NCBI RefSeq assembly: GCF_007745175.1
Contig: NZ_CP036271.1
Coordinates: forward strand, 1 to 64,000
Length of the DNA stretch: 64,000 nt
From: Caulifigura coniformis
Lineage (GTDB): Bacteria; Planctomycetota; Planctomycetia; Planctomycetales; Planctomycetaceae
Direction of reading: 5' to 3'
Part shown: positions 1-64,000 of the stretch, piece after piece
Position numbering within the stretch: the first letter of the stretch is position 1
Layout: each line of letters opens with the position of its first letter
Translations under genes and position numbers: made by a program
Notes under the pieces: model-generated
What the model saw: only the letters and a program-made list of their open reading frames with translations
Told to the model about the DNA's origin: nothing
Database searches by the model: none

Positions 1-1032
1 ATGCGATCCGCGGCTCGTGACGACCATTCCTTTCTCGTACTCCGCGAGAATCGCCTGGCGTTTGCTGCTGTGACGAGGCAGTTGGCGGCGTCGAAATCGA
101 AGGATGCGCCTCCGCCGGTCACGATTTACGGGCCCTCGGGCACGGGAAAAAGCCACCTGGTGCGGCACGCGATCCGGAGTTTTCGGGCGAGCTTTCCGGG
201 GGAAAAGGTCGTGCTGCTGACGGCCGCCCAGTTCGGAGATGAGTTCGCCGAGGCTTCCGAGTCGAAGACGCTTGCGGCGTTTGTGCGCAAATACCGTGTG
301 GCCACGGGGTTATTCGTCTGTGAAGACCTCCAGGCGCTGGATGGCCGGGAGGAGACGCAAACCCAGTTCGTGTCGTTGTGGAACGACCTGGCGGCGCGGC
401 ACACGCGGATGTTGTTCACGATCGACCGCTCGCCGGGGGAGTTCCGGAACGCGTCGCCCCGCCTGATCAACCGGATCCAGGGGGGCGTGTGCATGGGGAC
501 GTCCCGATATGGATCGGAAAGCCGCGAAAAACTGACGACGCATTTTGCGCAGCATCTCCAGCTGCCAGTCACCGCCGCGCAGGCCCGCCGGATCGCGGAA
601 TCCGCTCCGCGCAACGGCCATGAGCTGCAGGGATTGCTGTCGTCACTGCGGCTGAGGCTGAAGGCCCGGCCGGCGGACGGATTTGCGGCCGCGATCGATG
701 GCCTCCTGGGGGCTGAGCCGGTCGAACGCAACGTGTCGCTGAACGAGATCGCCAGGGCGGTGGCGGCGGTGTTCGGGGCGAAGGTGAATGAGCTGCGGTC
801 GGATGCGCGCGATCGCCGGCTGGCCGTTCCCCGGCAGGTGGCGATGCATGTGATGCGGGAAATCGGCGGCGCTCAGCTGGGCGAGATCGGGTCCTATTTC
901 GGCGGGCGGACGCATTCGACAGTGCTGCACAGCTGTCGGCGGATCGCGGTTCAGATCACCGAGGATGAAGCGCTGCGGCTGCAGTTCGACCAGGTCTGTC
1001 GGCGTCTGAGGCGAAAGGGGACCGCGGCGTGA
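1..1032 (+). CDS. dnaA: Chromosomal replication initiator DnaA, compact form
   Basis: Binds DnaA boxes at the origin, unwinds it and helps recruit the helicase. The AAA+ domain starts almost at once: Walker A GPSGTGKSH lies near residues 44-52 and a Walker-B-like LFVCEDLQAL near 103. The C-terminal duplex-binding domain IV is clear, with DARDRRLAVPRQVAMHVMRE followed by GGRTHSTVLHSCRRI. At 343 residues it is about 100 shorter than typical DnaA: domain I (helicase/DiaA contact) and the domain II linker are absent unless the gene begins before the window. Walker B has ED where most DnaA have DD, and the sensor-2 arginine (RELEGAL in E. coli) reads HELQGLL. Followed by a DnaA-box-rich gap and dnaN, the classical order. 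Identity is firm; the start is less so because it coincides with the window edge. Confidence 0.92.
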   Translation: MRSAARDDHSFLVLRENRLAFAAVTRQLAASKSKDAPPPVTIYGPSGTGKSHLVRHAIRSFRASFPGEKVVLLTAAQFGDEFAEASESKTLAAFVRKYRVATGLFVCEDLQALDGREETQTQFVSLWNDLAARHTRMLFTIDRSPGEFRNASPRLINRIQGGVCMGTSRYGSESREKLTTHFAQHLQLPVTAAQARRIAESAPRNGHELQGLLSSLRLRLKARPADGFAAAIDGLLGAEPVERNVSLNEIARAVAAVFGAKVNELRSDARDRRLAVPRQVAMHVMREIGGAQLGEIGSYFGGRTHSTVLHSCRRIAVQITEDEALRLQFDQVCRRLRRKGTAA

Positions 1033-1140
1033 GAAGTCTGGCCGGTCCAGTTCGACTCGAAAATGGCGAACGTCGACGAGGGGTATGCCGCGTCGAAATC
1101 GTGTGGAGAGACCGTGGAAACAACGACACAAAAACCGGGG

Positions 1141-1149
1141 TTATCCACA
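1141..1149 (+). promoter_or_regulatory. DnaA box, perfect consensus
   Basis: TTATCCACA matches the E. coli strong-box consensus exactly, 109 bases after the dnaA stop codon. Confidence 0.85.
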
Positions 1150-1300
1150 CGGCGGATTCCGGTGTGGGCGGCGCGTCCGTCTGTCATCAGCGTGCGAGCG
1201 CTCCGCTGACAGCGAATCCACAAGATGTCGAAACGGCGCGCGGGGTCGTTCATTGAAGCAAGTCCCGGCCAGTCGTAGACTTTCGCCGCGGGCGAGTCGG

Positions 1301-1309
1301 TTTTCCACA
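1301..1309 (+). promoter_or_regulatory. DnaA box next to DnaA-trio run
   Basis: TTTTCCACA differs from the consensus at one position. It sits 17 bases upstream of the trio-like run, in the order box, C-rich spacer, trios. Confidence 0.75.
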
Positions 1310-1326
1310 CGTATCACCCTCCCCTG

Positions 1327-1341
1327 TTACTACTGCTGCTG
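1327..1341 (+). promoter_or_regulatory. DnaA-trio-like element of the unwinding region
   Basis: The top strand reads TTA CTA CTG CTG CTG, so the complementary strand read 3' to 5' is AAT GAT GAC GAC GAC. The Bacillus subtilis DnaA-trio is a repeat of 3'-(G/A)A(T/C). A DnaA box and a C-rich spacer precede it in the expected order. Confidence 0.55.
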
Positions 1342-1385
1342 TTTCAAGAAATACAGAAGAGAGAACAGGGAACCGTTCACACCCT

Positions 1386-1394
1386 TGTGGACAA
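1386..1394 (-). promoter_or_regulatory. DnaA box, reverse orientation
   Basis: The minus strand reads TTGTCCACA, one change from consensus, 48 bases before the dnaN start. It faces the two plus-strand boxes. Confidence 0.7.
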
Positions 1395-1442
1395 ACTTTG
1401 CGAATCCGCCGCTGGCGGACGCCACCAGATCCGGAAGTCTCC

Positions 1443-2552
1443 ATGAAGCTGCATTGTTCCCGAAGCATCCTTGCCACCGCCTTTCAGACCGTGGGCGGCG
1501 TTGTCCCGACCCGCACGCCGAAGGACATCCTTCGCAACGTGAAGCTGGTTGTGGGTGATGGCCAGGGGACGCTCGTCGGCACGGATCAGGAAGTCGGCAT
1601 CCGTTACCTGATCCCCGGAGTGCAGACCGACTCGGCTGGCGAAGTGCTCCTTCCGACGCAGCGGGTGTCGGCAATTCTCCGCGAGGTCCAGGACGACGAC
1701 GTGCAGATCGAAGTCGGAACGGACGCCCTGTGGATCCGCTCGGGTCGCAGTGAGTTCAAGCTGTCGATCATTGATCCGGCCGAATTTCCGGACGTGGCGG
1801 AATTCAACGACGTGAACTTCATTGCCGTGCCGGGGAAACTTCTGAAGACGGCGATCCAGCGGACGGTGTTTGCCGCGGACGTGGAAAGCACTCGCTACGC
1901 CCTGGGGGGCGTGTTGATGGACGTGAAGGGGAGCGACCTCACGCTGGCGGCGACCGACAGCCGACGACTGGCGGTGTCGAAAGCTCCGGTCACGGTGCAT
2001 GGCGAACCGGTGGCGGATGCGACGGCGCCGATCATTCCTTCGAAGGCGATGTCGCTGATCGAGCGGAACATCGCCGATCCGGACGCCGACGTGCAAATCG
2101 CTGTTCACAAGAACGACGTGCTCGTGAAATGCGGATCGACGACGATCTACAGCCGGCTGGTCGAAGGGCGGTTTCCCAAGTACCAGGACGTGGTCCCGAA
2201 ATCGAGCAAGGTGCGGATCGAGCTCGTGGCCGGTCCGTTCCTGTCGGCCGTTCGCCAGGCGATGATCGTGACGAACGAGGAGAGCCGCGGCGTCGACTTC
2301 ACGTTCACGGGCGACACGCTGACGCTGGCGAGCGTCGGCGCTGATGTGGGGACCTCCCGGATCGAGCTGCCGGTGAGCTATGGCGGCGACGAGATCACCG
2401 TGACGTTCGATCCGAAGTTCGTGGTCGACTTCCTGCGCGTGTTCGACTCGGCGACGGCCGTCTCGCTGAACCTCAACGACGCGAACAGCGCGGCCCTCTT
2501 CACGGCCGAAGAGAACCACCAGTACGTCGTGATGCCGCTGGCCCGGGAATAG
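1443..2552 (+). CDS. dnaN: DNA polymerase III beta subunit (sliding clamp)
   Basis: Encodes the ring-shaped clamp that tethers the replicative polymerase to DNA. The 369-residue length and the three repeated clamp domains (roughly residues 1-122, 130-250 and 252-369) fit DnaN. Recognisable stretches include SRSILATAFQTVGGVVPTR at the N-terminus, ATDSRRLAVSK in the middle domain and the C-terminal ending YVVMPLARE (usual form YVVMPMR/L). The ATG at 1443 is chosen because translation from it begins MKLHCSRSIL, the usual DnaN start; an in-frame ATG at 1398 would add 15 unrelated residues inside the origin. It is transcribed away from dnaA and followed by the dciA-like gene after 31 bases. Confidence 0.95.
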   Translation: MKLHCSRSILATAFQTVGGVVPTRTPKDILRNVKLVVGDGQGTLVGTDQEVGIRYLIPGVQTDSAGEVLLPTQRVSAILREVQDDDVQIEVGTDALWIRSGRSEFKLSIIDPAEFPDVAEFNDVNFIAVPGKLLKTAIQRTVFAADVESTRYALGGVLMDVKGSDLTLAATDSRRLAVSKAPVTVHGEPVADATAPIIPSKAMSLIERNIADPDADVQIAVHKNDVLVKCGSTTIYSRLVEGRFPKYQDVVPKSSKVRIELVAGPFLSAVRQAMIVTNEESRGVDFTFTGDTLTLASVGADVGTSRIELPVSYGGDEITVTFDPKFVVDFLRVFDSATAVSLNLNDANSAALFTAEENHQYVVMPLARE

Positions 2553-2583
2553 CAGCGGAGCCGGGGCATCCCCTGGCTTCTTC

Positions 2584-2988
2584 GTGAGTCGGTTGCCCGC
2601 CAAGCTCCGGAGCTTTTGGAACCTTATGCGCGACGAACGGAATCGACGCCCGGGACCGGGTTCATCCTCGAGCCAGTCGCGACAGCCTGCTGGTCCGGAG
2701 GCCATCGGTGGGATCGTGGGTCGGTTGATCCAGATGCGGGGCTACGGGCGTCCGCAAGGGGACGCCGAACTGCGTGACCTCTGGTCGTCGATCGCCGGCG
2801 AGCAGATTGCGGCGGGGACACGCGTGATGGGGCTCAAGAACGGCGTCCTGACGGTCGGTGTGAACTCGTCGCCCCTTCTGAGCGAGCTGTCGTCGTTCCA
2901 CCATGAACGGCTGCTGGAGGCCCTGCAGGCTAAGCACGGGAAGCGGATCAGGGATCTGAAGTTCAAGCGGACGACCACCCGCGGGTGA
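2584..2988 (+). CDS. dciA: DUF721 / DciA-like protein, probable helicase loader
   Basis: A 134-residue protein whose C-terminal 80 residues form a DUF721 domain: LRDLWSSIAGEQIAAGTRVMG, then a hydrophobic strand LTVGVNSSPLLSELS and a basic helix ending KHGKRIRDLKFK. DciA is the ancestral loader of DnaB helicase, and its place directly behind dnaA-dnaN supports that role. The start is taken as GTG at 2584; an ATG at 2626 (MRDERN) is an alternative that removes 14 residues. The N-terminal 45 residues are basic and low-complexity. No gyrase gene follows, unlike many bacteria where gyrB is next. Function is inferred from family and context. Confidence 0.8.
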   Translation: MSRLPAKLRSFWNLMRDERNRRPGPGSSSSQSRQPAGPEAIGGIVGRLIQMRGYGRPQGDAELRDLWSSIAGEQIAAGTRVMGLKNGVLTVGVNSSPLLSELSSFHHERLLEALQAKHGKRIRDLKFKRTTTRG

Positions 2989-3042
2989 TGGGCCGGCGGC
3001 ACTGTCGAGGGGGCGAACGGCAGAGGATTCATGGGTGAGTTC

Positions 3043-3055
3043 TGCCAATCTGGCA
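3043..3055. promoter_or_regulatory. Inverted repeat upstream of the Hsp20 pair
   Basis: TGCCA-ATC-TGGCA is a 5-base inverted repeat in the 248-base gap before the heat-shock genes. It is not a CIRCE element (no TTAGCACTC/GAGTGCTAA found). It could be a stress-regulator site; that is inference. Confidence 0.35.
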
Positions 3056-3236
3056 AAGTGCTGGAACCGTCCGACTCCGGGCTCTATCGCGTTGTTCTTG
3101 TATAAGTTGTGATTCAGAAACGATTTGGGAGACTGCCACTTTCCGAGGACGCAGGCCAGGGCGTGTTCCGTCCGCCGGTACATGCTTTGCGAATAAGGTG
3201 ATCGACACTTCTCGTCCCGTTTGCAGAGAGCCCGAG

Positions 3237-3683
3237 ATGGCTGTTTTTCGCTGGGGTTCACCGCTGGAAGCATTTCGCGACATGGAGCGCGAAATGGATC
3301 GCGTTCTGCGCACGGTGAACCAGGCGTTCGAGGGGCTCAGGGTCGGTCGGCCTTATCCCCCGGTGAACGTGTACGAGCTGCCGTCGGAATACCTGCTGAC
3401 GGCGGAACTCCCTGGCGTGCGGACCGAAGACCTGGAACTCAGCGTGGTCAACGGTCAGCTCGTGTTGCGCGGGCAGCGCGTCGAGCCAAACGATCCGCCT
3501 CCGGAACGCTATCGCCGGAACGAACGGCCTCATGGCCAGTGGGAGCGGTCGATTCCGCTTCCTGAGCGTGTGCAGGAAGAGCAGATGTCGGCGGAGTTCA
3601 TCAACGGAGTGCTGACGGTTCATCTGCCGAAGACTCCTTCCGCACAGCCGCGACAAATCCCCATCAGCGAGACGAATTCATGA
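3237..3683 (+). CDS. Hsp20-family small heat-shock protein (first of pair)
   Basis: ATP-independent holdase that binds unfolding proteins in the cytoplasm. The alpha-crystallin domain runs from about residue 42 ([20 protein letters not shown]) to 140; the family signature A-x3-NGVL appears as [13 protein letters not shown], and the C-terminal I-x-I anchor as RQIPIS. The ATG at 3237 (MAVFRWGSP) follows a GAGAG-type ribosome site; an upstream GTG at 3198 would add 13 unlikely residues. The stop overlaps the next start as ATGA, so the two Hsp20 genes are probably translationally coupled, which could favour co-assembly of two non-identical subunits. Confidence 0.92.
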
Positions 3684-4075
3684 GCCGCGAGAACGACGCC
3701 CAGGTGCCGGCCGTGACGGAGATGCCTCCTCCTCCGCCGGAGCGGTTCGTCTGCACGCCGCCGATCGACATTTTCGACAACGGCGAGGGGCTGGTGCTGC
3801 GGGCCGATCTCCCGGGCGTCTCCGGCGAGACCCTCGAGCTGCAGGTGCAGGACAACAAGCTGACGCTGTTCGGCCGGGTTGCCCAGCAGGCCCCCGACGA
3901 GGCCCGCCTGATCCACCAGGAGTATCGCGTCGGCGACTACCTGAGGTCGTTCATCCTGAGCGAGGATGTTGCCCACGACCGGATTTCCGCGAAGCTCCTG
4001 AATGGCGTCCTGGAGGTCACTCTTCCGCGGGCTCCGCAGACTGAGCCGCGGCGCATCCAGGTGAAGACACAGTAG
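3680..4075 (+). CDS. Hsp20-family small heat-shock protein (second of pair)
   Basis: A 131-residue alpha-crystallin-domain protein. After a proline-rich N-terminal arm (PPPPPERF) the domain starts at [20 protein letters not shown] and includes [14 protein letters not shown]; the C-terminal anchor reads RRIQVKTQ, an I-x-V version of I-x-I. It begins inside the stop codon of the preceding Hsp20 gene (4-base overlap). The pair differ in length and in the arm, so they look like diverged paralogues rather than a recent duplication. Confidence 0.92.
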
Positions 4076-4140
4076 ACGCTTCTCGTTCGGCGGAGATGAG
4101 CCGGACCTCCGGCGTGACTTTCGTTGTGAGCAGGTGATCG

Positions 4141-4701
4141 ATGTCCAAGCGTGCGCTCGTCCTGATCGACATCCAGAACGACTACTTTCCCGGAGGCCGG
4201 TGGCCTTTGAGCGGGATTGAGTCGGCGGCCGGGAACGCCGCGCGGGTACTGGAGGCGGCGCGCCGATCGGGGGACCTGGTCGTCCATGTACGTCACGAGT
4301 TTCCTTCAGAGGAAGCGCCGTTCTTCACGCCCGGATCGGATGGAGCGAAGATCCATTCGAAGGTGAGCCAGCAGAAGAATGAGCCGGTCGTGCTGAAGCA
4401 TCATGTGAATTCGTTCCGGGAGACCGACCTGAAGGCGATTCTCGATCAGCATGGGATCGAAGAACTGGTGATCTGCGGAGCGATGAGCCACATGTGCGTT
4501 GACGCCGGTGTGCGTGCGGCGAGCGACCTGGGATATCGCTCGATTGTCGTTCACGATGCGTGTGCGACGCGGGATCAGGAGTTCGGCGGGACGGTCGTGC
4601 CGGCGGCCGATGTTCATGCGGCGTTCATGGCCGCGCTGCAGTTTGGCTATGCGAAGGTGGTGTCCACCGAGGAATGGCTGGCCGGGTCTTCGGCTGGCTG
4701 A
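4141..4701 (+). CDS. Isochorismatase-family cysteine hydrolase
   Basis: A 186-residue single-domain hydrolase of the nicotinamidase/isochorismatase fold. The catalytic triad is visible: Asp10 in LVLIDIQNDYF, Lys86 in VVLKHHVNSF and Cys119 in GAMSHMCVDAGVRAA. The usual cis-peptide region precedes the cysteine (VICGAMSH). No nicotinamidase-specific metal-site residues are obvious after the aspartate, so the substrate is unknown; members hydrolyse amides, carbamoyl compounds or isochorismate. It stands alone between the Hsp20 pair and the alkylation-repair genes with 65 and 117 bases of spacing, so context does not identify the substrate. Confidence 0.88.
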   Translation: MSKRALVLIDIQNDYFPGGRWPLSGIESAAGNAARVLEAARRSGDLVVHVRHEFPSEEAPFFTPGSDGAKIHSKVSQQKNEPVVLKHHVNSFRETDLKAILDQHGIEELVICGAMSHMCVDAGVRAASDLGYRSIVVHDACATRDQEFGGTVVPAADVHAAFMAALQFGYAKVVSTEEWLAGSSAG

Positions 4702-4818
4702 TTGGGTCGTCCGGTCGTTCAGTTCGCCAGGGATCGCGAAAAGCGAGGCGGCGAACGATTCCGGGTTCGGTGTCCGAAAACGGCCAGTCAGGGTTCCAGC
4801 GACCGCTAAAGTTGCGGC

Positions 4819-6300
4819 ATGGCTCTTGATGACGACGTCTGTTACCGCGCCTTGACGGCCCGGGATGCCCGCTTTGACGGCGTGTTCTTTGTCGGAGTGA
4901 AGTCGACGGGAATCTACTGCCGGCCGATCTGCACGGCGAAGACACCAGGCCGCCGCCGTTGTGCGTTTTTCGAAAGTGCGGCCCGCGCCGAACGTGACGG
5001 GTTTCGTCCGTGCCTGAAGTGCCGGCCGGAACTGGCGCCGGGTCATGCCCCGGTGGATCAGTCGCGATCGATTGCCCGGGCGGCGGCGTCTCGAATCCAG
5101 GCAGGCGCCCTGTCGGAGGGGAACGATCTGGAAGACCTGGCCGCGAGCCTGGGACTGAGTTCGCGGCAGCTTCGTCGAACAATCCGGAGGGAGCTGGGAG
5201 TCTCGCCGGTGGAGCTGGCCCAGACGAATCGGCTTCTCCTGGCAAAACGACTGATCACCGAGACGCGGCTGCCGATGACGCAGGTCGCCTTCGCGGCCGG
5301 ATTCGAGAGCATCCGGCGTTTCAACGCGCTGTTTCAATCGCATTATCGACTGACGCCGGGGGAGATGCGTCGGGCAGCGCCGGAATCGGCCATCGACGAC
5401 TCCATTCGACTGGTGCTTGCGTACCGGCCTCCGTTCGACTGGGAGTCGCTGATCGAGTTCCTCCAGGCACGGGCCATTCCGGGCGTGGAGAGCATCGAGG
5501 CGGGCCGCTATGTGCGAACTGTCGGCCTGGGCGTGCATCGTGGCTGGCTGTCGGTGTCTCCGAAGGCCGGTCGTCATCAACTGACGGTCGAACTTGCCGG
5601 TCAGCTGACGCCGGTGCTGCCGTCGATCCTTGCCCGATTGCGAGCTCTGTTCGACCTGGATGCCCGGCCCGACCTGATTGCGGCGCACCTGGCGAGTGAT
5701 GCGCGTCTGGCTCCGCTGTTCGAACGGAGTCCGGGATTGCGCGTGCCGGGGGCGTTCGAGGGATTCGAGTTGGGAGTGCGAGCGATCCTGGGGCAGCAGG
5801 TGACGGTCCGTGGAGCGTCCACGCTGGCAGGCAGGCTCGCGGATCAATTGGGAGAACCGATTGCGACGCCGTTCGTGGCGCTGACGCGTGTGATGCCGAC
5901 GGCCGCGGCCGTCGCCGGCAGTTCGATCTCGAGGCTCATGGGCCTGGGATTGCCGAGTGCCCGTGCGGAAAGCCTGCAGAGTTTCGCATCCCATGTGGAG
6001 CGTGGCGACATCGATCTGGAATCGGCAGCGGCTCCCGATTCGATTGTGGCAGCACTGAAAGAGTTGCCGGGAATCGGCGACTGGACGGCCGAGTACATCG
6101 CGATGCGGGCCCTGCATTGGCCCGACGCCTTTCCATCCGGGGACCTCGGATTGCTGAAGGCGAGTGGCGCGACATCAGCAAAGGGGCTGGCTGCAGAAGC
6201 GGAGTCGTGGCGGCCGTGGCGGGCGTACGCCGCGATGCATCTGTGGAAGAATCTTTCCGGTCTCGAACGAATCCCGAAAGCGCAAAAGAAAGAACGGTGA
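4819..6300 (+). CDS. alkA: Ada-type methyl sensor / AraC HTH / AlkA DNA glycosylase fusion
   Basis: Three modules in 493 residues. Residues 1-75 are the Ada zinc domain: cysteines 34, 38, 65 and 68 (GIYCRPIC and FRPCLKC) match the zinc/methyl-acceptor cluster that takes methyl from DNA phosphotriesters. About 85-185 is an AraC-type double helix-turn-helix (LEDLAASLGLSSRQLRRTIR, MTQVAFAAGFESIRRFNALF). From about 195 to the end is AlkA: an N-terminal subdomain, then helix-hairpin-helix LPGIGDWTAEYIAMRAL and catalytic Asp442 in FPSGDLGLLK. It should excise 3-methyladenine-type bases and may act as a methylation-activated regulator. The methyltransferase domain missing relative to Ada lies in the next gene, 3 bases downstream. 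Confidence 0.93.
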   Translation: MALDDDVCYRALTARDARFDGVFFVGVKSTGIYCRPICTAKTPGRRRCAFFESAARAERDGFRPCLKCRPELAPGHAPVDQSRSIARAAASRIQAGALSEGNDLEDLAASLGLSSRQLRRTIRRELGVSPVELAQTNRLLLAKRLITETRLPMTQVAFAAGFESIRRFNALFQSHYRLTPGEMRRAAPESAIDDSIRLVLAYRPPFDWESLIEFLQARAIPGVESIEAGRYVRTVGLGVHRGWLSVSPKAGRHQLTVELAGQLTPVLPSILARLRALFDLDARPDLIAAHLASDARLAPLFERSPGLRVPGAFEGFELGVRAILGQQVTVRGASTLAGRLADQLGEPIATPFVALTRVMPTAAAVAGSSISRLMGLGLPSARAESLQSFASHVERGDIDLESAAAPDSIVAALKELPGIGDWTAEYIAMRALHWPDAFPSGDLGLLKASGATSAKGLAAEAESWRPWRAYAAMHLWKNLSGLERIPKAQKKER

Positions 6301-6303
6301 TCC

Positions 6304-6831
6304 ATGTTGGCAACGAAGTGTCACACGCAAATCGATTCGCCGGTGGGTGTGGTCGTGCTCGAGCGAGACGGGGACTTCCTGACGGGCGTGTACCTGCCGA
6401 ATCACAAGGGCTGGTCGGGGCCGGCGGGGGAATGTCGTCGCGAGGACGCGCTGCTGACGGCAGCGAGTCGGCAGGTGGAGGAGTACTTTGCGGGTGAACG
6501 GACCGCGTTCGATGTTCCTGTGAGGCTCACGGGGACTCCATTCCAAGAGCGTGTATGGCAGGAGCTGACGCGAATTCCGTATGGCGTCACGATCAGTTAC
6601 GGGGAGCTGGCGCGTCGCGTTGGCCAGCCCACTGCGTCGCGGGCCGTGGGAGCGGCGAATGGCCGCAACCCGATTTCAATCCTGGTTCCGTGCCACCGGG
6701 TTGTCGGATCGAAAGGCGAGCTGACGGGCTATGGAGGCGGGATGGAGGCGAAGCGGTGGCTGCTGGAGTGGGAAGCGATGCGGAGGCGGGAGACGGCAGG
6801 CGAAAGTCTACTGGTGGGGCTGCCGGGTTGA
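6304..6831 (+). CDS. ogt: Methylated-DNA-protein-cysteine S-methyltransferase
   Basis: Suicide repair protein that transfers the methyl of O6-methylguanine to its own cysteine. The active-site signature is complete: ILVPCHRVVGSKGELTGYGGG, with the acceptor cysteine in PCHRV. The DNA-binding helix-turn-helix is seen in IPYGVTISYGELARRVGQP, and the conserved ASRAVGAANGRNP follows. It starts 3 bases after the Ada/AlkA fusion, so the two form one operon; together they carry every module of E. coli Ada plus AlkA, split differently. The last 15 residues beyond the conserved core are variable. Confidence 0.95.
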   Translation: MLATKCHTQIDSPVGVVVLERDGDFLTGVYLPNHKGWSGPAGECRREDALLTAASRQVEEYFAGERTAFDVPVRLTGTPFQERVWQELTRIPYGVTISYGELARRVGQPTASRAVGAANGRNPISILVPCHRVVGSKGELTGYGGGMEAKRWLLEWEAMRRRETAGESLLVGLPG

Positions 6832-6974
6832 GAGCCGGAGGCTGGGCGAGTGGCGATCACTCTTGCCTGACTATTGGGGTTACGATGTAATTCAATCGTA
6901 AGCGACCAGAGGATATTTCAGCTGCACAGAGCGGATGCTGCATTGGAGCATTCGCAATCGAGCGGGGGGATTCC

Positions 6975-7433
6975 ATGTCGGTCCGATGGGGGAAGCAGCT
7001 GATTGCTGCTGCGGGTCTGGTTGTCGCCGCGCTTCTCTCAGGCTGCGGCCCCGCGGAGGGGCTGGCCAGTGTCGTGGGCAGGGTGACGCTCGATGGCGAG
7101 CCTCTTCCGAACGCTTATGTGCAGTTCATCTGTTCGGGTGAAAACGCAGGGACGTCATCGGGTCGGACCGACTCGAGCGGCGATTACTACCTGATGTTCT
7201 CCCGGTCGAAGAAGGGAGCGCGGATCGGGCCAAGCAAGGTCGTGATCACGACGTTCGACCTGGATGGAACGCAGGGAGGCGTGAAACGAATCCCGGAGAA
7301 AGTACCGGCGAAATACAACGTCAAAACCGAGCTGACGGCAGAGGTGAAGCCGGGCGACAACACGTTCGATTTCGAGCTGAAATCCGACGTGGGCCCGCTT
7401 CCCAAGGCCCGACCCCAGCGAGAAGACCTGTAG
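6975..7433 (+). CDS. Lipoprotein with carboxypeptidase-regulatory-like domain
   Basis: A 152-residue predicted lipoprotein. The signal peptide ends in a lipobox, LLSGC, with the lipidated cysteine at residue 25. The rest resembles the small beta-sandwich fold common in planctomycetes: VVGRVTLDGEPLPNAYVQF, a TDSSGDYYL turn, and a C-terminal stretch PEKVPAKYNVKTELTAEV followed by DNTFDFELKS. A strong ribosome site (GGGGGGA) precedes the ATG. Such genes commonly sit beside DUF1559 genes, as here (192 bases upstream of one). Role is unknown; a cell-envelope or surface-complex function is inferred only from the signal and the partner gene. Confidence 0.8.
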   Translation: MSVRWGKQLIAAAGLVVAALLSGCGPAEGLASVVGRVTLDGEPLPNAYVQFICSGENAGTSSGRTDSSGDYYLMFSRSKKGARIGPSKVVITTFDLDGTQGGVKRIPEKVPAKYNVKTELTAEVKPGDNTFDFELKSDVGPLPKARPQREDL

Positions 7434-7624
7434 TGGTTTGCGGATGCTGACAGGCGGCGTGGTGCGACGCGCTGCGCCCATCGCGACCGACGCCGGGGAC
7501 ATGATTCCCATTCCCCCGGCAGAACCGGTGGCCGCCTCACTTCCCGTTGATGCTGCGTTCACTTTCAGGCCGTCTACATCGGGCGGGCTGACAACTGACT
7601 TCCGGCTCAAGATGGAGAAGCGTC

Positions 7625-8629
<1,005 letters not shown>

Positions 8630-8650
8630 ACTTTTCTGAAAGCGGCTCCG

Positions 8651-10240
8651 ATGAACAACGTGGCGTTCTCACACGGGCGGCGGCTGTTGGCGCTGCAGGT
8701 GGTCGTGCTCATCGCAGTCGTGCTTCTTCCGGCGGGGCCGCGGGCTGCGCGCGGAGCGGAACGGCCGAACATTGTCGTCATCCTGGCGGACGATCTCGGC
8801 TACGGGGACGTGCAGTGCAACAACCCAGATCGGGGGAAGATCGCGACGGTACAGATCGATCGATTGGCCGCGTCCGGAATGCGGTTCACCGACGCCCATT
8901 CCAGTTCGGGGGTCTGTTCGCCGTCGCGCTATGCGCTGCTGACGGGTCGTTATCACTGGCGGACGCGCTTGCAGCGGGGAATCGTCGGGCTATGGGAGCG
9001 GCCGCTGATTGCTCCGGACCGGCTGACGATCGCCGGCATGCTCAAGAAGGAGGGGTACCAGACGGCGTGCATCGGGAAGTGGCACCTGGGGTGGGATTGG
9101 CCGATCGAGTCGGAGAAGCTGCCGCTGTTCAAGGGGGTCAAGGATCGCGACGAACGGGCGACGGAGGCGCAGCAGGCTGCCTGGAAGGAGACGTTCTCGA
9201 AGGAGCTGGGCGGGGGGCCGACGACGCGCGGTTTCGAGAGCTATTTCGGCACCGACGTGCCCAACTGGCCTCCGTACTGCTTCATTGAGAACACGCGGAC
9301 TCTCGGAATCCCGACCGAGTTTCTTCCCTCGCGGCTGTTCGTGGCCAACCAGGCGAGTATGCAGGGGCCGGCGCTCGCGGACTGGACGCTGGAGCCGATC
9401 CTTCCGGCACTTCAGGACAGGGCCGTGAAGTTCATCGCCGCGGCGTCGCGCGAGAAGCGGCCGTTTTTCCTATACATGCCGCTGACGTCTCCCCACACGC
9501 CGCTGGCGGTCAACGAGAAATGGCGGGGGTCCAGCGGGCTCAACGACTATGCGGACTTCGTGCTGGAAACGGATGCGGTGGTGGGGGCCGTGGTCGATGC
9601 GATCGATGCGGCGGGCCAGCGCGACAACACGCTTATCGTGTTCACCAGCGACAACGGGTGCGCCCCGTATATCGGTGCAGCCGAGCTCGAGAAGCGTGGC
9701 CACTTTCCGAGCGGCCCGCTCCGGGGCTACAAGTCGGACGCTTGGGAAGGGGGGCATCGCGTCCCGTTCATCGTGCGTTGGCCGGGCGTGGCGCCGGCGG
9801 GCGAGGTGTGCCACCAGCTGGTGCATCACACCGACGTGATGGCGACGATCGCGGAGGCTCTTTCGCTTTCGTTGCCGCCAACGGCCGGCGAGGACAGTTT
9901 CAGCCTGGTGCCGTTGCTGCGGGGCTCGGACGTGCCGGTCCGGAATTCCGCAGTCAGCCATTCTTCGCAGGGTCTGGCAGCGATTCGACAGGGGGACTGG
10001 AAGCTGATCTGCGGGAAGGGATCGGGAGGGTGGGGCAAGGGGAAAGATGACCAGCTGGCCCAGCTCTACAACCTGCGAGACGACATCGGGGAGAGCCGGA
10101 ATCTCTATTCCGAGCGGCCTGAGATCGTGGCGTCGCTGATGAGTCTGATGGCCGATACGGTCAACAACGGCCGGAGCACGCCGGGGCCGGTCCAGCCCAA
10201 CGACGTGAACGTCAACTGGCGGCAGTTCCTGGAGAAATGA
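8651..10240 (+). CDS. Secreted sulfatase (arylsulfatase family)
   Basis: A 529-residue S1-type sulfatase. A signal peptide occupies about residues 1-36 (hydrophobic LALQVVVLIAVVLL), then the conserved NIVVILADDLGYGD, whose two aspartates bind calcium. Cys89 in CSPSR is the residue converted to formylglycine by an external maturase, and TGR follows as usual. Further metal-site residues appear in FTSDNGCAPY. Planctomycetes carry many such enzymes for sulfated polysaccharides; the actual substrate cannot be read here. It begins 22 bases after the DUF1559 gene and may be co-transcribed with it. No maturase gene is in the window. Confidence 0.93.
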   Translation: MNNVAFSHGRRLLALQVVVLIAVVLLPAGPRAARGAERPNIVVILADDLGYGDVQCNNPDRGKIATVQIDRLAASGMRFTDAHSSSGVCSPSRYALLTGRYHWRTRLQRGIVGLWERPLIAPDRLTIAGMLKKEGYQTACIGKWHLGWDWPIESEKLPLFKGVKDRDERATEAQQAAWKETFSKELGGGPTTRGFESYFGTDVPNWPPYCFIENTRTLGIPTEFLPSRLFVANQASMQGPALADWTLEPILPALQDRAVKFIAAASREKRPFFLYMPLTSPHTPLAVNEKWRGSSGLNDYADFVLETDAVVGAVVDAIDAAGQRDNTLIVFTSDNGCAPYIGAAELEKRGHFPSGPLRGYKSDAWEGGHRVPFIVRWPGVAPAGEVCHQLVHHTDVMATIAEALSLSLPPTAGEDSFSLVPLLRGSDVPVRNSAVSHSSQGLAAIRQGDWKLICGKGSGGWGKGKDDQLAQLYNLRDDIGESRNLYSERPEIVASLMSLMADTVNNGRSTPGPVQPNDVNVNWRQFLEK

Positions 10241-10288
10241 TTGCGGTGCGGCGATCGGTCGACTGGAACAGGTTGTCAGGCCGCAACG

Positions 10289-11158
10289 TCATCTTTGCAG
10301 GGTTCCTTCGACCCGCCTGATCAAGGCGCTCATCAGAACCGCGCATTCCGCCGAATGTGTTTCAAGCAGTTTGTGGCCGGCGTCGAGAATGTGTGCCTCC
10401 ATTCGCGGTAGTGCTTTCATCCAGGAAAGCACCTCGTCGATCTCGAAAAAGATGTCGTGGCGCGCCCAGAGCAACAGGGCTGGCGGTTGCCATTGCTTCA
10501 GGTAATCGGCGATTTCAGCGAATCGCGCGACATGGTTGCGATAATCCAGCACGAGCGCGCGTTCTTTCTCGCATCGCCCTGGAAGCGACATGATCCGCCA
10601 ATCCTCCTCCCACTGCCGGGGATCCATCCGCGCGACGATGTCTGCGGGCACTCCTGCGACGTAGACTTTGCGAGTCCCTTCAAAGTTGAGATGCGTGATG
10701 GCCTCCGCTTCATGCTCCGGCGTCGGCTCGTCCCAGAAGGACCGGGTCGTCGCCCACGCCGGCCCGAGACCGCTTTCGTGGGCATTGCCATTCTGGATGA
10801 TCAACCCGCGGATCCGCTGCGGAGCGCGTGTCGCGAGATAGAACCCCACTGCCGCGCCGAAATCGTGGAGGTAGAGGTAGAACGAATCGACTTCGAGCCG
10901 CGCGAGAAGCGCCTCGATGACATCCGCGTAGCGGGCGAACGAGGGTCGGTCGATGGGCTCGGACTGCCCGTACCCCGGCAAATCGGGGGCAATCACGAAG
11001 CAATCCCGCGCGAGAGGATCGATCACGCTCCGAAACGATCGGCAAGAGCTGGGGGACCCGTGGAGCAGGAGCAGTGCTGGCTTCTCCCTCTCTCCCGCCA
11101 GGCGAACCGCCAGTCTGGCGCCCTCAATCTCAATTCCCATCAACTCCGGTTCGCTCAT
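10289..11158 (-). CDS. Alpha/beta hydrolase with aspartate nucleophile
   Basis: A 289-residue cytoplasmic alpha/beta-hydrolase. The oxyanion-hole motif is LLLLHGSPSS and the nucleophile elbow is LHDFGAAVG, giving Asp99 rather than serine, as in epoxide hydrolases and haloalkane dehalogenases. The catalytic histidine is in LDAGHKLLETHS near the C-terminus. The residue after the nucleophile is Phe, where dehalogenases usually carry Trp, so epoxide hydrolase-like chemistry seems slightly more likely; substrate unknown. The ATG at 11158 has a GGTGAG-type ribosome site; a GTG two codons earlier is possible. It converges with the sulfatase. Confidence 0.85.
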   Translation of the reverse strand: MSEPELMGIEIEGARLAVRLAGEREKPALLLLHGSPSSCRSFRSVIDPLARDCFVIAPDLPGYGQSEPIDRPSFARYADVIEALLARLEVDSFYLYLHDFGAAVGFYLATRAPQRIRGLIIQNGNAHESGLGPAWATTRSFWDEPTPEHEAEAITHLNFEGTRKVYVAGVPADIVARMDPRQWEEDWRIMSLPGRCEKERALVLDYRNHVARFAEIADYLKQWQPPALLLWARHDIFFEIDEVLSWMKALPRMEAHILDAGHKLLETHSAECAVLMSALIRRVEGTLQR

Positions 11159-11164
11159 CACCAC

Positions 11165-11449
11165 TCACCGTTCATTGATCGCGACGTCTCTGCTGACGGC
11201 GCCACGTCCCTTCGTGCGATTCATCTACTGTCTGACGTCGTCGTTCCTTCGCGGTTGGGGCTCACTGCCTGGGGGGGTCGCCTGCATGCTTGAGAACGCT
11301 GCGTGACCGATGAACCAAAATGGTTCATTCCGTCGTTTTCGCAAGGGCCGTTGCTCACCCTGAACGAGAAATGTCATCACACCGAGGACTCGAGAACCGT
11401 TTGGTTGAATTCGAATCTCGAAGGCGTAAGTCATTGTCCTGAAATGAGA
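11165..11449. other. Non-coding gap between hydrolase and tRNA-Pro
   Basis: No convincing gene. The gap holds the presumed promoter of the minus-strand hydrolase and, at 11312-11330, a perfect operator-like palindrome. Open frames here run into the tRNA and are rejected. Confidence 0.6.
11312..11330. promoter_or_regulatory. Perfect palindrome, operator-like
   Basis: ATGAACCA-AAA-TGGTTCAT: 8-base arms with a 3-base centre, 154 bases upstream of the hydrolase start. No T-run follows on either strand, so a terminator is less likely than a repressor site. No regulator gene is adjacent. Confidence 0.5.
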
Positions 11450-11479
11450 AAGCCCTTCGACGTTCTCGCGGAAGGGCTT
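11450..11479 (-). terminator. Hairpin terminator after tRNA-Pro
   Basis: A 9-base stem (AAGCCCTTC / GAAGGGCTT) with a 12-base loop, starting 15 bases past the tRNA 3' end on the minus strand; TCTCATTT follows. Confidence 0.65.
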
Positions 11480-11493
11480 GTTTCTGAAAAGAG

Positions 11494-11568
11494 TCGGGGC
11501 GACAGGATTCGAACCTGCGACTTCCAGCTCCCAAAGCTGGCGCTCTAGCCAAGCTGAGCTACGCCCCG
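11494..11568 (-). tRNA. trnP: tRNA-Pro (anticodon TGG)
   Basis: The minus strand folds as a full cloverleaf of 75 bases: acceptor CGGGGCG/CGCCCCG, D arm GCTC...GAGC, anticodon stem CCAGC/GCTGG with loop TTTGGGA, and T arm GCAGG-TTCGAAT-CCTGT. Position 34-36 is TGG, so it reads proline CCA (and by wobble other CCN codons). The discriminator base is A; CCA is not encoded. Confidence 0.97.
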
Positions 11569-11705
11569 TGTCGTTCCGATCACCCGACACCGTGGTCGCG
11601 CTCCCGGTTCGCAAAGTGTAGAGCAGGCGAGATTTGCTTGCGAGGGCGATCCTGGCCGGTCGATCCCACGGTGGGAGAGACCGATCCAGTTCACCGGAAC
11701 ACGGC

Positions 11706-12104
11706 TCATGACGCAGCTGGCATCAGTTCCTGGTGGACCTCTCCGTTGCGGCCGAAGTAGAGCACGCGGCGGCCAGTGATCTGGGCAAAATAGCCGACGC
11801 AACCGGCCTGCATGGTTTCTCGGAGAAAGTCGGCGTAGGTGTGTTCCTGACGCTGGCTCCGCCGGACCGATTTCTCGACCTCAATGGCGGAGAATGTTTG
11901 GCCGATCGGCAGCGGCGGGTGGGGCTGGCTGATGACGACAGATTGGCCGTCCGGCAGGTAGTAGGTGGTTTCCTGACGACTGTAGTCGGTGTGGTAGCGT
12001 TCGACCCCCAGGGCTGCGAGTCGGGCGACGAGGTCGGGGAAGCCGCCTGCGGAGGAAAGGATCTCTTGCAGGCGCTGCCGGAGAGAGCTGGATGCATCAT
12101 TCAT
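11706..12104 (-). CDS. DUF1398 family protein
   Basis: A 132-residue cytoplasmic protein of the DUF1398 family (E. coli YbcV-like). Visible family features are the N-terminal helix FPDLVARLAALGVERYHTDY, followed by ETTYYLPDGQSV, and the C-terminal YADFLRETMQAGCVGYFAQITGR region followed by RVLYFGRNGE. The function of the family is unknown. It follows the MarR gene after 34 bases on the same strand, so the two are probably one operon under the palindrome at 12623. Regulation by MarR is inferred from this arrangement. Confidence 0.82.
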   Translation of the reverse strand: MNDASSSLRQRLQEILSSAGGFPDLVARLAALGVERYHTDYSRQETTYYLPDGQSVVISQPHPPLPIGQTFSAIEVEKSVRRSQRQEHTYADFLRETMQAGCVGYFAQITGRRVLYFGRNGEVHQELMPAAS

Positions 12105-12138
12105 GGCGTGGCCTTGTCGCTATTCGATGAGTGAATCT

Positions 12139-12609
12139 TCAATCCACGGGTGAGTTCTGCCATCCGTGGAAGCGAGCGATCTGCCTGAGTTGGGCGACGA
12201 GCTTCCTGCGATCGGCCGCGCTGAGCTGGCCGAAGAATTCGTGATCATTCCGGTCGGCCAGGCGCGCCAGGACGGGGACGAGTTTTCGACCGTCGGCGGT
12301 CAGGCCGACGGTCTGGAATCGCCGGTCGTCGCGGGAGGCGAGGCGTTCGACGAGTTGTTTCCTGACGAGGCGTTCGACGAGTTTGGAGACGGCTCCGCGG
12401 GTCATTCCCATCCGTTCGGCGAGCTGGCTGGGGTTCACCGGTTCGGAGCCGTGCAGCAGTCTGAGCACGACCCATTCGGCGACGGTGACGCCGGAGTCTT
12501 CCACCTTGCGCTGGAACGCATGGGAGACGTGGTTCGAGACGGTGCGCAGCCAGTATCCGACGTGGCTGTCGAGTTCGCTGACGCTGGAGTGTCCGGCCAC
12601 GATTCGCAT
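12139..12609 (-). CDS. MarR-family transcriptional regulator
   Basis: A 156-residue winged-helix regulator. The DNA-recognition part is plain: NPSQLAERMGMTRGAVSKLV followed by ERLVRKQLVERLASRDDRR, the wing with its conserved DxR, then LTADGRKL. The N- and C-terminal helices form the dimer interface. A perfect palindrome lies 14 bases upstream of the start, in position to be bound by the protein itself. It leads a two-gene operon with the DUF1398 protein. The inducer cannot be predicted. Confidence 0.92.
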   Translation of the reverse strand: MRIVAGHSSVSELDSHVGYWLRTVSNHVSHAFQRKVEDSGVTVAEWVVLRLLHGSEPVNPSQLAERMGMTRGAVSKLVERLVRKQLVERLASRDDRRFQTVGLTADGRKLVPVLARLADRNDHEFFGQLSAADRRKLVAQLRQIARFHGWQNSPVD

Positions 12610-12622
12610 GTCCCTCTCTAAC

Positions 12623-12638
12623 AGTTTCCTAGGAAACT
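12623..12638. promoter_or_regulatory. Perfect 16-base palindrome, likely MarR operator
   Basis: AGTTTCCTAGGAAACT is its own reverse complement and lies 14-29 bases upstream of the MarR start codon, where it would overlap the promoter. TTTCCTAGGAAA-like sites are typical for MarR dimers. Confidence 0.75.
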
Positions 12639-12669
12639 ATAGGACCTGGAACGGCGGACGGCAACGCCG

Positions 12670-13611
12670 TCATGAAGCCACGAGGTCGGCGAAGGCGGAA
12701 TCGAGATCGGGGTAACGAAACTCGAAACGCTCATCCTCCAGACGCGCTGAGGTCACAAACCGCCCGTACAGCGCCAGCTCCGGATCTGTTTGCATCACGA
12801 GCGGCGCGCCGAGGCGGACCATCCACTCGAAGGCCGGAAGGCCAATCGGCATTTTCATCGCGCGTCGGAGCGAGGCCATGAAGGCCCGCTGGGTGACGGG
12901 GTGTGGCGAGGAGGCGATGTAAACGCCGCTCATCGTTTCGTCGAACAGCGCCCTTTCGAAGAGGCAGTTCATGTCGGCCTCATGAATCCAGCTCATCCCC
13001 TGCCGTCCGGTTCCGACCGTGCCGCCGAGTCCCCAGTGGACCAGCGTCTTCAGACGCGCCAGGGCCCCGCCGCCCGCTCCGCGATCGCGCCCGATCACAA
13101 AGCTGGTTCGAAGGATGACCTGCCGCTGCTCCGCGAGGACACTCGACTGATAGGCCTCCTCCCAGGCACGACCGACGAACGGCGCCAGGCCGTACCCTGT
13201 TGGCGAATCTTCATTGCAGACGACGTCGGGAGGGTCGCCGTAGATGTGGGCCGTGCTCATCTGCACCCACACGGGCGGAGGCGAGTCGATGGACCGCATG
13301 GCGTCACCCAGTACGCGGGTCGACTCGACGCGAGAGCGGAGGATTTCGTCCTGGTGGTCGGGGGTCTTGATGCAGTCGACGCTGCGGCCCACCAGGTTGA
13401 CGAGGCCGGCCGCGCCGTTGAGTTCGTGGATCCATGGGCCGGTCGTGCGTGCGTCCCAGGCCACGTGCTTCCATGGCCCCACCGCCCGCGGGGCCCGCCT
13501 TGAAAGGATGATGACGTCGAGGCCCTGGAGGGCCAGGTGCTGAGCGAGCGAGACGCCCAGAAAGCCGCTTCCGCCGGCAATGACAACTCGTCCAGAACGT
13601 AACGCGGACAT
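12670..13611 (-). CDS. TIGR01777-type NAD-dependent epimerase (SDR family)
   Basis: A 313-residue extended short-chain dehydrogenase-like protein. The nucleotide-binding glycine motif is [18 protein letters not shown]. Typical TIGR01777 stretches follow: [10 protein letters not shown], the helix [12 protein letters not shown], then [12 protein letters not shown] and WEEAY. The usual catalytic Tyr-x3-Lys is not clear, as in many members of this subfamily, whose reaction is undefined. The start is set at the ATG at 13611 ([14 protein letters not shown]); an upstream ATG at 13680 would add 23 residues with no homology. It begins 60 bases past the MarR promoter on the same strand, apparently independent. 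Confidence 0.82.
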
Positions 13612-13736
13612 GAGCCTCGGCCTTTCACCTTCGGGCTTCGATCTTCGAAGGGGAAACCGGAAGGTCGTCCGCGTGTTCACCAGGATTCAGGTGGGGATGT
13701 CCGCTTTCCCGTTCCGGCGAAGGTTTGTCGCCGACG

Positions 13737-14753
13737 TCAGTTCGCCGGTTGCGGCGTGGCGGCCAGGACGGGAGCGGGGTCTTCGCGACGCCCCCAGCGG
13801 CCAGCGAGCATGGCGGTGATGATCAGCTGCAGCGGGTGGTAGATCATAATCGGCAGCAGGATCACGCCGAGGGCCGGGTTGCCTTCGAAGATGAGCTGGG
13901 CCATCGGCACGCCGGTCGCCAGCGATTTCTTGGACCCGCAGAACTGGGCGGCGATGCGATCTTCCATGGTCAACTTCATGGCGGTGCAGATCAGGCCCAC
14001 GATGAAAAAAACGACGGAGAACAGGGCGATGGAGCCGAGCGTGGAGAGGATGAGCGTCGTGGCGCCGCGGCCGGTCCAGACGCCGGCCACGACGCTGTCG
14101 CAGAATGATGTGTAGACCAGCATGAGGATCGTGCCGCGGTCGGCGAGCTGGATGACTTTCTTGTGTTCCTTCGCCCAGTGGCCCAGCCAGGGACGGGACA
14201 GCTGTCCGGCGACAAGCGGAACCACGAGCCATTTCACGAGGTCGAGAATCACTTCGCCGAGTGGGAACGACGGGGCCGCTCCGGATCCCGATTCCAGGAT
14301 GAGCCCGACCCAGAGGGGAGTGAGCACGACGCCGAGAACGCTGGAGAGCGTGGCATTGAAAACGGCGACGGGGACGTTGCCGCGGGCGGCGGCCGTCATC
14401 GCGACCGAGGACGAGACGGTGGAAGGGAGGGCGCAGAGGTAGAAGAAGCCGAGGCGCAGGTCGGGGGTCAGCCAGGCTTCCGGGAGTCCTTTAAAGATCG
14501 CCAGGCCGATGAGTGGGAAAATGCCGAAGGCCGTTCCCTGCACCAGCAGGTGGACGCGCCAGTTCATTGCTCCGGCCCGCATGGCCGCGAAGGAGAGCGC
14601 GACGCCATGCAGATAGAAGATGAGGGCGACGCCGGCCTTGGTGAGGAGTTCCGGGTAGAGCCATCCACCTCGGGCGCCTGGCGCAGGGAAAAACCACGCC
14701 AGCGCCACGGCGACGAACATTCCCGTCAGAAACCAGTCAACCTTCCACTTCAC
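13737..14753 (-). CDS. Bile acid:sodium symporter-like transporter (SBF family)
   Basis: A 338-residue inner-membrane protein with about ten hydrophobic helices, of the SBF-like type (E. coli YfeH group). Characteristic pieces are LIFYLHGVALSFAAM, the conserved LCALPSTVSSSVAMTAAARG and NVPVAVFNATLSSVLGVVLT followed by PLWVGLI. The family moves organic anions with sodium; the substrate is unknown. Its ATG overlaps the stop codon of the EF-hand gene by 4 bases, so the two are translationally coupled. That coupling is odd, because one product is a membrane transporter and the other a secreted calcium-type protein. Confidence 0.85.
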   Translation of the reverse strand: MKWKVDWFLTGMFVAVALAWFFPAPGARGGWLYPELLTKAGVALIFYLHGVALSFAAMRAGAMNWRVHLLVQGTAFGIFPLIGLAIFKGLPEAWLTPDLRLGFFYLCALPSTVSSSVAMTAAARGNVPVAVFNATLSSVLGVVLTPLWVGLILESGSGAAPSFPLGEVILDLVKWLVVPLVAGQLSRPWLGHWAKEHKKVIQLADRGTILMLVYTSFCDSVVAGVWTGRGATTLILSTLGSIALFSVVFFIVGLICTAMKLTMEDRIAAQFCGSKKSLATGVPMAQLIFEGNPALGVILLPIMIYHPLQLIITAMLAGRWGRREDPAPVLAATPQPAN

Positions 14754-15493
14754 CGCGGTGACGGCTCCGCGGAGGGGGGCGCGGGTCGCCCGCCCTGATT
14801 GGATCGGGGGCGATTGCGGGGCGGGCCGCCTCCTTCACCGCGCGGCGGTCCATCGAAGCCGTCGCCAGGGGGCGGCGGGGGGCCTGGTTCGTTGAGCATC
14901 TGGCGCTGTTCGGGCGTCAGGATCGTTTCGAGTTGCGTGTCGACGATTTCCTGCAGGGCGTCGATGCGGCGTCGCTGGTCGTCGGTGAGTTCAAGCCGAT
15001 CCTGAAGCCCCGGAGGCAGGATCTGGCCCGGTCGTGGCCGCTGGCCGCGGGGTCCGCCGGGCTGTCCCGGAGGGCCGCCGAATTCGCCGGGCGATCGTCC
15101 ACCGCCGCTCCCGCCAGGTCCGCCAGGAACCTGGCCTGGTGCCAGAGGACTTCCCGCCTGTCCGCCGCGTCGGCCTCCTGCCGCGGCGAGCGCTGCGTTC
15201 TCTTTCGCGAACAGCTCACGCCATTCCCCCTTGGTCGCTGTTCCGTCGCCATCGGCGTCGGCCCGGCCGAACAGGGCGTGGAGGCGCTCATCCGTCAGTT
15301 CGGCCCTGGTCAGGGCGCCGTCCTTGTTGGCGTCAAATTTCAGCATGCGTTCGACGAGGGCATCGACGCCCGTTGTCGCGCTGCCGGCGCCCGGGCGACC
15401 GGGGCCGCCGGGAGGCGGGCCGGGCTGGGCACTGGCTGGCGAGGCTGCCAGGGCGAGGGCGCTCGCGACAACGAATCGGGTGAGACGCGGCAT
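14750..15493 (-). CDS. Secreted EF-hand protein with Gly/Pro-rich linker
   Basis: A 247-residue exported protein. The signal peptide MPRLTRFVVASALALAASPASA is followed by a Pro/Gly linker, then two EF-hand loops: FDANKDGALTRAEL (about residues 54-67) and ADADGDGTATKGEW (about 77-90). A long GPGGPG-type low-complexity stretch comes next, then LELTDDQRRRIDALQEIVDT and ILTPEQRQMLNE, which resemble Spy/CpxP-like periplasmic helices. The C-terminus is again Pro/Gly/Arg-rich. The ATG at 15493 is preferred because it begins the signal peptide. Calcium binding is likely from the loop residues; the role is unknown. Confidence 0.78.
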   Translation of the reverse strand: MPRLTRFVVASALALAASPASAQPGPPPGGPGRPGAGSATTGVDALVERMLKFDANKDGALTRAELTDERLHALFGRADADGDGTATKGEWRELFAKENAALAAAGGRRGGQAGSPLAPGQVPGGPGGSGGGRSPGEFGGPPGQPGGPRGQRPRPGQILPPGLQDRLELTDDQRRRIDALQEIVDTQLETILTPEQRQMLNEPGPPPPPGDGFDGPPRGEGGGPPRNRPRSNQGGRPAPPSAEPSPR

Positions 15494-15572
15494 GGACGGA
15501 CCTGAGGGCAGAGGTCGATGAGGATCAGGAGGCCGGGGAAGCGAAGTCGGCGGACGGCGAAAGAGCCGCAGA

Positions 15573-16250
15573 TCAGCCTCGCACGTTCCGTTCGTCGGGA
15601 GTCCGGCCGAGGACGATGTCGAAGCGGGCGGAGAGTTCGCCCGTTTTCGAATCCGGGATTGGCTTGAAATCGGTGACGAGAAGTTCGCGATCGATGACGT
15701 CGCGCACGCCGTTGAACACGCCGTCGCGGAGGTTGCCATCAAATCCCCGCATCATCAGCTGCGAAACGATCAGCTCGCGGTCACCCTTTTTCACCTTGAA
15801 ATGGATGTGCGGGGCGGGGCGTCCGGGGTAGGGGACAGGCTTGATGGTGCGGAAGCGGTAGCCGCCGTCGGAGGCGGTGGAGAAGCGGCCGAAGCCCTGG
15901 AAGTGCTTGTCCTGCTGGGCGGCCTTGGGCCCGCTGTCACGGGTGTGGAGATACACGGCGTTGGCGTCGCACTGCCAGATTTCGACGGTCGCGTCTTTGA
16001 CGGGTTCTCCCGAGGCCGTGAGGACGCGGCCGGTGAGATGGGTGATCTCGCCGACAGCGGGGGTGATGCTGTCGTTGATGATAATCAGGTCGTTGTCCTG
16101 ATCGAGCGGCAGCTTGTCGGGATAGAAGGGACCTTCCGTGAGCCGGGGGGTGGCGAAGAGCTGTTCGGCGAAGGCCCCCTTGACGGTGAAGAACGAGGCG
16201 GCGAGTGAGCCGAGGAACAGCCGGCGATCGGGGAGGTGCAGGAGAGACAT
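15573..16250 (-). CDS. Intradiol ring-cleavage dioxygenase, exported
   Basis: A 225-residue protein of the protocatechuate 3,4-dioxygenase/catechol 1,2-dioxygenase fold. Iron ligands appear conserved: Tyr in DANAVYLHTR, Tyr in IKPVPYPGRP and the His pair in APHIHFKV. GRVLTASGEPVKDATVEIWQ is the usual core strand region. The N-terminus (DRRLFLGSLAASFF followed by TVKGAFA) is a signal with a single RR, possibly Tat-like, so it probably acts outside the cytoplasm, as seen for several uncharacterised family members. The ATG at 16250 is preferred over an upstream extension that has no signal. It is divergent from the histidine kinase. Confidence 0.85.
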   Translation of the reverse strand: MSLLHLPDRRLFLGSLAASFFTVKGAFAEQLFATPRLTEGPFYPDKLPLDQDNDLIIINDSITPAVGEITHLTGRVLTASGEPVKDATVEIWQCDANAVYLHTRDSGPKAAQQDKHFQGFGRFSTASDGGYRFRTIKPVPYPGRPAPHIHFKVKKGDRELIVSQLMMRGFDGNLRDGVFNGVRDVIDRELLVTDFKPIPDSKTGELSARFDIVLGRTPDERNVRG

Positions 16251-16449
16251 GGGGTATTCCTGACAGGGGTCGACCGCGAGAGCCGCGGTGCAGGTTGTCC
16301 ATTGAACAGCGTACCAACCGCACGGGGATCGCACAAAAACGGTAGTTCCTGCATTTCCCTCAAAGTCGAAGGCGGAGGCGATCTGGTCACAGGCGATGCA
16401 GTCGGGGCAACCGCGCCGAGTTGAAGGTCGCTGAAGCAAGAAAAGCCGG

Positions 16450-17466
16450 ATGGCCTATCAAGATTTCCGGTGCGATTCGATCACCGATTGTGCCATCAAC
16501 CGACTCCGATCCCGGCCGGAAGCGCGTCCAGCTTCTGATCAGCCGCGGCATTCCAAACTGACTGATTGCATTGTCGTCGAGGACGTCATAGTGGGGCTTC
16601 CCCAGCAGCCGGTCGCGGAAATGCGACCAGAGATCGCAGACCACCAACAACGTCCGCCCGAGTTCGCCCGACTGGTCGATCGACTGGTCGCCAGCGAACG
16701 TATGGCGCTGGTCGGTCAGGCGACCGCGCAGGTCGCCGGGCATTTGACGAGCCAGCTGGCGATCCTGCCGCTGATCCAGCTGATGGAGAAGCAGTACTCG
16801 ACCGATCCCGAGATGGTCGAGTTCCTCGGCATCTTCCGCGAGTCGTTTCACGCGATTCATGAGACCGTCCAGCAGTTGCGGCGCATCGTCCGCTTCGAAT
16901 CGCTGGACGCCCCGGCCGGGCCCGTGTCGCTGGCGGAATCGATCCGCGAGCTGACCCACTTCCTGCGGTTCCAGAAGAACTTTCCCTGGAGCTACGTGCG
17001 GCTCGATCTGCGGACGAATCCCATCGCACACACCACGCGGATGAAGGTGCACCACATCCTCGTGAACCTGCTGTACAACGCCGCGGACGCCATCGCCGGC
17101 AACCCGGACGGCACGATCATCGTGCGGACATCGATCGACGGCGGGATGGCGAAGGTGACTGTCGAAGACAACGGACGCGGCATTCCGTCGGACGATCTCG
17201 ACAGGATCTGGGAGCCGTCGTTCACCACGAAGAGCGAGCCGAATCACGGCCTGGGGCTACACCTCGTCCGGCAGTTCGTGACGAGCGACGGCGGCAGCGT
17301 GAGCTGCACGTCGACGCCGGGAGTGAAGACGGTATTCACGGTGCGGATGCCGATGACGCCCAGCCTGCTCGAGCAGCTTGGCTCGGATCCGGATGATCTT
17401 GACGCGGCGCTGAGCGGCGGGACCTCGGGGAGGCGACTGTTCACCCGGGCCAGCCGGCTCCGCTGA
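16450..17466 (+). CDS. Sensor histidine kinase-like protein with degenerate H-box
   Basis: A 338-residue soluble protein with no membrane helix. The ATP-binding domain is complete: N-box VHHILVNLLYNAADAI, G1 DNGRGIP, F-box FTTK and G2 HGLGLHLVRQF. The dimerisation helix reads GQATAQVAGHLTSQLAIL (from about residue 89): the usual VAHE is VAGH, so the phospho-acceptor histidine is displaced by one or lost. No sensor or receiver domain is recognised. The start is uncertain: the ATG at 16450 has an AAGAAAAG site, but ATG 16621 (MRPEIADHQ) would remove 57 unconserved residues. No response-regulator gene is adjacent, so its partner is unknown. Confidence 0.75.
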   Translation: MAYQDFRCDSITDCAINRLRSRPEARPASDQPRHSKLTDCIVVEDVIVGLPQQPVAEMRPEIADHQQRPPEFARLVDRLVASERMALVGQATAQVAGHLTSQLAILPLIQLMEKQYSTDPEMVEFLGIFRESFHAIHETVQQLRRIVRFESLDAPAGPVSLAESIRELTHFLRFQKNFPWSYVRLDLRTNPIAHTTRMKVHHILVNLLYNAADAIAGNPDGTIIVRTSIDGGMAKVTVEDNGRGIPSDDLDRIWEPSFTTKSEPNHGLGLHLVRQFVTSDGGSVSCTSTPGVKTVFTVRMPMTPSLLEQLGSDPDDLDAALSGGTSGRRLFTRASRLR

Positions 17467-17481
17467 CCTGTTTGCCGCGAT

Positions 17482-18738
17482 TTACCGTCCGCGCCAGCGC
17501 TCCTGGCCCATCGTCCCGCGCGATGCGGCGACGCCGCTCCAGTCGTGGTTGGTTTTCCACTGCCCCTGGAAGCGGTCGACCTTCTCTCCCGAGTAGAGGA
17601 AGTTCTGATCGGCGGCGGTCCAGACGAGTTCTTCCTGGTCGTCGATCGGCATGATGCCGAGCGCGAGGCGGATCAGACGGGCGACGAACAGCAGCGAGGC
17701 CAGCAGGGCGACGGAAATGAGGGCCAGCGGAATGAGCAGCGGCCCGAGGCTGAGGACGCGCTCGGAGAGGTCCCAGACCGGCGCCCAGAACAGCAGCGAC
17801 ACGAGCGTGGCGATGCTCAGGTAGGGGCCATAGGGAATCGCCCGGTCGCGGTGGAAGATGAGCCGGGCCAGGACGACCACGATCGCGATTACGGGGGCCA
17901 GGAAGAAGACGATCACGGAGGCCTGCCAGCCGACGAAGCTGCCGATCATCGCCAGCAGGATCACGTCGCCAAACCCCATCGCCTCCTGCTTCAGGGCCCA
18001 GTGTCCCAGGACGCGGACCGTCCAGACGATTCCGCCGCCGATCACGAAACCGGCCGCCGCGACGAGGAAGCCGTGCAGGTGCGGCCAGTGTGAGAACCAG
18101 GCGGGGACGTCGGGCGGGGTTCCGGCGAAGAGGGACGCCTGTTCGACCCAGACGGGAACGAGGTGGACCCGTCCGATGAGGGTGTTGCCGACGAATCCGA
18201 CGACCATGGCCGGCAGTGTCACACCGTCGGGAATGATCCAGAGGTCGAAGTCGATGAATGTGGCGACGAGCAGCGCCTCGATGAGCACCATGTGGAACGC
18301 ATAGCGCAGGTGGGCGAACATCGTCGGCGACATGCTGCCGAGGCCTGGAATGACCTCGGGGCCGATCTGCGTGTACAGGCAGCTGTCCTTCAGCGCGTTG
18401 ACGTCGCCTGCGCCGATCTCGAACCAGTAGACCAGCACGAACAGCGAGGCGTTCAGAAATTCGATCAGCGGATAACGGGGCGAGATCCAGGCGCGGCAGT
18501 CGGCGCAGCGGCCGCCCAGCATCAGCCAGCCGAAGATCGGAATGTTGTGCTGCCAGCGGATATGGGACCGGCAGCGCTTGCACTGCGATGGCCGGTTCCA
18601 GAGTTCCTGGAGCGATTCCCAGAAGCCGTCTTTCTGAGGGATCCGGTAGATGCAGACATTCAGGAAGCTGCCGATGATCGATCCGAAGAGGAACAGCGTC
18701 GGATAGATCACCCAGGCCGGGAGATCGAGGTGGATCAC
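17482..18738 (-). CDS. pilD: Prepilin peptidase (A24 family)
   Basis: An integral membrane aspartic protease that cleaves type IV prepilin leaders and usually methylates the new N-terminus. N-terminal GSIIGSFLNVCIYRIP and the zinc-type cysteine pairs (QCKRCRSH and RCADCRAW) are intact. The two catalytic aspartates lie in FIDFDLWIIPD and MGFGDVILLAMIG. At 418 residues it is longer than usual (about 250-290), with an insertion between the active-site regions and a soluble C-terminal tail of about 60 residues (ELVWTAADQNFLYSGE). It overlaps aroK by 4 bases. Likely substrates in the window are the three DUF1559 proteins and perhaps TadE proteins. Confidence 0.92.
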   Translation of the reverse strand: MIHLDLPAWVIYPTLFLFGSIIGSFLNVCIYRIPQKDGFWESLQELWNRPSQCKRCRSHIRWQHNIPIFGWLMLGGRCADCRAWISPRYPLIEFLNASLFVLVYWFEIGAGDVNALKDSCLYTQIGPEVIPGLGSMSPTMFAHLRYAFHMVLIEALLVATFIDFDLWIIPDGVTLPAMVVGFVGNTLIGRVHLVPVWVEQASLFAGTPPDVPAWFSHWPHLHGFLVAAAGFVIGGGIVWTVRVLGHWALKQEAMGFGDVILLAMIGSFVGWQASVIVFFLAPVIAIVVVLARLIFHRDRAIPYGPYLSIATLVSLLFWAPVWDLSERVLSLGPLLIPLALISVALLASLLFVARLIRLALGIMPIDDQEELVWTAADQNFLYSGEKVDRFQGQWKTNHDWSGVAASRGTMGQERWRGR

Positions 18739-19280
18739 CGCCCGCCCTCCGCCGGATCAACGGTGGCGCCGGGGAGGGCCGAAAGGATCAGTTCGACGAT
18801 GGTGTCCACGGGTTTCCCAGAAGTCTCGACAGTGATGGTCGCCGCCTGAGCATAGAGCGGCGTCCGTTTGGCGAGAAGCTGTTCAATTTCGTCGCGCGGC
18901 GGGAGGTTCGTGAGCGCGGGACGGCGTTCGGTCGAGGTGGCGTCTTCGGCCATCCGCTGGACGATGACGTCGGTCGGGGCGGTCAGCCAGACGACGGGAC
19001 CTGCGTCGCGCATGCGGGTGCGTGTCGTCTCATTCAGGATCGCCCCGCCTCCCGGCGCGAGGACGAGCCGTTCGCGGCCCAGTTGTTCGGCGAGAAACGC
19101 GGCTTCCAGACGACGAAACTCGGGCTCCCCGCTGTCGGCGAAGATCTGCCGGATCGACTTCCCGGCCCGGCGTTCGATTTCGGGGTCGGCGTCGAGGAAG
19201 TCGAAACCGAGGCGGGCCGCGAGCTGCGGTCCGACGGTCGATTTGCCTGTGCCGCGATATCCAATGAGAGTGATGACCAT
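18735..19280 (-). CDS. aroK: Shikimate kinase
   Basis: Phosphorylates shikimate in the chorismate pathway. Walker A is GYRGTGKST; the shikimate site shows LDADPEIERRAGKSI, the arginine in EFRRLE and APGGGAILN; the lid arginines appear in TERRPALT. The 181-residue length fits. The start is placed at ATG 19280 (MVITLIGYRG), the common family start; ATG 19301 (MAIRLPP) is also possible, and neither has a good ribosome site. The stop overlaps the prepilin peptidase start as ATGA, so the two are co-translated although functionally unrelated. Confidence 0.93.
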   Translation of the reverse strand: MVITLIGYRGTGKSTVGPQLAARLGFDFLDADPEIERRAGKSIRQIFADSGEPEFRRLEAAFLAEQLGRERLVLAPGGGAILNETTRTRMRDAGPVVWLTAPTDVIVQRMAEDATSTERRPALTNLPPRDEIEQLLAKRTPLYAQAATITVETSGKPVDTIVELILSALPGATVDPAEGGR

Positions 19281-19441
19281 AGGAGGTAATCTAATGGCCA
19301 TGCCCGCGGGCCGCCTGCGTCCTCGCCGGCATCCGCTGGAGTTCGGGTTTTCGCCATTCCGGCGGGCAGGAAGTCTGGTGGGTTTGTCCTTCGAAGCCGT
19401 TGTCCACTTGTCGGCATCGCATCTTTTCAGGTCACCGCGTC

Positions 19442-20830
19442 ATGAGTTCCCGCCGTCGACGTCTCGTTCAGGTTTTCGCGGCGATCGTCGCGATCCTGCT
19501 GCTGGCAGGGGGATTCGCCTGGCGGCTTGCGACGGCGCGTCCCCTCATCGAAAGCGTTCCGCTCTCGACGGGTCAGTTCAACGTCCGTTTTCTCAAGGCC
19601 GACCTGGGGACGCTGAACTACTCCTCCGACGACAACCTGCGCGCTTTCCTGCGTCGCCGGATCCCGGGGCCGCTGGTGAAGAAGCTGGGCGAGGTGACAA
19701 CGGTTCGCGGATACACGCCGTCGCATCAGGAATTCGGCGGGCCGCCGCTGGTCCTGCTGTTCCAGCTGCTCACGCCTCAGAACGCCCTGCAGACGACCAC
19801 GTCGACGGTGTTCGGAAAGATCGAATTTCCCGAGTCGACAGGCTTCGTCTTCACGGACGAGATCAACGGCTACAACAGCCACGGGGAGGGAACATCGCTC
19901 CACGATTTCACGGCCTTTCCGCGGCGTGAGCCGCAGCTCCATTTCCGGCTCTACGAGCAGAACGGCCAAATGCTGATGGAGAAGTCGATGGCGAATCCGG
20001 GCTACCGCACGGACTTCCCGGTGTGGACCCCGGACGCACTGCCGCAGACGACGTCGGTCGAGCCGATCACCGTCACGCTTCGCTCGCTGAAGGTGGATGT
20101 GAAGAATCGCCATCTGGGGCCGATCGCGGACGTCGCCTCCGACGATCCGAGCTGGCTGAACCCGGAGCGGTCGTATCAATGGACGGACGCGACGGGGAAC
20201 AGCGGCTCCTGGCTGTCCCCCTTCGAACCTGCGTGGAAACTTCATCTCCGCTACCGACGGCGGCGGGACGCCGAGTTTCCCGCGTCGGCGACGTGGACGG
20301 CCGATCCTGTCGCCGTGCCGGTCGGACTGACCGTGACCAGGACGGCACAGTCCGCGGTGGTCGATGAGATCGAGTTTCGGATTCGTTACGTGGCGCCGGC
20401 GGGCGAGCTCGAGCATATCGGCGACACGATCACGGTGACTCCACCGCGAAGCCCTGGCCATACGGGGCTCAGCGTCGGCGCCGGTTCGCGTCCGGGGCCT
20501 GGCGGCGGGCAGGTCCCATATGAGTCGATCGAAGCCGGAGTTCCATTCATTCGAGTCGACCATGACCCGCTGCCGACCGGAGTTCAGGCGCTGTACGACG
20601 TCATCGACGACCAGGGGAACGTGATCAACGACAAACTGTTTCCCGGAGGGGGCGGAGTTCACAACACGCAATTTGCCGCGGTCTACTTCCCGGCCGAAGT
20701 GAAGACGAAGAAAGTGACCCTGAAGCTGCGCGTGAGCCGCCCCCGCGATGTGGAGTTTCTCGTCGCCCCGCCGGCCGAACTACGGGAGGCGATTCAGAAC
20801 AGACCCGCCGGGAAGGACGCGTCGAAATGA
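19442..20830 (+). CDS. Hypothetical membrane-anchored protein
   Basis: A 462-residue protein I do not recognise. An N-terminal basic run (SSRRRR) and one hydrophobic helix (VQVFAAIVAILLLAGGFAW) anchor it, with the rest outside the cytoplasm. The body is beta-rich in appearance, with segments such as VTVTLRSLKVDVKNRHLGP and VDEIEFRIRYVAP and a Gly-rich loop (PGPGGG, later FPGGGG). It ends with a sandwich-like strand set (VTLKLRVSRPRDVEFLVAPP). No catalytic motif is visible. The ATG at 19442 is preferred; ATG 19400 would add 14 residues. It is divergent from aroK. Confidence 0.75.
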   Translation: MSSRRRRLVQVFAAIVAILLLAGGFAWRLATARPLIESVPLSTGQFNVRFLKADLGTLNYSSDDNLRAFLRRRIPGPLVKKLGEVTTVRGYTPSHQEFGGPPLVLLFQLLTPQNALQTTTSTVFGKIEFPESTGFVFTDEINGYNSHGEGTSLHDFTAFPRREPQLHFRLYEQNGQMLMEKSMANPGYRTDFPVWTPDALPQTTSVEPITVTLRSLKVDVKNRHLGPIADVASDDPSWLNPERSYQWTDATGNSGSWLSPFEPAWKLHLRYRRRRDAEFPASATWTADPVAVPVGLTVTRTAQSAVVDEIEFRIRYVAPAGELEHIGDTITVTPPRSPGHTGLSVGAGSRPGPGGGQVPYESIEAGVPFIRVDHDPLPTGVQALYDVIDDQGNVINDKLFPGGGGVHNTQFAAVYFPAEVKTKKVTLKLRVSRPRDVEFLVAPPAELREAIQNRPAGKDASK

Positions 20831-20919
20831 GACGATGATGCGGGGGACGCGGCGGCGAGCGAACTTCACCCGGGCTGCCGGTCCGATGAGAGAGGTCTCC
20901 TGGATCCCGGACCACCCGT

Positions 20920-22428
20920 TCAGGGCTTTGGCTTTCGCAGGTCGAGACAGATCATCCATTCCTGGGAGCGGAGATACAGCCGCCCGCGAGAGACGACCGG
21001 GGCTGCCCAGGTCGGATAGCCGAGTTTCGGCGTCCGCAGCCGGACGATCTCGTCCCGTTTTTCCGCATTGGGACGCATCAGCGCCATCAGGCCGCCACGT
21101 TCCCCCAGCGTCAGGAATTTTCCATCGACCATCGTCAGCGATCCGCGGCCGAAGACGGGATACAGCAGCGGCTTACCGGTGGAGCGGGAAATCACATCGT
21201 CTTCCGAGGTGCGCGCGTAGTCGTCGAGAGGCTCATCGAAGCCGGGGCTTTCCCAGTGGACCGTGCCCGTCGCGGCGTCGATGCAGGTCATCCGGCCTTC
21301 CGGTTCGTAGTGCCCGCTGAAGCCGTAGAACGCGCCCTCCACATAAATGGCGGTGGCCCAGTGCGTTTCGAGGCCGCGGGGATTCTTCCAGACGACGTCA
21401 TACGAGTTCCCGTCGGGTTTCACCCTGAGCAGGGCGGAGCCGGTCCGGTACTCGGACGAGATCAGAACGGTGTCGCCCACCACGACCGGCGATGCGGCGT
21501 TGACCGATTCATGCACGCGGGAGCGGAACCAGTACTTGAACCGCTCGGCTCCGGTGTCGGGGTCGAGCGAGACGAGGCCGTGACGCATCAGGCAGAGGAC
21601 ATGTTTCTGTCCGTGGATCTCGGCGGGGATCGGCGACGAATAGCTGACGATCATCTCGTCGCCAGTCCATGAATAGTTCTTCGGCGCGGGGAAACCGGTC
21701 GCGGCGCCGTCCCACGTCTTCTGGCCGACGCTCTGCCAGAGCGTTTTTCCCGTAAGCGGATCGAACGCCACGACGCCGCTGTCGGGTTGCCCGCCGACCA
21801 TCACGATCAGTTTGTCGCCCCACAGCAAAGGAGACGATCCGACTCCGAAGAAGCCTTCGGGAACGGTGAAGTCCTTCTGCGTTTCGCGTTTCCAGACGAC
21901 CTCGCCCGTCGCGAGCTTCAGGCACAGGAGCACCCCTTCCGCGCCGAACGTGTAGCAGTACTCGGGCGTCAGGATCGGCGAGCAGCGCGGGCCGTTGTTG
22001 TAGCCGTAGGGGTCACGAAAGCTGCTGGGATATTTGTGGGTCCACAGCGATTCGCCGGTCAGCGCATGGAAGCATTCGACGATCTCCTGACGCTGGCCGT
22101 AGTGATGCAGGACCAGCCGCTGTCCGAGAACCGAGGGGGCCCCGTGTCCTTCGCCGACCTGCTTCGACCAGAGGAGCGGCGGGCCATCGGCGGGCCAGGT
22201 TTCGAGGAGGCCTGTTTCCTTCGACACGCCGTTGTGGTCGGGGCCGAGGAAGCAGGCCCAGTCGAACCCGGGCTCGGAGCTGGTGGCGAGGGGGTCGTTC
22301 GCCGCGGGGGCGGCGGGATCGGCCGCGGGGGCTGGCGTCGACCGTCCGCAGCCGACGAAGAAGGCCAGCAACACCAGTAATGATCGCGCAATGTCGACAC
22401 GAAGACACGAAGACACGAACGGTTTCAT
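20920..22428 (-). CDS. PQQ-type beta-propeller lipoprotein
   Basis: A 502-residue outer-wall or periplasmic propeller. The signal ends with lipobox FFVGC, then an Ala/Pro linker. Repeated blades carry the tryptophan-docking pattern: ALTGESLWTHK, LATGEVVWKRE, PLTGKTLWQS, AATGTVHWESP. The opening WACFLGPDHNGVSKETGL block is typical of planctomycete PQQ-like propellers. Such domains often scaffold rather than catalyse, and a calcium/PQQ site cannot be confirmed. The ATG at 22428 is chosen; a GTG at 22485 overlapping the hisF stop as GTGA would give a 19-residue longer, less signal-like N-terminus. It follows hisF on the same strand. Confidence 0.82.
   Translation of the reverse strand: MKPFVSSCLRVDIARSLLVLLAFFVGCGRSTPAPAADPAAPAANDPLATSSEPGFDWACFLGPDHNGVSKETGLLETWPADGPPLLWSKQVGEGHGAPSVLGQRLVLHHYGQRQEIVECFHALTGESLWTHKYPSSFRDPYGYNNGPRCSPILTPEYCYTFGAEGVLLCLKLATGEVVWKRETQKDFTVPEGFFGVGSSPLLWGDKLIVMVGGQPDSGVVAFDPLTGKTLWQSVGQKTWDGAATGFPAPKNYSWTGDEMIVSYSSPIPAEIHGQKHVLCLMRHGLVSLDPDTGAERFKYWFRSRVHESVNAASPVVVGDTVLISSEYRTGSALLRVKPDGNSYDVVWKNPRGLETHWATAIYVEGAFYGFSGHYEPEGRMTCIDAATGTVHWESPGFDEPLDDYARTSEDDVISRSTGKPLLYPVFGRGSLTMVDGKFLTLGERGGLMALMRPNAEKRDEIVRLRTPKLGYPTWAAPVVSRGRLYLRSQEWMICLDLRKPKP
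22396..22419. repeat. Three tandem 8-base repeats (GACACGAA)
   Basis: GACACGAA occurs three times without gaps, inside the signal-peptide codons of the propeller lipoprotein; on the coding strand it reads as TTCGTGTC repeats. Confidence 0.8.
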
Positions 22429-22481
22429 CTGCTGTCGAGCCTTCATCGAACTTCTTCGTGCCTGTGTGTCGAAACAAGACT

Positions 22482-23249
<768 letters not shown>

Positions 23250-23391
23250 TGAGAGGAGGAACGAGACTGGAGGACGTTCGGGAAGGGGCAGGATACGGCG
23301 GGCGGGCGGGATTCGGAACCGCGCGCAACCGCGCACGGACAGGTGACGGCAGTTCAATTTCTGGCTCGCCACCTGGTTTCGGGACACGCGG

Positions 23392-25254
23392 ATGATTCTG
23401 AACGACACCTTCACTGCACCGGATGGTTCGCTGCTCACAGCCCGTAGTGCTGATTCCGGGGCGACTTACGCCATGAATCCGGCCGGATCGGAACCGATCC
23501 GGATCCACGCGGGGCGGGCCCATGCCGACGGCGTGGCCTTCGCCTGCTCCTCCGTGACCGCCGCCGACTGCGAAATCGAAGGGCTGTTCCGCTGCCTCTC
23601 GGCCGATGGCCAGCATGCGGGGATTGTCGGCCGGATGTCGACTTCCGAATCGGCCTGGTACTGCGTGTTGCTGCAGTTCGGCGAAGGGATCTGCCTGTAC
23701 GGTTCGGGGAGCCTTGGCAGCTTTCCCGTCACGTTCGTTCCGGGTCGGGACTATCGCGTGAAGCTGCTGATGAAGGGCTCGTTTCTGCGGGCGTTCCTGA
23801 ACGGCTACGAATTCCGGCGGGTTGTGGATACGGAACGATCGACCGGGCGGATCGGGCTCTGCTTCCAGGGCGCGTCCCTGGAAACGACCGGGATGCACCT
23901 CGATTCGCTCGTCGCCCGCGAGGAATCCATCGCGCCGCAGATCCTGTTTCATGGCGACTCACTGACGAGCGGGCTGACGTCGCCCGCGCTGTCGCATGTC
24001 GAAAAGTATCCGACGCGCGTGATCGGTCTTCTCGAACAGGAATGCGACTGGGCCAATCTCGGAGTCTCCGGGCGCTCCCTTTCCGATCTTCTCGCCAACG
24101 TCGCGGAAGTGGATGACTGTCGTCGGCCCGAGTCGTCGAGCGACGTGGTCGTTGTGTGGGGCGGGATCAACGACCTGCTGGAGGGCGCCACGACGGCCGA
24201 CGTCATCGCCCGCCTGTCGACGTATGGCGACGGCCGGCGGGCCCTCGGCTTCCAGGTGGTCGTGCTCACGACCATCGCCGCGGATGAGGCGCATCCCGAC
24301 GTCGATGCGGAATTCGACGCGAAGCGGAGCGCGGTGAATACGTGGCTGCGCGAGCATTGGGCCGATCATTTCGACGCGCTGGCCGATGTGGCGGCCGATC
24401 CGCGGCTGAGCGACCCCACCGATATGGGCTACTTTCAGGCCGATGGAGTGCACCTGACGGCCGGCGGGACGGTCGTGGTGGCCGAGGTCGTCGCCCGGTC
24501 GCTGCGCTCGTTGGGTGAAGCGGCGCTGGAGATCACGTCTCCTGCAGAGGGGGATGTTGTTCTCGCAGGCGAAGCGACCGGGATCACCTGGAATACGACC
24601 GGTTCGGTTCCAGAGGTGAGCGTCGAACTGAGCCGCGACGGCGGTGTGACGTACGACACGGTGCTGGTGGAAGACCTCGCGAACAGTGGGTCGCTGGCGT
24701 GGACTCCCGCGATCGAGCAGCGGACGCCGACCGCCCGGGTGCGCATCCGGGAGACGGCTTCATCGGTCGTGGCCGAATCGGCGGTCTTCCGGATTGCGAC
24801 GACGTCGCCATCGGGCGGAGTGGTGACGACCGGCGACCTGGAAGCGGCGCTCGAGACGCTGAAGTCGCATGGCGACACGGTGTGGGGGAGAAACCCGATC
24901 CTGCCGGTGGTTGCCCGCGTGAACCAGGAGCCGGTCTCGAAAACACTCCTCGTGGCCTATCAGCGGGGACGTTCGCGGCACCAGGTGGTGATCGTCGACT
25001 CGACGGGGGAGGGGGTCGATCTTTCGGCCAAGTCGCTGCAGTTCACGCTTGAGACCCTGGGGGGCGCGGCCGTTGCTTCGACGAGCGAAATGACGATTTC
25101 GGGAGACGAATCGCACATCGCGTCGTTCACGGCGGAGGAATCGTGGCACGTGCAGCCGGGGCTGTATCGCTACGCCCTGCGGGACCAGGCGGACGGGGCG
25201 CGGGTCTGGGCGCGCGGGGACTACGTCGTGGAACCGACGGCGGGGCCGGTTTGA
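23392..25254 (+). CDS. GDSL/SGNH hydrolase with phage tail-like C-terminal domain
   Basis: A 620-residue protein with no signal peptide. Residues 1-175 look like a beta-sandwich of the LamG or concanavalin kind ([20 protein letters not shown]). Residues about 182-375 are an SGNH esterase: block [12 protein letters not shown], block III WGGINDL and block V DGVHL give the Ser/Gly/Asn/His set. An Ig-like segment follows ([20 protein letters not shown]). The C-terminus, [19 protein letters not shown] through [10 protein letters not shown] to the end, resembles immunoglobulin-like domains of phage baseplate or tail-fibre proteins. It probably deacylates a glycan. It stands alone between minus-strand housekeeping genes. 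Confidence 0.78.
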
Positions 25255-25315
25255 AACGTGCGTGGAGACGACGCGGAGCGGCTTTTCAGCTCGATGTTGA
25301 CAGAAAGAGACCGTC

Positions 25316-25963
25316 TCAACCCAGTCGCCTGCGCACTTCGGCTTCCAGACGCTTCAAGACCTCCTCCAGGGAGATGGCGGTCGTGTCGATGACGATCGCG
25401 TCGTTGGCCGGGCGAAGCGGCGCGACGTCTCGGTTAAGATCGCGCTCGTCGCGTTCCCGCTGCTGGGTCAGCATTTCCTCGAAGGAGACATGCTTCCCGC
25501 AGAGGGCGAGTTCGTCCATCCGCCGCTTCGCACGCTCTTCGGGGGACGCGGTCAGGAAGAACTTGCATTCGGCCTGGGGGAAGACGACGGTCCCCTGGTC
25601 GCGGCCCTCGCAGACGAAGTTGAGGACGCCGGCCAGTTCGCGCTGCCGCGCGACGAGTGCGGCCCGTACTTCAGGATGCTGGGCGACGATCGACGCGGCC
25701 CGCGTGACTTCGGGGGAACGCAGGAATTCGGTGACATCCATTCCGCGGGCCATCGTGCGGCCCGACTGGAAGGTGATCGATGACGTGCGCGCGAGCTCGG
25801 CCGCGGCCAGCGAGTTGAGCTCGACTTCCGCTTCCAGGCAGAGCGCGGCGACGGCGCGGTACATGGCCCCGGTGTCGAGGTATTCAAATCCAAGCGCGGC
25901 CGCGAGTCGCTTCGCGGCGGTGCTTTTGCCGGTGCCGGCGGGTCCATCGATCGTGACGATCAT
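25316..25963 (-). CDS. cmk: Cytidylate kinase
   Basis: Phosphorylates CMP and dCMP. The P-loop is IDGPAGTGKST at the extreme N-terminus; YLDTGAMYRAVA is the family signature; VCEGRDQGTVVFPQAECKFF contains the nucleotide-binding arginine and the motif usually written GRDIGT. Residues after ASPEERAKRRMDE form the lid. The 215-residue length is typical. It is convergent with the GDSL hydrolase. Confidence 0.95.
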   Translation of the reverse strand: MIVTIDGPAGTGKSTAAKRLAAALGFEYLDTGAMYRAVAALCLEAEVELNSLAAAELARTSSITFQSGRTMARGMDVTEFLRSPEVTRAASIVAQHPEVRAALVARQRELAGVLNFVCEGRDQGTVVFPQAECKFFLTASPEERAKRRMDELALCGKHVSFEEMLTQQRERDERDLNRDVAPLRPANDAIVIDTTAISLEEVLKRLEAEVRRRLG

Positions 25964-26008
25964 CTCTCGCGATTCTCAGAAACGTGACGACTGCGTCGCG
26001 CGGCGTTG

Positions 26009-27115
26009 CTACTTGCTCACGTTGACGTAGACCTTGAGCGCCGTCTTGTCGTCCCGCAGCAGCGACATGATCTTCGCGGGATCGCCGAATCCGTCGACGG
26101 GGGTCGTCAGGATCCGCTCAGTCACGCCGGGGAACATCGTTTCGCTGAGGGCCAGGTCGCCCAGGCCGGCTGCGAAATGGTGCCGGTTGCCGTTCACCGA
26201 ACCGACGAGCAGCTTGTTACCGAGGACCCACTCGAGGTTGACCTGATCGGCCGGGAACTGCGCGATCGATTTTCCGCCGCCAGTCACGCTGGTCCAGACG
26301 AGCGCGCCGTTGATCGCCAGGTGCCGCATGCTGTCGAAAGCGACCTGTGCCGAGCCGGTCGCCTCGATGATCAGATCGGGCTTGCCGACGGTCTTGACCA
26401 GCTCCTCCATCGACGTTTCGGCCGTGCTGACGTAAGTCCCGCCATAGGCCTTGACGATCTCTTCCTTCAGGCCGGGGTTCTTCGTGCGGGCGAGGGTGAA
26501 CACCTGCAGTCCACGGAGGCGGAGCATCATGGTGGTCAACAGGCCGATCTGTCCGGCCCCGGTGACGAACGCCAGTTTTGGTTCCCACACCTGCAGCCTC
26601 TGCTGCGCCAGGTAGGCCTGCGCGATCGCCTTGGCGCAGACGCTGGCCGGTTCCGAGAGCACGCCCAGGTGCTTCAGGCCTTCGGGGACCTTCACGACGA
26701 ACTCGGCGTCGTCGACGAATTTCTCGGTCATGAACCCGTGACGCAGGTTGATGCCGCGTTCGTAGTATTCCTCGTGCCCCGTGATGTCGTTTCGGCCGAT
26801 GATGTCGAAGAGCGTGGGGCCCGGTCGGCGGACCGTGCAGGTGCAGTAGTCGCCCGGTTTCACGTGGGTGACATCGGGGCCAACCTCCTCGACGACGCCG
26901 AAGACTTCGTGGCCGACGACCAGAAAGTCGTACCCTTTCGGGGCGCGGCCATACAGGGCCTCGTCGATTTCGGCGTCGGTGGCGTCGACGCCGACCTGCA
27001 GCGTCCGCACGACGACTCCGCGGCGGGGCGCGGGCGCATCAGCGAGCGTGGGCGTGGGCAACTCGGCGATGTGGGCCGAATGCTTTTTTCCGGGAGTGAC
27101 GGCAAGCGTTTTCAT
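26009..27115 (-). CDS. Glucose 1-dehydrogenase-like zinc MDR dehydrogenase
   Basis: A 368-residue medium-chain dehydrogenase of the archaeal glucose-dehydrogenase type. The catalytic zinc ligands are predicted as Asp in [10 protein letters not shown] (where most MDRs have Cys), His-Glu in VVGHEVFG, and Glu in [11 protein letters not shown]. As I recall, an Asp at the first position also occurs in the Haloferax enzyme. The cofactor-binding motif is [16 protein letters not shown]. The second, structural zinc site is absent: [13 protein letters not shown] keeps only part of the cysteine set. Probable reaction: oxidation of glucose or a related aldose with NAD(P). Start at ATG 27115 (MKTLAVTPG). 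Confidence 0.83.
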
Positions 27116-27313
27116 GGGACGGCCGAAATCTGACCTGTGTGCGATGGAGAACTTCGGCACGGAGCGTAGCGCTTCGCCGGAACCCGGACAATCGTGCTTC
27201 GGGGCGGTGAAACGCCGCCGGAAACGTGGTATCACATTTCAGAGCGTCCTGGACGGTCCGCCGACCGGAGCGTTTCTCGCCAGCCAATCCCTCCCCGCCG
27301 ACCGAGGTCACCC

Positions 27314-28213
27314 ATGCCCGCCGTGAATCGACGCGAGTTCGTGCAGCTTTCCGCCGCCGCCCTGGCCGGAACCGCGATTCTGGGATCGACGCGTGTCGTC
27401 CGGGCGGCGGAACCGCCGATCCGGCTGAAAAAGGCCGTGAAACTGAGCATGGTCCGCGTCGAAGACGCGAGCCTGGATGACCGCTTCAAGCTGATGAAGG
27501 ACTGCGGCTTCGAAGGCTGCGAGATCGATGCGCCGGGAACGGACGCCGGGCAGGCTCTCGCCGCCGCGAAGAAGGCCGGCATCAAGATTCACGGAGTGAT
27601 CGACTCCGTTCACTGGAACAAGCGGTTTTCATCTCCCGACAAGGCCATCCTCGAAGAGGCTCACGAGGCGCTGAAGGCCGCCATCGACGCCTGCAAAACC
27701 GTCGGCGGCACGACCGTCCTGGTCGTCCCCGCCTCCCTCCGGAAAGGCCACGACGAGATTCCGATGCAGGAAGCCTGGGACCGCTCCATCGCGGAGATCA
27801 AGCGCGGCGTGCCGCTCGCCAAAGAAGCCGGAGTGAAGATCGCCATCGAGACGGTGTGGAATGAATTCATCACCACGCCGAAGCAGTTCGTCGACTACAT
27901 CGACGCCTTCAATGATCCGACGGTCGGCGGATACTTCGACATCAGCAACATGCTGAAGTACGGCGTCTCCTCCGCCGAATGGATCCGCCAGACCGGTCAG
28001 CGGCTGCTGAAAGTCGACTGCAAGGGGTACAACCTCGAGAAGCAGGCGTTCGGCGAGATCGGAACGGGCAGCGAGAACTGGCCCGAAGTGCTCCAGGCGC
28101 TGAAGGACGTCAACTACACGGGTGAGTTCCTGACGGCTGAAGTCCGTGGCGGCGGCAAGGAGCGGCTGCTGGAAGTGTCGCAGCAGATGGACAAAGTCCT
28201 CCAGCTGACGTGA
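27314..28213 (+). CDS. Exported sugar phosphate isomerase/epimerase-like TIM barrel
   Basis: A 299-residue xylose-isomerase-like TIM-barrel protein. The N-terminus NRREFVQLSAAALAGTAIL is a Tat signal (RRExxQ/L type), a common planctomycete feature for this family. Probable metal or acid residues lie in IAIETVWNEF, GGYFDISNM, LLKVDCKGY and FLTAEVRGGG. The specific substrate is unknown. Start at ATG 27314, after a CCGACCGAGG segment; longer frames lack a signal. It is divergent from glucose dehydrogenase, which suggests, weakly, a shared sugar-metabolism role. Confidence 0.83.
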   Translation: MPAVNRREFVQLSAAALAGTAILGSTRVVRAAEPPIRLKKAVKLSMVRVEDASLDDRFKLMKDCGFEGCEIDAPGTDAGQALAAAKKAGIKIHGVIDSVHWNKRFSSPDKAILEEAHEALKAAIDACKTVGGTTVLVVPASLRKGHDEIPMQEAWDRSIAEIKRGVPLAKEAGVKIAIETVWNEFITTPKQFVDYIDAFNDPTVGGYFDISNMLKYGVSSAEWIRQTGQRLLKVDCKGYNLEKQAFGEIGTGSENWPEVLQALKDVNYTGEFLTAEVRGGGKERLLEVSQQMDKVLQLT

Positions 28214-28240
28214 TCCGCCGGCGAAGCTGGTCCGTTGAAC

Positions 28241-28272
28241 GCCCGGAGCCCTGGTTTGGCAGGGTTCCGGGC
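28241..28272 (+). terminator. Strong hairpin after the isomerase-like gene
   Basis: A 13-base-pair stem (GCCCGGAGCCCTG / CAGGGTTCCGGGC, one G-T pair) with a 6-base loop begins 28 bases after the stop. No T-run follows, so it is either a non-canonical terminator or an mRNA 3'-end stabiliser. Confidence 0.5.
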
Positions 28273-28320
28273 GACATCGTGTGAGCGTCGCGCCGACCGC
28301 AGGATTTCGAGGGCGAACTC

Positions 28321-28941
28321 ATGTCTTCCGACCTCATCGAAGTCGCCCGGCCGCCGTACCTGAGCATGGCCGAGGAAATGCGGCTGTTCCTCGAGCAGCA
28401 CGACATCGAGGCAGTGTTCGACAACACGAACATGGGCGCGATGATGCCGCATCTGGGGACGGCCATCGGCGTGAGCGTGCTCGTGGCTCGTCCGGATGCC
28501 GTGAGGGCCAGTCAATTGCTTGAGCAACGCCGGCCTGTCGCCGCGACGACTGGGCCGTGGTACTGCGGCGCGTGCAAGGTGGATGTCGAGCCGGGATTCG
28601 AGGCCTGCTGGTCGTGCGGTCAGGCGCGGGCCGAGGTGGAACAGCCGTTCCCGGAAGGCCACGCTGTTCCGTCGCCGGGTGTGGAGCCGGAGGACGCGGT
28701 CAAGAAGCAGAAGGCCGAAGATCTGATCCAGCGCGCCTGGCGGACCGCGCTGCTCTGTTTCGGAGTGATCCCGCTGCCGGTCATCGGGCACCTGTACTCG
28801 CTGATGTTGCTGCTGGAGTCGACAGGCCTGGGTGTGCAGGTGAGTCCAGACTCAAGGCGTCTCTTCCTGAGAACCCTGTTCATCGACCTGGCCGTCCTGG
28901 GCGTGTTTGTGGCCCTCCTCACCGCGCTGTCATTCCGGTGA
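28321..28941 (+). CDS. DUF2007-like / zinc-ribbon membrane protein
   Basis: A 206-residue protein in three parts. Residues 1-70 resemble the DUF2007 putative signalling domain (MRLFLEQHDIEAVFDN then VSVLVARPDAVRASQLLE). A zinc ribbon follows: WYCGACKVDVEPGFEACWSCG, with two CxxC pairs. Two hydrophobic helices (TALLCFGVIPLPVIGHLYSL and LFIDLAVLGVFVALLTALSF) end it, so it is membrane-bound with the soluble parts probably in the cytoplasm. Function is unknown. The next gene starts 33 bases downstream on the same strand. Confidence 0.75.
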   Translation: MSSDLIEVARPPYLSMAEEMRLFLEQHDIEAVFDNTNMGAMMPHLGTAIGVSVLVARPDAVRASQLLEQRRPVAATTGPWYCGACKVDVEPGFEACWSCGQARAEVEQPFPEGHAVPSPGVEPEDAVKKQKAEDLIQRAWRTALLCFGVIPLPVIGHLYSLMLLLESTGLGVQVSPDSRRLFLRTLFIDLAVLGVFVALLTALSFR

Positions 28942-28973
28942 GGGATCCGCTTGTGGATTCGAATCGGGAAACC

Positions 28974-29534
28974 ATGAGCGAACAGACGTGCCCGGCAACG
29001 CAGACAGCGTGTCTGTACTTCGCTTTGCTGATCGTGGCTGCGATCACAGCCTTCGCCGTTGGACTGGGGATGCCCTATTTCAAGTGGATCAGATCTCTCA
29101 ACGTTCGGAACCATCTGCTTGCGGTCTACTCGCAGCTCGAAGCCGGGATCAGTGCTGAGCTGGAGTACGGGAAACTTCAGGACCACGTCGCAAGGAACAT
29201 CCGCGAGCACTGGGGAGAGATTGAGCCCACTGCCCGCGGCAACTGGGTGGTGTGGAAGCACGGAGCGTGGATCAATGAGCCCCAAGAGAATGCCCGAAAG
29301 AGAAGTCTTTCCGAGATCCCGATCCTGCTGGTCCTGATTGACCGGGCAACAGGCCTCAGCACCGGGGAACTCGAGGAAGATGCGATCGTTCTCACTCACC
29401 GCGACGGATCTCGGTTTTCGGACGTCGACGGCGATGAACGAGTCTTCGCATTATTCGCCGACGGTTACGTCAGAGAGATGACGGCTCGCGATTTCAGCGA
29501 AGGGATCGCGTCCGGTGGAAAACCGGCGTGGTGA
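28974..29534 (+). CDS. Hypothetical single-pass membrane protein
   Basis: A 186-residue protein with one N-terminal hydrophobic helix (LYFALLIVAAITAFAVGLGM) and a soluble remainder. No known domain is recognised. The soluble part has an acidic, Asp-rich patch, HRDGSRFSDVDGDERVFALF, that resembles a calcium-loop-like turn but is not a clear EF-hand. Start taken at ATG 28974; a GTG at 28953 is possible. It is likely co-transcribed with the zinc-ribbon protein upstream. Confidence 0.65.
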   Translation: MSEQTCPATQTACLYFALLIVAAITAFAVGLGMPYFKWIRSLNVRNHLLAVYSQLEAGISAELEYGKLQDHVARNIREHWGEIEPTARGNWVVWKHGAWINEPQENARKRSLSEIPILLVLIDRATGLSTGELEEDAIVLTHRDGSRFSDVDGDERVFALFADGYVREMTARDFSEGIASGGKPAW

Positions 29535-29601
29535 GTTGCCATCATGGCGTCGGTCGGCCGACGATGCTGACTGACTGCTGATGGACGCCTGATCCACGGA
29601 G

Positions 29602-31209
29602 ATGACGATGCAGACCCGTCGTGTGTTTCTTGCTACCTGCCTGATCGCCTGTTGCGTGTCGGCCAGCGCTGCCGATGGCCGGCTCAATCTCACGCTTCGC
29701 AAGCAGGTCCCGGTTTCCGCCGGAGTCAAACAGTTCCACACGGTCACCGAGTCGCAGGCGTGGAACCCCGCTGAAACCGCCATCATCCTCTGCGACGTCT
29801 GGGATTCGCACACCTGTGAGAACGCCGTGAAGCGGGTCAACGAACTGTCGCCCCGGCTCAATGAAGTGGTGGTCGCGCTGCGCAAGGCCGGCGCGACAGT
29901 GATCCACGCTCCGTCCAACTGCATGGACACCTACAAGGACCATCCCGGCCGGAAGCGGGCGATGGAGACCCCGAAGTCGAAATCGCTCCCGACCGATATC
30001 GAAAAGTGGTGCTACAAGATCCCCGCCGAAGAACAGGGGGTCTATCCGATCGACCAGACCGATGGCGGGAATGACGACGAGCCGGAGCAGCGCGCAGCCT
30101 GGATGGAGAAGCTCGTCCAGGAAGGGCGCAATCCGAAGCGGCCCTGGGTCAAACAGACGGATATCATCGTCGTCGATGACTCGAAGGACTACATCACCGA
30201 CCTCGGCGACGAAGTCTGGAGCATCCTCGAAACCAGGGGGGTGAAGAACGTCATCCTGGCCGGCGTGCACACGAACATGTGTGTTCTGGGCCGGCCGTTC
30301 GGGCTGCGGAGAATGGCCGAGAACGGCAAGAACGTCGTGCTGCTGCGCGACATGACCGACACGATGTACAACCCGAAGTCGGCCCCTTACGTCAGCCATT
30401 TCACCGGGACCGATCTCATCGTCTCCCACATCGAGCGGCACGTCTGCCCGACGATCACGAGCGACCAGATCATCGGCGGCAAAACGTTCCGGTTCAGTGG
30501 TGACACTCGTCCGCATATCGTCGTGATCGCGTCCGAGCCGGAATACGACACGGCCCGCACGCTGACGGAATTCGCCGTCCCGCATCTCGGAAAGGATTTC
30601 CGCGTCACGCATCTCTATGGCGATGCGAAGAAGGACAATGAGATTCCGGGACTCGAAGCGCTGAACGACGCCGACGTGATGCTGCTGAGCGTCCGCCGCC
30701 GCACGCTGCGGGCCGAGCAGTTGGAGATCGTGAAGAACTACATCGCCGCCGGAAAGCCGGCCGTCGGCATTCGCACGGCCAGCCATGCCTTCAGCCTGCG
30801 GAAAGGCGAAACCCCGCCCGGCCATGCCCAGTGGCCCGAGCTGGATGCGCAGGTCTGGGGCGGCCATTACTCGAATCACTACGCCAACAACCTGAAGTGC
30901 GAGATCACGTTCACCCCGGAAGCGGCCCCGCACCCGATCATGGCGGGCATCGAGCAGAAGCCGTTCATGGCGGGTGGATCGCTGTACCAGACCGCTCCCC
31001 TCGAACCAGGCACGACCGTGCTGCAGATGGGAAAGGTGCACGCCAAGGAAGCAGAGCCGGTGTCATGGACGTTCACCCGCAAAGACGGCGGGAAGTCGTT
31101 CTATACGTCGCTCGGTTATGTGGGCGATTTCCAGAACCCGGTGTTCACGTCGATGCTGACGAACGCCGTGTACTGGGCGGCCGGGAAAACGCCGGCAAAA
31201 CGCCCCTGA
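29602..31209 (+). CDS. Exported isochorismatase-like / ThuA-like fusion protein
   Basis: A 535-residue two-domain protein with a signal peptide (RRVFLATCLIACCVSASA). Residues about 40-265 have the isochorismatase fold, with Asp65 (AIILCDVWDSH) and Cys227 (GVHTNMCVLGR). The triad lysine expected in the intermediate strand is not there: that strand reads DIIVVDDSKDYI, with the nearest Lys195 four residues on. Residues about 285-525 match the ThuA/trehalose-utilisation fold (IVVIASEPEYDTARTL, then GIRTASHAF and GGHYSNHY). Both parts occur separately in planctomycetes; the fusion suggests two linked extracytoplasmic steps. Substrate unknown. Confidence 0.82.
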   Translation: MTMQTRRVFLATCLIACCVSASAADGRLNLTLRKQVPVSAGVKQFHTVTESQAWNPAETAIILCDVWDSHTCENAVKRVNELSPRLNEVVVALRKAGATVIHAPSNCMDTYKDHPGRKRAMETPKSKSLPTDIEKWCYKIPAEEQGVYPIDQTDGGNDDEPEQRAAWMEKLVQEGRNPKRPWVKQTDIIVVDDSKDYITDLGDEVWSILETRGVKNVILAGVHTNMCVLGRPFGLRRMAENGKNVVLLRDMTDTMYNPKSAPYVSHFTGTDLIVSHIERHVCPTITSDQIIGGKTFRFSGDTRPHIVVIASEPEYDTARTLTEFAVPHLGKDFRVTHLYGDAKKDNEIPGLEALNDADVMLLSVRRRTLRAEQLEIVKNYIAAGKPAVGIRTASHAFSLRKGETPPGHAQWPELDAQVWGGHYSNHYANNLKCEITFTPEAAPHPIMAGIEQKPFMAGGSLYQTAPLEPGTTVLQMGKVHAKEAEPVSWTFTRKDGGKSFYTSLGYVGDFQNPVFTSMLTNAVYWAAGKTPAKRP

Positions 31210-31292
31210 CGGCGACGGCCCGGCTGCGCCTGCCTTCTTCGGCGTATTTCGAGCTCCTCTTGCAGCGGCCCTGGTAAGCAGGCCGAAGAGTT

Positions 31293-32138
31293 ATGGGTTA
31301 TCTCCGCAAACTCGGCGACCTCCCACGCAATCCGCCGATCACGTCGATCGTGCTGGTCGTCTGCATCGCACTGTTTGCCTTCATCCACAGGAACCCTGAT
31401 GGGGACAGCCTGCAGGCGCTGGAGTCAGCGGGCTGGCGCGATGCGAATGCGATCTGGGAAGGCCAGTGGTGGCCCCTCATCACCACGGCGTTTCTGCACT
31501 ACGAGTTGTGGCACCTCGCGTTCAACATGTACTGGCTGTGGGTTCTCGGGGGTCGACTCGAGCTTGAGATCGGATCGGCGAGATTTCTCGCCTTCGTGCT
31601 GACCGCCGCGTTCTTCACCTCGGCCATGCAGCTGGCTGTTTCGAGCACGACAGGTATCGGTTTCTCGGGCGTTGGGTATGCGATCTTCGGGCTGATGTGG
31701 GTGGCCCGTCGATGGCGCCCCGCGTTTGCCGTCGTGCTGACGCCGAGAATCTGCCAACTGTTCATCTTCTGGATGTTTGGCTGCCTGTTCATGACATGGG
31801 CCAGTGATCTGGACATCGGAAACACGGCCCATTTCTCAGGCCTGCTGTTCGGCGCCATCGCTTCGCCGCTGCTGGCCCAGCCTGCACGGAAGCGGCCCGC
31901 ACTGATCGGACTGGCGGCGAGTCTGAGTGTCGCTGTGCTGAGCCTGGTCTGGGCGCCCTGGAATACCCATTGGATCGGCAATCGGGCCTACCAGGCTCAC
32001 GTCGACGGCAACTACCAGAAGGCCATCGACCTCTATGCGAAGGTGCTCGAACGCGACCCGCAGGCCGGATGGGCCCGCACGTGCATGGAGTACGCCAGGC
32101 AGGCGCTCGCGTCGTCGCCGGCTCCTTCCTCCGATTGA
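31293..32138 (+). CDS. Rhomboid-family intramembrane serine protease with TPR-like tail
   Basis: A 281-residue membrane protein with six or seven hydrophobic helices. The catalytic dyad is Ser125 in GIGFSGVGYAIFG and His180 in GNTAHFSGLLFGA; the oxyanion-stabilising pair His74/Asn78 is in HLAFNMYWLW. The last 45 residues (NRAYQAHVDGNYQKAIDLYA then KVLERDPQAGWARTCM) look like a single tetratricopeptide-type repeat, an unusual soluble appendage that could recruit a substrate. The fold is clear; the substrate is unknown. Confidence 0.9.
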   Translation: MGYLRKLGDLPRNPPITSIVLVVCIALFAFIHRNPDGDSLQALESAGWRDANAIWEGQWWPLITTAFLHYELWHLAFNMYWLWVLGGRLELEIGSARFLAFVLTAAFFTSAMQLAVSSTTGIGFSGVGYAIFGLMWVARRWRPAFAVVLTPRICQLFIFWMFGCLFMTWASDLDIGNTAHFSGLLFGAIASPLLAQPARKRPALIGLAASLSVAVLSLVWAPWNTHWIGNRAYQAHVDGNYQKAIDLYAKVLERDPQAGWARTCMEYARQALASSPAPSSD

Positions 32139-32170
32139 ACAAACGTGTCCCGCCTCGCCTGGGTCTTGAG

Positions 32171-32602
32171 TCACTTCAACTCGAAGGACTGCTCGACGAC
32201 CGTCTCCTTCTCGCCCACCGTCAGCGCCAGCGTGGAACGCTCGTTGTATTCGCCGGGGACGATCGACTTCGTCTCGGCCACCTCCCGCGGCTCCGCTCCC
32301 GGCTCCTCGACGCGAATCATCTTCCCCGTCGACTTCTGTCCGGTGATCTCGACGCGATAGTCGCCGGGAATCGGTCCGAATGCCTGCTCGATGAGAAAGG
32401 TTCCGTTCTCAATGCGTCCGGAGGCGACGTGTCCATTGCCGAGCGGGAACAGGGTGACCGTCCCCGTTTCGAGCGGCTCCCCCTTCATCGTCACCGATCC
32501 GCGCACTTCACGGCGGTTCAGTTCGACTCCGCCCGAGCATCCCGTCAGGGACGCCATCAAGACAATCGCGGCCGTCAGACTGCTCCTCGCTGGTGTCGAC
32601 AT
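32171..32602 (-). CDS. Small lipoprotein, carboxypeptidase-regulatory-like
   Basis: A 143-residue lipoprotein. The signal ends in lipobox SLTGC; then a short beta-sandwich: REVRGSVTMKGEPLETGTVT, then LFPLGNGHVASGRIENGTF, then GPIPGDYRVEITG. A similar protein accompanies each DUF1559 gene in this window. ATG 32602 has a CAGGG ribosome site; a GTG at 32623 is also in frame. It lies 27 bases after the DUF1559 stop on the same strand, so the two form an operon. Confidence 0.78.
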   Translation of the reverse strand: MSTPARSSLTAAIVLMASLTGCSGGVELNRREVRGSVTMKGEPLETGTVTLFPLGNGHVASGRIENGTFLIEQAFGPIPGDYRVEITGQKSTGKMIRVEEPGAEPREVAETKSIVPGEYNERSTLALTVGEKETVVEQSFELK

Positions 32603-32629
32603 CGCCCGGCCCTGATCGTTCACGTGTGC

Positions 32630-33619
32630 TCACCATTCCCCGACCAGGTCGCGGTAGCGTTCCGTGCTGAGCGCCTGCCAGGTCGTCAGGTCGATGCTGT
32701 CCGCGGACCATCGAACCGAGCCGTCGCAGAGGAGCACCTGAACGCCGCCGACATGGTGACTGCGAGACGCCAGAGCCGACTGCCCGCGGCCTGTGGCCGT
32801 CAGTTCGGGAGCTGGTTCATACGGAAGGTTGAACCGCGGATTGTCGATGCAGGTCGCGATCTCGCAGTAGTCGGACGCGCGCGAATTGGGCGTCAGGCGC
32901 GTGGAGATCTGGTAGCAGTTGGAGTCGTCGTTCCAGATCCGCCCGCGGCGGTCGACGCCACCCGCGCCGATCCCCTTGAGCATCTCCATCATCGCGAGCG
33001 TGTTGCTCGTGCCATCCTTGATGCGGCTGATCGTCGCGCCGTAGTTCAGGCCGAACGGCGAGCAGACGGGCACCGAACCGCCCGGTTCATTGCTGCTTGA
33101 GCCGTTCCCGTCGAGATCGAGATAGCGGTGCATGCCCCAGTTCAGTCCGTAGTTGCCGAAGGCCTCCCGCGGATTCATCAGCTGGCTGCCGGACGTCGGA
33201 TCAGTCGGGCAGACGTAGACTGGAATCGGGTTCAGCGGCAGGTTGGCATTGGTTCCCTGATGCCAGCTCTTGGAGAGATCGGCCTGGTTGAAGAGCACGG
33301 CCAGGTCGAGCTGCGGCAGGATCTGGAGGATGAACGGCATGCGGTAGCGGTTGCCGGTCGTGAAGTCGACCCGCACCGCCCCGGGCGGGAACTGCCGGAA
33401 CGCGGACTCGTAGCTGTGAATCGCAATTCCCAGCTGCTTGAGATTGTTTCGACAGTGCGTGCGGCGCGACGACTCCCGCGCCTGCTGAACGGCCGGAAGG
33501 AGCAGGGCGACGAGGATCGCAATGACGGCGATGACGGCGAGAAGTTCGACGAGGGTGAATGCGGATCGGTTGGCCCGATCAGGCCCGCGGGAGTCTGTCA
33601 ATGGGGCAGCCCAGCCCAT
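32630..33619 (-). CDS. DUF1559 protein with prepilin-type N-terminus
   Basis: A 329-residue protein with a 19-residue hydrophilic leader followed by [20 protein letters not shown], then [20 protein letters not shown] and the DUF1559 domain, ending with [15 protein letters not shown]. The residue before the mature Phe is Ala, where prepilin peptidase normally needs Gly, so processing may be less efficient or different from that of the other two copies. A GAGG ribosome site lies 8 bases upstream of the ATG. It is the first gene of an operon with the small lipoprotein. Confidence 0.88.
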
Positions 33620-33766
33620 GGAAGCAACCTCGATGAAAACCGCGACGGTCGGAAGCGATTCGCGCCCTCAAGCACTCGGGGCAGCCCTGCCCATTCCTAT
33701 TTAGACAAACGAAGTCGCGTCACGCCAGTCAAAAACGATTCCAACGCCAGGAATCGAGTTCCAATG

Positions 33767-34150
33767 TCAGACGAGGACGTGCGTCGTGATCCATTCCACC
33801 AGCTCTTCACGAGACGTCTGACCTGCGGCGATCGCCAGCGCGATTCTCACTCCGTCCTCCGTAAGAAACCGCAGCGGAACGTCATTGAGCAGCAGGAAGG
33901 TGCGCATCGCGGCCCATCCGACCCGCTTGTTGCCATCCACAAACGGGTGGTTGTTCATGAGCGAGAACCCGAGCGAGGCAGCCTTTTCAATGACGGTCGG
34001 ATAGAGATCCCGCCCTCCAAATGACATCCGCGGCTGGGCAACCGCGGAGTCGAGCAGAGCCACATCTCTCAACCCGGGCAGCCCGCCGTTGGCGGCCAGC
34101 GCCGCTCGGTGAATGAAGAGGACCTCAGCTTGCGTGAGGTACTGGATCAC
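33767..34150 (-). CDS. doc: Doc/Fic-type death-on-curing toxin
   Basis: A 127-residue Fic-fold protein of the Doc type. The active motif is HPFVDGNKRVGWAA (canonical HxFxxGNxR), and YLTQAEVLFIHRAALAANGG is the usual Doc N-terminus. Doc toxins phosphorylate EF-Tu and halt translation; this one probably does the same. The start is GTG at 34150, overlapping the antitoxin stop by 4 bases, as in most toxin-antitoxin pairs. Located next to metH rather than in an obvious mobile region. Confidence 0.9.
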   Translation of the reverse strand: MIQYLTQAEVLFIHRAALAANGGLPGLRDVALLDSAVAQPRMSFGGRDLYPTVIEKAASLGFSLMNNHPFVDGNKRVGWAAMRTFLLLNDVPLRFLTEDGVRIALAIAAGQTSREELVEWITTHVLV

Positions 34151-34341
34151 GCCAGGTGCCGCAGGATTTCGGCGTCGTCTTGAAAGACCTGTTTGACCGC
34201 TTCGGCAACCTCGGGCGACGGATCGAATTCAGTCTCCAGCGTGGCCCAATCCACGGGGCGGGTCACCTTCTCCGCCGCAGAATCATCCACGACTCCGTTG
34301 GTCGGAAGCGTGTGTTGCGCGGCCTTGACCTGTGAAGACAT
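34147..34341 (-). CDS. Probable antitoxin partner of Doc
   Basis: A 64-residue acidic protein directly upstream of, and overlapping, the Doc gene. The C-terminal part (PVDWATLETEFDPSPEVAEA then VKQVFQDDAEILRHL) is amphipathic and could wrap the toxin, as Phd does; no ribbon-helix-helix or Phd/YefM DNA-binding domain is clear. Assignment rests on position, size and the GTGA overlap. ATG 34341 (MSSQVKAAQ) is chosen; an in-frame start at 34374 would add 11 residues. Confidence 0.68.
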   Translation of the reverse strand: MSSQVKAAQHTLPTNGVVDDSAAEKVTRPVDWATLETEFDPSPEVAEAVKQVFQDDAEILRHLA

Positions 34342-34422
34342 GTGGAACGTCGATGAACTGGGGAAGGGCGACAATCAAGTCGATGCTTCGATCACCATCC
34401 AGCCAAAGTATATGCGGCGGCT

Positions 34423-38166
<3,744 letters not shown>

Positions 38167-38328
38167 GTCGCAGTTTTAGGAACGTAGAACAAGACACGGC
38201 AAGCGGCAGTTGCGTTCGCCGTCCCGGATTCCATGAATCGAAAACCAGGAGCCGGTCTCCGGCGGCATTCTACGATCCCCCGCAAGCCCATGTCGGGCCG
38301 TTTCGTTCTGTTCTGGGGGAACCATTCC

Positions 38329-38802
38329 ATGCAAGGCCGTCTGAATCCCGCTTCTCTCGCACCGGAGCCTTACCGCAAGCAGGTCGCGATGGAGACCTAT
38401 CTGGCCGGCTGCGGCCTCGACCCGGTCATCAAACACCTGGTGAAGATCCGGGCGTCGCAGATCAACGGGTGTGCGTACTGCATCGACATGCACACGAAGG
38501 ACGCCCGCGCGGAGGGAGAGACCGAACAGAGGATCTATGCCCTGAGCGCCTGGCGGGAAACGCCGTTTTTCACGGACCGCGAACGGGCGGCCCTCGCCTG
38601 GACGGAGGCCGTGACGCTGGTTCCGCAGGGAGTTTCCGACGAACTGTTCGAGACAACGAGCGAACACTTTCCCGAAAAAGAACTGGTCGACCTGACATGG
38701 GCCATCGCGTCGATTAACGCCTGGAACCGCATTGCCATCAGCTTCCGTTCCGTGCCGGGCGAGTATCAGTCGCCGGCGACGAAGCATGCCGCGGCGACGT
38801 GA
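38329..38802 (+). CDS. AhpD-like / carboxymuconolactone decarboxylase-family protein
   Basis: A 157-residue AhpD-fold protein. The redox motif is NGCAYCIDMHTKDA, giving Cys48, Cys51 and His55, the arrangement of alkylhydroperoxidase AhpD and its relatives. WRETPFFTDRERAALAWTEA and ASINAWNRIAISFR are standard for the family. Likely a thiol-dependent peroxide-defence protein; carboxymuconolactone decarboxylase itself lacks the cysteine pair. The start at ATG 38329 (MQGRLNPASL) is preferred over longer frames. Divergent from metH. Confidence 0.88.
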   Translation: MQGRLNPASLAPEPYRKQVAMETYLAGCGLDPVIKHLVKIRASQINGCAYCIDMHTKDARAEGETEQRIYALSAWRETPFFTDRERAALAWTEAVTLVPQGVSDELFETTSEHFPEKELVDLTWAIASINAWNRIAISFRSVPGEYQSPATKHAAAT

Positions 38803-38815
38803 CGTTTCGCAGGAT

Positions 38816-40741
38816 TTAACGGACGATCAGGTACGAAGCCACGCTCCACAGAGGGACGCACGCGGCCGCGCCGACGACGGCCGGCCGCAGCCAGCGGTTT
38901 GTCGCCAGGGCCTCCAGTCCGATTCCGGCCGAAACCGCAAGGCAGGGGAGGGCGCCGATCACGTAGAACGCCTTGCCAGAGGCGAAGCAGGGATTGCGGA
39001 GGTTGAAGGCGAGGTACGCGCCGAGCACGGCGATCGTCACGACGGACGCGAAGAGCGGCGCCGGCCGGGCGTCGCGACGCCGCAGGAACGGGAGGGCGAC
39101 GCCGAGGATCACTCCCGCGGTCGGCAGCAGGCCCACCAGCGCGTTCGAAACGAGGAAGCGCTCGTTCCAGTGGGGGCGGTTTTCGAAGTCGCCTCCCCCC
39201 AGGTGCGCATCGAGCCACATCGAGGAATAGAAGCCGTCCCACAAGCTGCCGAAGGCCGCGTAAACCGGATGGGTCACTCCGGTCCCGAACCTCCAGAGAT
39301 CGCCGGGCGAGTTGAAACCGCGGTCCTGCCACCATTTGAACGCCGCGTCCGCTCCCCACCCGCCAAGAAACGGCCTGCCGAAGTTCAGCCAGTTGCGGAA
39401 GTAGTACCAGCCGGCGATGGCGAGAATGGGGGATGTGAGAAAGAACAGGTCCTCGCAGGTCATCCAGGCCGATCGCTGTTCGATGATGCTCCGCGTCATC
39501 AGGGCGGCGACGATCAGCGCGGCCGGCACGATGGCGTTCACCTTGGCGAGAAGCGCGAGGCCGATGATCACGCCCATCAGCGTCAGTTGCTTTCCGCTGG
39601 CCCATTCCTCGGCGGCAAGGTGTTTCATCGCCAGCATCAGGGCCAGCGAGGTGAGTGCGCCCTCCAGCGCCTGGTTCCCGACGTAGTGGGAGAAGTAGAC
39701 GTTCATCGGCAACAGGCCGCCGAAGAGCAGGCCGAGCGACTGCGCCAGAGGCCGGCCTGGCAGCAGCCACTTCAGTCCCCGTGCGCAGATCTCGATTTGC
39801 GCCAGTCCGCAGCCCAGGTTCATCAGCACCAGCCAGCGGAGCGCGCTGTCCATCGTCATAAAGAGCGACGCGATTTTGACCAGCACCGCTGCCAGCACAT
39901 AGTAGAGCGGCGACTGGAACATCTGCAGCCCGTCGCGCGGAAGCGGAAGCGCCCCGCGTTGCAGGATGAATGTGATGTAGTCGACGTGCCCGTAGTAGTC
40001 GAAACCATCTCCCATCCAGCCTCGGGCCAGGTTGTTGATGGCCAGCAGCGTGAAGGCGGCCAGCAGTCCGAGCCGAATCCAGGTCGGCAGTGAATCGAGG
40101 ACCCTCTGCTGTCGGGGCTGGTCGAGGAGGCGCGGGACGGCGACGCATCCCAGCGCGGCGCCGAGGATCAGCAGAACCGCCAGCGGCCAAAGGGAACGGA
40201 GAGCCTCGAACGACGAAGGGAATCGGGTGGCGGTTTCCGTGAGGGGTCGTGCATCGGCGGGGATGGCTGGCTTGAACCCGCCGCCGAACTCGGAGGCCTC
40301 CCAGAGGGATTCCGTCGACAGGATCGGCAGCGACTGACAGCCCACCGAGAGTGCGTTGGGAGCCCATTTGTTTGTCGCGACGACGACCAGTAGATGCGGC
40401 CCGGCCGTGAGATGGCCCAGTGGAATCGATCGCGGCGCCTTCCAGTCGCTGACGTCCGCTATCCAGCTGTCGAGTTCGTTGTCGTCGAGAACCACCTGGG
40501 CCTGAAACGGGACGCTGACTTCGATCGAGACGTCGTCGACGGGCGATTCGAGGATGAAGGACTTCTTGAAGTCGGTCGTCAGGCTGGCGTCACCGAACGG
40601 CTGCGCGGTGAAGGGGCGGTCGCAGCGGACCCACGGAGCGCCCGGGGACGAGACGAGGAAGAGTGTCCCGGGATTCGCGAGAACCCACGCCACAACGGCC
40701 ACGATGACCAGGATGGCTCCGGCAGCAGCCCAACGCGCCAT
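38816..40741 (-). CDS. Membrane glycosyltransferase, GT39/ArnT-like
   Basis: A 641-residue polytopic membrane protein with one N-terminal helix, a roughly 140-residue extracytoplasmic beta-rich insert, and then ten or more helices. The GT-C type acidic loop is RGWMGDGFDYYGHVDYITF, following the helix LGLLAAFTLLAINNLARGW. This suggests transfer of a sugar from a polyprenyl phosphate carrier, as in GT39/ArnT enzymes, but a clean family signature is lacking. The insert between the first helix and the GT-C core is unusual and could bind a substrate. It converges with the AhpD-like gene. Confidence 0.72.
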   Translation of the reverse strand: MARWAAAGAILVIVAVVAWVLANPGTLFLVSSPGAPWVRCDRPFTAQPFGDASLTTDFKKSFILESPVDDVSIEVSVPFQAQVVLDDNELDSWIADVSDWKAPRSIPLGHLTAGPHLLVVVATNKWAPNALSVGCQSLPILSTESLWEASEFGGGFKPAIPADARPLTETATRFPSSFEALRSLWPLAVLLILGAALGCVAVPRLLDQPRQQRVLDSLPTWIRLGLLAAFTLLAINNLARGWMGDGFDYYGHVDYITFILQRGALPLPRDGLQMFQSPLYYVLAAVLVKIASLFMTMDSALRWLVLMNLGCGLAQIEICARGLKWLLPGRPLAQSLGLLFGGLLPMNVYFSHYVGNQALEGALTSLALMLAMKHLAAEEWASGKQLTLMGVIIGLALLAKVNAIVPAALIVAALMTRSIIEQRSAWMTCEDLFFLTSPILAIAGWYYFRNWLNFGRPFLGGWGADAAFKWWQDRGFNSPGDLWRFGTGVTHPVYAAFGSLWDGFYSSMWLDAHLGGGDFENRPHWNERFLVSNALVGLLPTAGVILGVALPFLRRRDARPAPLFASVVTIAVLGAYLAFNLRNPCFASGKAFYVIGALPCLAVSAGIGLEALATNRWLRPAVVGAAACVPLWSVASYLIVR

Positions 40742-40831
40742 GTGACCCGCCCTCGCTCACACTGAACCGCAATGCGCTGTTCACTGTGAGCGATCCGGGG
40801 CGAATGTTCCATCGAGACCGGAAGCCCTGGA

Positions 40832-41794
40832 TTACTTCTTGCGACCGAACATCTTCCGCCAGCTGCGGTCGTCCCCTTCCAGCTCGCCGGCGACGGGGGG
40901 AGGGAGCTTGAACTCGTCGCTGGCGAAGCCCAGCTTGCGGGCCTGTACTTCCAGCTTGTGACGATCCTGTTTCAGCCGGTTCTGTTCGCGGGCCAGTCGC
41001 GCCCGCTCGAGCGCCATATCGCATTCCTCGCGTCGAAGGTGCTCGCGGTAATCGGCCTCGAGCTGCTCCAGGCGGGTGCGCAGCTCTTCGGGGGCATTGT
41101 TCATGGCCTCCCAGTTGGCAGGTCCCTGCATCTCGAGCGCCCGCAGACGCTGCGTCAGATAGGCGATGTAGCGGTCGCGGACCTCGACCGCATCGATCAG
41201 CACGACATGCTCGGCCGTATCAACGTCGATCGGGTCCGGGTAGCTGATGTCTCCCAGCGAGATCGGCGGCTCGGCCTGTGAGGCGGCCGGTGCGGTGCTC
41301 GATTCCCCGAACGACATGTCGCCGAGCAGCTTCCGCTTCGCCTCTTCCCAGGCTGCGTCGGAGTTGTCCGGTTCCTTGATCGGAGCCGTGGGAGTTTCGA
41401 ATCCGTTGAAGCTGGGCGCGGCGGGAGCGGCGATTCCGCGCTGGACGATTTCTTCGATGCGCTGTTCGATGCGGTTCCAGAGGTCGAACGGCTGCTGCTG
41501 ATCCCAGGAATCGAGCCATTGGCTCACCCGGTCGTTGACGTAGCGCTGCTCTTCGACAAACTCGCCCGCAACTCCGCCCGTTGCCGCTGCCGTGCGTCCG
41601 CCGCGGTCTCCTCCTTCACGGTGAATCCGGTCGAGTTGGTCGACCGCCTGCTCCAGCTGGGACGTCAGCGCGTGAATGAGGTCTTCTTTGTCCTGCAGCT
41701 CGGCGGTCAGTTCAGCAACCTGCACGCGCGTGTCCACCTGGTCTTCGTCCCAGGCGTCCTCGACGGCCGAGTCTGACTGATGCTGGCGATCCAT
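40832..41794 (-). CDS. Hypothetical coiled-coil protein
   Basis: A 320-residue soluble protein. Strong heptad-like segments are at residues 22-60 (VQVAELTAELQDKEDLIHAL then TSQLEQAVDQLDRI) and about 210-290 (RLRALEM, RTRLEQLEADYREHLRREE, LARLAREQNRLKQDRHKLEV-type repeats). They flank a proline/serine-rich linker, and the C-terminus is very basic (WRKMFGRKK). No catalytic motif. It may be a structural or scaffold protein; the partner is unknown. It is followed 146 bases upstream by the minus-strand RHH gene. Confidence 0.72.
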   Translation of the reverse strand: MDRQHQSDSAVEDAWDEDQVDTRVQVAELTAELQDKEDLIHALTSQLEQAVDQLDRIHREGGDRGGRTAAATGGVAGEFVEEQRYVNDRVSQWLDSWDQQQPFDLWNRIEQRIEEIVQRGIAAPAAPSFNGFETPTAPIKEPDNSDAAWEEAKRKLLGDMSFGESSTAPAASQAEPPISLGDISYPDPIDVDTAEHVVLIDAVEVRDRYIAYLTQRLRALEMQGPANWEAMNNAPEELRTRLEQLEADYREHLRREECDMALERARLAREQNRLKQDRHKLEVQARKLGFASDEFKLPPPVAGELEGDDRSWRKMFGRKK

Positions 41795-41941
41795 TTCCTA
41801 CCCACTCCGTAAATTCGAACCAAAACGCGCTCGCTCCATGGAGCCTAGGTCGAAACGCGGGTCGTGGAGGTGGAAACTGTCGTTCCAGTCGGATCAGGGC
41901 GAGGAATGCCTCGGGTTGTAGCGATTCCGCAACATGTCGAT

Positions 41942-42139
41942 TCAATCGTTTCGCGGGGCGGGTCGGTGGAAGCCCGATTCGGGTGGTTGCTGTCGGAGAT
42001 GTTGCAGCCCCGGAGACATCCACTGCCGGCACAGTTCCGTGATCGGAACGTTTCTTCGCGCCGCTTCAAACCGGACGCGTTTCCAGTCCTCAAGCGGAAG
42101 GAAGATGGAAATCTGCTTCTGAAGTGATCGGCTGGCCAC
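41942..42139 (-). CDS. Small ribbon-helix-helix-like protein
   Basis: A 65-residue protein with a strand-helix-helix pattern typical of Arc/MetJ-type DNA-binding proteins: strand LQKQISIFLP, helix LEDWKRVRFEAARRN, turn VPIT, helix ELCRQWMSPGLQHLRQ. It begins at GTG 42139 with an AAGGAAG ribosome site at good spacing, which marks it as a real gene. It is too short for much more. It points away from the XRE regulator at 42523 across a 383-base gap, so each may regulate the other; that is inference. Confidence 0.68.
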   Translation of the reverse strand: MASRSLQKQISIFLPLEDWKRVRFEAARRNVPITELCRQWMSPGLQHLRQQPPESGFHRPAPRND

Positions 42140-42522
42140 GCTCTTGCTTCCTTTTTATGAAACAAAATGGAACAATGTGGAGGCGGCATTCCGGGCTCGG
42201 GTCAGGTCCCGGGCCTGGTCTTGTTCGGCGGGTTGCGCCTCGGCCGTGCGGGTCGTCGAGTGGTCGGTTGCCTTTCGATTTTTGCAGGGGAGTTGGGGTT
42301 TTCCTCGTTCCGATCGAACGGGGGAAGATCCCAGATGTCCCCTTTCGGACAAACGGGAGGAGCCACAGGTCCCAGGGACTCATCCCAGGAAAATCTCGTG
42401 ATTCGAACCATTTTCAGTACCCGCCCGACAGTTTTTGTGATGAAATGGACCTCGTGTTCTCAAAAATAAATCAAAGTGGAACATAACGCAACAATTTGGT
42501 GCCAAGATTTGTCGTTCCCCGC
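42140..42522. other. Divergent control region between RHH and XRE genes
   Basis: No gene is supported here. AT-richer ends flank a GC-rich middle. A shared motif AAAATGGAACA (42169-42179) recurs as AAAGTGGAACA (42473-42483) near the two divergent starts, suggesting a common regulator site at both promoters. A short inverted repeat CGTTC-CGATC-GAACG lies near 42319-42333. Confidence 0.5.
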
Positions 42523-43149
42523 ATGACTGACGAACACCTTTCCCTCTCTGTGACCGAATTGGCTGCCCGTGTCCGCCGGGAGCGGATGCATCGCGGCTGG
42601 GACGTCGTCGAACTCGAACGGCGCTCGGGGATCGGGCGCACCACGCTCTATCACCTCGAGAAAGGGCATACGCAGCGCGTCCGCTCGTCGACCCTGGCCG
42701 CAATCGCCAGGGCGTTCGAGATGGAGGCCGGCCAGCTGATGGGCGCAGGGGATGATCCCCGCGCGGTCGAGCGCCGGCTGTCGGCCGAGTTTGACCGCGC
42801 CACCAACCCCGCCGTGGCCGAAGTGGCGCGCGAACGGCCGGAGGTGTTCGAAGGCTGGACGCAGGACGACTGGGAGGAGATCAACAGCCAGTTCGGAGTC
42901 GGCGGGCAGTTGACACCGCTCGGCGCCCTGAAGGCGGCCGAAGCGATCAACGAGAAGCGGGAAACTGTTCGCCAGCTGCAGGTCGTGCTGGAAACGCACC
43001 TGCGCGAAGTGGCCCGCGAAGTGATCGAAACCTTCTACCGCATGGTGCAGGCGACGTCGGCCAACGCCCCTTCCGCGGCCGCGATGAAAGAAATGGCGGA
43101 TCGACTCGGCCAGCAGCTGCCAGCGGTCGGAGACCGGCCCGCCCGGTGA
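42523..43149 (+). CDS. XRE-type helix-turn-helix regulator with helical C-terminal part
   Basis: A 208-residue protein. The HTH occupies residues about 8-62: VTELAARVRRERMHRGWDVV then ELERRSGIGRTTLYHLEKGH, a Cro/C1-type fold. The rest is unrecognised, highly charged and largely helical (EINSQFGVGGQLTPLGALKA then AEAINEKRETVRQLQVVLET), with no enzyme motif, so a dimerisation or effector part is likely. ATG 42523 (MTDEHLSLSV) is preferred; a TTG at 42496 would add 9 residues. Divergent from the RHH gene, convergent with the thermonuclease. Confidence 0.8.
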   Translation: MTDEHLSLSVTELAARVRRERMHRGWDVVELERRSGIGRTTLYHLEKGHTQRVRSSTLAAIARAFEMEAGQLMGAGDDPRAVERRLSAEFDRATNPAVAEVARERPEVFEGWTQDDWEEINSQFGVGGQLTPLGALKAAEAINEKRETVRQLQVVLETHLREVAREVIETFYRMVQATSANAPSAAAMKEMADRLGQQLPAVGDRPAR

Positions 43150-43185
43150 ATCGTCCGGCCGGACAACGCTCTCTCCTCCCGAGGT

Positions 43186-43839
43186 TTACCTCTGCGAGCG
43201 AACCGGCTTTGAATCGGGCCGCGAATTCGATCCTCCGTCCTTCGCGGGGAGCGACCACAGGCCGATCCGCTTCGAGCGAGCCCGCACTTCGGCCGCTTCG
43301 AACAACTTCTTGCGGTCGGAGCGATAGGGGTGGCGCGTGACGGCCTGGCTGAAGCCTTCTTCGATCAGCGTCTCGTTCAGCATCCGGCCATCGATGTAGA
43401 CGTACGCCAGCGTCCGCCCGTAGTCGTCGACCCGTTCCCTGTCGTACTCGAGGGTCACATCCTTTCCCTCGACCAGCCGCCGGGTGAAGTCGGCCGCTTC
43501 GTAGCCGAGAGGTTCTGCCGGCATGTCGTCGTGCGGGATTTCGGGCGTATTGACTCCCAGCAGCCGGACTCGGATTCCGTTGTCCAGCAGCAGGGTGTCG
43601 CCATCGACGACGCGCTTCACGTGGAAGGAGTTCTCCGCGGGCTGCGGCGCGCCGACCTGGCCCGGAACGGGCGCGGGAACAGGAGCTGGCGCGGGGGCCG
43701 GGCCGGGGCCCTGTCGCTGCTGGTTGAGATAGTTCAGCCCCAGGATCACCAGCACGGCGATGATGGTCAGGGCGGAGCTTCGAGGTCGCGAGCGGCGAAC
43801 CACGGAGCCGCCGCTGCGAGGAAAGCCGATGCCGGACAT
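43186..43839 (-). CDS. Membrane-anchored thermonuclease-family nuclease
   Basis: A 217-residue staphylococcal-nuclease-fold protein. A signal anchor (ALTIIAVLVILGLNYL) is followed by an Ala/Pro-rich spacer (PAPAPAPVPAPVPG), then the catalytic domain: VKRVVDGDTLLLDNGIRVRL then LGVNTPEI, with Asp and Arg of the active site, and DRERVDDYGRTLAYVYIDG supplying the second arginine. A calcium-dependent, secreted or surface-anchored DNase/RNase is likely. Divergent from the AcpH-like gene, with 142 bases between the two starts. Confidence 0.9.
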   Translation of the reverse strand: MSGIGFPRSGGSVVRRSRPRSSALTIIAVLVILGLNYLNQQRQGPGPAPAPAPVPAPVPGQVGAPQPAENSFHVKRVVDGDTLLLDNGIRVRLLGVNTPEIPHDDMPAEPLGYEAADFTRRLVEGKDVTLEYDRERVDDYGRTLAYVYIDGRMLNETLIEEGFSQAVTRHPYRSDRKKLFEAAEVRARSKRIGLWSLPAKDGGSNSRPDSKPVRSQR

Positions 43840-43981
43840 GGAGAACGCTCAATCGAAAGGTGGAGACGCGGAGATCGGCCACAGGTGGCTTAAGGTAGGC
43901 CATCCCGCGGTCTGCGAGGAATCCCGTTCGCCGCTCAGGAAGCGGTTCTGTCCCGTTCCCGGCACGTTCCTACAATCGGGC

Positions 43982-44698
43982 ATGAACTATCTGGCCCACG
44001 CTCTCAGGTTTCTTGACCGGCCCTATTACGTTGCCGGCGCGTGCCTACCCGATCTCCTTTCGGTCGCGGACCGTGGCGTCCGGCTGCGATCGCGGCGTGT
44101 CGAGCCGATGATCCCCCTGGCCGGCGTGGACGAGGCCGAGTTGTACCGCGGCGTGCTGCAGCACCTTCACGACGACGACTGGTTCCATGCGACGCGCGGC
44201 TTCGCGGAGGTCACGGGCGACATCGCGGTGCTGTTCCGGAAGGCGATCGGGACGGAGCATCCCACGCCATGCAGTTTTCTCGGGCACATCGTGATGGAGA
44301 TGCTGCTCGATTCCGTGCTGATCGAGCGGCATCCCGATGCGCTGGACCGGTTTTATGCCGCAATGGAGGAGGTTGATCCGCAGCGCATTCAGGCTGCGGT
44401 CAATCAGTGTGCCCGGCAGCCGACCGAGCGGCTCGCCCCCCTTCTTCCACAGTTCAACGCCGAGCGGTTCCTGTTCGACTACGCCAGCGCGGAAGGCCTT
44501 GCCTACCGGCTGAACCAGGTGCTCAGGCGGGTCCGGCTGACACCTCTCGACGAGACTGCGATTGGCGCCATTACGTCCGCGCGGGACGTTGTCGAAGCGA
44601 AGATTGACCAGCTGCTGCCACCGTCGCTTTTTGTCCCTGAACCAGTCACGTCGCGGGTGGCCTCTGCTTCGCTTATCTCAGCCCGCCCCGGTACATGA
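43982..44698 (+). CDS. Acyl carrier protein phosphodiesterase-like (DUF479)
   Basis: A 238-residue protein related to AcpH, which removes phosphopantetheine from acyl carrier protein. Conserved metal-ligand-type residues are visible: MNYLAHAL (His), GACLPDLLS (Asp), QHLHDDDWFH (His/Asp) and FLGHIVMEMLLD (His/Asp). The rest is alpha-helical. At 238 residues it is about 40 longer than E. coli AcpH, and activity is not certain. Its last 26 bases overlap the end of the convergent secreted protein gene. Confidence 0.72.
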   Translation: MNYLAHALRFLDRPYYVAGACLPDLLSVADRGVRLRSRRVEPMIPLAGVDEAELYRGVLQHLHDDDWFHATRGFAEVTGDIAVLFRKAIGTEHPTPCSFLGHIVMEMLLDSVLIERHPDALDRFYAAMEEVDPQRIQAAVNQCARQPTERLAPLLPQFNAERFLFDYASAEGLAYRLNQVLRRVRLTPLDETAIGAITSARDVVEAKIDQLLPPSLFVPEPVTSRVASASLISARPGT

Positions 44699-45005
44699 TC
44701 TGTCCATCCGCCACGACCGTCAGTTGGCCGTCCTTGCGCGTGACGGCGATTGCGCGGGCCGACTGATTGATCTGGGTGATGACCTTTTCCCCCAGGAGGA
44801 CCCTGCCGGGCTCGACCACCACCTTCTTCAGCCCCAGTGATATGGTGCAGGTGTCCGCAGTGTTTCGGGCAGTGACCCACAGCGTATCGCTGGTGACGTC
44901 CAGCGTACGGCCCGACGGCAGACTGCATCCACAGGAAGCCGCCTCGGCCAGCGATCCTGCAGCACACAGCACAGCTCCAGCAACCACGGCGTACAACCGA
45001 TTCAT
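44673..45005 (-). CDS. Small exported protein of unknown function
   Basis: A 110-residue protein with a signal peptide, MNRLYAVVAGAVLCAAGSLA followed by EA, then SCGCSLPSG, where two close cysteines may form a disulfide or a lipobox-like site (no canonical LxGC). The mature part is a short strand set (TLWVTARNTADTCTISLGLK, then KVVVEPGRVLLGEKVITQI). No family is recognised. It overlaps the convergent AcpH-like gene by 26 bases at their 3' ends, which is rare but tolerated for convergent pairs. Confidence 0.65.
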   Translation of the reverse strand: MNRLYAVVAGAVLCAAGSLAEAASCGCSLPSGRTLDVTSDTLWVTARNTADTCTISLGLKKVVVEPGRVLLGEKVITQINQSARAIAVTRKDGQLTVVADGQIMYRGGLR

Positions 45006-45125
45006 CGCGAGCTCCTTCCCTGGATTGACAAAGGGGGCTCCGAACATGATTACACAGTATTCCAGACGGCCTCAAGCCGGATTTCTCTGCCGCTTCCGTC
45101 GCTCGCGTCACAGGACATTGCCCCC

Positions 45126-45968
45126 ATGAAATACGGCCTGAACCTGCTGCTCTGGACGACTTCCGTCGACGATTCGCTCGCGCCGCTCCTCGAGCAGATC
45201 AAGGGCTGGGGCTACGACGGCGTCGAACTGCCGATGTTCGAGTTCGAAAAGAAGAACTACGAAGCCGTCGGCAAGCGGCTCAAATCGCTCGGCCTGGGCG
45301 CGACGGCCGTCACCATCTGCACCGACGACGAAAACCCGATCTCCCCGGATGCCAAGATCCGCGATGCCGGCCTGGCCCGCCTGAAGAAGGCGATCGACAT
45401 GTGCGCCGCCTCCGGCGCCACGCATCTCTGCGGCCCGATCCACTCTGCCATCGGCGCCTTTTCCGGCTCGGGGCCCACTCCCAGCGAATGGAAATGGGGC
45501 CAGGAGACGCTCGCGAAGGCCGCTGACTACGCCAAGTCGAACAACGTCACGCTCGTCTGCGAATACCTCAACCGGTTCGAGTGTTACTTCCTCAACTGCG
45601 CCGAGGATGCCGCACGGTTCTGCCGCGAAGTGAACCACCCCAACCTGAAGATGATGTACGACACCTTCCACGCGAACATCGAAGAGAAGGACGTGTCGAA
45701 AGCGATCAAGGTGTGCGCCGACCAGTGCGTCCACGTCCACATTTCGGAGAACGACCGTTCCACCCCCGGCGAAGGCCAGGTCGCCTGGGACGAAACGTTC
45801 GCCGCCCTCAAGGAAACGAAGTACGACGGCTGGATGGTCATCGAAGCCTTCGGCCTCGCCCTGCCGGCCATCGCCGCCGCCACCAAGATCTGGCGGCGAA
45901 TGTTCCCCAGTGAAGAACACCTTGCGACCAAAGGCCTCGCGTTCATGAAGAGCCGCGTCGGCAAGTGA
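45126..45968 (+). CDS. Sugar isomerase/epimerase (xylose-isomerase-like TIM barrel)
   Basis: A 280-residue cytoplasmic TIM-barrel protein close to the D-tagatose/psicose 3-epimerase group. Metal-binding residues appear as Glu in LVCEYLNRFE, Asp in MMYDTFHANIEE, His in VHVHISENDRSTPGEG and Glu in MVIEAFG; the GEG motif of the substrate loop is intact. It probably epimerises a ketose or isomerises a related sugar; the exact substrate is not determined. No signal, unlike the Tat-exported relative at 27.3 kb. It lies 79 bases upstream of glyA on the same strand. Confidence 0.87.
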   Translation: MKYGLNLLLWTTSVDDSLAPLLEQIKGWGYDGVELPMFEFEKKNYEAVGKRLKSLGLGATAVTICTDDENPISPDAKIRDAGLARLKKAIDMCAASGATHLCGPIHSAIGAFSGSGPTPSEWKWGQETLAKAADYAKSNNVTLVCEYLNRFECYFLNCAEDAARFCREVNHPNLKMMYDTFHANIEEKDVSKAIKVCADQCVHVHISENDRSTPGEGQVAWDETFAALKETKYDGWMVIEAFGLALPAIAAATKIWRRMFPSEEHLATKGLAFMKSRVGK

Positions 45969-45977
45969 TTCCCAAAG

Positions 45978-45996
45978 GCTGGGTCTTTGACCCAGC
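45978..45996 (+). terminator. Hairpin after the epimerase gene
   Basis: GCTGGGTC-TTT-GACCCAGC is a perfect 8-base-pair stem with a 3-base loop, 10 bases after the stop and 51 bases before glyA. No T-run follows, so it may attenuate rather than terminate. Confidence 0.5.
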
Positions 45997-46046
45997 GAGT
46001 TCCCTGTGAGCACGCTCGCAGTTTTTTGTCACCAGGATTTTGATTG

Positions 46047-47306
46047 ATGTCCGCTCAGGAAAAGCCGTTTCCCGCCCTCGCCAAGTCTGACAGCGAAGTC
46101 CTCGCCGCGATTCGCCGCGAGGAAGGCCGCCAGGTCGAAGGTCTCGAGCTGATCGCCTCCGAGAACTACACCAGCGCCGCCGTGATGGAAGCAGCCGGCA
46201 CGGTGCTGACCAACAAGTACGCCGAAGGCTACCCCGGCCGGCGGTACTACGGCGGCTGCGAGTTCGTCGATGAAGTCGAAAACCTCGCCCGCGACCGCCT
46301 GAAGAAACTGTTCGGCGCCGAGCATGTGAACGTGCAGCCGCACGCCGGATCGCAGGCCAACATGGCCGCCTACATGTCGGTCCTGAACGTCGGCGACACC
46401 ATCCTCACGATGGATCTCGCCCACGGCGGACACCTCACACACGGCATGTCGCTGAACTTCTCCGGCAAGCTCTATAAAGTCGTCCACTACGGGGTGCGTG
46501 AAGACAATCACCGCATCGACTTCGACAAGGTCGCCCGGCTCGCCAAAGAGCACAAACCGAAGATGATCGTGGCGGGAGCCAGCGCCTACCCGCGCGAGAT
46601 CGACCACTCTAAGTTCGCTGAGATCGCGAAGGAAAACGGCGCGCTGTTGATGGTCGACATGGCCCACTACTCGGGCCTCGTCGCCGGCGGCGTCCACAAC
46701 AGCCCGGTCCCTCACGCCGACTTCGTCACGACCACGACGCACAAAACCCTCCGCGGACCAAGGTCGGGCGTCGTGATGTGCAGGGAGCAGTTCGCGAAGG
46801 ATGTCGACAAGACGGTGTTCCCCGGACTGCAGGGGGGACCGCTCATGCACATCATCGCCGCCAAGGCCGTCTGCTTCGGCGAAGCGCTCCAGCCCAGCTT
46901 CAAGGCGTATGCCCAGCAGATCGTCGCCAACGCGAAGACGCTGGCCGAGACGCTCATGTCCGGCGGCATCAAGCTCGCATCGGGCGGAACGGACAACCAC
47001 CTGATGCTCTGCGACGTGACGACGATCGGCCTCTCGGGCAAGATCGCCGAGCAGGCCCTCGACCGGGCGGCGATCACGGTCAACAAGAACATGATCCCCT
47101 ACGACCAGCGGAAGCCGCTCGATCCCAGCGGCATCCGCATCGGCACGGCCGCCCTCACGACCCGCGGCATGAAGGAAGCCGAGATGAAGAAGGTTGGCCA
47201 GTGGATCCTCGAGGTCCTCAAGTCGCCCGAGGATGCCGCGGTCACGACCCGCATCCGCGGCGAGATCGCCACCTTCGCGAAGGCCTTCCCCGTTCCCGGG
47301 CTGTAA
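46047..47306 (+). CDS. glyA: Serine hydroxymethyltransferase
   Basis: Interconverts serine and glycine with tetrahydrofolate, feeding methylene-THF. PLP lysine is in [14 protein letters not shown]; the serine/PLP-binding [11 protein letters not shown] and [13 protein letters not shown] are canonical. The 419-residue length is typical. ATG 46047 (MSAQEK) is chosen with an AGGA ribosome site; the TTG one codon upstream is less likely. A strong terminator follows 22 bases after the stop. Confidence 0.97.
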
Positions 47307-47328
47307 GGTGTTCTGCCTGTCGATCTCA

Positions 47329-47359
47329 ACAAGCCGACTCGGCAATCGAGTCGGCTTGT
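47329..47359 (+). terminator. Intrinsic terminator of glyA
   Basis: ACAAGCCGACTCG / CGAGTCGGCTTGT is a perfect 13-base-pair stem with loop GCAAT, followed by TTCGTTTC. Confidence 0.8.
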
Positions 47360-47369
47360 TTCGTTTCAA

Positions 47370-47450
47370 GCCCCGCAGGGGCGGCACGATTTAGCCGTGA
47401 GCGTCAGCTCACGGTGCAGTCGCGCCTCGACAACAAAGCCCCTCAGGGGC
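47370..47450. repeat. Cluster of three short perfect hairpins
   Basis: GCCCC-GCA-GGGGC (47370-47382), CCGTGAGC-GTCA-GCTCACGG (47395-47414) and GCCCC-TCA-GGGGC (47438-47450). Stems differ but loops are 3-4 bases; the first and third are followed by GGCACGAT and GACACACGAT. They sit in the 411-base gap between glyA and the PVC gene. Confidence 0.75.
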
Positions 47451-47607
47451 GACACACGATCGGGCAGCGAGGTCGAGGCATGTAATCAGCCCCACTCAGA
47501 ACGCTCGTCAAAATCGATTCCATGCCGTTCCCTCTGAAGGTCAATCTGCCTGGCTCGCAATCCCTCCGTGTCGCCCGTCTCGGGGCTGACTGACACTCCA
47601 TAAAAAG

Positions 47608-47631
47608 AGCCGGGTGCGTCAGCACCCGGCT
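47608..47631 (-). terminator. Intrinsic terminator, distal, for the PVC gene
   Basis: AGCCGGGTGC / GCACCCGGCT, a perfect 10-base-pair stem with a 4-base loop, followed on the minus strand by CTTTTTA. It lies 87 bases past the minus-strand stop. The plus-strand loop is GTCA, the same as in the hairpin at 47395. Confidence 0.72.
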
Positions 47632-47667
47632 ATGCAGTGTCGCTCCTGCGGAGCTTCTTCAGTTTCA

Positions 47668-47698
47668 CCGCAGCCGAGTGAATCCACCTCGGCTGCGG
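47668..47698 (-). terminator. Hairpin just after the PVC gene
   Basis: CCGCAGCCGAG / CTCGGCTGCGG, 11 base pairs with a 9-base loop, 20 bases past the minus-strand stop, followed by TGAAACTG. Weak as a terminator alone; with the hairpin at 47608 it could form a tandem. Confidence 0.55.
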
Positions 47699-47717
47699 CG
47701 GTTCTCGATAGCAACCG

Positions 47718-50381
47718 TTACTTCCCTGCCGCAGAGCCTTCAAACAGAGCGCTCTGCGGGTTGCCGCCCGATTTCAGGTAGGCCATCAGGTCGAGAATCT
47801 CGTCCTTCGTCAGCGTGTCGAGCAGACCTTCGGGCATCATCGACGTCTTTGACACCTGGCTCTCTTCGACCTCGCTCCGCTTCACGGCCACGATCGAATC
47901 GGGGTCGTACATATTCGTCAGCACCATCAGGTTGTCGCCGTTGAGGTTGATGACGCGGCCTTCGATGACCCGTCCATCCGCCATCTGGAACTGCATCTTC
48001 TCATACTGGTCGGAAACCACCTTGCTCGGCTGGATAACCGACTCGAGCAGGTTGAGGTTGCTGAACCGTCCGGCCACGCCGGTGAGGTCCGGGCCCGTCG
48101 AGCCCCCTTCCAGCTTCACGCGGTGACACTTGAAGCAGTTCGCGGCAGAGAACAGCTCGCGCCCCTTCTCGAAATTGCGGTGTTCCAGCTTGTTGTCGAG
48201 ATCGGCGACGAGTTCTTCCACCTTCCACTTCTGCACGAAGGGCCGCGGCGGACCGCTGGCGGCCGGGTCGGCCGCTTCGAACTTCGTCTCGATCACGTCC
48301 TTCAGGGCGACCTTTTCCCCGTCGTTGAGCGAATCGATCGCTCCCTGGCGGATGTTGCGAATGAAGCCGATGAACGACTTCCCGCCGCGTGAGGACGCCA
48401 GTTTGTTGAACCAGCCGAAGTACGCCTTCCGATCCGCTTCCGTCCAGTCGGCCTTCAGTTCCATCAGGGACAGCAGATACGAGATCTGCTCTTCCTGGGT
48501 GAGGGACTTGTCGAGCAGGGCCAGCGTCCGCTTCACCACTCCCGGCGCTTCGAGGTAGACGAGCTGTTTGCACAGCTCGAGGTTCACGCGTCCGCTCGGG
48601 CTGGGGTACTGGCCGTCGAGCTTCGCGAGCACCGACTTCCGCGACTCGTCGCTCCCTTTTCCAAGCCGGATGAAGACGAGCTGGTATGCCCGCAGCAGGT
48701 CGACCCGCGCCGGATCGCTGATCTGCTTCCAGCCCACGCGGTTGAGCGCTTCGATGGCCTTCGCATGATGCTCGGGCTTTCCATTGCGCGCGAGGGCGAT
48801 GATCGCCTGCGTCGTCGCCACGGGGTTTTCTTCGGCCAGCGCCCGGTCGGCCCACCATTCGACCGGCTGATGCTCGATCGCGATGCGGGCGGCGTAGCGG
48901 ATAGCGCGATCCGGATGTGCGAGATAAGGCCAGGCCAGGTCGACGGTGTATTTCGACTGGGCTCCATGCAGACGCTCCAGCGAGTATCGAAGCTCGCGGA
49001 GTTCCCGCCCTTCATCATTCGCGATCGGCGCGGCCGGGGCCGTGGATTCCGACCCGGTGTACGTCAGGCGGTACAGGCCCGACTGCGTCTTCCGACCACC
49101 GATCGCCACGTACATGGAGCCATCCGGATGGATGACCATGTCGGTCACGGGGAGCGGCTGTGCGAGTGCGAACTTCTCCGCTTCGCCGGTATAGCTCGAA
49201 CCGTCCGGAGTCATGTGGACGGCATAGATCGTCCCATAGCTCCAGTCGCTGATGTACAGCGCCCGTTGATACTTCTCGGGAAACCGGGCTCCCGTTCCGA
49301 AGGTCACGCCCGTCGGCGAGCCCGGGCCGATATCGACCACCGAGCCCAGGCTGTCCGGATAGTCGGCCGGCCACTTACCCGTGCCGCTGCGCCACCCGAA
49401 TTCACTTCCGCTCGTGGCGTGATTCACGCGGGTGGGCCGGTACCACGGACTGCCGACATCCCATTCCATATCGGCGTCGTAGGTGAACAGTTCGCCATCG
49501 GGATTGAACGCCATGTCGTACTGGTTGCGGTAACCCGAGCTGACCATTTCCACACGCTTCGCTTCCGGATCGGTGCGGAGGATGTATCCGCCGGGAGCCA
49601 TTCGGCCGCGCGCATGTCCTGTCGCATCCCACAGGCGGGTCAACAGGAAATCCTCTCCCCAGTTTCGGGGGACGAGGGAGGAGTCGAGCTGTTTCGGCAC
49701 TTCCGTGTGGTTGCCGGCGGCGAGATACAGCGACTTGCCGTCGGGCGAGAGAATCACCGCGTGCGGGCCGTGTTCACCGAGTGGTCCCTGGAACTCGATC
49801 AGCAGCGTGAGCTTGTCGAACTTGTCGTCGCCGTCGGTGTCCTGCAGGCGGTAGAGACCGGGCCCCTGGAAGTTGGCGTCCTTCTTTCGTCCCGTGTTCA
49901 CCATCACGTACAGGCTGTCGAAGGCATACAGCAGCCCCTGCGCCATGCCGATATCGAGCGATTCGGCAATCGGTTCAACGGTGAACTCCACGGGCGAGAC
50001 GCCCGGAGCGCTGACCGTGCTGCGGTACAGCTTGCCGTACTGGTCGCAGGTGATCAGGCGTCCCTTGTTGTCAACGCACATTGACACCCATGACCCCTGC
50101 GTTTCCGCAGGCACGGAGTACAGCAGCTCGGCCTTGAAGCCGGGAAGCAGCTTGATCTTGTCGACCGGAGTCGCCGCGATCACGGGAGAATCAACCGCCT
50201 TGACCGGAGGCTTGGCGGCGGCCGGATCGGCAGCGGGCTTGTCCTTCTTCGCCTCAGCAGCGCGCTCGGCGCGTCGGGCCGCTCGCTTGGGTTCCTGGCC
50301 GAACGAAGGCGGCGTCAGGCTGGCGGTCAGACACGCGCCGGCAGCCAGACAGGCCAGGTAACTGTTTACTCGTCGAAGCAT
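47718..50381 (-). CDS. PVC-type heme-binding CxxCH / propeller dehydrogenase-like protein
   Basis: An 887-residue exported protein of the planctomycete PVC-superfamily cytochrome kind. After the signal peptide (ACLTASLTPPSFG) and a charged Lys/Ala-rich spacer, residues about 70-440 form a propeller resembling glucose/sorbosone dehydrogenase (LLPGFKAELLY, HGPHAVILSPDGKSLYLAAG). About 450-720 is alpha-helical, HEAT-like. Near 750 is a single c-type heme site, NCFKCH, followed by a distal Met in TSMMPEGLLD. It probably transfers electrons in the periplasm; the substrate is unknown. Long transcript, two hairpins at its 3' end. Confidence 0.88.
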   Translation of the reverse strand: MLRRVNSYLACLAAGACLTASLTPPSFGQEPKRAARRAERAAEAKKDKPAADPAAAKPPVKAVDSPVIAATPVDKIKLLPGFKAELLYSVPAETQGSWVSMCVDNKGRLITCDQYGKLYRSTVSAPGVSPVEFTVEPIAESLDIGMAQGLLYAFDSLYVMVNTGRKKDANFQGPGLYRLQDTDGDDKFDKLTLLIEFQGPLGEHGPHAVILSPDGKSLYLAAGNHTEVPKQLDSSLVPRNWGEDFLLTRLWDATGHARGRMAPGGYILRTDPEAKRVEMVSSGYRNQYDMAFNPDGELFTYDADMEWDVGSPWYRPTRVNHATSGSEFGWRSGTGKWPADYPDSLGSVVDIGPGSPTGVTFGTGARFPEKYQRALYISDWSYGTIYAVHMTPDGSSYTGEAEKFALAQPLPVTDMVIHPDGSMYVAIGGRKTQSGLYRLTYTGSESTAPAAPIANDEGRELRELRYSLERLHGAQSKYTVDLAWPYLAHPDRAIRYAARIAIEHQPVEWWADRALAEENPVATTQAIIALARNGKPEHHAKAIEALNRVGWKQISDPARVDLLRAYQLVFIRLGKGSDESRKSVLAKLDGQYPSPSGRVNLELCKQLVYLEAPGVVKRTLALLDKSLTQEEQISYLLSLMELKADWTEADRKAYFGWFNKLASSRGGKSFIGFIRNIRQGAIDSLNDGEKVALKDVIETKFEAADPAASGPPRPFVQKWKVEELVADLDNKLEHRNFEKGRELFSAANCFKCHRVKLEGGSTGPDLTGVAGRFSNLNLLESVIQPSKVVSDQYEKMQFQMADGRVIEGRVINLNGDNLMVLTNMYDPDSIVAVKRSEVEESQVSKTSMMPEGLLDTLTKDEILDLMAYLKSGGNPQSALFEGSAAGK

Positions 50382-50598
50382 CTCTGGTCCTCTGTGAGCG
50401 CAGGGAGCACATGATCGATGACCGCACGTGATTACGTGGGTCCATCATGATCGCGACCGCGCCCGCGGGCAATCGACCTCGAGGACCGGCAGAAACCAGA
50501 GCATCTTCAATGCTGGTATTCCGGGTTCTGCAGGCGATGAACGGACAAACGCGAATCGCGAACTGTTCAATTGCCTGCACAGGAGCCATGAAAATGGC

Positions 50599-51213
50599 CT
50601 AAACGGCGATCAGGCCTTCCTCAGGCTGCACGACCTTGGAAGCGGCGCCCGCTTCCTTGACCCAGCGATACACCCAGAGCGGCGGAATGTTGAGCAATTC
50701 AAACTCCTCGTCCGGATCTCCCATCAGGCCGCGGGCCAGCTGCTTCACCCGGGAACGGAGCTGATAGGCGACGAATCGCCCCCCCGGCGCCAGCGTGTTC
50801 CAGACGCATTGCAGGATCGATTGCCCGGCCGCTGCGGGAATCGTCGAAAAGGGAATCCCCGAGAAGACAACTTCCGCCGACGCGAGCCCATGTTGCGCGA
50901 GGATCTCCGGAAGATCTTCAGCACTTCCGTGGTGGACGGTCAGCCGGTCGTCGCCGATCGCCCTGAGAGGCCGGATGAAATCGGGATTCAGCTCCACGGC
51001 GATGAGGCGTGCCGTCGACGGAAGTTCGCGCAGGATGGCTCGTGTTGTGCCACCGATGCCCGGGCCGAGTTCGATGATGACGGAATCTTCACCCAGCCCC
51101 CCCAGCCTCACGATGCGTGACTCCAGGAACCGCGAGCTGGGAATGAAGGTTCCCAGTTCTGCAGGGCGATGGAGGAACTCTCGTAGGAATGTGATCGGAG
51201 GGGTGAGAGGCAT
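50599..51213 (-). CDS. Class I SAM-dependent methyltransferase (phospholipid N-methyltransferase-like)
   Basis: A 204-residue Rossmann methyltransferase resembling PmtA-type phospholipid N-methyltransferases. Motif I is VIIELGPGIGGTTRAIL; motif II is LIAVELNPDFI; motif IV region is AEVVFSGIPFSTIP, with the SGIPFS typical of this group. TFLREFLHRPAELGTFIPSS at the N-terminus also fits. It may methylate phosphatidylethanolamine or an rRNA/lipid substrate. Start at ATG 51213 (MPLTPPITFL). It has a cytoplasmic or membrane-peripheral location. Confidence 0.82.
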   Translation of the reverse strand: MPLTPPITFLREFLHRPAELGTFIPSSRFLESRIVRLGGLGEDSVIIELGPGIGGTTRAILRELPSTARLIAVELNPDFIRPLRAIGDDRLTVHHGSAEDLPEILAQHGLASAEVVFSGIPFSTIPAAAGQSILQCVWNTLAPGGRFVAYQLRSRVKQLARGLMGDPDEEFELLNIPPLWVYRWVKEAGAASKVVQPEEGLIAV

Positions 51214-51415
51214 GCGAAGTCCGTTCCTGGGGGCACTTGCCCGAACAGCAATTTGAATGCCCGATTGGCAAGTGGAGAAGGGGAGCAATCCCTATTTTGG
51301 CCAAATCGAATGCGCATTCGAACTGTCAAGAATCCGTCCATGATCCGCGTCCCCCGCCTGTCCGTATTGCGTAGAATCAGACGCACTGAGTTCCAAACCT
51401 CGAGAGGATTCCGAG

Positions 51416-51793
51416 ATGGCAGTTTTTCTCCGTACCGACAATCACCTCAATGGGGGCGAGCGACTCGCCAAGTTTGTCGAATCCGTCGCCGAAGGAGCGG
51501 TTGAACACGTCAAAGACCAGGTGACGCGCGTCGATGTTTACCTGGGGGACGAGAACAGTGCGGCCAAGAGCAGCGACAATGAATTCCGCTGCTCGATGGA
51601 AGCGCGCATCGGCGGACTGAAGCCCTTCGCCGTGACGCACCACGCGGGCAGCATCGACGACGCCGTCCGTGGCGCGGCCGACAAGCTTCAGCAGTCGATC
51701 CACAGCACCATCGAAAAGATCGGCCAGAAGAAAGGCCGCATGTCGTATGCGGGTGACCCGGATGCGGCCGTCGATCTGACGGCTCCGCAGTAA
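51416..51793 (+). CDS. HPF/RaiA-type ribosome hibernation factor
   Basis: A 125-residue protein that resembles the short-form hibernation factor (YfiA/HPF): a beta-alpha-beta-beta-beta-alpha pattern with VESVAEGAVEHVKDQVTRVD then VYLGDENSAA, NEFRCSMEARIGGLKPFAVT, and SIDDAVRGAADKLQQSIHST. It would bind the decoding region of 70S ribosomes in stationary phase or stress. The C-terminal 20 residues are variable. The start MAVFLRTDNH at 51416 is chosen; it lies downstream of the methyltransferase on the opposite strand. Confidence 0.75.
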   Translation: MAVFLRTDNHLNGGERLAKFVESVAEGAVEHVKDQVTRVDVYLGDENSAAKSSDNEFRCSMEARIGGLKPFAVTHHAGSIDDAVRGAADKLQQSIHSTIEKIGQKKGRMSYAGDPDAAVDLTAPQ

Positions 51794-51807
51794 GGAATGC
51801 TCTGGTC

Positions 51808-51833
51808 TTGCGGGGAATGACGATTCCCCGCAA
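51808..51833 (+). terminator. Hairpin terminator of the HPF gene
   Basis: TTGCGGGGAAT-GACG-ATTCCCCGCAA is a perfect 11-base-pair stem with a 4-base loop, 14 bases past the stop; a CTGG/CCAG pair extends it. No T-run is present. Confidence 0.6.
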
Positions 51834-52080
51834 TGCCAGGCGCGGGCGAACATTCCGGGCAACGCTTTCGACTTCACGGGCCAGACGCGGGTTTTCTTGA
51901 GATCACCTGTGGGGCGGTTACTACGATCGCTACAGGCGTGCGCCGCTTCTGCAGGAAGTTCGGCGAACCGGGCTTGTTTCAAATCAACGCGACCTAAGTT
52001 CTTGACAGAACGTCGCGCGACGGGGGGGCGGAGATTCTCCCGGCTGAACGCGCGCACCAGGAACGTCACGACGGTCGACC

Positions 52081-52497
52081 ATGCAGCGAGCATTTCTCAA
52101 AGGGCGCAGGCCACGGGCGCGGCAATCAGGTTTCGCCGTCGTGGAACTGGCCATTTGCCTCCCGCTGATGGTCATGCTGACGTTCGGGGCCATCGAGGCG
52201 TCGAACGCGATCTACCTGAAGCAGACCCTCGTGACGGCCGCCTACGAGGCGGCCCGGATGGCGACGGCCCTGGGGGCGACTCAACAGGACGGCGAAGCCC
52301 GTTACTCGGAAATCGTGAGCGCGGTGGGAGTGCAGGGCACGACCATCACATTCACTCCGCAGATTACCGCCATCACGCCTGCCGGAACCGCCATCAGGGT
52401 CACCGTCACGGCGCCGGCCGACAGCAATTCCTTCAGCATCCGGCGGTTCATGAAGGGGACGACCCTGCGGGCCTCCGTGACCATGCCGCGGCTTTAA
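52081..52497 (+). CDS. TadE-family pseudopilin-like protein
   Basis: A 138-residue protein of the TadE/TadG group of tight-adherence pili. The basic leader (RPRARQSG) precedes FAVVELAICLPLMVMLTFGA, a prepilin-like helix with the Gly-Phe cleavage site and Glu5, then AIYLKQTLVTAAYEAARMA, the family signature. It is exported and likely cleaved by a TadV/prepilin peptidase; the peptidase at 17.5 kb may serve. First gene of a three-gene run (TadE, vWA, TadE). Confidence 0.85.
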   Translation: MQRAFLKGRRPRARQSGFAVVELAICLPLMVMLTFGAIEASNAIYLKQTLVTAAYEAARMATALGATQQDGEARYSEIVSAVGVQGTTITFTPQITAITPAGTAIRVTVTAPADSNSFSIRRFMKGTTLRASVTMPRL

Positions 52498-52542
52498 TCC
52501 CAACCATCAAAACAGCGAACGCCTTCTCGAGGATCGGCAGCG

Positions 52543-53739
52543 ATGATGACTTTCCAGCGTCAACGGCCGGAGCGTGGCGAGGCCGACAGGCGTCGCGGAA
52601 GCGTGCTCGTCTTCCTGGTGGCGGGCGTCGTGCTGCTGCTGGCGATGACCATGATTTCGGTCGACGTTGCCTCGATGCAGCTGGCGCGCACCGAACTGCG
52701 GGCGGCGACCGATGCGGCGGCGAAGGCCGGCGCGGAAGCGCTGTTGCGAACCCAGAGCAATGCGCAGGCGGTTCAGGCCGCCGTCGCCATGGCGTCGCTG
52801 AACACCGTGGCGGGAAGCGCCTTCAAGATCGCCGGGAGCGACGTCGTCATCGGCACGTCCGCCCAGCAGAGTGATGGCACCTGGGCGTTCAGCGCCGGCG
52901 GCGATCGTCCGAATGCCGTCCGGGTGAACTCGAAGATGTCGTCCGGGTCGGCCAGCGGTCCCGTGCGACTGGCGTTCGGCAAGATGTTCAATTCCGGAAC
53001 CTTCACTCCGTCAAGGTCGTCGACGGCCTCCGCGATCCAGCAGGAGATCTGCCTCGCGATCGACCGGTCGGCTTCGATGTCGTGGGATCTCAGCGGCGTC
53101 AACAAGAAGTTCCCCCCGAACGGCGCCTATGCGCGCCGCCCCCAGCCGGGAAGTCGCTGGCATGCCCTGCGTGCGGCGTTCGACGCCTATCTCCAGGAAG
53201 TTGCCGAAACCGCTGTTCCCTCGCGAGTGGCCCTCGTGACCTGGGCGTCGGACATGCCGAGTTCCATGATCCCGCAGGAGGATCTGTTCGGGCTGCTGAC
53301 TCCGCTGACACAGGCCCTGGCGTCGATCGTGGCGCGACTCGAGGCCGCACTGTCCTACAACTTCGGAACCATGCTCACCCGCATGAACCAGCTCGGAGAA
53401 CATCCGATCTACGGCGGAACGAACATGTCGGCCGGCATCGACAAGGCTGTTGAGACGCTGACCGCCGGCAACGTGCTTCCCTATGCCAGTCGCTCCATCG
53501 TGCTGATGACCGACGGACAGTGGAACGAGGGACGCGATCCCCGCCTGGCCGCCGCCGATGCGCGGGCTAAGGGAATCATGATTCACGTCGTGACGTTCCT
53601 GCCGGGCGCCCAGTCGGCGGATGCCCGGGCGGTGGCGTCGATCACGGGGGGCACCTACATCCACGCGAACGACCAGGCCGAACTGATCGCCGCGTTCGAA
53701 AAGCTGGCCAGAACGCTGCCCGTCGTGCTGACCGACTGA
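52543..53739 (+). CDS. vWA-domain TadG-like protein
   Basis: A 398-residue protein. The N-terminus RRGSVLVFLVAGVVLLLAMT is a TadG/Flp-type membrane helix. A von Willebrand A domain follows (about residues 165-390) with the metal-ion-dependent adhesion site start CLAIDRSASMSW, YGGTNMSAGIDKAV supplying the Thr, and IVLMTDGQWNEG the Asp-Gly. The full set of MIDAS residues is present, so adhesion or protein-protein binding dependent on a divalent ion is likely. It lies between two TadE genes, which supports a tight-adherence type surface system. Confidence 0.88.
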   Translation: MMTFQRQRPERGEADRRRGSVLVFLVAGVVLLLAMTMISVDVASMQLARTELRAATDAAAKAGAEALLRTQSNAQAVQAAVAMASLNTVAGSAFKIAGSDVVIGTSAQQSDGTWAFSAGGDRPNAVRVNSKMSSGSASGPVRLAFGKMFNSGTFTPSRSSTASAIQQEICLAIDRSASMSWDLSGVNKKFPPNGAYARRPQPGSRWHALRAAFDAYLQEVAETAVPSRVALVTWASDMPSSMIPQEDLFGLLTPLTQALASIVARLEAALSYNFGTMLTRMNQLGEHPIYGGTNMSAGIDKAVETLTAGNVLPYASRSIVLMTDGQWNEGRDPRLAAADARAKGIMIHVVTFLPGAQSADARAVASITGGTYIHANDQAELIAAFEKLARTLPVVLTD

Positions 53740-53784
53740 TGCCCGCTTCCGCTTCTGTTCTGATCGAACGTTGAGCTCCGCTTC

Positions 53785-54213
53785 ATGAATGTGATCCGCA
53801 CCGTCCGCCGCCTCGAACCAGCCGACGCCCGCTCCGGGGGCGTGACGGTGGAGACGGCGATCGTGTTGCCGGTGCTGTTCGCGATCATGTTTGCGGCGGT
53901 CGACTGTGCGCGGCTGAACATGATTCGCAACTCGGCCCAGAACGCCGCCTACGAAGGAGCGCGGAACGCCATCGTTCCCGGCGGAACCGCTGCGGATGCG
54001 AAGAACGCTGCGCGGAAGGTCCTGTCGGGAGTCGGGGTCCGGAATTTCACGGTCACCGTTTCGCCGAGCGTGATCAGCAGCACGAGCACCAGGGTGACCG
54101 TCACCATCACGGTGCCGCTCAAAGACAACTCGTGGATGGCGTCGTCAGCGAAGACCACCCGGAACCTGATCCGGTCCTGCACGATGAGCATCGAGAGGAC
54201 GCGGCGCACCTGA
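53785..54213 (+). CDS. Second TadE-family pseudopilin-like protein
   Basis: A 142-residue relative of the 52.1 kb gene product. Its leader ends SGG before VTVETAIVLPVLFAIMFAAV, with Glu5-type glutamate conserved, followed by NSAQNAAYEGARNAIVPGG, the TadE signature. Two different TadE-type proteins flanking a vWA protein give the minor pilin set of a Tad-like system; the ATPase, secretin and platform genes are not in the window. The third of three plus-strand genes. Confidence 0.86.
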   Translation: MNVIRTVRRLEPADARSGGVTVETAIVLPVLFAIMFAAVDCARLNMIRNSAQNAAYEGARNAIVPGGTAADAKNAARKVLSGVGVRNFTVTVSPSVISSTSTRVTVTITVPLKDNSWMASSAKTTRNLIRSCTMSIERTRRT

Positions 54214-54233
54214 GCGGTCCGCGCCGGCTCCGC

Positions 54234-56018
54234 TCACCACTCGCCGAGTTCTTCCGCGAGCACGCACCAGCGCTCTTCCGCTTCGGCCAGCTGGCCGCTC
54301 AGTTCCTCGACTTCGTGATGGAGTTTGAGGGCCTCTTTGGCGTCGGTCGTTTCGAGCAGCCGGGCGTTGGCCGCCTTCTTCTGCTCGTCGAGCCGGGCGA
54401 TCGTTTTCTCCAGCGAGCCCTTTTCCTTGCGCATGGCGCGGTCATCCCGCTTTTCGGCTTTCGGAGCCGCCTTGCCGACGACTTCCGAAGGGGCCTTCGA
54501 CAGCCGGGCGGCGGCCGCTTCCCGCTCGCCCTCTTCGATTTCCTTGTTCACCGACCACAGATACGACTCGTAGTCGCCTCCGTAGTTGACGACGCGGCCG
54601 TCCCGCACTTCGATGATCGACGTCGCCAGCCGCTTCAGGAAATGGCGGTCGTGGCTGGTGAAGATCACCGTCCCCTTGAACGCCTGCAGCGCCTCGATCA
54701 GGGAGTCGACGGTTTCGACGTCCAGGTGGTTTCCCGGTTCGTCGAGGATGAGGATGTTGTGCTGGCTGAGCATCAGGCCGGCGAGGCACAGGCGGGCCCG
54801 CTCGCCACCGGAGAGGACCGAGATCTTTTTCTTGATGTCCCCGCCGCGGAACAGCAGCGACGCCGCGCCGTTGAGGATCTCCTGCATCTTCGTTCCGGCC
54901 GGAGCGGTGTTTTCGAGGTACTCGTACACCGTCTGCTTGGGCGGGAGCGTTGTATAGACGTGCTGCGCGTAGATGCCGACGTTGCAGCCGTGTCCCCAGC
55001 GGACTTCGCCGGCCAGGGCCGGGAGCGAGTCGACGATGGTCCTGAGGAACGTCGTCTTGCCCTGTCCGTTGTCACCGACGATCGCGGCCCGGTCTCCGTG
55101 GTTCACTTCCACGGCCACGCCGTCGGCGATCTTCCGTTCGGGATAGCCGATCGCGACATCGATGCAGCGCAGCGCGGCTCCTTTTCGCGGGTCGACCTGC
55201 GGCGGGCGGATGTTGACCGTCGGCTCTTCCGCGGCGATCGCGACGTCCTCGAGCTTGTCGAGCTGCTTCTCTTTCGACTTGGCCCGCGTGGCGGTGCTGG
55301 CGCGGGCCTTGTTCTTGGCGATGAACTCTTCGAGCTGCTTGCGTTTGGCCGCCAGGGCTGCGTTCACGCGTTCGTCGTGTTCCTTCCGTTCCTTCTGGTT
55401 CTCGATGTAGGCGTCGATCTTGCCGGGGAACATCGTCAACTTGCCGCGGGCAAGTTCGAGGGTCGCGTCGCACGTTGCGCCGAGGAAGCCCCGGTCGTGC
55501 GAGACGACGACGCAGGCTTCCTTGTAGCCGCGGAGGAAGTGCTCGAGCAGAATCTGGGTGCGCAGGTCGAGGAAGTTGGTTGGTTCGTCGAGCAGCAGCA
55601 GGTTGGGCTGATGCAGGAGGAGGGCGGCGAGTTTCACGCGCGTCTGCCATCCGCCGGACAGCTTCGCGATCGGGCCGTCCAGATAGGCCCCCTTGAGTTC
55701 GAACTGTCCGGCGACTTCGCCGCATTTCCAGTCGGGCTGTCCGCTATCCCGCATGAGGAAGTCGAGCACGGTTTCTTCCGGCAGGAAGGAGTCGTGCTGT
55801 CGGAGGTAGCCCAGGCGCAGCCGGGGATGACGCGAGACTTCGCCGCGATCGAGTTCCTCTTCGCCGAGGAGGATCTTGAGCAGCGTGCTTTTGCCGGCGC
55901 CGTTCCGGCCGACGAAGCCGACCTTCACGTCGTCCGTGATCGTGGCATCCGCGCCGTCCAGAAGAACCTGCCCGCCATAACTCTTGTAGGCGTTCCGAAT
56001 CTGCAGCAACACCGCCAT
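54234..56018 (-). CDS. ABC-F family ATPase
   Basis: A 594-residue soluble protein with two ABC ATPase domains and no membrane segments. First domain: Walker A GRNGAGKST, signature LSGGWQTRVK, Walker B LLLLDEPTNFLD. Linker about 240-300 is charged and helical, as in ribosome-acting ABC-F proteins. Second domain: GDNGQGKTT, LSGGERARLC, ILILDEPGNHLD. Members (Uup, EttA, YbiT) resolve stalled ribosomes or act in translation. The C-terminal 100 residues (LEKTIARLDEQKKAANARLL) form a coiled coil. Start at ATG 56018. Confidence 0.92.
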   Translation of the reverse strand: MAVLLQIRNAYKSYGGQVLLDGADATITDDVKVGFVGRNGAGKSTLLKILLGEEELDRGEVSRHPRLRLGYLRQHDSFLPEETVLDFLMRDSGQPDWKCGEVAGQFELKGAYLDGPIAKLSGGWQTRVKLAALLLHQPNLLLLDEPTNFLDLRTQILLEHFLRGYKEACVVVSHDRGFLGATCDATLELARGKLTMFPGKIDAYIENQKERKEHDERVNAALAAKRKQLEEFIAKNKARASTATRAKSKEKQLDKLEDVAIAAEEPTVNIRPPQVDPRKGAALRCIDVAIGYPERKIADGVAVEVNHGDRAAIVGDNGQGKTTFLRTIVDSLPALAGEVRWGHGCNVGIYAQHVYTTLPPKQTVYEYLENTAPAGTKMQEILNGAASLLFRGGDIKKKISVLSGGERARLCLAGLMLSQHNILILDEPGNHLDVETVDSLIEALQAFKGTVIFTSHDRHFLKRLATSIIEVRDGRVVNYGGDYESYLWSVNKEIEEGEREAAAARLSKAPSEVVGKAAPKAEKRDDRAMRKEKGSLEKTIARLDEQKKAANARLLETTDAKEALKLHHEVEELSGQLAEAEERWCVLAEELGEW

Positions 56019-56377
56019 CGTCGAATCACTCGCTGGGGAACCCGCACCGGGAAAAGCCCGCAGCATAGTCGAAGCTCCGCCCGGAAGCAGCGGTAGGCTG
56101 CTCGCGATCCCCGGGGGGATGCCTGCCGGAGGGCGAGCGAGCGAGGCGCGCGCGTTGATGGGGGGTTGCGTACTCCTCGCCCCTACTCCCCCACTCCCCT
56201 GGGCCGGGACGCTGCCCGCGTCCCCCGATTCGTGGAATCGGCGCCCGTTGGCTCCGTCGTGATGATGTGCATCAGTCCTCCCGGAAGACGTGTGCGGTTG
56301 CGCGCGGGAGGCCGCGGCCGCCTCCGGATAGACTGTTCCCCGATGACCGGCGGACCCTTTCTTTCAGGAGGCATTCG
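56019..56377. other. Divergent gap with two tight hairpins
   Basis: No gene is supported. It should hold the promoters of the ABC-F gene and the secreted protein gene. At 56206-56224 lies GGGACGC-TGCCC-GCGTCCC and at 56225-56241 CCGATTC-GTG-GAATCGG, directly adjacent; the second has the 3-base loop seen in other hairpin clusters in this window. Confidence 0.6.
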
Positions 56378-57268
56378 TTGCGGCTGGCGCTCCTGATCGT
56401 CGTTTCGCTCGTTCCTGCAGGCCTGCAGGCCGGGCCCCCGGTCGCAGTCCCGCTGGCCCCCCTCCGGTTTGTTTCACGTCTCCCCGCGGGGGCCGACCGC
56501 GAGAGTTCCGGAATCGTCCGCAGCCGCACCACGGCCGACCTGTTCTGGACCCACAACGATTCGGGCGACGAGCCCCGCATTTATCCGCTTCATCGCGACG
56601 GCACGCCGTACCGTGCGGACACACGACCGGGCGTTGTCATCGAGGGGGCAAGCCATGTCGACTGGGAAGACATCGCGACGCTGGAGGACGGCCGGCTCGT
56701 CATCGCCGACCTGGGGAACAACGCCAACGCCCGTCAGGACCTCGCGATCTACCTCGTCGCCGAGCCGCGTCCCGAGGCCGACTGCTCGGTGCCGGCCGTG
56801 ACGATTCCCGTACGTTATCCCGACCAGGTGGCATTTCCGCCTGCGGGGGCCCAACGCAACTTCGACTGCGAGGCGCTCTTCACCGTCGGCCAGACAATCT
56901 TCGTCCTCACGAAGCACCGCGGCGACAGCCGCACGGCGCTCTATCGCCTCAACGATCCGCAGCCCGGACGCGTGAATGCGTTCGAGCGTCTGGGAGACTA
57001 CGACATCGGGGGGATGGTCGTCGCAGCCGATTGCGACCCGGACGGGAAGCGGCTGCTCGTGCTCACCATGCAGACCATCTGGCTGTTCGAACGGGACGAC
57101 CTGGCGACGCCGTTCTTCTCAGGCCGGATTTCGTCGCGGCCCTATTTCCTCCCGCAGGCCGAAGGGATCTGCTTCGCGGACGCGGAGACGGCGCTGCTGA
57201 CGGACGAAGTGCTCGATTCGCTGTTCGAGGTGAAGCTGAGCGAGCTGCGCCCGGTCATGGGACGCTGA
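56378..57268 (+). CDS. Secreted beta-propeller-like protein
   Basis: A 296-residue exported protein. A TTG start at 56378 follows a textbook AGGAGG six bases upstream and gives a proper signal peptide, LRLALLIVVSLVPAGLQA (first residue read as Met). The mature part resembles an esterase-like or SdiA-regulated-type propeller: ESSGIVRSRTTADLFWTHND then SGDEPRIYPL, HVDWEDIATLEDGRLVIADL, RNFDCEALFTVGQTIFVLTK, and FLPQAEGICFADAETALLTD then E. Repeated D-W-E-D and N-F-D-C-E-A motifs likely bind metal. Function unknown. Earlier in-frame ATGs lack a ribosome site. Confidence 0.78.
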   Translation: MRLALLIVVSLVPAGLQAGPPVAVPLAPLRFVSRLPAGADRESSGIVRSRTTADLFWTHNDSGDEPRIYPLHRDGTPYRADTRPGVVIEGASHVDWEDIATLEDGRLVIADLGNNANARQDLAIYLVAEPRPEADCSVPAVTIPVRYPDQVAFPPAGAQRNFDCEALFTVGQTIFVLTKHRGDSRTALYRLNDPQPGRVNAFERLGDYDIGGMVVAADCDPDGKRLLVLTMQTIWLFERDDLATPFFSGRISSRPYFLPQAEGICFADAETALLTDEVLDSLFEVKLSELRPVMGR

Positions 57269-57302
57269 CGCGGGATCGCGCGCGATGGGGGCGGTTCGTG
57301 AA

Positions 57303-57325
57303 GGGCCGGCCAGCGAAGCCGGCCC
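57303..57325. terminator. Bidirectional hairpin between convergent genes
   Basis: GGGCCGGC-CAGCGAA-GCCGGCCC is a perfect 8-base-pair stem 34 bases after the secreted-protein stop and 7 bases after the atpC stop on the minus strand. No strong T-run on either side. Confidence 0.5.
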
Positions 57326-57332
57326 GGCGGCA

Positions 57333-57734
57333 TCAGACGCGTTTCAGGGCGAGCATCTTCCGGGCGCGCTCGAGCGACTTCTGCTTGAGTTCGAAGCCGG
57401 CGTCGTCGGTCGGCTTCATCTGCATGGCGGCATCATACTCGGCCTGGGCCGCGGCGGCGTCGATCTGTTCCACCGGGAAGGCCCGGTTGGTGAGGAGCGT
57501 GACGACCGGTCCCTTGATCTGGAGGAATCCGCCGTCGATGAAGTAGCGGCGCTCGCCCTGGCCCGATTCGAAGCTCAGCTCGCCGGCGCCGAGGCGGCCG
57601 ATCGCCGGAGCACGTCCGGGCAGCACGCCCATCTGGCCGTCGAACAGCGGAAACTGAATCGAGCGAACGACTTCGTCGAGGAGGGTGGTCTCGGGAGTCA
57701 CGACGACCAGACGCAGTTCAGCGGGGGCAACCAT
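57333..57734 (-). CDS. atpC: F0F1 ATP synthase epsilon subunit, isolated
   Basis: A 133-residue epsilon subunit. The N-terminal beta-sandwich is clear: LRLVVVTPETTLLDEVVRSI then QFPLFDGQMGVLPGRAPAIG, with RRYFIDGGFLQIKGPVVTLL completing it; the C-terminal helical arm is AEYDAAMQMKPTDDAGFELK then QKSLERARKM. Epsilon links the rotor to F1 and can inhibit hydrolysis. There is no atpD or other ATP-synthase gene beside it, which is unusual since atpC normally ends the atp operon right after atpD. The 276 bases upstream contain no minus-strand gene. Confidence 0.92.
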   Translation of the reverse strand: MVAPAELRLVVVTPETTLLDEVVRSIQFPLFDGQMGVLPGRAPAIGRLGAGELSFESGQGERRYFIDGGFLQIKGPVVTLLTNRAFPVEQIDAAAAQAEYDAAMQMKPTDDAGFELKQKSLERARKMLALKRV

Positions 57735-58009
57735 CGGCGGCTTCCACTCAAAAACAGGATCAGCAAGCGGTAAAGGCTACGGCGCGGAAGAGGGGGACTC
57801 AAGCCCGGGCGGGGAGGGTTCCCGTGGCCGGGAAGCCCGGAAGGGCCGGACGCTGCTTCCGAGATAAATCGGAAGTCCATTGGCCCGAAAGCCCGAAAAT
57901 TCCGTGGCGACCGTGACTTGTGGCGTCTTCGGCCTGTTCCGCGCAACCGCGCACAGGGGGTAGAGGGACCTCAACTATCACAGAGGCCAGGCGCACGGAG
58001 ACCAGAGGC

Positions 58010-59374
58010 ATGTGGACGCTGATCCGGGATTCACTGGCGACCGCGGGACTGAAGGCGAAATACCAGCGACTGATTCACGAGAGGCTGCTCCACTTCACAG
58101 AAGCCACGGGGCCGAAGGGCGTCGAGGAAGATCCGGGCCGCTGGCTGGCGGTGGGACGGACCGAACGTGGGCTGGACGAACACCAGCGAAGCGATGCGCG
58201 GGCCCGGGCCAGACGACTCGTGCAGACCAATCCGCATGCCCGGAACATCCTGCGGCTGCTGGAGGTGTACGTGGCCGGCCCGGGGCTGGAGGTCACGCAC
58301 CTGCCGGCCGATCCCGGGGGACGGACACCGGAGAATGACGCACTTCTCCAAACGGCCGACCGGCTGTGGTCCCGTTTCCTCGACGTCAACGAGCGTCACT
58401 ATTCCGCCCGCGAGCATTCCCGTCGCGCCTGGCGGGACGGCGAATGCTTTCTCCGGAAGTTTGAGTCACCGGCCTGGCCGCCGGTGGTCCGGTTTGTCGA
58501 CCCGGAAACGATCGGCGAGACGCCGCACAGCCCCGGGACGGAGGGGATTCTCACGAGTCCTGATGATGTGGAGACTCCGATCGCCTACCTGCGCCTGCTC
58601 GACGGGGGGCGGGGCGCGGAGCGGATCGATGCGGACGACATGCTTCACACGCGGGTCGGCGTCGATTCCAACCAGAAGCGGGGAGTCACGATCTTCGCGC
58701 CGGTTCTGGACACGCTGACCTGCTTCGACAAGTGGGTCGACACGGAGCTGACCGCCCGGAAGCTGCAGTCGTCGATCGTGCTGTGGCGGAAGGTGCAGGG
58801 GACTCCCCAGCAGGCGGCCGGTCTGGCGGAGGGGGCCTCGGGCGGGATGGGGCGCGAGGCGATCCGTCCCGGAACGATCCTGACGACGAACCAGTCGACG
58901 GAGGTGCAGTTCCTGCAGCCGAACACGAATTTCGGCGATGCGGTTCCGCTCGGGAGGATGTTGCTGCTGAACGTTGCGGCGGGGGCCGGCCTGCCCGAAT
59001 TCATGCTCACCTCGGATGCCTCGAACGCCAACTTCGCGTCGACGATGGTGGCCGAAGGTCCGGCGGTGAAGCTGTTCCAGAGTGAGCAGCAGTTCTTCGC
59101 GGGGGAGTTTCACCGGCTGTGGCGGTGGATCATGACGGATGCTGTGGAGCTCGGGTTGCTGCCGGCCGACTTCTTCGAACGCGTGACGCCGCGCTGGACG
59201 TTTCCGCAGCTGGTGAATCGCGACCGGACGCGGGAGCGTCTGGCCGATGTGAGGCTCGTCGAATCGCAGGTGCTGTCGCGTGCGGAAGTGGCGCGACGGG
59301 ATGGCGTCGACCCGAAGACGATGCGCGAGGAGCTGCAGGCCGAGCAGTCGAAGGACGGTTCGCTGTCCCGTTGA
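58010..59374 (+). CDS. Phage portal protein (lambda B-like), isolated
   Basis: A 454-residue portal protein of the lambda type, which forms the dodecameric ring for DNA entry into the capsid. Recognisable stretches are ARARRLVQTNPHARNILRLL then EVYVAGPGLEV, SRRAWRDGECFLRKFES, DDMLHTRVGVDSNQKRGVTI then FAPVL, and the conserved IRPGTILTTNQSTEVQFLQP then MLLLNVAAGAGLPEFMLTSD. The 454-residue length fits, and no frameshift is seen, so it may be expressed. There is no terminase, capsid or tail gene nearby. The stop lies in the first bases of a composite repeat, suggesting the 3' end was remodelled. Confidence 0.88.
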   Translation: MWTLIRDSLATAGLKAKYQRLIHERLLHFTEATGPKGVEEDPGRWLAVGRTERGLDEHQRSDARARARRLVQTNPHARNILRLLEVYVAGPGLEVTHLPADPGGRTPENDALLQTADRLWSRFLDVNERHYSAREHSRRAWRDGECFLRKFESPAWPPVVRFVDPETIGETPHSPGTEGILTSPDDVETPIAYLRLLDGGRGAERIDADDMLHTRVGVDSNQKRGVTIFAPVLDTLTCFDKWVDTELTARKLQSSIVLWRKVQGTPQQAAGLAEGASGGMGREAIRPGTILTTNQSTEVQFLQPNTNFGDAVPLGRMLLLNVAAGAGLPEFMLTSDASNANFASTMVAEGPAVKLFQSEQQFFAGEFHRLWRWIMTDAVELGLLPADFFERVTPRWTFPQLVNRDRTRERLADVRLVESQVLSRAEVARRDGVDPKTMREELQAEQSKDGSLSR

Positions 59375-59859
59375 TGAGTTGGTGTGCCAGGGCTCTGTGA
59401 GTGGTGTGAATGCGGACCGCGGTTTCGTGGTGGAACCGACGCCTGCAGCGCACGGCCGAGGCGGCCGTGGCACGGCCTTTTGAATGGGTTGCTATGCCGA
59501 CCTGCGGCTGGGGCGTTGACTGCGAAGGGTTTCCGTTTTCGGGTGCGTGACAGAATGCCGCCTGTCCGCAGATTGCACTGGCGGAGCCAGTGCCACCTCC
59601 CCGGCCGAGGCGGCCGTGGCACGGCCTTTTGAATGGGTTGCTATGTCGACCTGCGGCTGCGGGCGTTGACTGCGAAGGGTTTCCGTTTTCGGGTGCGTGT
59701 CAGAATGCCGCCTGTCCGCAGATTGCACTGGCGGAGCCAGTGCCACCCCACCGTTGATGTCCTGGCGTGCCACGGCTCTGTGAGCCGTGCGAACGCAGAC
59801 TGCGGCCTCCTGATGCAACCGCCGCCTGCAGCGCACGGCCGAGACGGCCGTGGCACGGC
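59370..59859. repeat. Composite repeat: outer copies flanking a tandem 149-base unit
   Basis: Outer copies at 59370-59475 and 59753-59859 share about 105 bases. Between, a unit of about 145 bases occurs twice (59453-59597 and 59602-59747, period 149, near identical, one base inserted). It contains tight perfect hairpins: CACGGCCG-AGG-CGGCCGTG (59451-59469), CACTGGC-GGA-GCCAGTG (59576-59592 and 59726-59742), CACGGCTC-TGT-GAGCCGTG (59771-59789) and CACGGCCG-AGA-CGGCCGTG (59834-59852), most of them followed by GCAC or CCAC. The rest of the gap to pgsA (to 59899) shows nothing else. Confidence 0.85.
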
Positions 59860-59899
59860 GGTTTCCGTGGGACGCAGGTTTGAAGACTTCGCCGGCGTG

Positions 59900-60568
59900 T
59901 CAGCTGATCGCGCCGGGGCGGCGAAGGACGCGGAACGCCCGCCAGCTGTATTCCAGGCCGCTGTAGACGGTCACGGCCGCCATGAGGGCCACGGAGAGAT
60001 TGCGCAGCCAGATGAACTTCTCGAAGCCCCCGGACATCAGTCCGTCGACGGAGCGGGCGAAGTCGGGGCTGAGCGAAAGCAGGCACATCGGCACGGCGAT
60101 GCACTGCAGGAGCATCTTGAGCTTGCCCCAGAACTTCGCGGAGAAATCACGGCCATGCTGCTCGAGGAACGCCCTCAGGCTGGTGATGAACATCTCTCTG
60201 GCCATCACGATGAACGCGACCCAGGGGGAGATGCCGCTGTCCTTTTTTCCGAGCAGGAACAGGAACGCGCCGCAGATGATCAGCTTGTCGACGAACGGAT
60301 CCATGATGCGTCCGAGCGTCGTGATCTGCCCGTACTTGCGGGCCAGGTAGCCATCCAGGAAATCGGTCGAGGCGGCGACGATGAAGACGGCCGCGGAGGT
60401 GCGCCACCAGCCATCGAGATCCATCAGTGCAAAGAGCACCAGCGAGAGCAGGAACCGCAGGAGGGTGATGAAGTTCGGAAGGTTGAGCGACCGCCGGTCG
60501 ATGGCCGCTTCACCGAGATGGTCGGTTTCCGTCAGTTCTCCGGAGGCGATCTTCGGGGCGCTGCTCAC
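59900..60568 (-). CDS. pgsA: CDP-diacylglycerol-glycerol-3-phosphate 3-phosphatidyltransferase
   Basis: A 222-residue membrane enzyme that makes phosphatidylglycerol phosphate. The CDP-alcohol phosphotransferase signature D-x2-D-G-x2-A-R-x8-G-x3-D-x3-D is exact: DFLDGYLARKYGQITTLGRI then MDPFVDK. NLPNFITLLRF is the usual N-terminal motif. An N-terminal hydrophilic extension of about 28 residues precedes it; a later start may apply. Divergent from cysH, with a 355-base gap that contains no gene. Confidence 0.93.
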   Translation of the reverse strand: MSSAPKIASGELTETDHLGEAAIDRRSLNLPNFITLLRFLLSLVLFALMDLDGWWRTSAAVFIVAASTDFLDGYLARKYGQITTLGRIMDPFVDKLIICGAFLFLLGKKDSGISPWVAFIVMAREMFITSLRAFLEQHGRDFSAKFWGKLKMLLQCIAVPMCLLSLSPDFARSVDGLMSGGFEKFIWLRNLSVALMAAVTVYSGLEYSWRAFRVLRRPGAIS

Positions 60569-60923
60569 CGAAAGCCTCCTGCCTGGCTCCGAGCGCCACG
60601 GTCCGCGGCCAACTTCCGACTTCCTTCTGCGAAGGAGCGATGAAGTGGAACCCGCGAACTGTCCATAACAACCCGGCGCCGATCTGAGGTGAAGAACGTC
60701 TCACGGAAGTGTAACCCCACGGCGACCGGGGGACACTCCGAAACCCGAAACCACGGGGCATTGCGATGGCTACTGTGCGGGCGGGGGGCGTGCGGGCCCG
60801 GGAGACACCCGTGGCGGGCGGCAAGGATGCCTTCGCTCTCTCCGGGTTGACGGATACACTTCTCCATTCCCGTTTTGCCGCCCGACGTCCCCTGCGCGGC
60901 CCTTGCGAACCTCCGTCGACACC
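60569..60923. other. Divergent gap between pgsA and cysH
   Basis: No gene supported. It should carry both promoters. A TTGACG at 60847-60852 is a possible -35 for cysH, but no good -10 follows at the expected spacing. Confidence 0.45.
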
Positions 60924-61715
60924 ATGGCCCGGCTTTCCCAGGCGCGTCTCGCCTCCCTGAACAAATCGTTTGAAGACCGCACGCCGGAAGAGCTGTTCCG
61001 CTGGGCCAGAGAAACCTTCGGCGACCGGCTGGCGGCGATTTCCGCGATGCAGCAGTCCGGCAGCGTCGTCTGCCACATGATCTCGCGGCTGAAGCTCGAT
61101 ATCCCGGTCGTGTTCGTCGATACGGGCGTCATGTTTCAGGAGACGCTCGACACCCGCGACCGCCTCGCGAAGGAATACGGCCTCAAGATCATCACCCTGC
61201 AGCCGAAGCTCACGATGCAGGAGCAGACCGAGCAGATGGGCGTGCTGTATCTGGACGTCGAAGGCCAGAAGCGGTGCTGCCACATGCGGAAAGTGGAGCC
61301 GATGGCGGCGATCCGGGGGAAGTATGACGCCCTGATCGGCAGCCTGCGCCGGAGCGACGGCGGAAAGCGCGGGGAGTGCCCGGTGCTGGCCGTTGATCCG
61401 GAGATGAACGCACTCCGCATCAATCCGCTGGCGATGATGGAAGACGAGCCGCTCCACAACTACATCGCCGAGCACAAGGTGATCGTGAATCCGCTGCATT
61501 CGCAGGGCTTCTCGACGATCGGCTGCAACCGCTGCACGACGCCGGTTCTGCCGACGGAGCCGAAGCGGGCCGGCCGCTGGCGGCACCTGGGTCCGTGGTC
61601 GATGTATTGCGGGATCAACCCGACCGATCTGGACGACGCGACGTCGCAGGCGATCGATCTTCCGCAGGATCTGGTCGACCGGATTCTGGGGCAGAAGACC
61701 GACTTCATGATTTGA
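60924..61715 (+). CDS. cysH: Phosphoadenylyl/adenylyl sulfate reductase
   Basis: Reduces activated sulfate to sulfite in assimilatory sulfur metabolism. The N-terminal pyrophosphatase loop is [17 protein letters not shown], then [20 protein letters not shown], the family motif (usually DTG). Cysteine pairs CC in [14 protein letters not shown] and CxxC in [10 protein letters not shown] match the [4Fe-4S] ligands of APS-type reductases, so APS rather than PAPS is the probable substrate. The C-terminal catalytic Cys region of classic PAPS reductases (ECGIH) is not obvious: it reads MYCGINPTD. Start at ATG 60924. Confidence 0.85.
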
Positions 61716-62095
61716 AGCAGCTCATTGCGACGCAAAATGCGACGATTGTGTCGCAGAGTGCTGCAGTGTGCCGAAGTGCTCTCCAAGCACCGTTGGAAGT
61801 TGTTGACACCCCGTTTTTTCAGGGGTACGGTGCGCTTCAACGTCTGCCAGGATCGACGAGTTCTCACCGCGAGCGTGGTGCTCAACTCAACCGGGGATGG
61901 CCGAGATACCTCGGTCCCCGCTAGCAGCCGTTCACCATCTCCGTGTGGGGCTCTGATGATCCACATGGAGTTTTATTGATTCGCCCGCCGATTGAATTTT
62001 CAGGGGTGGGTCGTTCGTTGCTTGCATCTTTTTTTCGGAGTGGTTCATCGTCGAAACACTTCTGTGCTTTATCAGTTCTGCTCGGGGAGAGATTG
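61716..62095. other. Long leader of the third DUF1559 gene
   Basis: No gene supported. A strong promoter lies at 61804-61832. Downstream is a nested hairpin: GGGGA (61893-61897) pairs with TCCCC (61915-61919) and CCGAG (61901-61905) with CTCGG (61910-61914) around loop ATAC. If transcription begins just after 61832, the 5' leader is about 255 bases, long enough for RNA-based regulation. A GGGGAGA ribosome site precedes the ATG at 62096. Confidence 0.6.
61804..61832 (+). promoter_or_regulatory. Predicted sigma-70-type promoter
   Basis: TTGACA at 61804-61809, a 17-base spacer, then TACGGT at 61827-61832. The spacer holds an inverted CCCC/GGGG pair around a T-run that could be a small operator. 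Confidence 0.6.
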
Positions 62096-63211
62096 ATGAA
62101 GAGGACGGCAAGTCGTGCGCGGGGATTTACGCTGATTGAACTGCTGGTGGTGATCGCAATCATCGCGATCCTGATTGCTCTGCTGTTGCCTGCTGTGCAG
62201 CAGGCTCGTGAGGCGGCCCGTCGCACGCAGTGCAAAAACAATCTGAAGCAACTCGGGCTGGCGCTGCACAACTACCACGATGTGTACAACACGTTTGTGT
62301 ATCGCAAAGGCGGGACCGCAGCCCCCCTGGGCAACTCCGCCCGAAACGACGGCAATTACAGCAGGCTTTCGGGGATGGTGCCGCTGCTTGCGTACATCGA
62401 TCAGGCTCCGTACTACAACCAGATCATGGCTGGCGATCCTTCAAATACGCTGAACTGGAATCCAGTGCCGGCCGGTGGCGCTGCGCCGTGGAGCGGCTGG
62501 CCGCTGTGGAACCGCGGGCAGATCGAAGTTTTCCGTTGTCCAACCGATCCTGGTATCAACACGGCCCGCGGCATTAACAATTACGCGTTCTGTGTTGGTG
62601 ATGTTTACATCTCGAACCGGGACAACAACTGGGCCAACGGCCTGTTTGCCGGCTGCACACAGACGAACGGCAACAAGCACTATGGCATCCGCGACTGCAC
62701 TGACGGAACGAGCAATACCATCGCGCTGAGCGAGCGGGTCGCTGCCAACTTCAATATCGGCGGCAAAGCGAATGCCGACAAGCGGGAAGGCGTGCTGATG
62801 GGTGTTGCCGGGCTCGCGACCTCGCCGGGCGCCTGCCTGGCCGCGACGTCGCCTCTTCTGGCCGGCAATCGTTATTCGAACGCCACCCAGGTGAAGGGGA
62901 AGTTCAGCTCGATCTGGATGGATGGCCAGTCGGAAGCCGTGGCATTTATGACTGTGCTCGGCCCGAACAACGTTTCATGTGCTGTCGGTACTGAGGCAGG
63001 CGCTGACGCAGTGTCACCGATGCTGTCGGCCAGCAGCCACCACGCCGGGGGCGTTCACACGCTGATGGCAGACGGTGCCGTTCGATTCGTCTCGGACAGC
63101 ATCGACACCGGCAATCTGGGTGTGATGGCAGTCCGCGACGGCAAAAGCCCGTATGGAGTCTGGGGCGGCCTCGGAACTCGCGCCGGCGGTGAAACGATCG
63201 GCGAATTCTGA
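62096..63211 (+). CDS. DUF1559 protein with prepilin-type N-terminus
   Basis: A 371-residue pseudopilin-like protein. The leader [10 protein letters not shown] precedes [20 protein letters not shown], then [43 protein letters not shown] and the C-terminal [15 protein letters not shown]. The first 50 residues are almost the same as in the DUF1559 protein at 7.6 kb, whereas the bodies differ. A likely substrate for the prepilin peptidase at 17.5 kb. ATG 62096 has a GGGGAGA ribosome site; the longer frame to 61943 is not supported. It is followed by a strong terminator, then a convergent lipoprotein gene. Confidence 0.9.
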
Positions 63212-63237
63212 TCAAAGGCACTGCTGAAGAAACGACG

Positions 63238-63268
63238 AAATCCCGGTCGCTCAGAGCGACCGGGATTT
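63238..63268. terminator. Bidirectional intrinsic terminator
   Basis: A roughly 13-base-pair stem from AAATCCCGGTCGC to GCGACCGGGATTT with loop TCAGA, followed by CTTTGTG on the plus strand. It lies 27 bases after the DUF1559 stop and 77 bases past the minus-strand lipoprotein stop. Confidence 0.75.
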
Positions 63269-63344
63269 CTTTGTGATTGGGCGATGACTTCGTGCGTGGA
63301 TCGCCCAAAAGCAGTTCCGCAGAATCCGGGCGAACCGCAGAATC

Positions 63345-63824
63345 TCAATCCTTGAGTTCCAGCTTCAAGTCTTCGCTGTTGCCGTCGGCATTGACGACCA
63401 CGATCAGATCGGACTTCTTCGCGTCCATATACTTCGCCGGAAGGTCGTTCTTGACCGGCACTCTCAGCGCGGCCTTCTCAACGGCCACGGGATCATAGCG
63501 AGGATCCTCCGGCTCATACTGGGGCGATGTCTGAACCGGCGGCGCAATCTTTGACACAACGACGACATGCTTGCCTTCCACGGCGCCGTCGTTGGATGAG
63601 TAAGTGGTCAGCCTGAACTTGCCCTGCTCATCAGTGCGTCCGAACGCGCTCTTGTCCTTCTCGGCACAGATGAACGTCACATCCGCCGCCCCGACTGGCC
63701 GTCCCTTGTAAAGCACCGTCCCGCCGACCGGATAGACCGTCAGCCGACCGCTTGGCTGGTCGGCTCCGCCGCAACCAATCAGGACACAGCTGACGAGCAG
63801 CAGAAAGCACACAGAATGTCTCAT
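63345..63824 (-). CDS. Small lipoprotein, carboxypeptidase-regulatory-like
   Basis: A 159-residue lipoprotein with lipobox VLIGC and a beta-sandwich: PVGGTVLYKGRPVGAADVTF, SAFGRTDEQGKFRLTTYSS, GKHVVVVSKIAPP, and a C-terminal AALRVPVKNDLPAKYMDAKK then SDLIVVV. It resembles the other two partners of DUF1559 genes, but here it is convergent with the nearest DUF1559 gene rather than co-directional. Function unknown; probably surface-located. Confidence 0.78.
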   Translation of the reverse strand: MRHSVCFLLLVSCVLIGCGGADQPSGRLTVYPVGGTVLYKGRPVGAADVTFICAEKDKSAFGRTDEQGKFRLTTYSSNDGAVEGKHVVVVSKIAPPVQTSPQYEPEDPRYDPVAVEKAALRVPVKNDLPAKYMDAKKSDLIVVVNADGNSEDLKLELKD

Positions 63825-64000
63825 AGGGTACCACCTTCTTGTCTGTCACGTCGCGAATGTGAATAACCAATTCCAGATTCTATCGCAGCTGCAGTGAATT
63901 GGGATGGGCTTCGGTCTGAGCCGCAACTTTGCCGACGGGCCGTACGCCGCGAATTCTCCGAGCCGATTATCAAACACCCTTCGGCTCGGGGTCTTTCTTC
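63825..64000. other. Window end, no feature seen
   Basis: The last 176 bases carry the presumed promoter of the minus-strand lipoprotein and nothing else I can support. Confidence 0.4.

Follow-up and report, generated by a model that had tools for sequence, protein, structure and literature searches.

Does a complete phage portal gene that stands alone among housekeeping genes represent the remnant of a prophage, or one piece of a dispersed particle that is still kept by its host? This question is raised by a locus in the 64-kb stretch of planctomycete DNA analyzed here (the window), for which the initial annotation had proposed either a decayed prophage or dispersed structural genes of a particle resembling a gene transfer agent (GTA). 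The features of the locus are:

57333-57734, minus strand: atpC, named from its translation
57941..57965, plus strand: promoter-like element of two boxes, GCGCAACC-N10-GGTAGAG, 69 bases upstream of the portal ATG
58010..59374, plus strand: portal protein gene of 454 codons
59900-60568, minus strand: pgsA, named from its translation

The open reading frame at 57920-59374 (+) comprises 484 codons; the ATG at 58010 aligns with the starts of relatives, and the portal frame is open and intact. The protein belongs to the lambda-type portal family Phage_portal_2 (PF05136, 1.4e-33; profile positions 16-351 of 354 covered), its best PHROG match is phrog_21 (3.2e-40) with further matches to other PHROG portal families, and a fold search with an AlphaFold2 model based on 38 aligned sequences (mean pLDDT 76.8, pTM 0.66) identified the lambda portal 8k38 as nearest solved structure (E 3.9e-16). 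In contrast to the phage members of this family, the gene lies outside any phage genome, and the 62 phage records that it matches are distant (20.9-25.2% identity for the best 20 of the 62). The first description of a full-length lambda-type portal gene without phage neighbours is therefore confirmed in both parts, as atpC and pgsA flank the gene and no adjoining phage gene was found in the window, where the portal is the sole piece of the particle core set. Just 3' of it, a stretch of ~200 bases is repeated imperfectly, in two to three copies recognized by eye (59380-59880).

The portal is single-copy, with one match in its own genome (G000, 6.76 Mb in one contig). A first survey yielded matches in 28 of 59 genomes, its own included, and identities of 48-70% in 20 of 36 other genomes of the same family. 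By profile search, 57 of the 170 genomes of the family, G000 counted, have the portal (46 of the 130 good ones), with one match each; 43 of these matches are strong and near full length, three partial and 11 distant, and the other 113 genomes have none at 1e-30. Partial portals were found in G099 and G100, and the closest named records are planctomycete draft genomes.

To search G000 itself, profiles were built from the genes beside portals in other genera. This analysis revealed matches to the protease at 179.8 kb, the capsid at 181.3 kb, the tube at 185.3 kb and TerL at 287.1 kb, so the terminase, capsid and tail genes that the initial annotation had advised looking for are present at two other places of the genome. 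In detail, the particle genes lie at three places within 232 kb, namely the portal, a head-tail locus B (179.8-191.7 kb) and a terminase locus C (ABC-GNAT-TerS-like-TerL, 287.1-290.4 kb), and some twenty companion genes of the portal are retained:

178,708-179,268, minus strand: ParB-like gene beside locus B (PF02195, 1.2e-6)
179,309-179,611, minus strand: C18 (100 aa) beside locus B, weak likeness to sigma region 4
from 179,770, plus strand: protease, locus B (weak, phrog_2229, 0.0024)
from 180,676, plus strand: cement-like gene, locus B (weak, PF09956, 3e-4)
from 181,341, plus strand: capsid, locus B (PF25209, 8.6e-15)
from 182,546, plus strand: C9, locus B
from 183,379, plus strand: C10, locus B
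between C10 and neck, plus strand: C20 and C21, locus B
from 184,379, plus strand: neck, locus B (phrog_169, 7.4e-9)
from 184,832, plus strand: C4, locus B
from 185,284, plus strand: tube, locus B, named by predicted fold
from 185,905, plus strand: tape-measure-like gene, 223 aa, locus B (weak, phrog_58, 0.0014)
from 186,630, plus strand: C11, locus B
from 187,146, plus strand: C5, locus B
188,783 to 191,671, plus strand: three glycosyltransferase-like genes at the end of locus B (PF00535, 5.3e-14; PF00534, 3.4e-10)
290,393-289,572, minus strand: ABC ATPase, locus C (PF00005, 3.1e-13)
between ABC ATPase and TerS-like gene, minus strand: GNAT, locus C (weak, 2.2e-5)
between GNAT and TerL, minus strand: TerS-like gene, locus C (weak matches)
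288,639-287,128, minus strand: TerL, locus C (PF03354, 1.4e-8; phrog_9, 5.8e-27)

For C9, C10, C4, tube, C11 and C5 the Pfam and PHROG libraries gave no family match. Tail-tube matches of the tube are weak (E 3.7e-3 and higher); its fold search returned nothing at or below E 0.001, and the weak fold matches include the tube of RcGTA (E 5e-3). The TerS-like protein has weak matches to HTH_23 (0.014), the DNA-binding family phrog_664 (0.0031) and the terminase small subunit family phrog_4044 (0.059).

Two further terminases of G000 were set aside as partners of the portal, as both sit in other elements. The GpA-type terminase (4.826 Mb) belongs to L057 (G000:C1 ~4.825-4.836 Mb), the remnant of a separate phage or satellite that borders on ordinary genes and also encodes a TerS-like protein, a DNA methylase and, by eye, a primase-like protein; the second TerL (5.253 Mb; A2 family, 4.9e-89) belongs to L134 (G000:C1 5244877-5255051), in which integrase-like and primase-like genes were read by eye. 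Three related elements of the same genome, L381 (~5.758 Mb), L382 (~4.519 Mb) and L383 (~3.416 Mb), each contain a protease homologue, a tape-measure-like gene of 812-868 aa and, by eye, a resolvase-like gene; none of the three matched capsid, portal or terminase in the 20 kb read. Such a particle could have them as satellites.

The arrangement in relatives bears on how the scattering arose. The full set is contiguous in G002, G014 and G025, comprising ThiF, C18, ParB, ABC with GNAT, TerS-like, TerL, portal, protease, cement, capsid and tail genes. TerL is parted from the portal in G000, G005, G033 and G026, the portal from the protease in G000, G005, G008, G019 and G175, and the capsid from C9 in G005 and G012. 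Terminase, portal, protease, capsid and tube were checked in the one-contig family genomes G000, G002, G005, G008, G014, G019, G033 and G175: all five genes are present in seven of the eight (the tube profile had no match in G008), and the set is split in six. The protease accompanies the portal in 42 of 44 portal-bearing genomes. Judged from these gene orders, the particle set was once together and was later broken at different joints. The thought that relatives might carry the portal inside a complete prophage holds in so far as some of them have a contiguous structural cluster; no integrase or replication gene was read by eye in the G002 cluster or at the ends of three others. In G001, the sole other genome of the genus searched, portal and TerL are present and protease, capsid and tube are absent; as this genome is a draft (50 contigs, rated 99% complete), a true loss of the head-tail genes is indistinguishable from an assembly gap. 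ABC ATPase, GNAT, ParB-like and ThiF-like genes are kept beside the terminase at L038, L044, L048 and L133, and the ABC gene beside the terminase recurs in other families; perhaps these genes have a role in DNA modification.

Beyond the family, the capsid profile matched 115 of 397 genomes of the class (own included; 112 of the 339 good ones), as a single match in 110 of the 115 and spread over 18 families, two of them with distant matches only. Among 20 regions around capsids of other families, some cut by contig ends, 15 contain a portal and 11 are ordered ABC, TerL, portal, protease, capsid, their TerL falling in another clade; one (L285) differs in gene order.

The next point is whether these genes descended with their hosts. 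Capsid identity to G000 in other genera is 69-78% (58% in G008, 31% in G045) and RpoB identity 73-82% (90% in G001, 68% in G045). Pairwise distances correlate with those of RpoB for the portal (0.47, 22 genomes), the capsid (0.51, 21 genomes) and TerL (0.38, 16 genomes), none of which was reached in 2000 permutations, and portal and capsid distances correlate with each other at 0.69 (0 of 2000 permutations). TerL distances fit poorly (portal-TerL 0.28, 64 of 2000 permutations; capsid-TerL 0.39, 35 of 2000). These correlations omit partial sequences (capsid of G021 and G036; TerL of G013; RpoB of G003, G013, G118, G021 and G182) and two long-branched genomes, G045 and G008, and the same omissions apply to the trees of the 21 genomes having portal, capsid and RpoB. 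In these trees, 4 of 18 splits are common to RpoB and the portal (maximum of the shuffles 4, mean 0.26), 5 of 18 to RpoB and the capsid (maximum 3) and 7 to portal and capsid (maximum 3), and all three genes recover the eight-genome clade of G000. Keeping G045 and G008, RpoB has 6 of 20 splits in common with the portal (shuffles at most 4) and 3 of 20 with the capsid (up to 3 in shuffles). For 17 genomes compared at the level of the class, the numbers are 6 of 14 for RpoB-portal (shuffles at most 4), 5 of 14 for RpoB-capsid (shuffles at most 3) and 4 for portal-capsid, which shuffles also reach. Therefore, the partial sharing of splits together with the distance correlations suggests a mostly vertical but not clean descent, in partial agreement with RpoB.

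Where finite, dN/dS is 0.020-0.032 for the capsid, 0.048-0.286 for the portal, 0.248-0.306 for TerL and 0.025-0.089 for RpoB, which points to purifying selection on the particle genes. The selection on the portal that the initial annotation had wished to see measured is purifying as well, with 0.073 and 0.077 in the two closest pairs. In G175/G176, where portal and capsid are ~128 kb apart, the values are 0.073 for the portal and 0.020 for the capsid; in G000/G001, with silent sites near saturation, they are 0.227 for the portal, 0.248 for TerL and 0.089 for RpoB.

What may tie the separated pieces to each other is found upstream of them. The sequence GCGCAACC was first spotted by eye upstream of the portal, protease and ABC gene of G000 and then tested on relatives, which gave the consensus GCGCAAC[C/T]-N11-GRTTGAA. 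Elements of this kind are also found in G000 upstream of the protease and of the ABC operon, the latter with a weak second box. A first pairwise comparison of the G000 upstream regions had given 14-base matches no better than shuffles except for protease/C18, where the two strands of a single stretch had been compared with each other. In the 200 bases upstream, on the coding strand, GCGCAAC[C/T] was found for 22 of 37 portals, 18 of 34 proteases and 8 of 607 control genes (Fisher 1.2e-24 and 6.9e-20 for portals and proteases against controls); the controls were taken from the first possible ORF start, which makes their upstream windows less exact than for cluster genes. The box occurs before 2 of 14 ABC genes (0.019), 1 of 10 C18 genes (0.14) and 1 of 5 C9 genes, and is absent from 15 portals, 16 proteases and 12 ABC genes. 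The opposite strand has it before 2 of 37 portals, 1 of 34 proteases, 0 of 14 ABC, 1 of 10 C18 and 0 of 5 C9 genes and 11 of 607 controls. In an unguided count GCGCAACC is the commonest 8-mer (35 occurrences) of 71 portal and protease upstream regions, and 44 first-box sites have a common second box near GRTTGAA, 11 bases further on. As the genomes are related, the upstream counts do not represent 40 independent events.

Genome-wide, GCGCAACC-N10-11-DDTWRAR was found at 46 sites in 16 genomes. Cluster genes follow 24 of these sites (the portal in 8 cases, the protease in 11, the C9 tail locus in 2 and, in 3, a detached pair of the glycosyltransferases that end the cluster in other genera); the other 22 lie elsewhere. 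The pattern read backwards gives 33 sites in sum in the same genomes, so it is the position and not the number of sites that is informative. G005 and G028 have zero sites. G000 (15 sites) and G013 (12), each with two sites at portal and protease, were left out of the count of 46, because most of their other sites look repeat-borne.

In G000, 13 of the 15 sites lie away from cluster genes, 11 of them in a dispersed repeat (G000:C1 397455, 857829, 1014575, 1804750, 2273733, 2451688, 3011397, 4542292, 4677918, 5622359 and 5973785; L425-L437 except L431 and L433). Each copy spans a few hundred bases, in which an inverted stretch rich in GGGG and repeats of TGTCACA come after the two-box element; look-alike repeats of different sequence occur in G013. 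A search of Rfam with eight loci (six repeat-bearing ones of G000, two of G013) returned only a tRNA, and the six repeat copies themselves had no match. The repeats of G000 may be small RNA genes under the same promoter or the result of chance capture.

A possible partner of the element is C18, which weakly resembles sigma region 4: Pfam gave no match for C18 of G000, the C18 proteins of two relatives have Sigma70_r4 matches (0.033 and 0.037) that fall short of the curated cut-off, and matches of C18 to phrog_1740 are at 0.009 and 0.015.

In the window, the strict two-box pattern occurs at the portal site only. The box GCGCAACC is present twice per strand, where ~1.8 per strand are expected from first-order composition; one copy (56303, minus strand), 237 bases before an ABC-F-like gene (54234-56066), is within chance expectation, and another precedes a candidate fourth scattered piece:

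23323..23348, plus strand: GCGCAACC-N11-GGTGACG, 69 bases before the GDSL start, as for the portal
23392..25254, plus strand: 620-aa protein with GDSL hydrolase domain (PF13472, 2.8e-17)

The initial annotation had linked this gene to the portal. The box at the same distance of 69 bases speaks for such a link, which is weak in itself because of the ~1.8 copies expected by chance, and the second box is imperfect. The protein matches the lipase family phrog_6102 (2.8e-15) and the tail fibre family phrog_5240 (0.0017); no close viral relatives and, in the loci compared, no homologues were found. As a lead, it is possibly the tail fibre of the particle.

How far the particle resembles known GTAs was assessed from published descriptions. 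With regard to the six defining features of PMC9662315, the particle proteins derive from tailed phages (portal, capsid PF25209, TerL PF03354, neck phrog_169), the genes are fully endogenised and, as is often seen, at multiple loci (three in G000, other splits in relatives), and their inheritance is mostly vertical, co-diversifying with the hosts, though the agreement with RpoB is partial. The other features in that description are a head too small to take up all of the agent's own genes, a load of mostly random host DNA and its delivery to other cells; as regards the first of these, scatter over 232 kb makes packaging of the particle genes in one piece implausible. Known GTA packaging uses a TerS without detectable DNA-binding domain (PMC11841831). 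RcGTA of Rhodobacter capsulatus (Rhodogtaviriformidae) likewise has phage-derived head, tail and terminase genes at several host loci (PMC9662315), and its tape-measure protein of ~216 residues, with five tube rings (PMC7296036), is similar in size to the 223-aa tape-measure-like protein described here. Parts of its regulator GafA resemble DNA-binding domains of sigma factors (PMC9638019), which is comparable to the weak resemblance of C18 to sigma region 4. In contrast to RcGTA, whose 17-gene head-tail and packaging cluster stays together (PMC7947584), portal, head-tail genes and terminase are apart here and the portal is of lambda type. BhGTA (VSH-1) of Brachyspira (Brachygtaviriformidae), from another phylum, is described with a single terL outside the structural cluster and a set that is likely dispersed (PMC9662315), and so shares the separation of terL from the structural genes. 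The host-controlled CcGTA of Caulobacter crescentus has peripheral genes under the same activators (PMC11150451) and differs, by description, in its contiguous main cluster activated by GafYZ and IHF. For the planctomycete Zavarzinella formosa, a predicted prophage is mentioned whose terminase lies near RcGTA-like ones (PMC7947584). The literature searched, mostly papers available without subscription, contained no description of a planctomycete GTA, which leaves its absence unproven.

Taken together, we consider it fairly probable that the portal is part of a planctomycete particle that derives from a tailed phage, was domesticated, is inherited mostly vertically and works like a GTA, and we file it as a GTA candidate rather than a proven member. 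Of the two initial proposals, dispersed GTA-like structural genes thus gained support from the scattered complete set, its presence in many genera, the partial agreement with RpoB and the upstream element. The chief result against it is the lack of the head-tail genes in the draft genome G001; the 113 family genomes without a portal match, the limited sharing of splits with RpoB, the poor fit of the TerL distances, the genes that lack the element and the sites away from cluster genes also count against it. The structural genes at the three loci would probably be switched on together via the common two-box promoter, perhaps recognized by C18, which is coded beside the head-tail locus. The terminase could then load cell DNA through the portal into a short-tailed head, and the released particle would deliver this DNA to other cells.

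A domesticated particle might also have another job, such as packing the DNA of one satellite or plasmid, killing rivals or serving as a container. All genomic results fit this equally well, and L381-L383 and the two terminase-bearing elements of G000 could be its users; we regard another job as unlikely, because a container or killer would not need terminase, portal and tail together, and the retention of all three suits DNA delivery.

Contiguous clusters and imperfectly agreeing trees would also suit a phage lineage that still infects planctomycetes, with clusters as prophages and lone portals as remnants, and so would viral contigs that hold the cluster. In IMG/VR, 144 stretches encode capsid relatives; among the best 80 of the 144, one is 80% identical, followed by 47, 47, 40 and 36%, and the rest at most 31%. 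The contig with the 80% identical capsid (14 kb, one of two IMG/VR matches of the TerL profile) carries the same cluster, and more distant contigs carry the class-type cluster. The phage contigs L152 and L153, with capsids 47% identical, share the gene order protease-cement-capsid-C9-tube and differ from the G000 set in nucleotide-metabolism genes, read by eye, and in a tape-measure-like protein of 985 aa in L153 (cut off in L152). Compared with these 985 aa, the 223 aa in G000 suggest that the tail of the particle was shortened. A phage that is still mobile seems improbable to us, since the lone pieces are intact and all others are found elsewhere in the same genome, there is one copy per genome, the capsid is nearly as conserved as RpoB and has no relative among 50,697 phage records, no integrase or replication gene was read by eye in the clusters inspected, and a set split over three to four places could hardly be carried as one phage genome. 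Nor are the structural genes of G000 united in one integrated element, as in an intact prophage.

The initial alternative of a decayed prophage, with a portal left by chance, would suit its solitary position, the partial portals of G099 and G100 and the head-tail locus possibly lost from G001, and is very improbable in view of the open frames, of dN/dS well under 1 and of the capsid, terminase, protease and tail genes that persist among its companions. The retained capsid, portal and terminase led us to reject a tailocin.

A wider version of the GTA-like reading is tentative, though conceivable: an ancient GTA of separate origin, present throughout the class, whose independently scattered genes would be united by GCGCAACC-N11-GRTTGAA and a C18-like regulator, with the GDSL protein as receptor-binding fibre.

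How frequent GTAs are is an open question, as they resemble defective prophages and are split over loci, and similarity searches for them have worked mainly in alphaproteobacteria (PMC11841831). A class-wide planctomycete candidate, whose genes are scattered and yet have a common upstream element, suggests that agents missed by cluster-based searches may become findable, by looking for single-copy, strongly conserved and dispersed capsid, portal and terminase genes that are tied by a common promoter.
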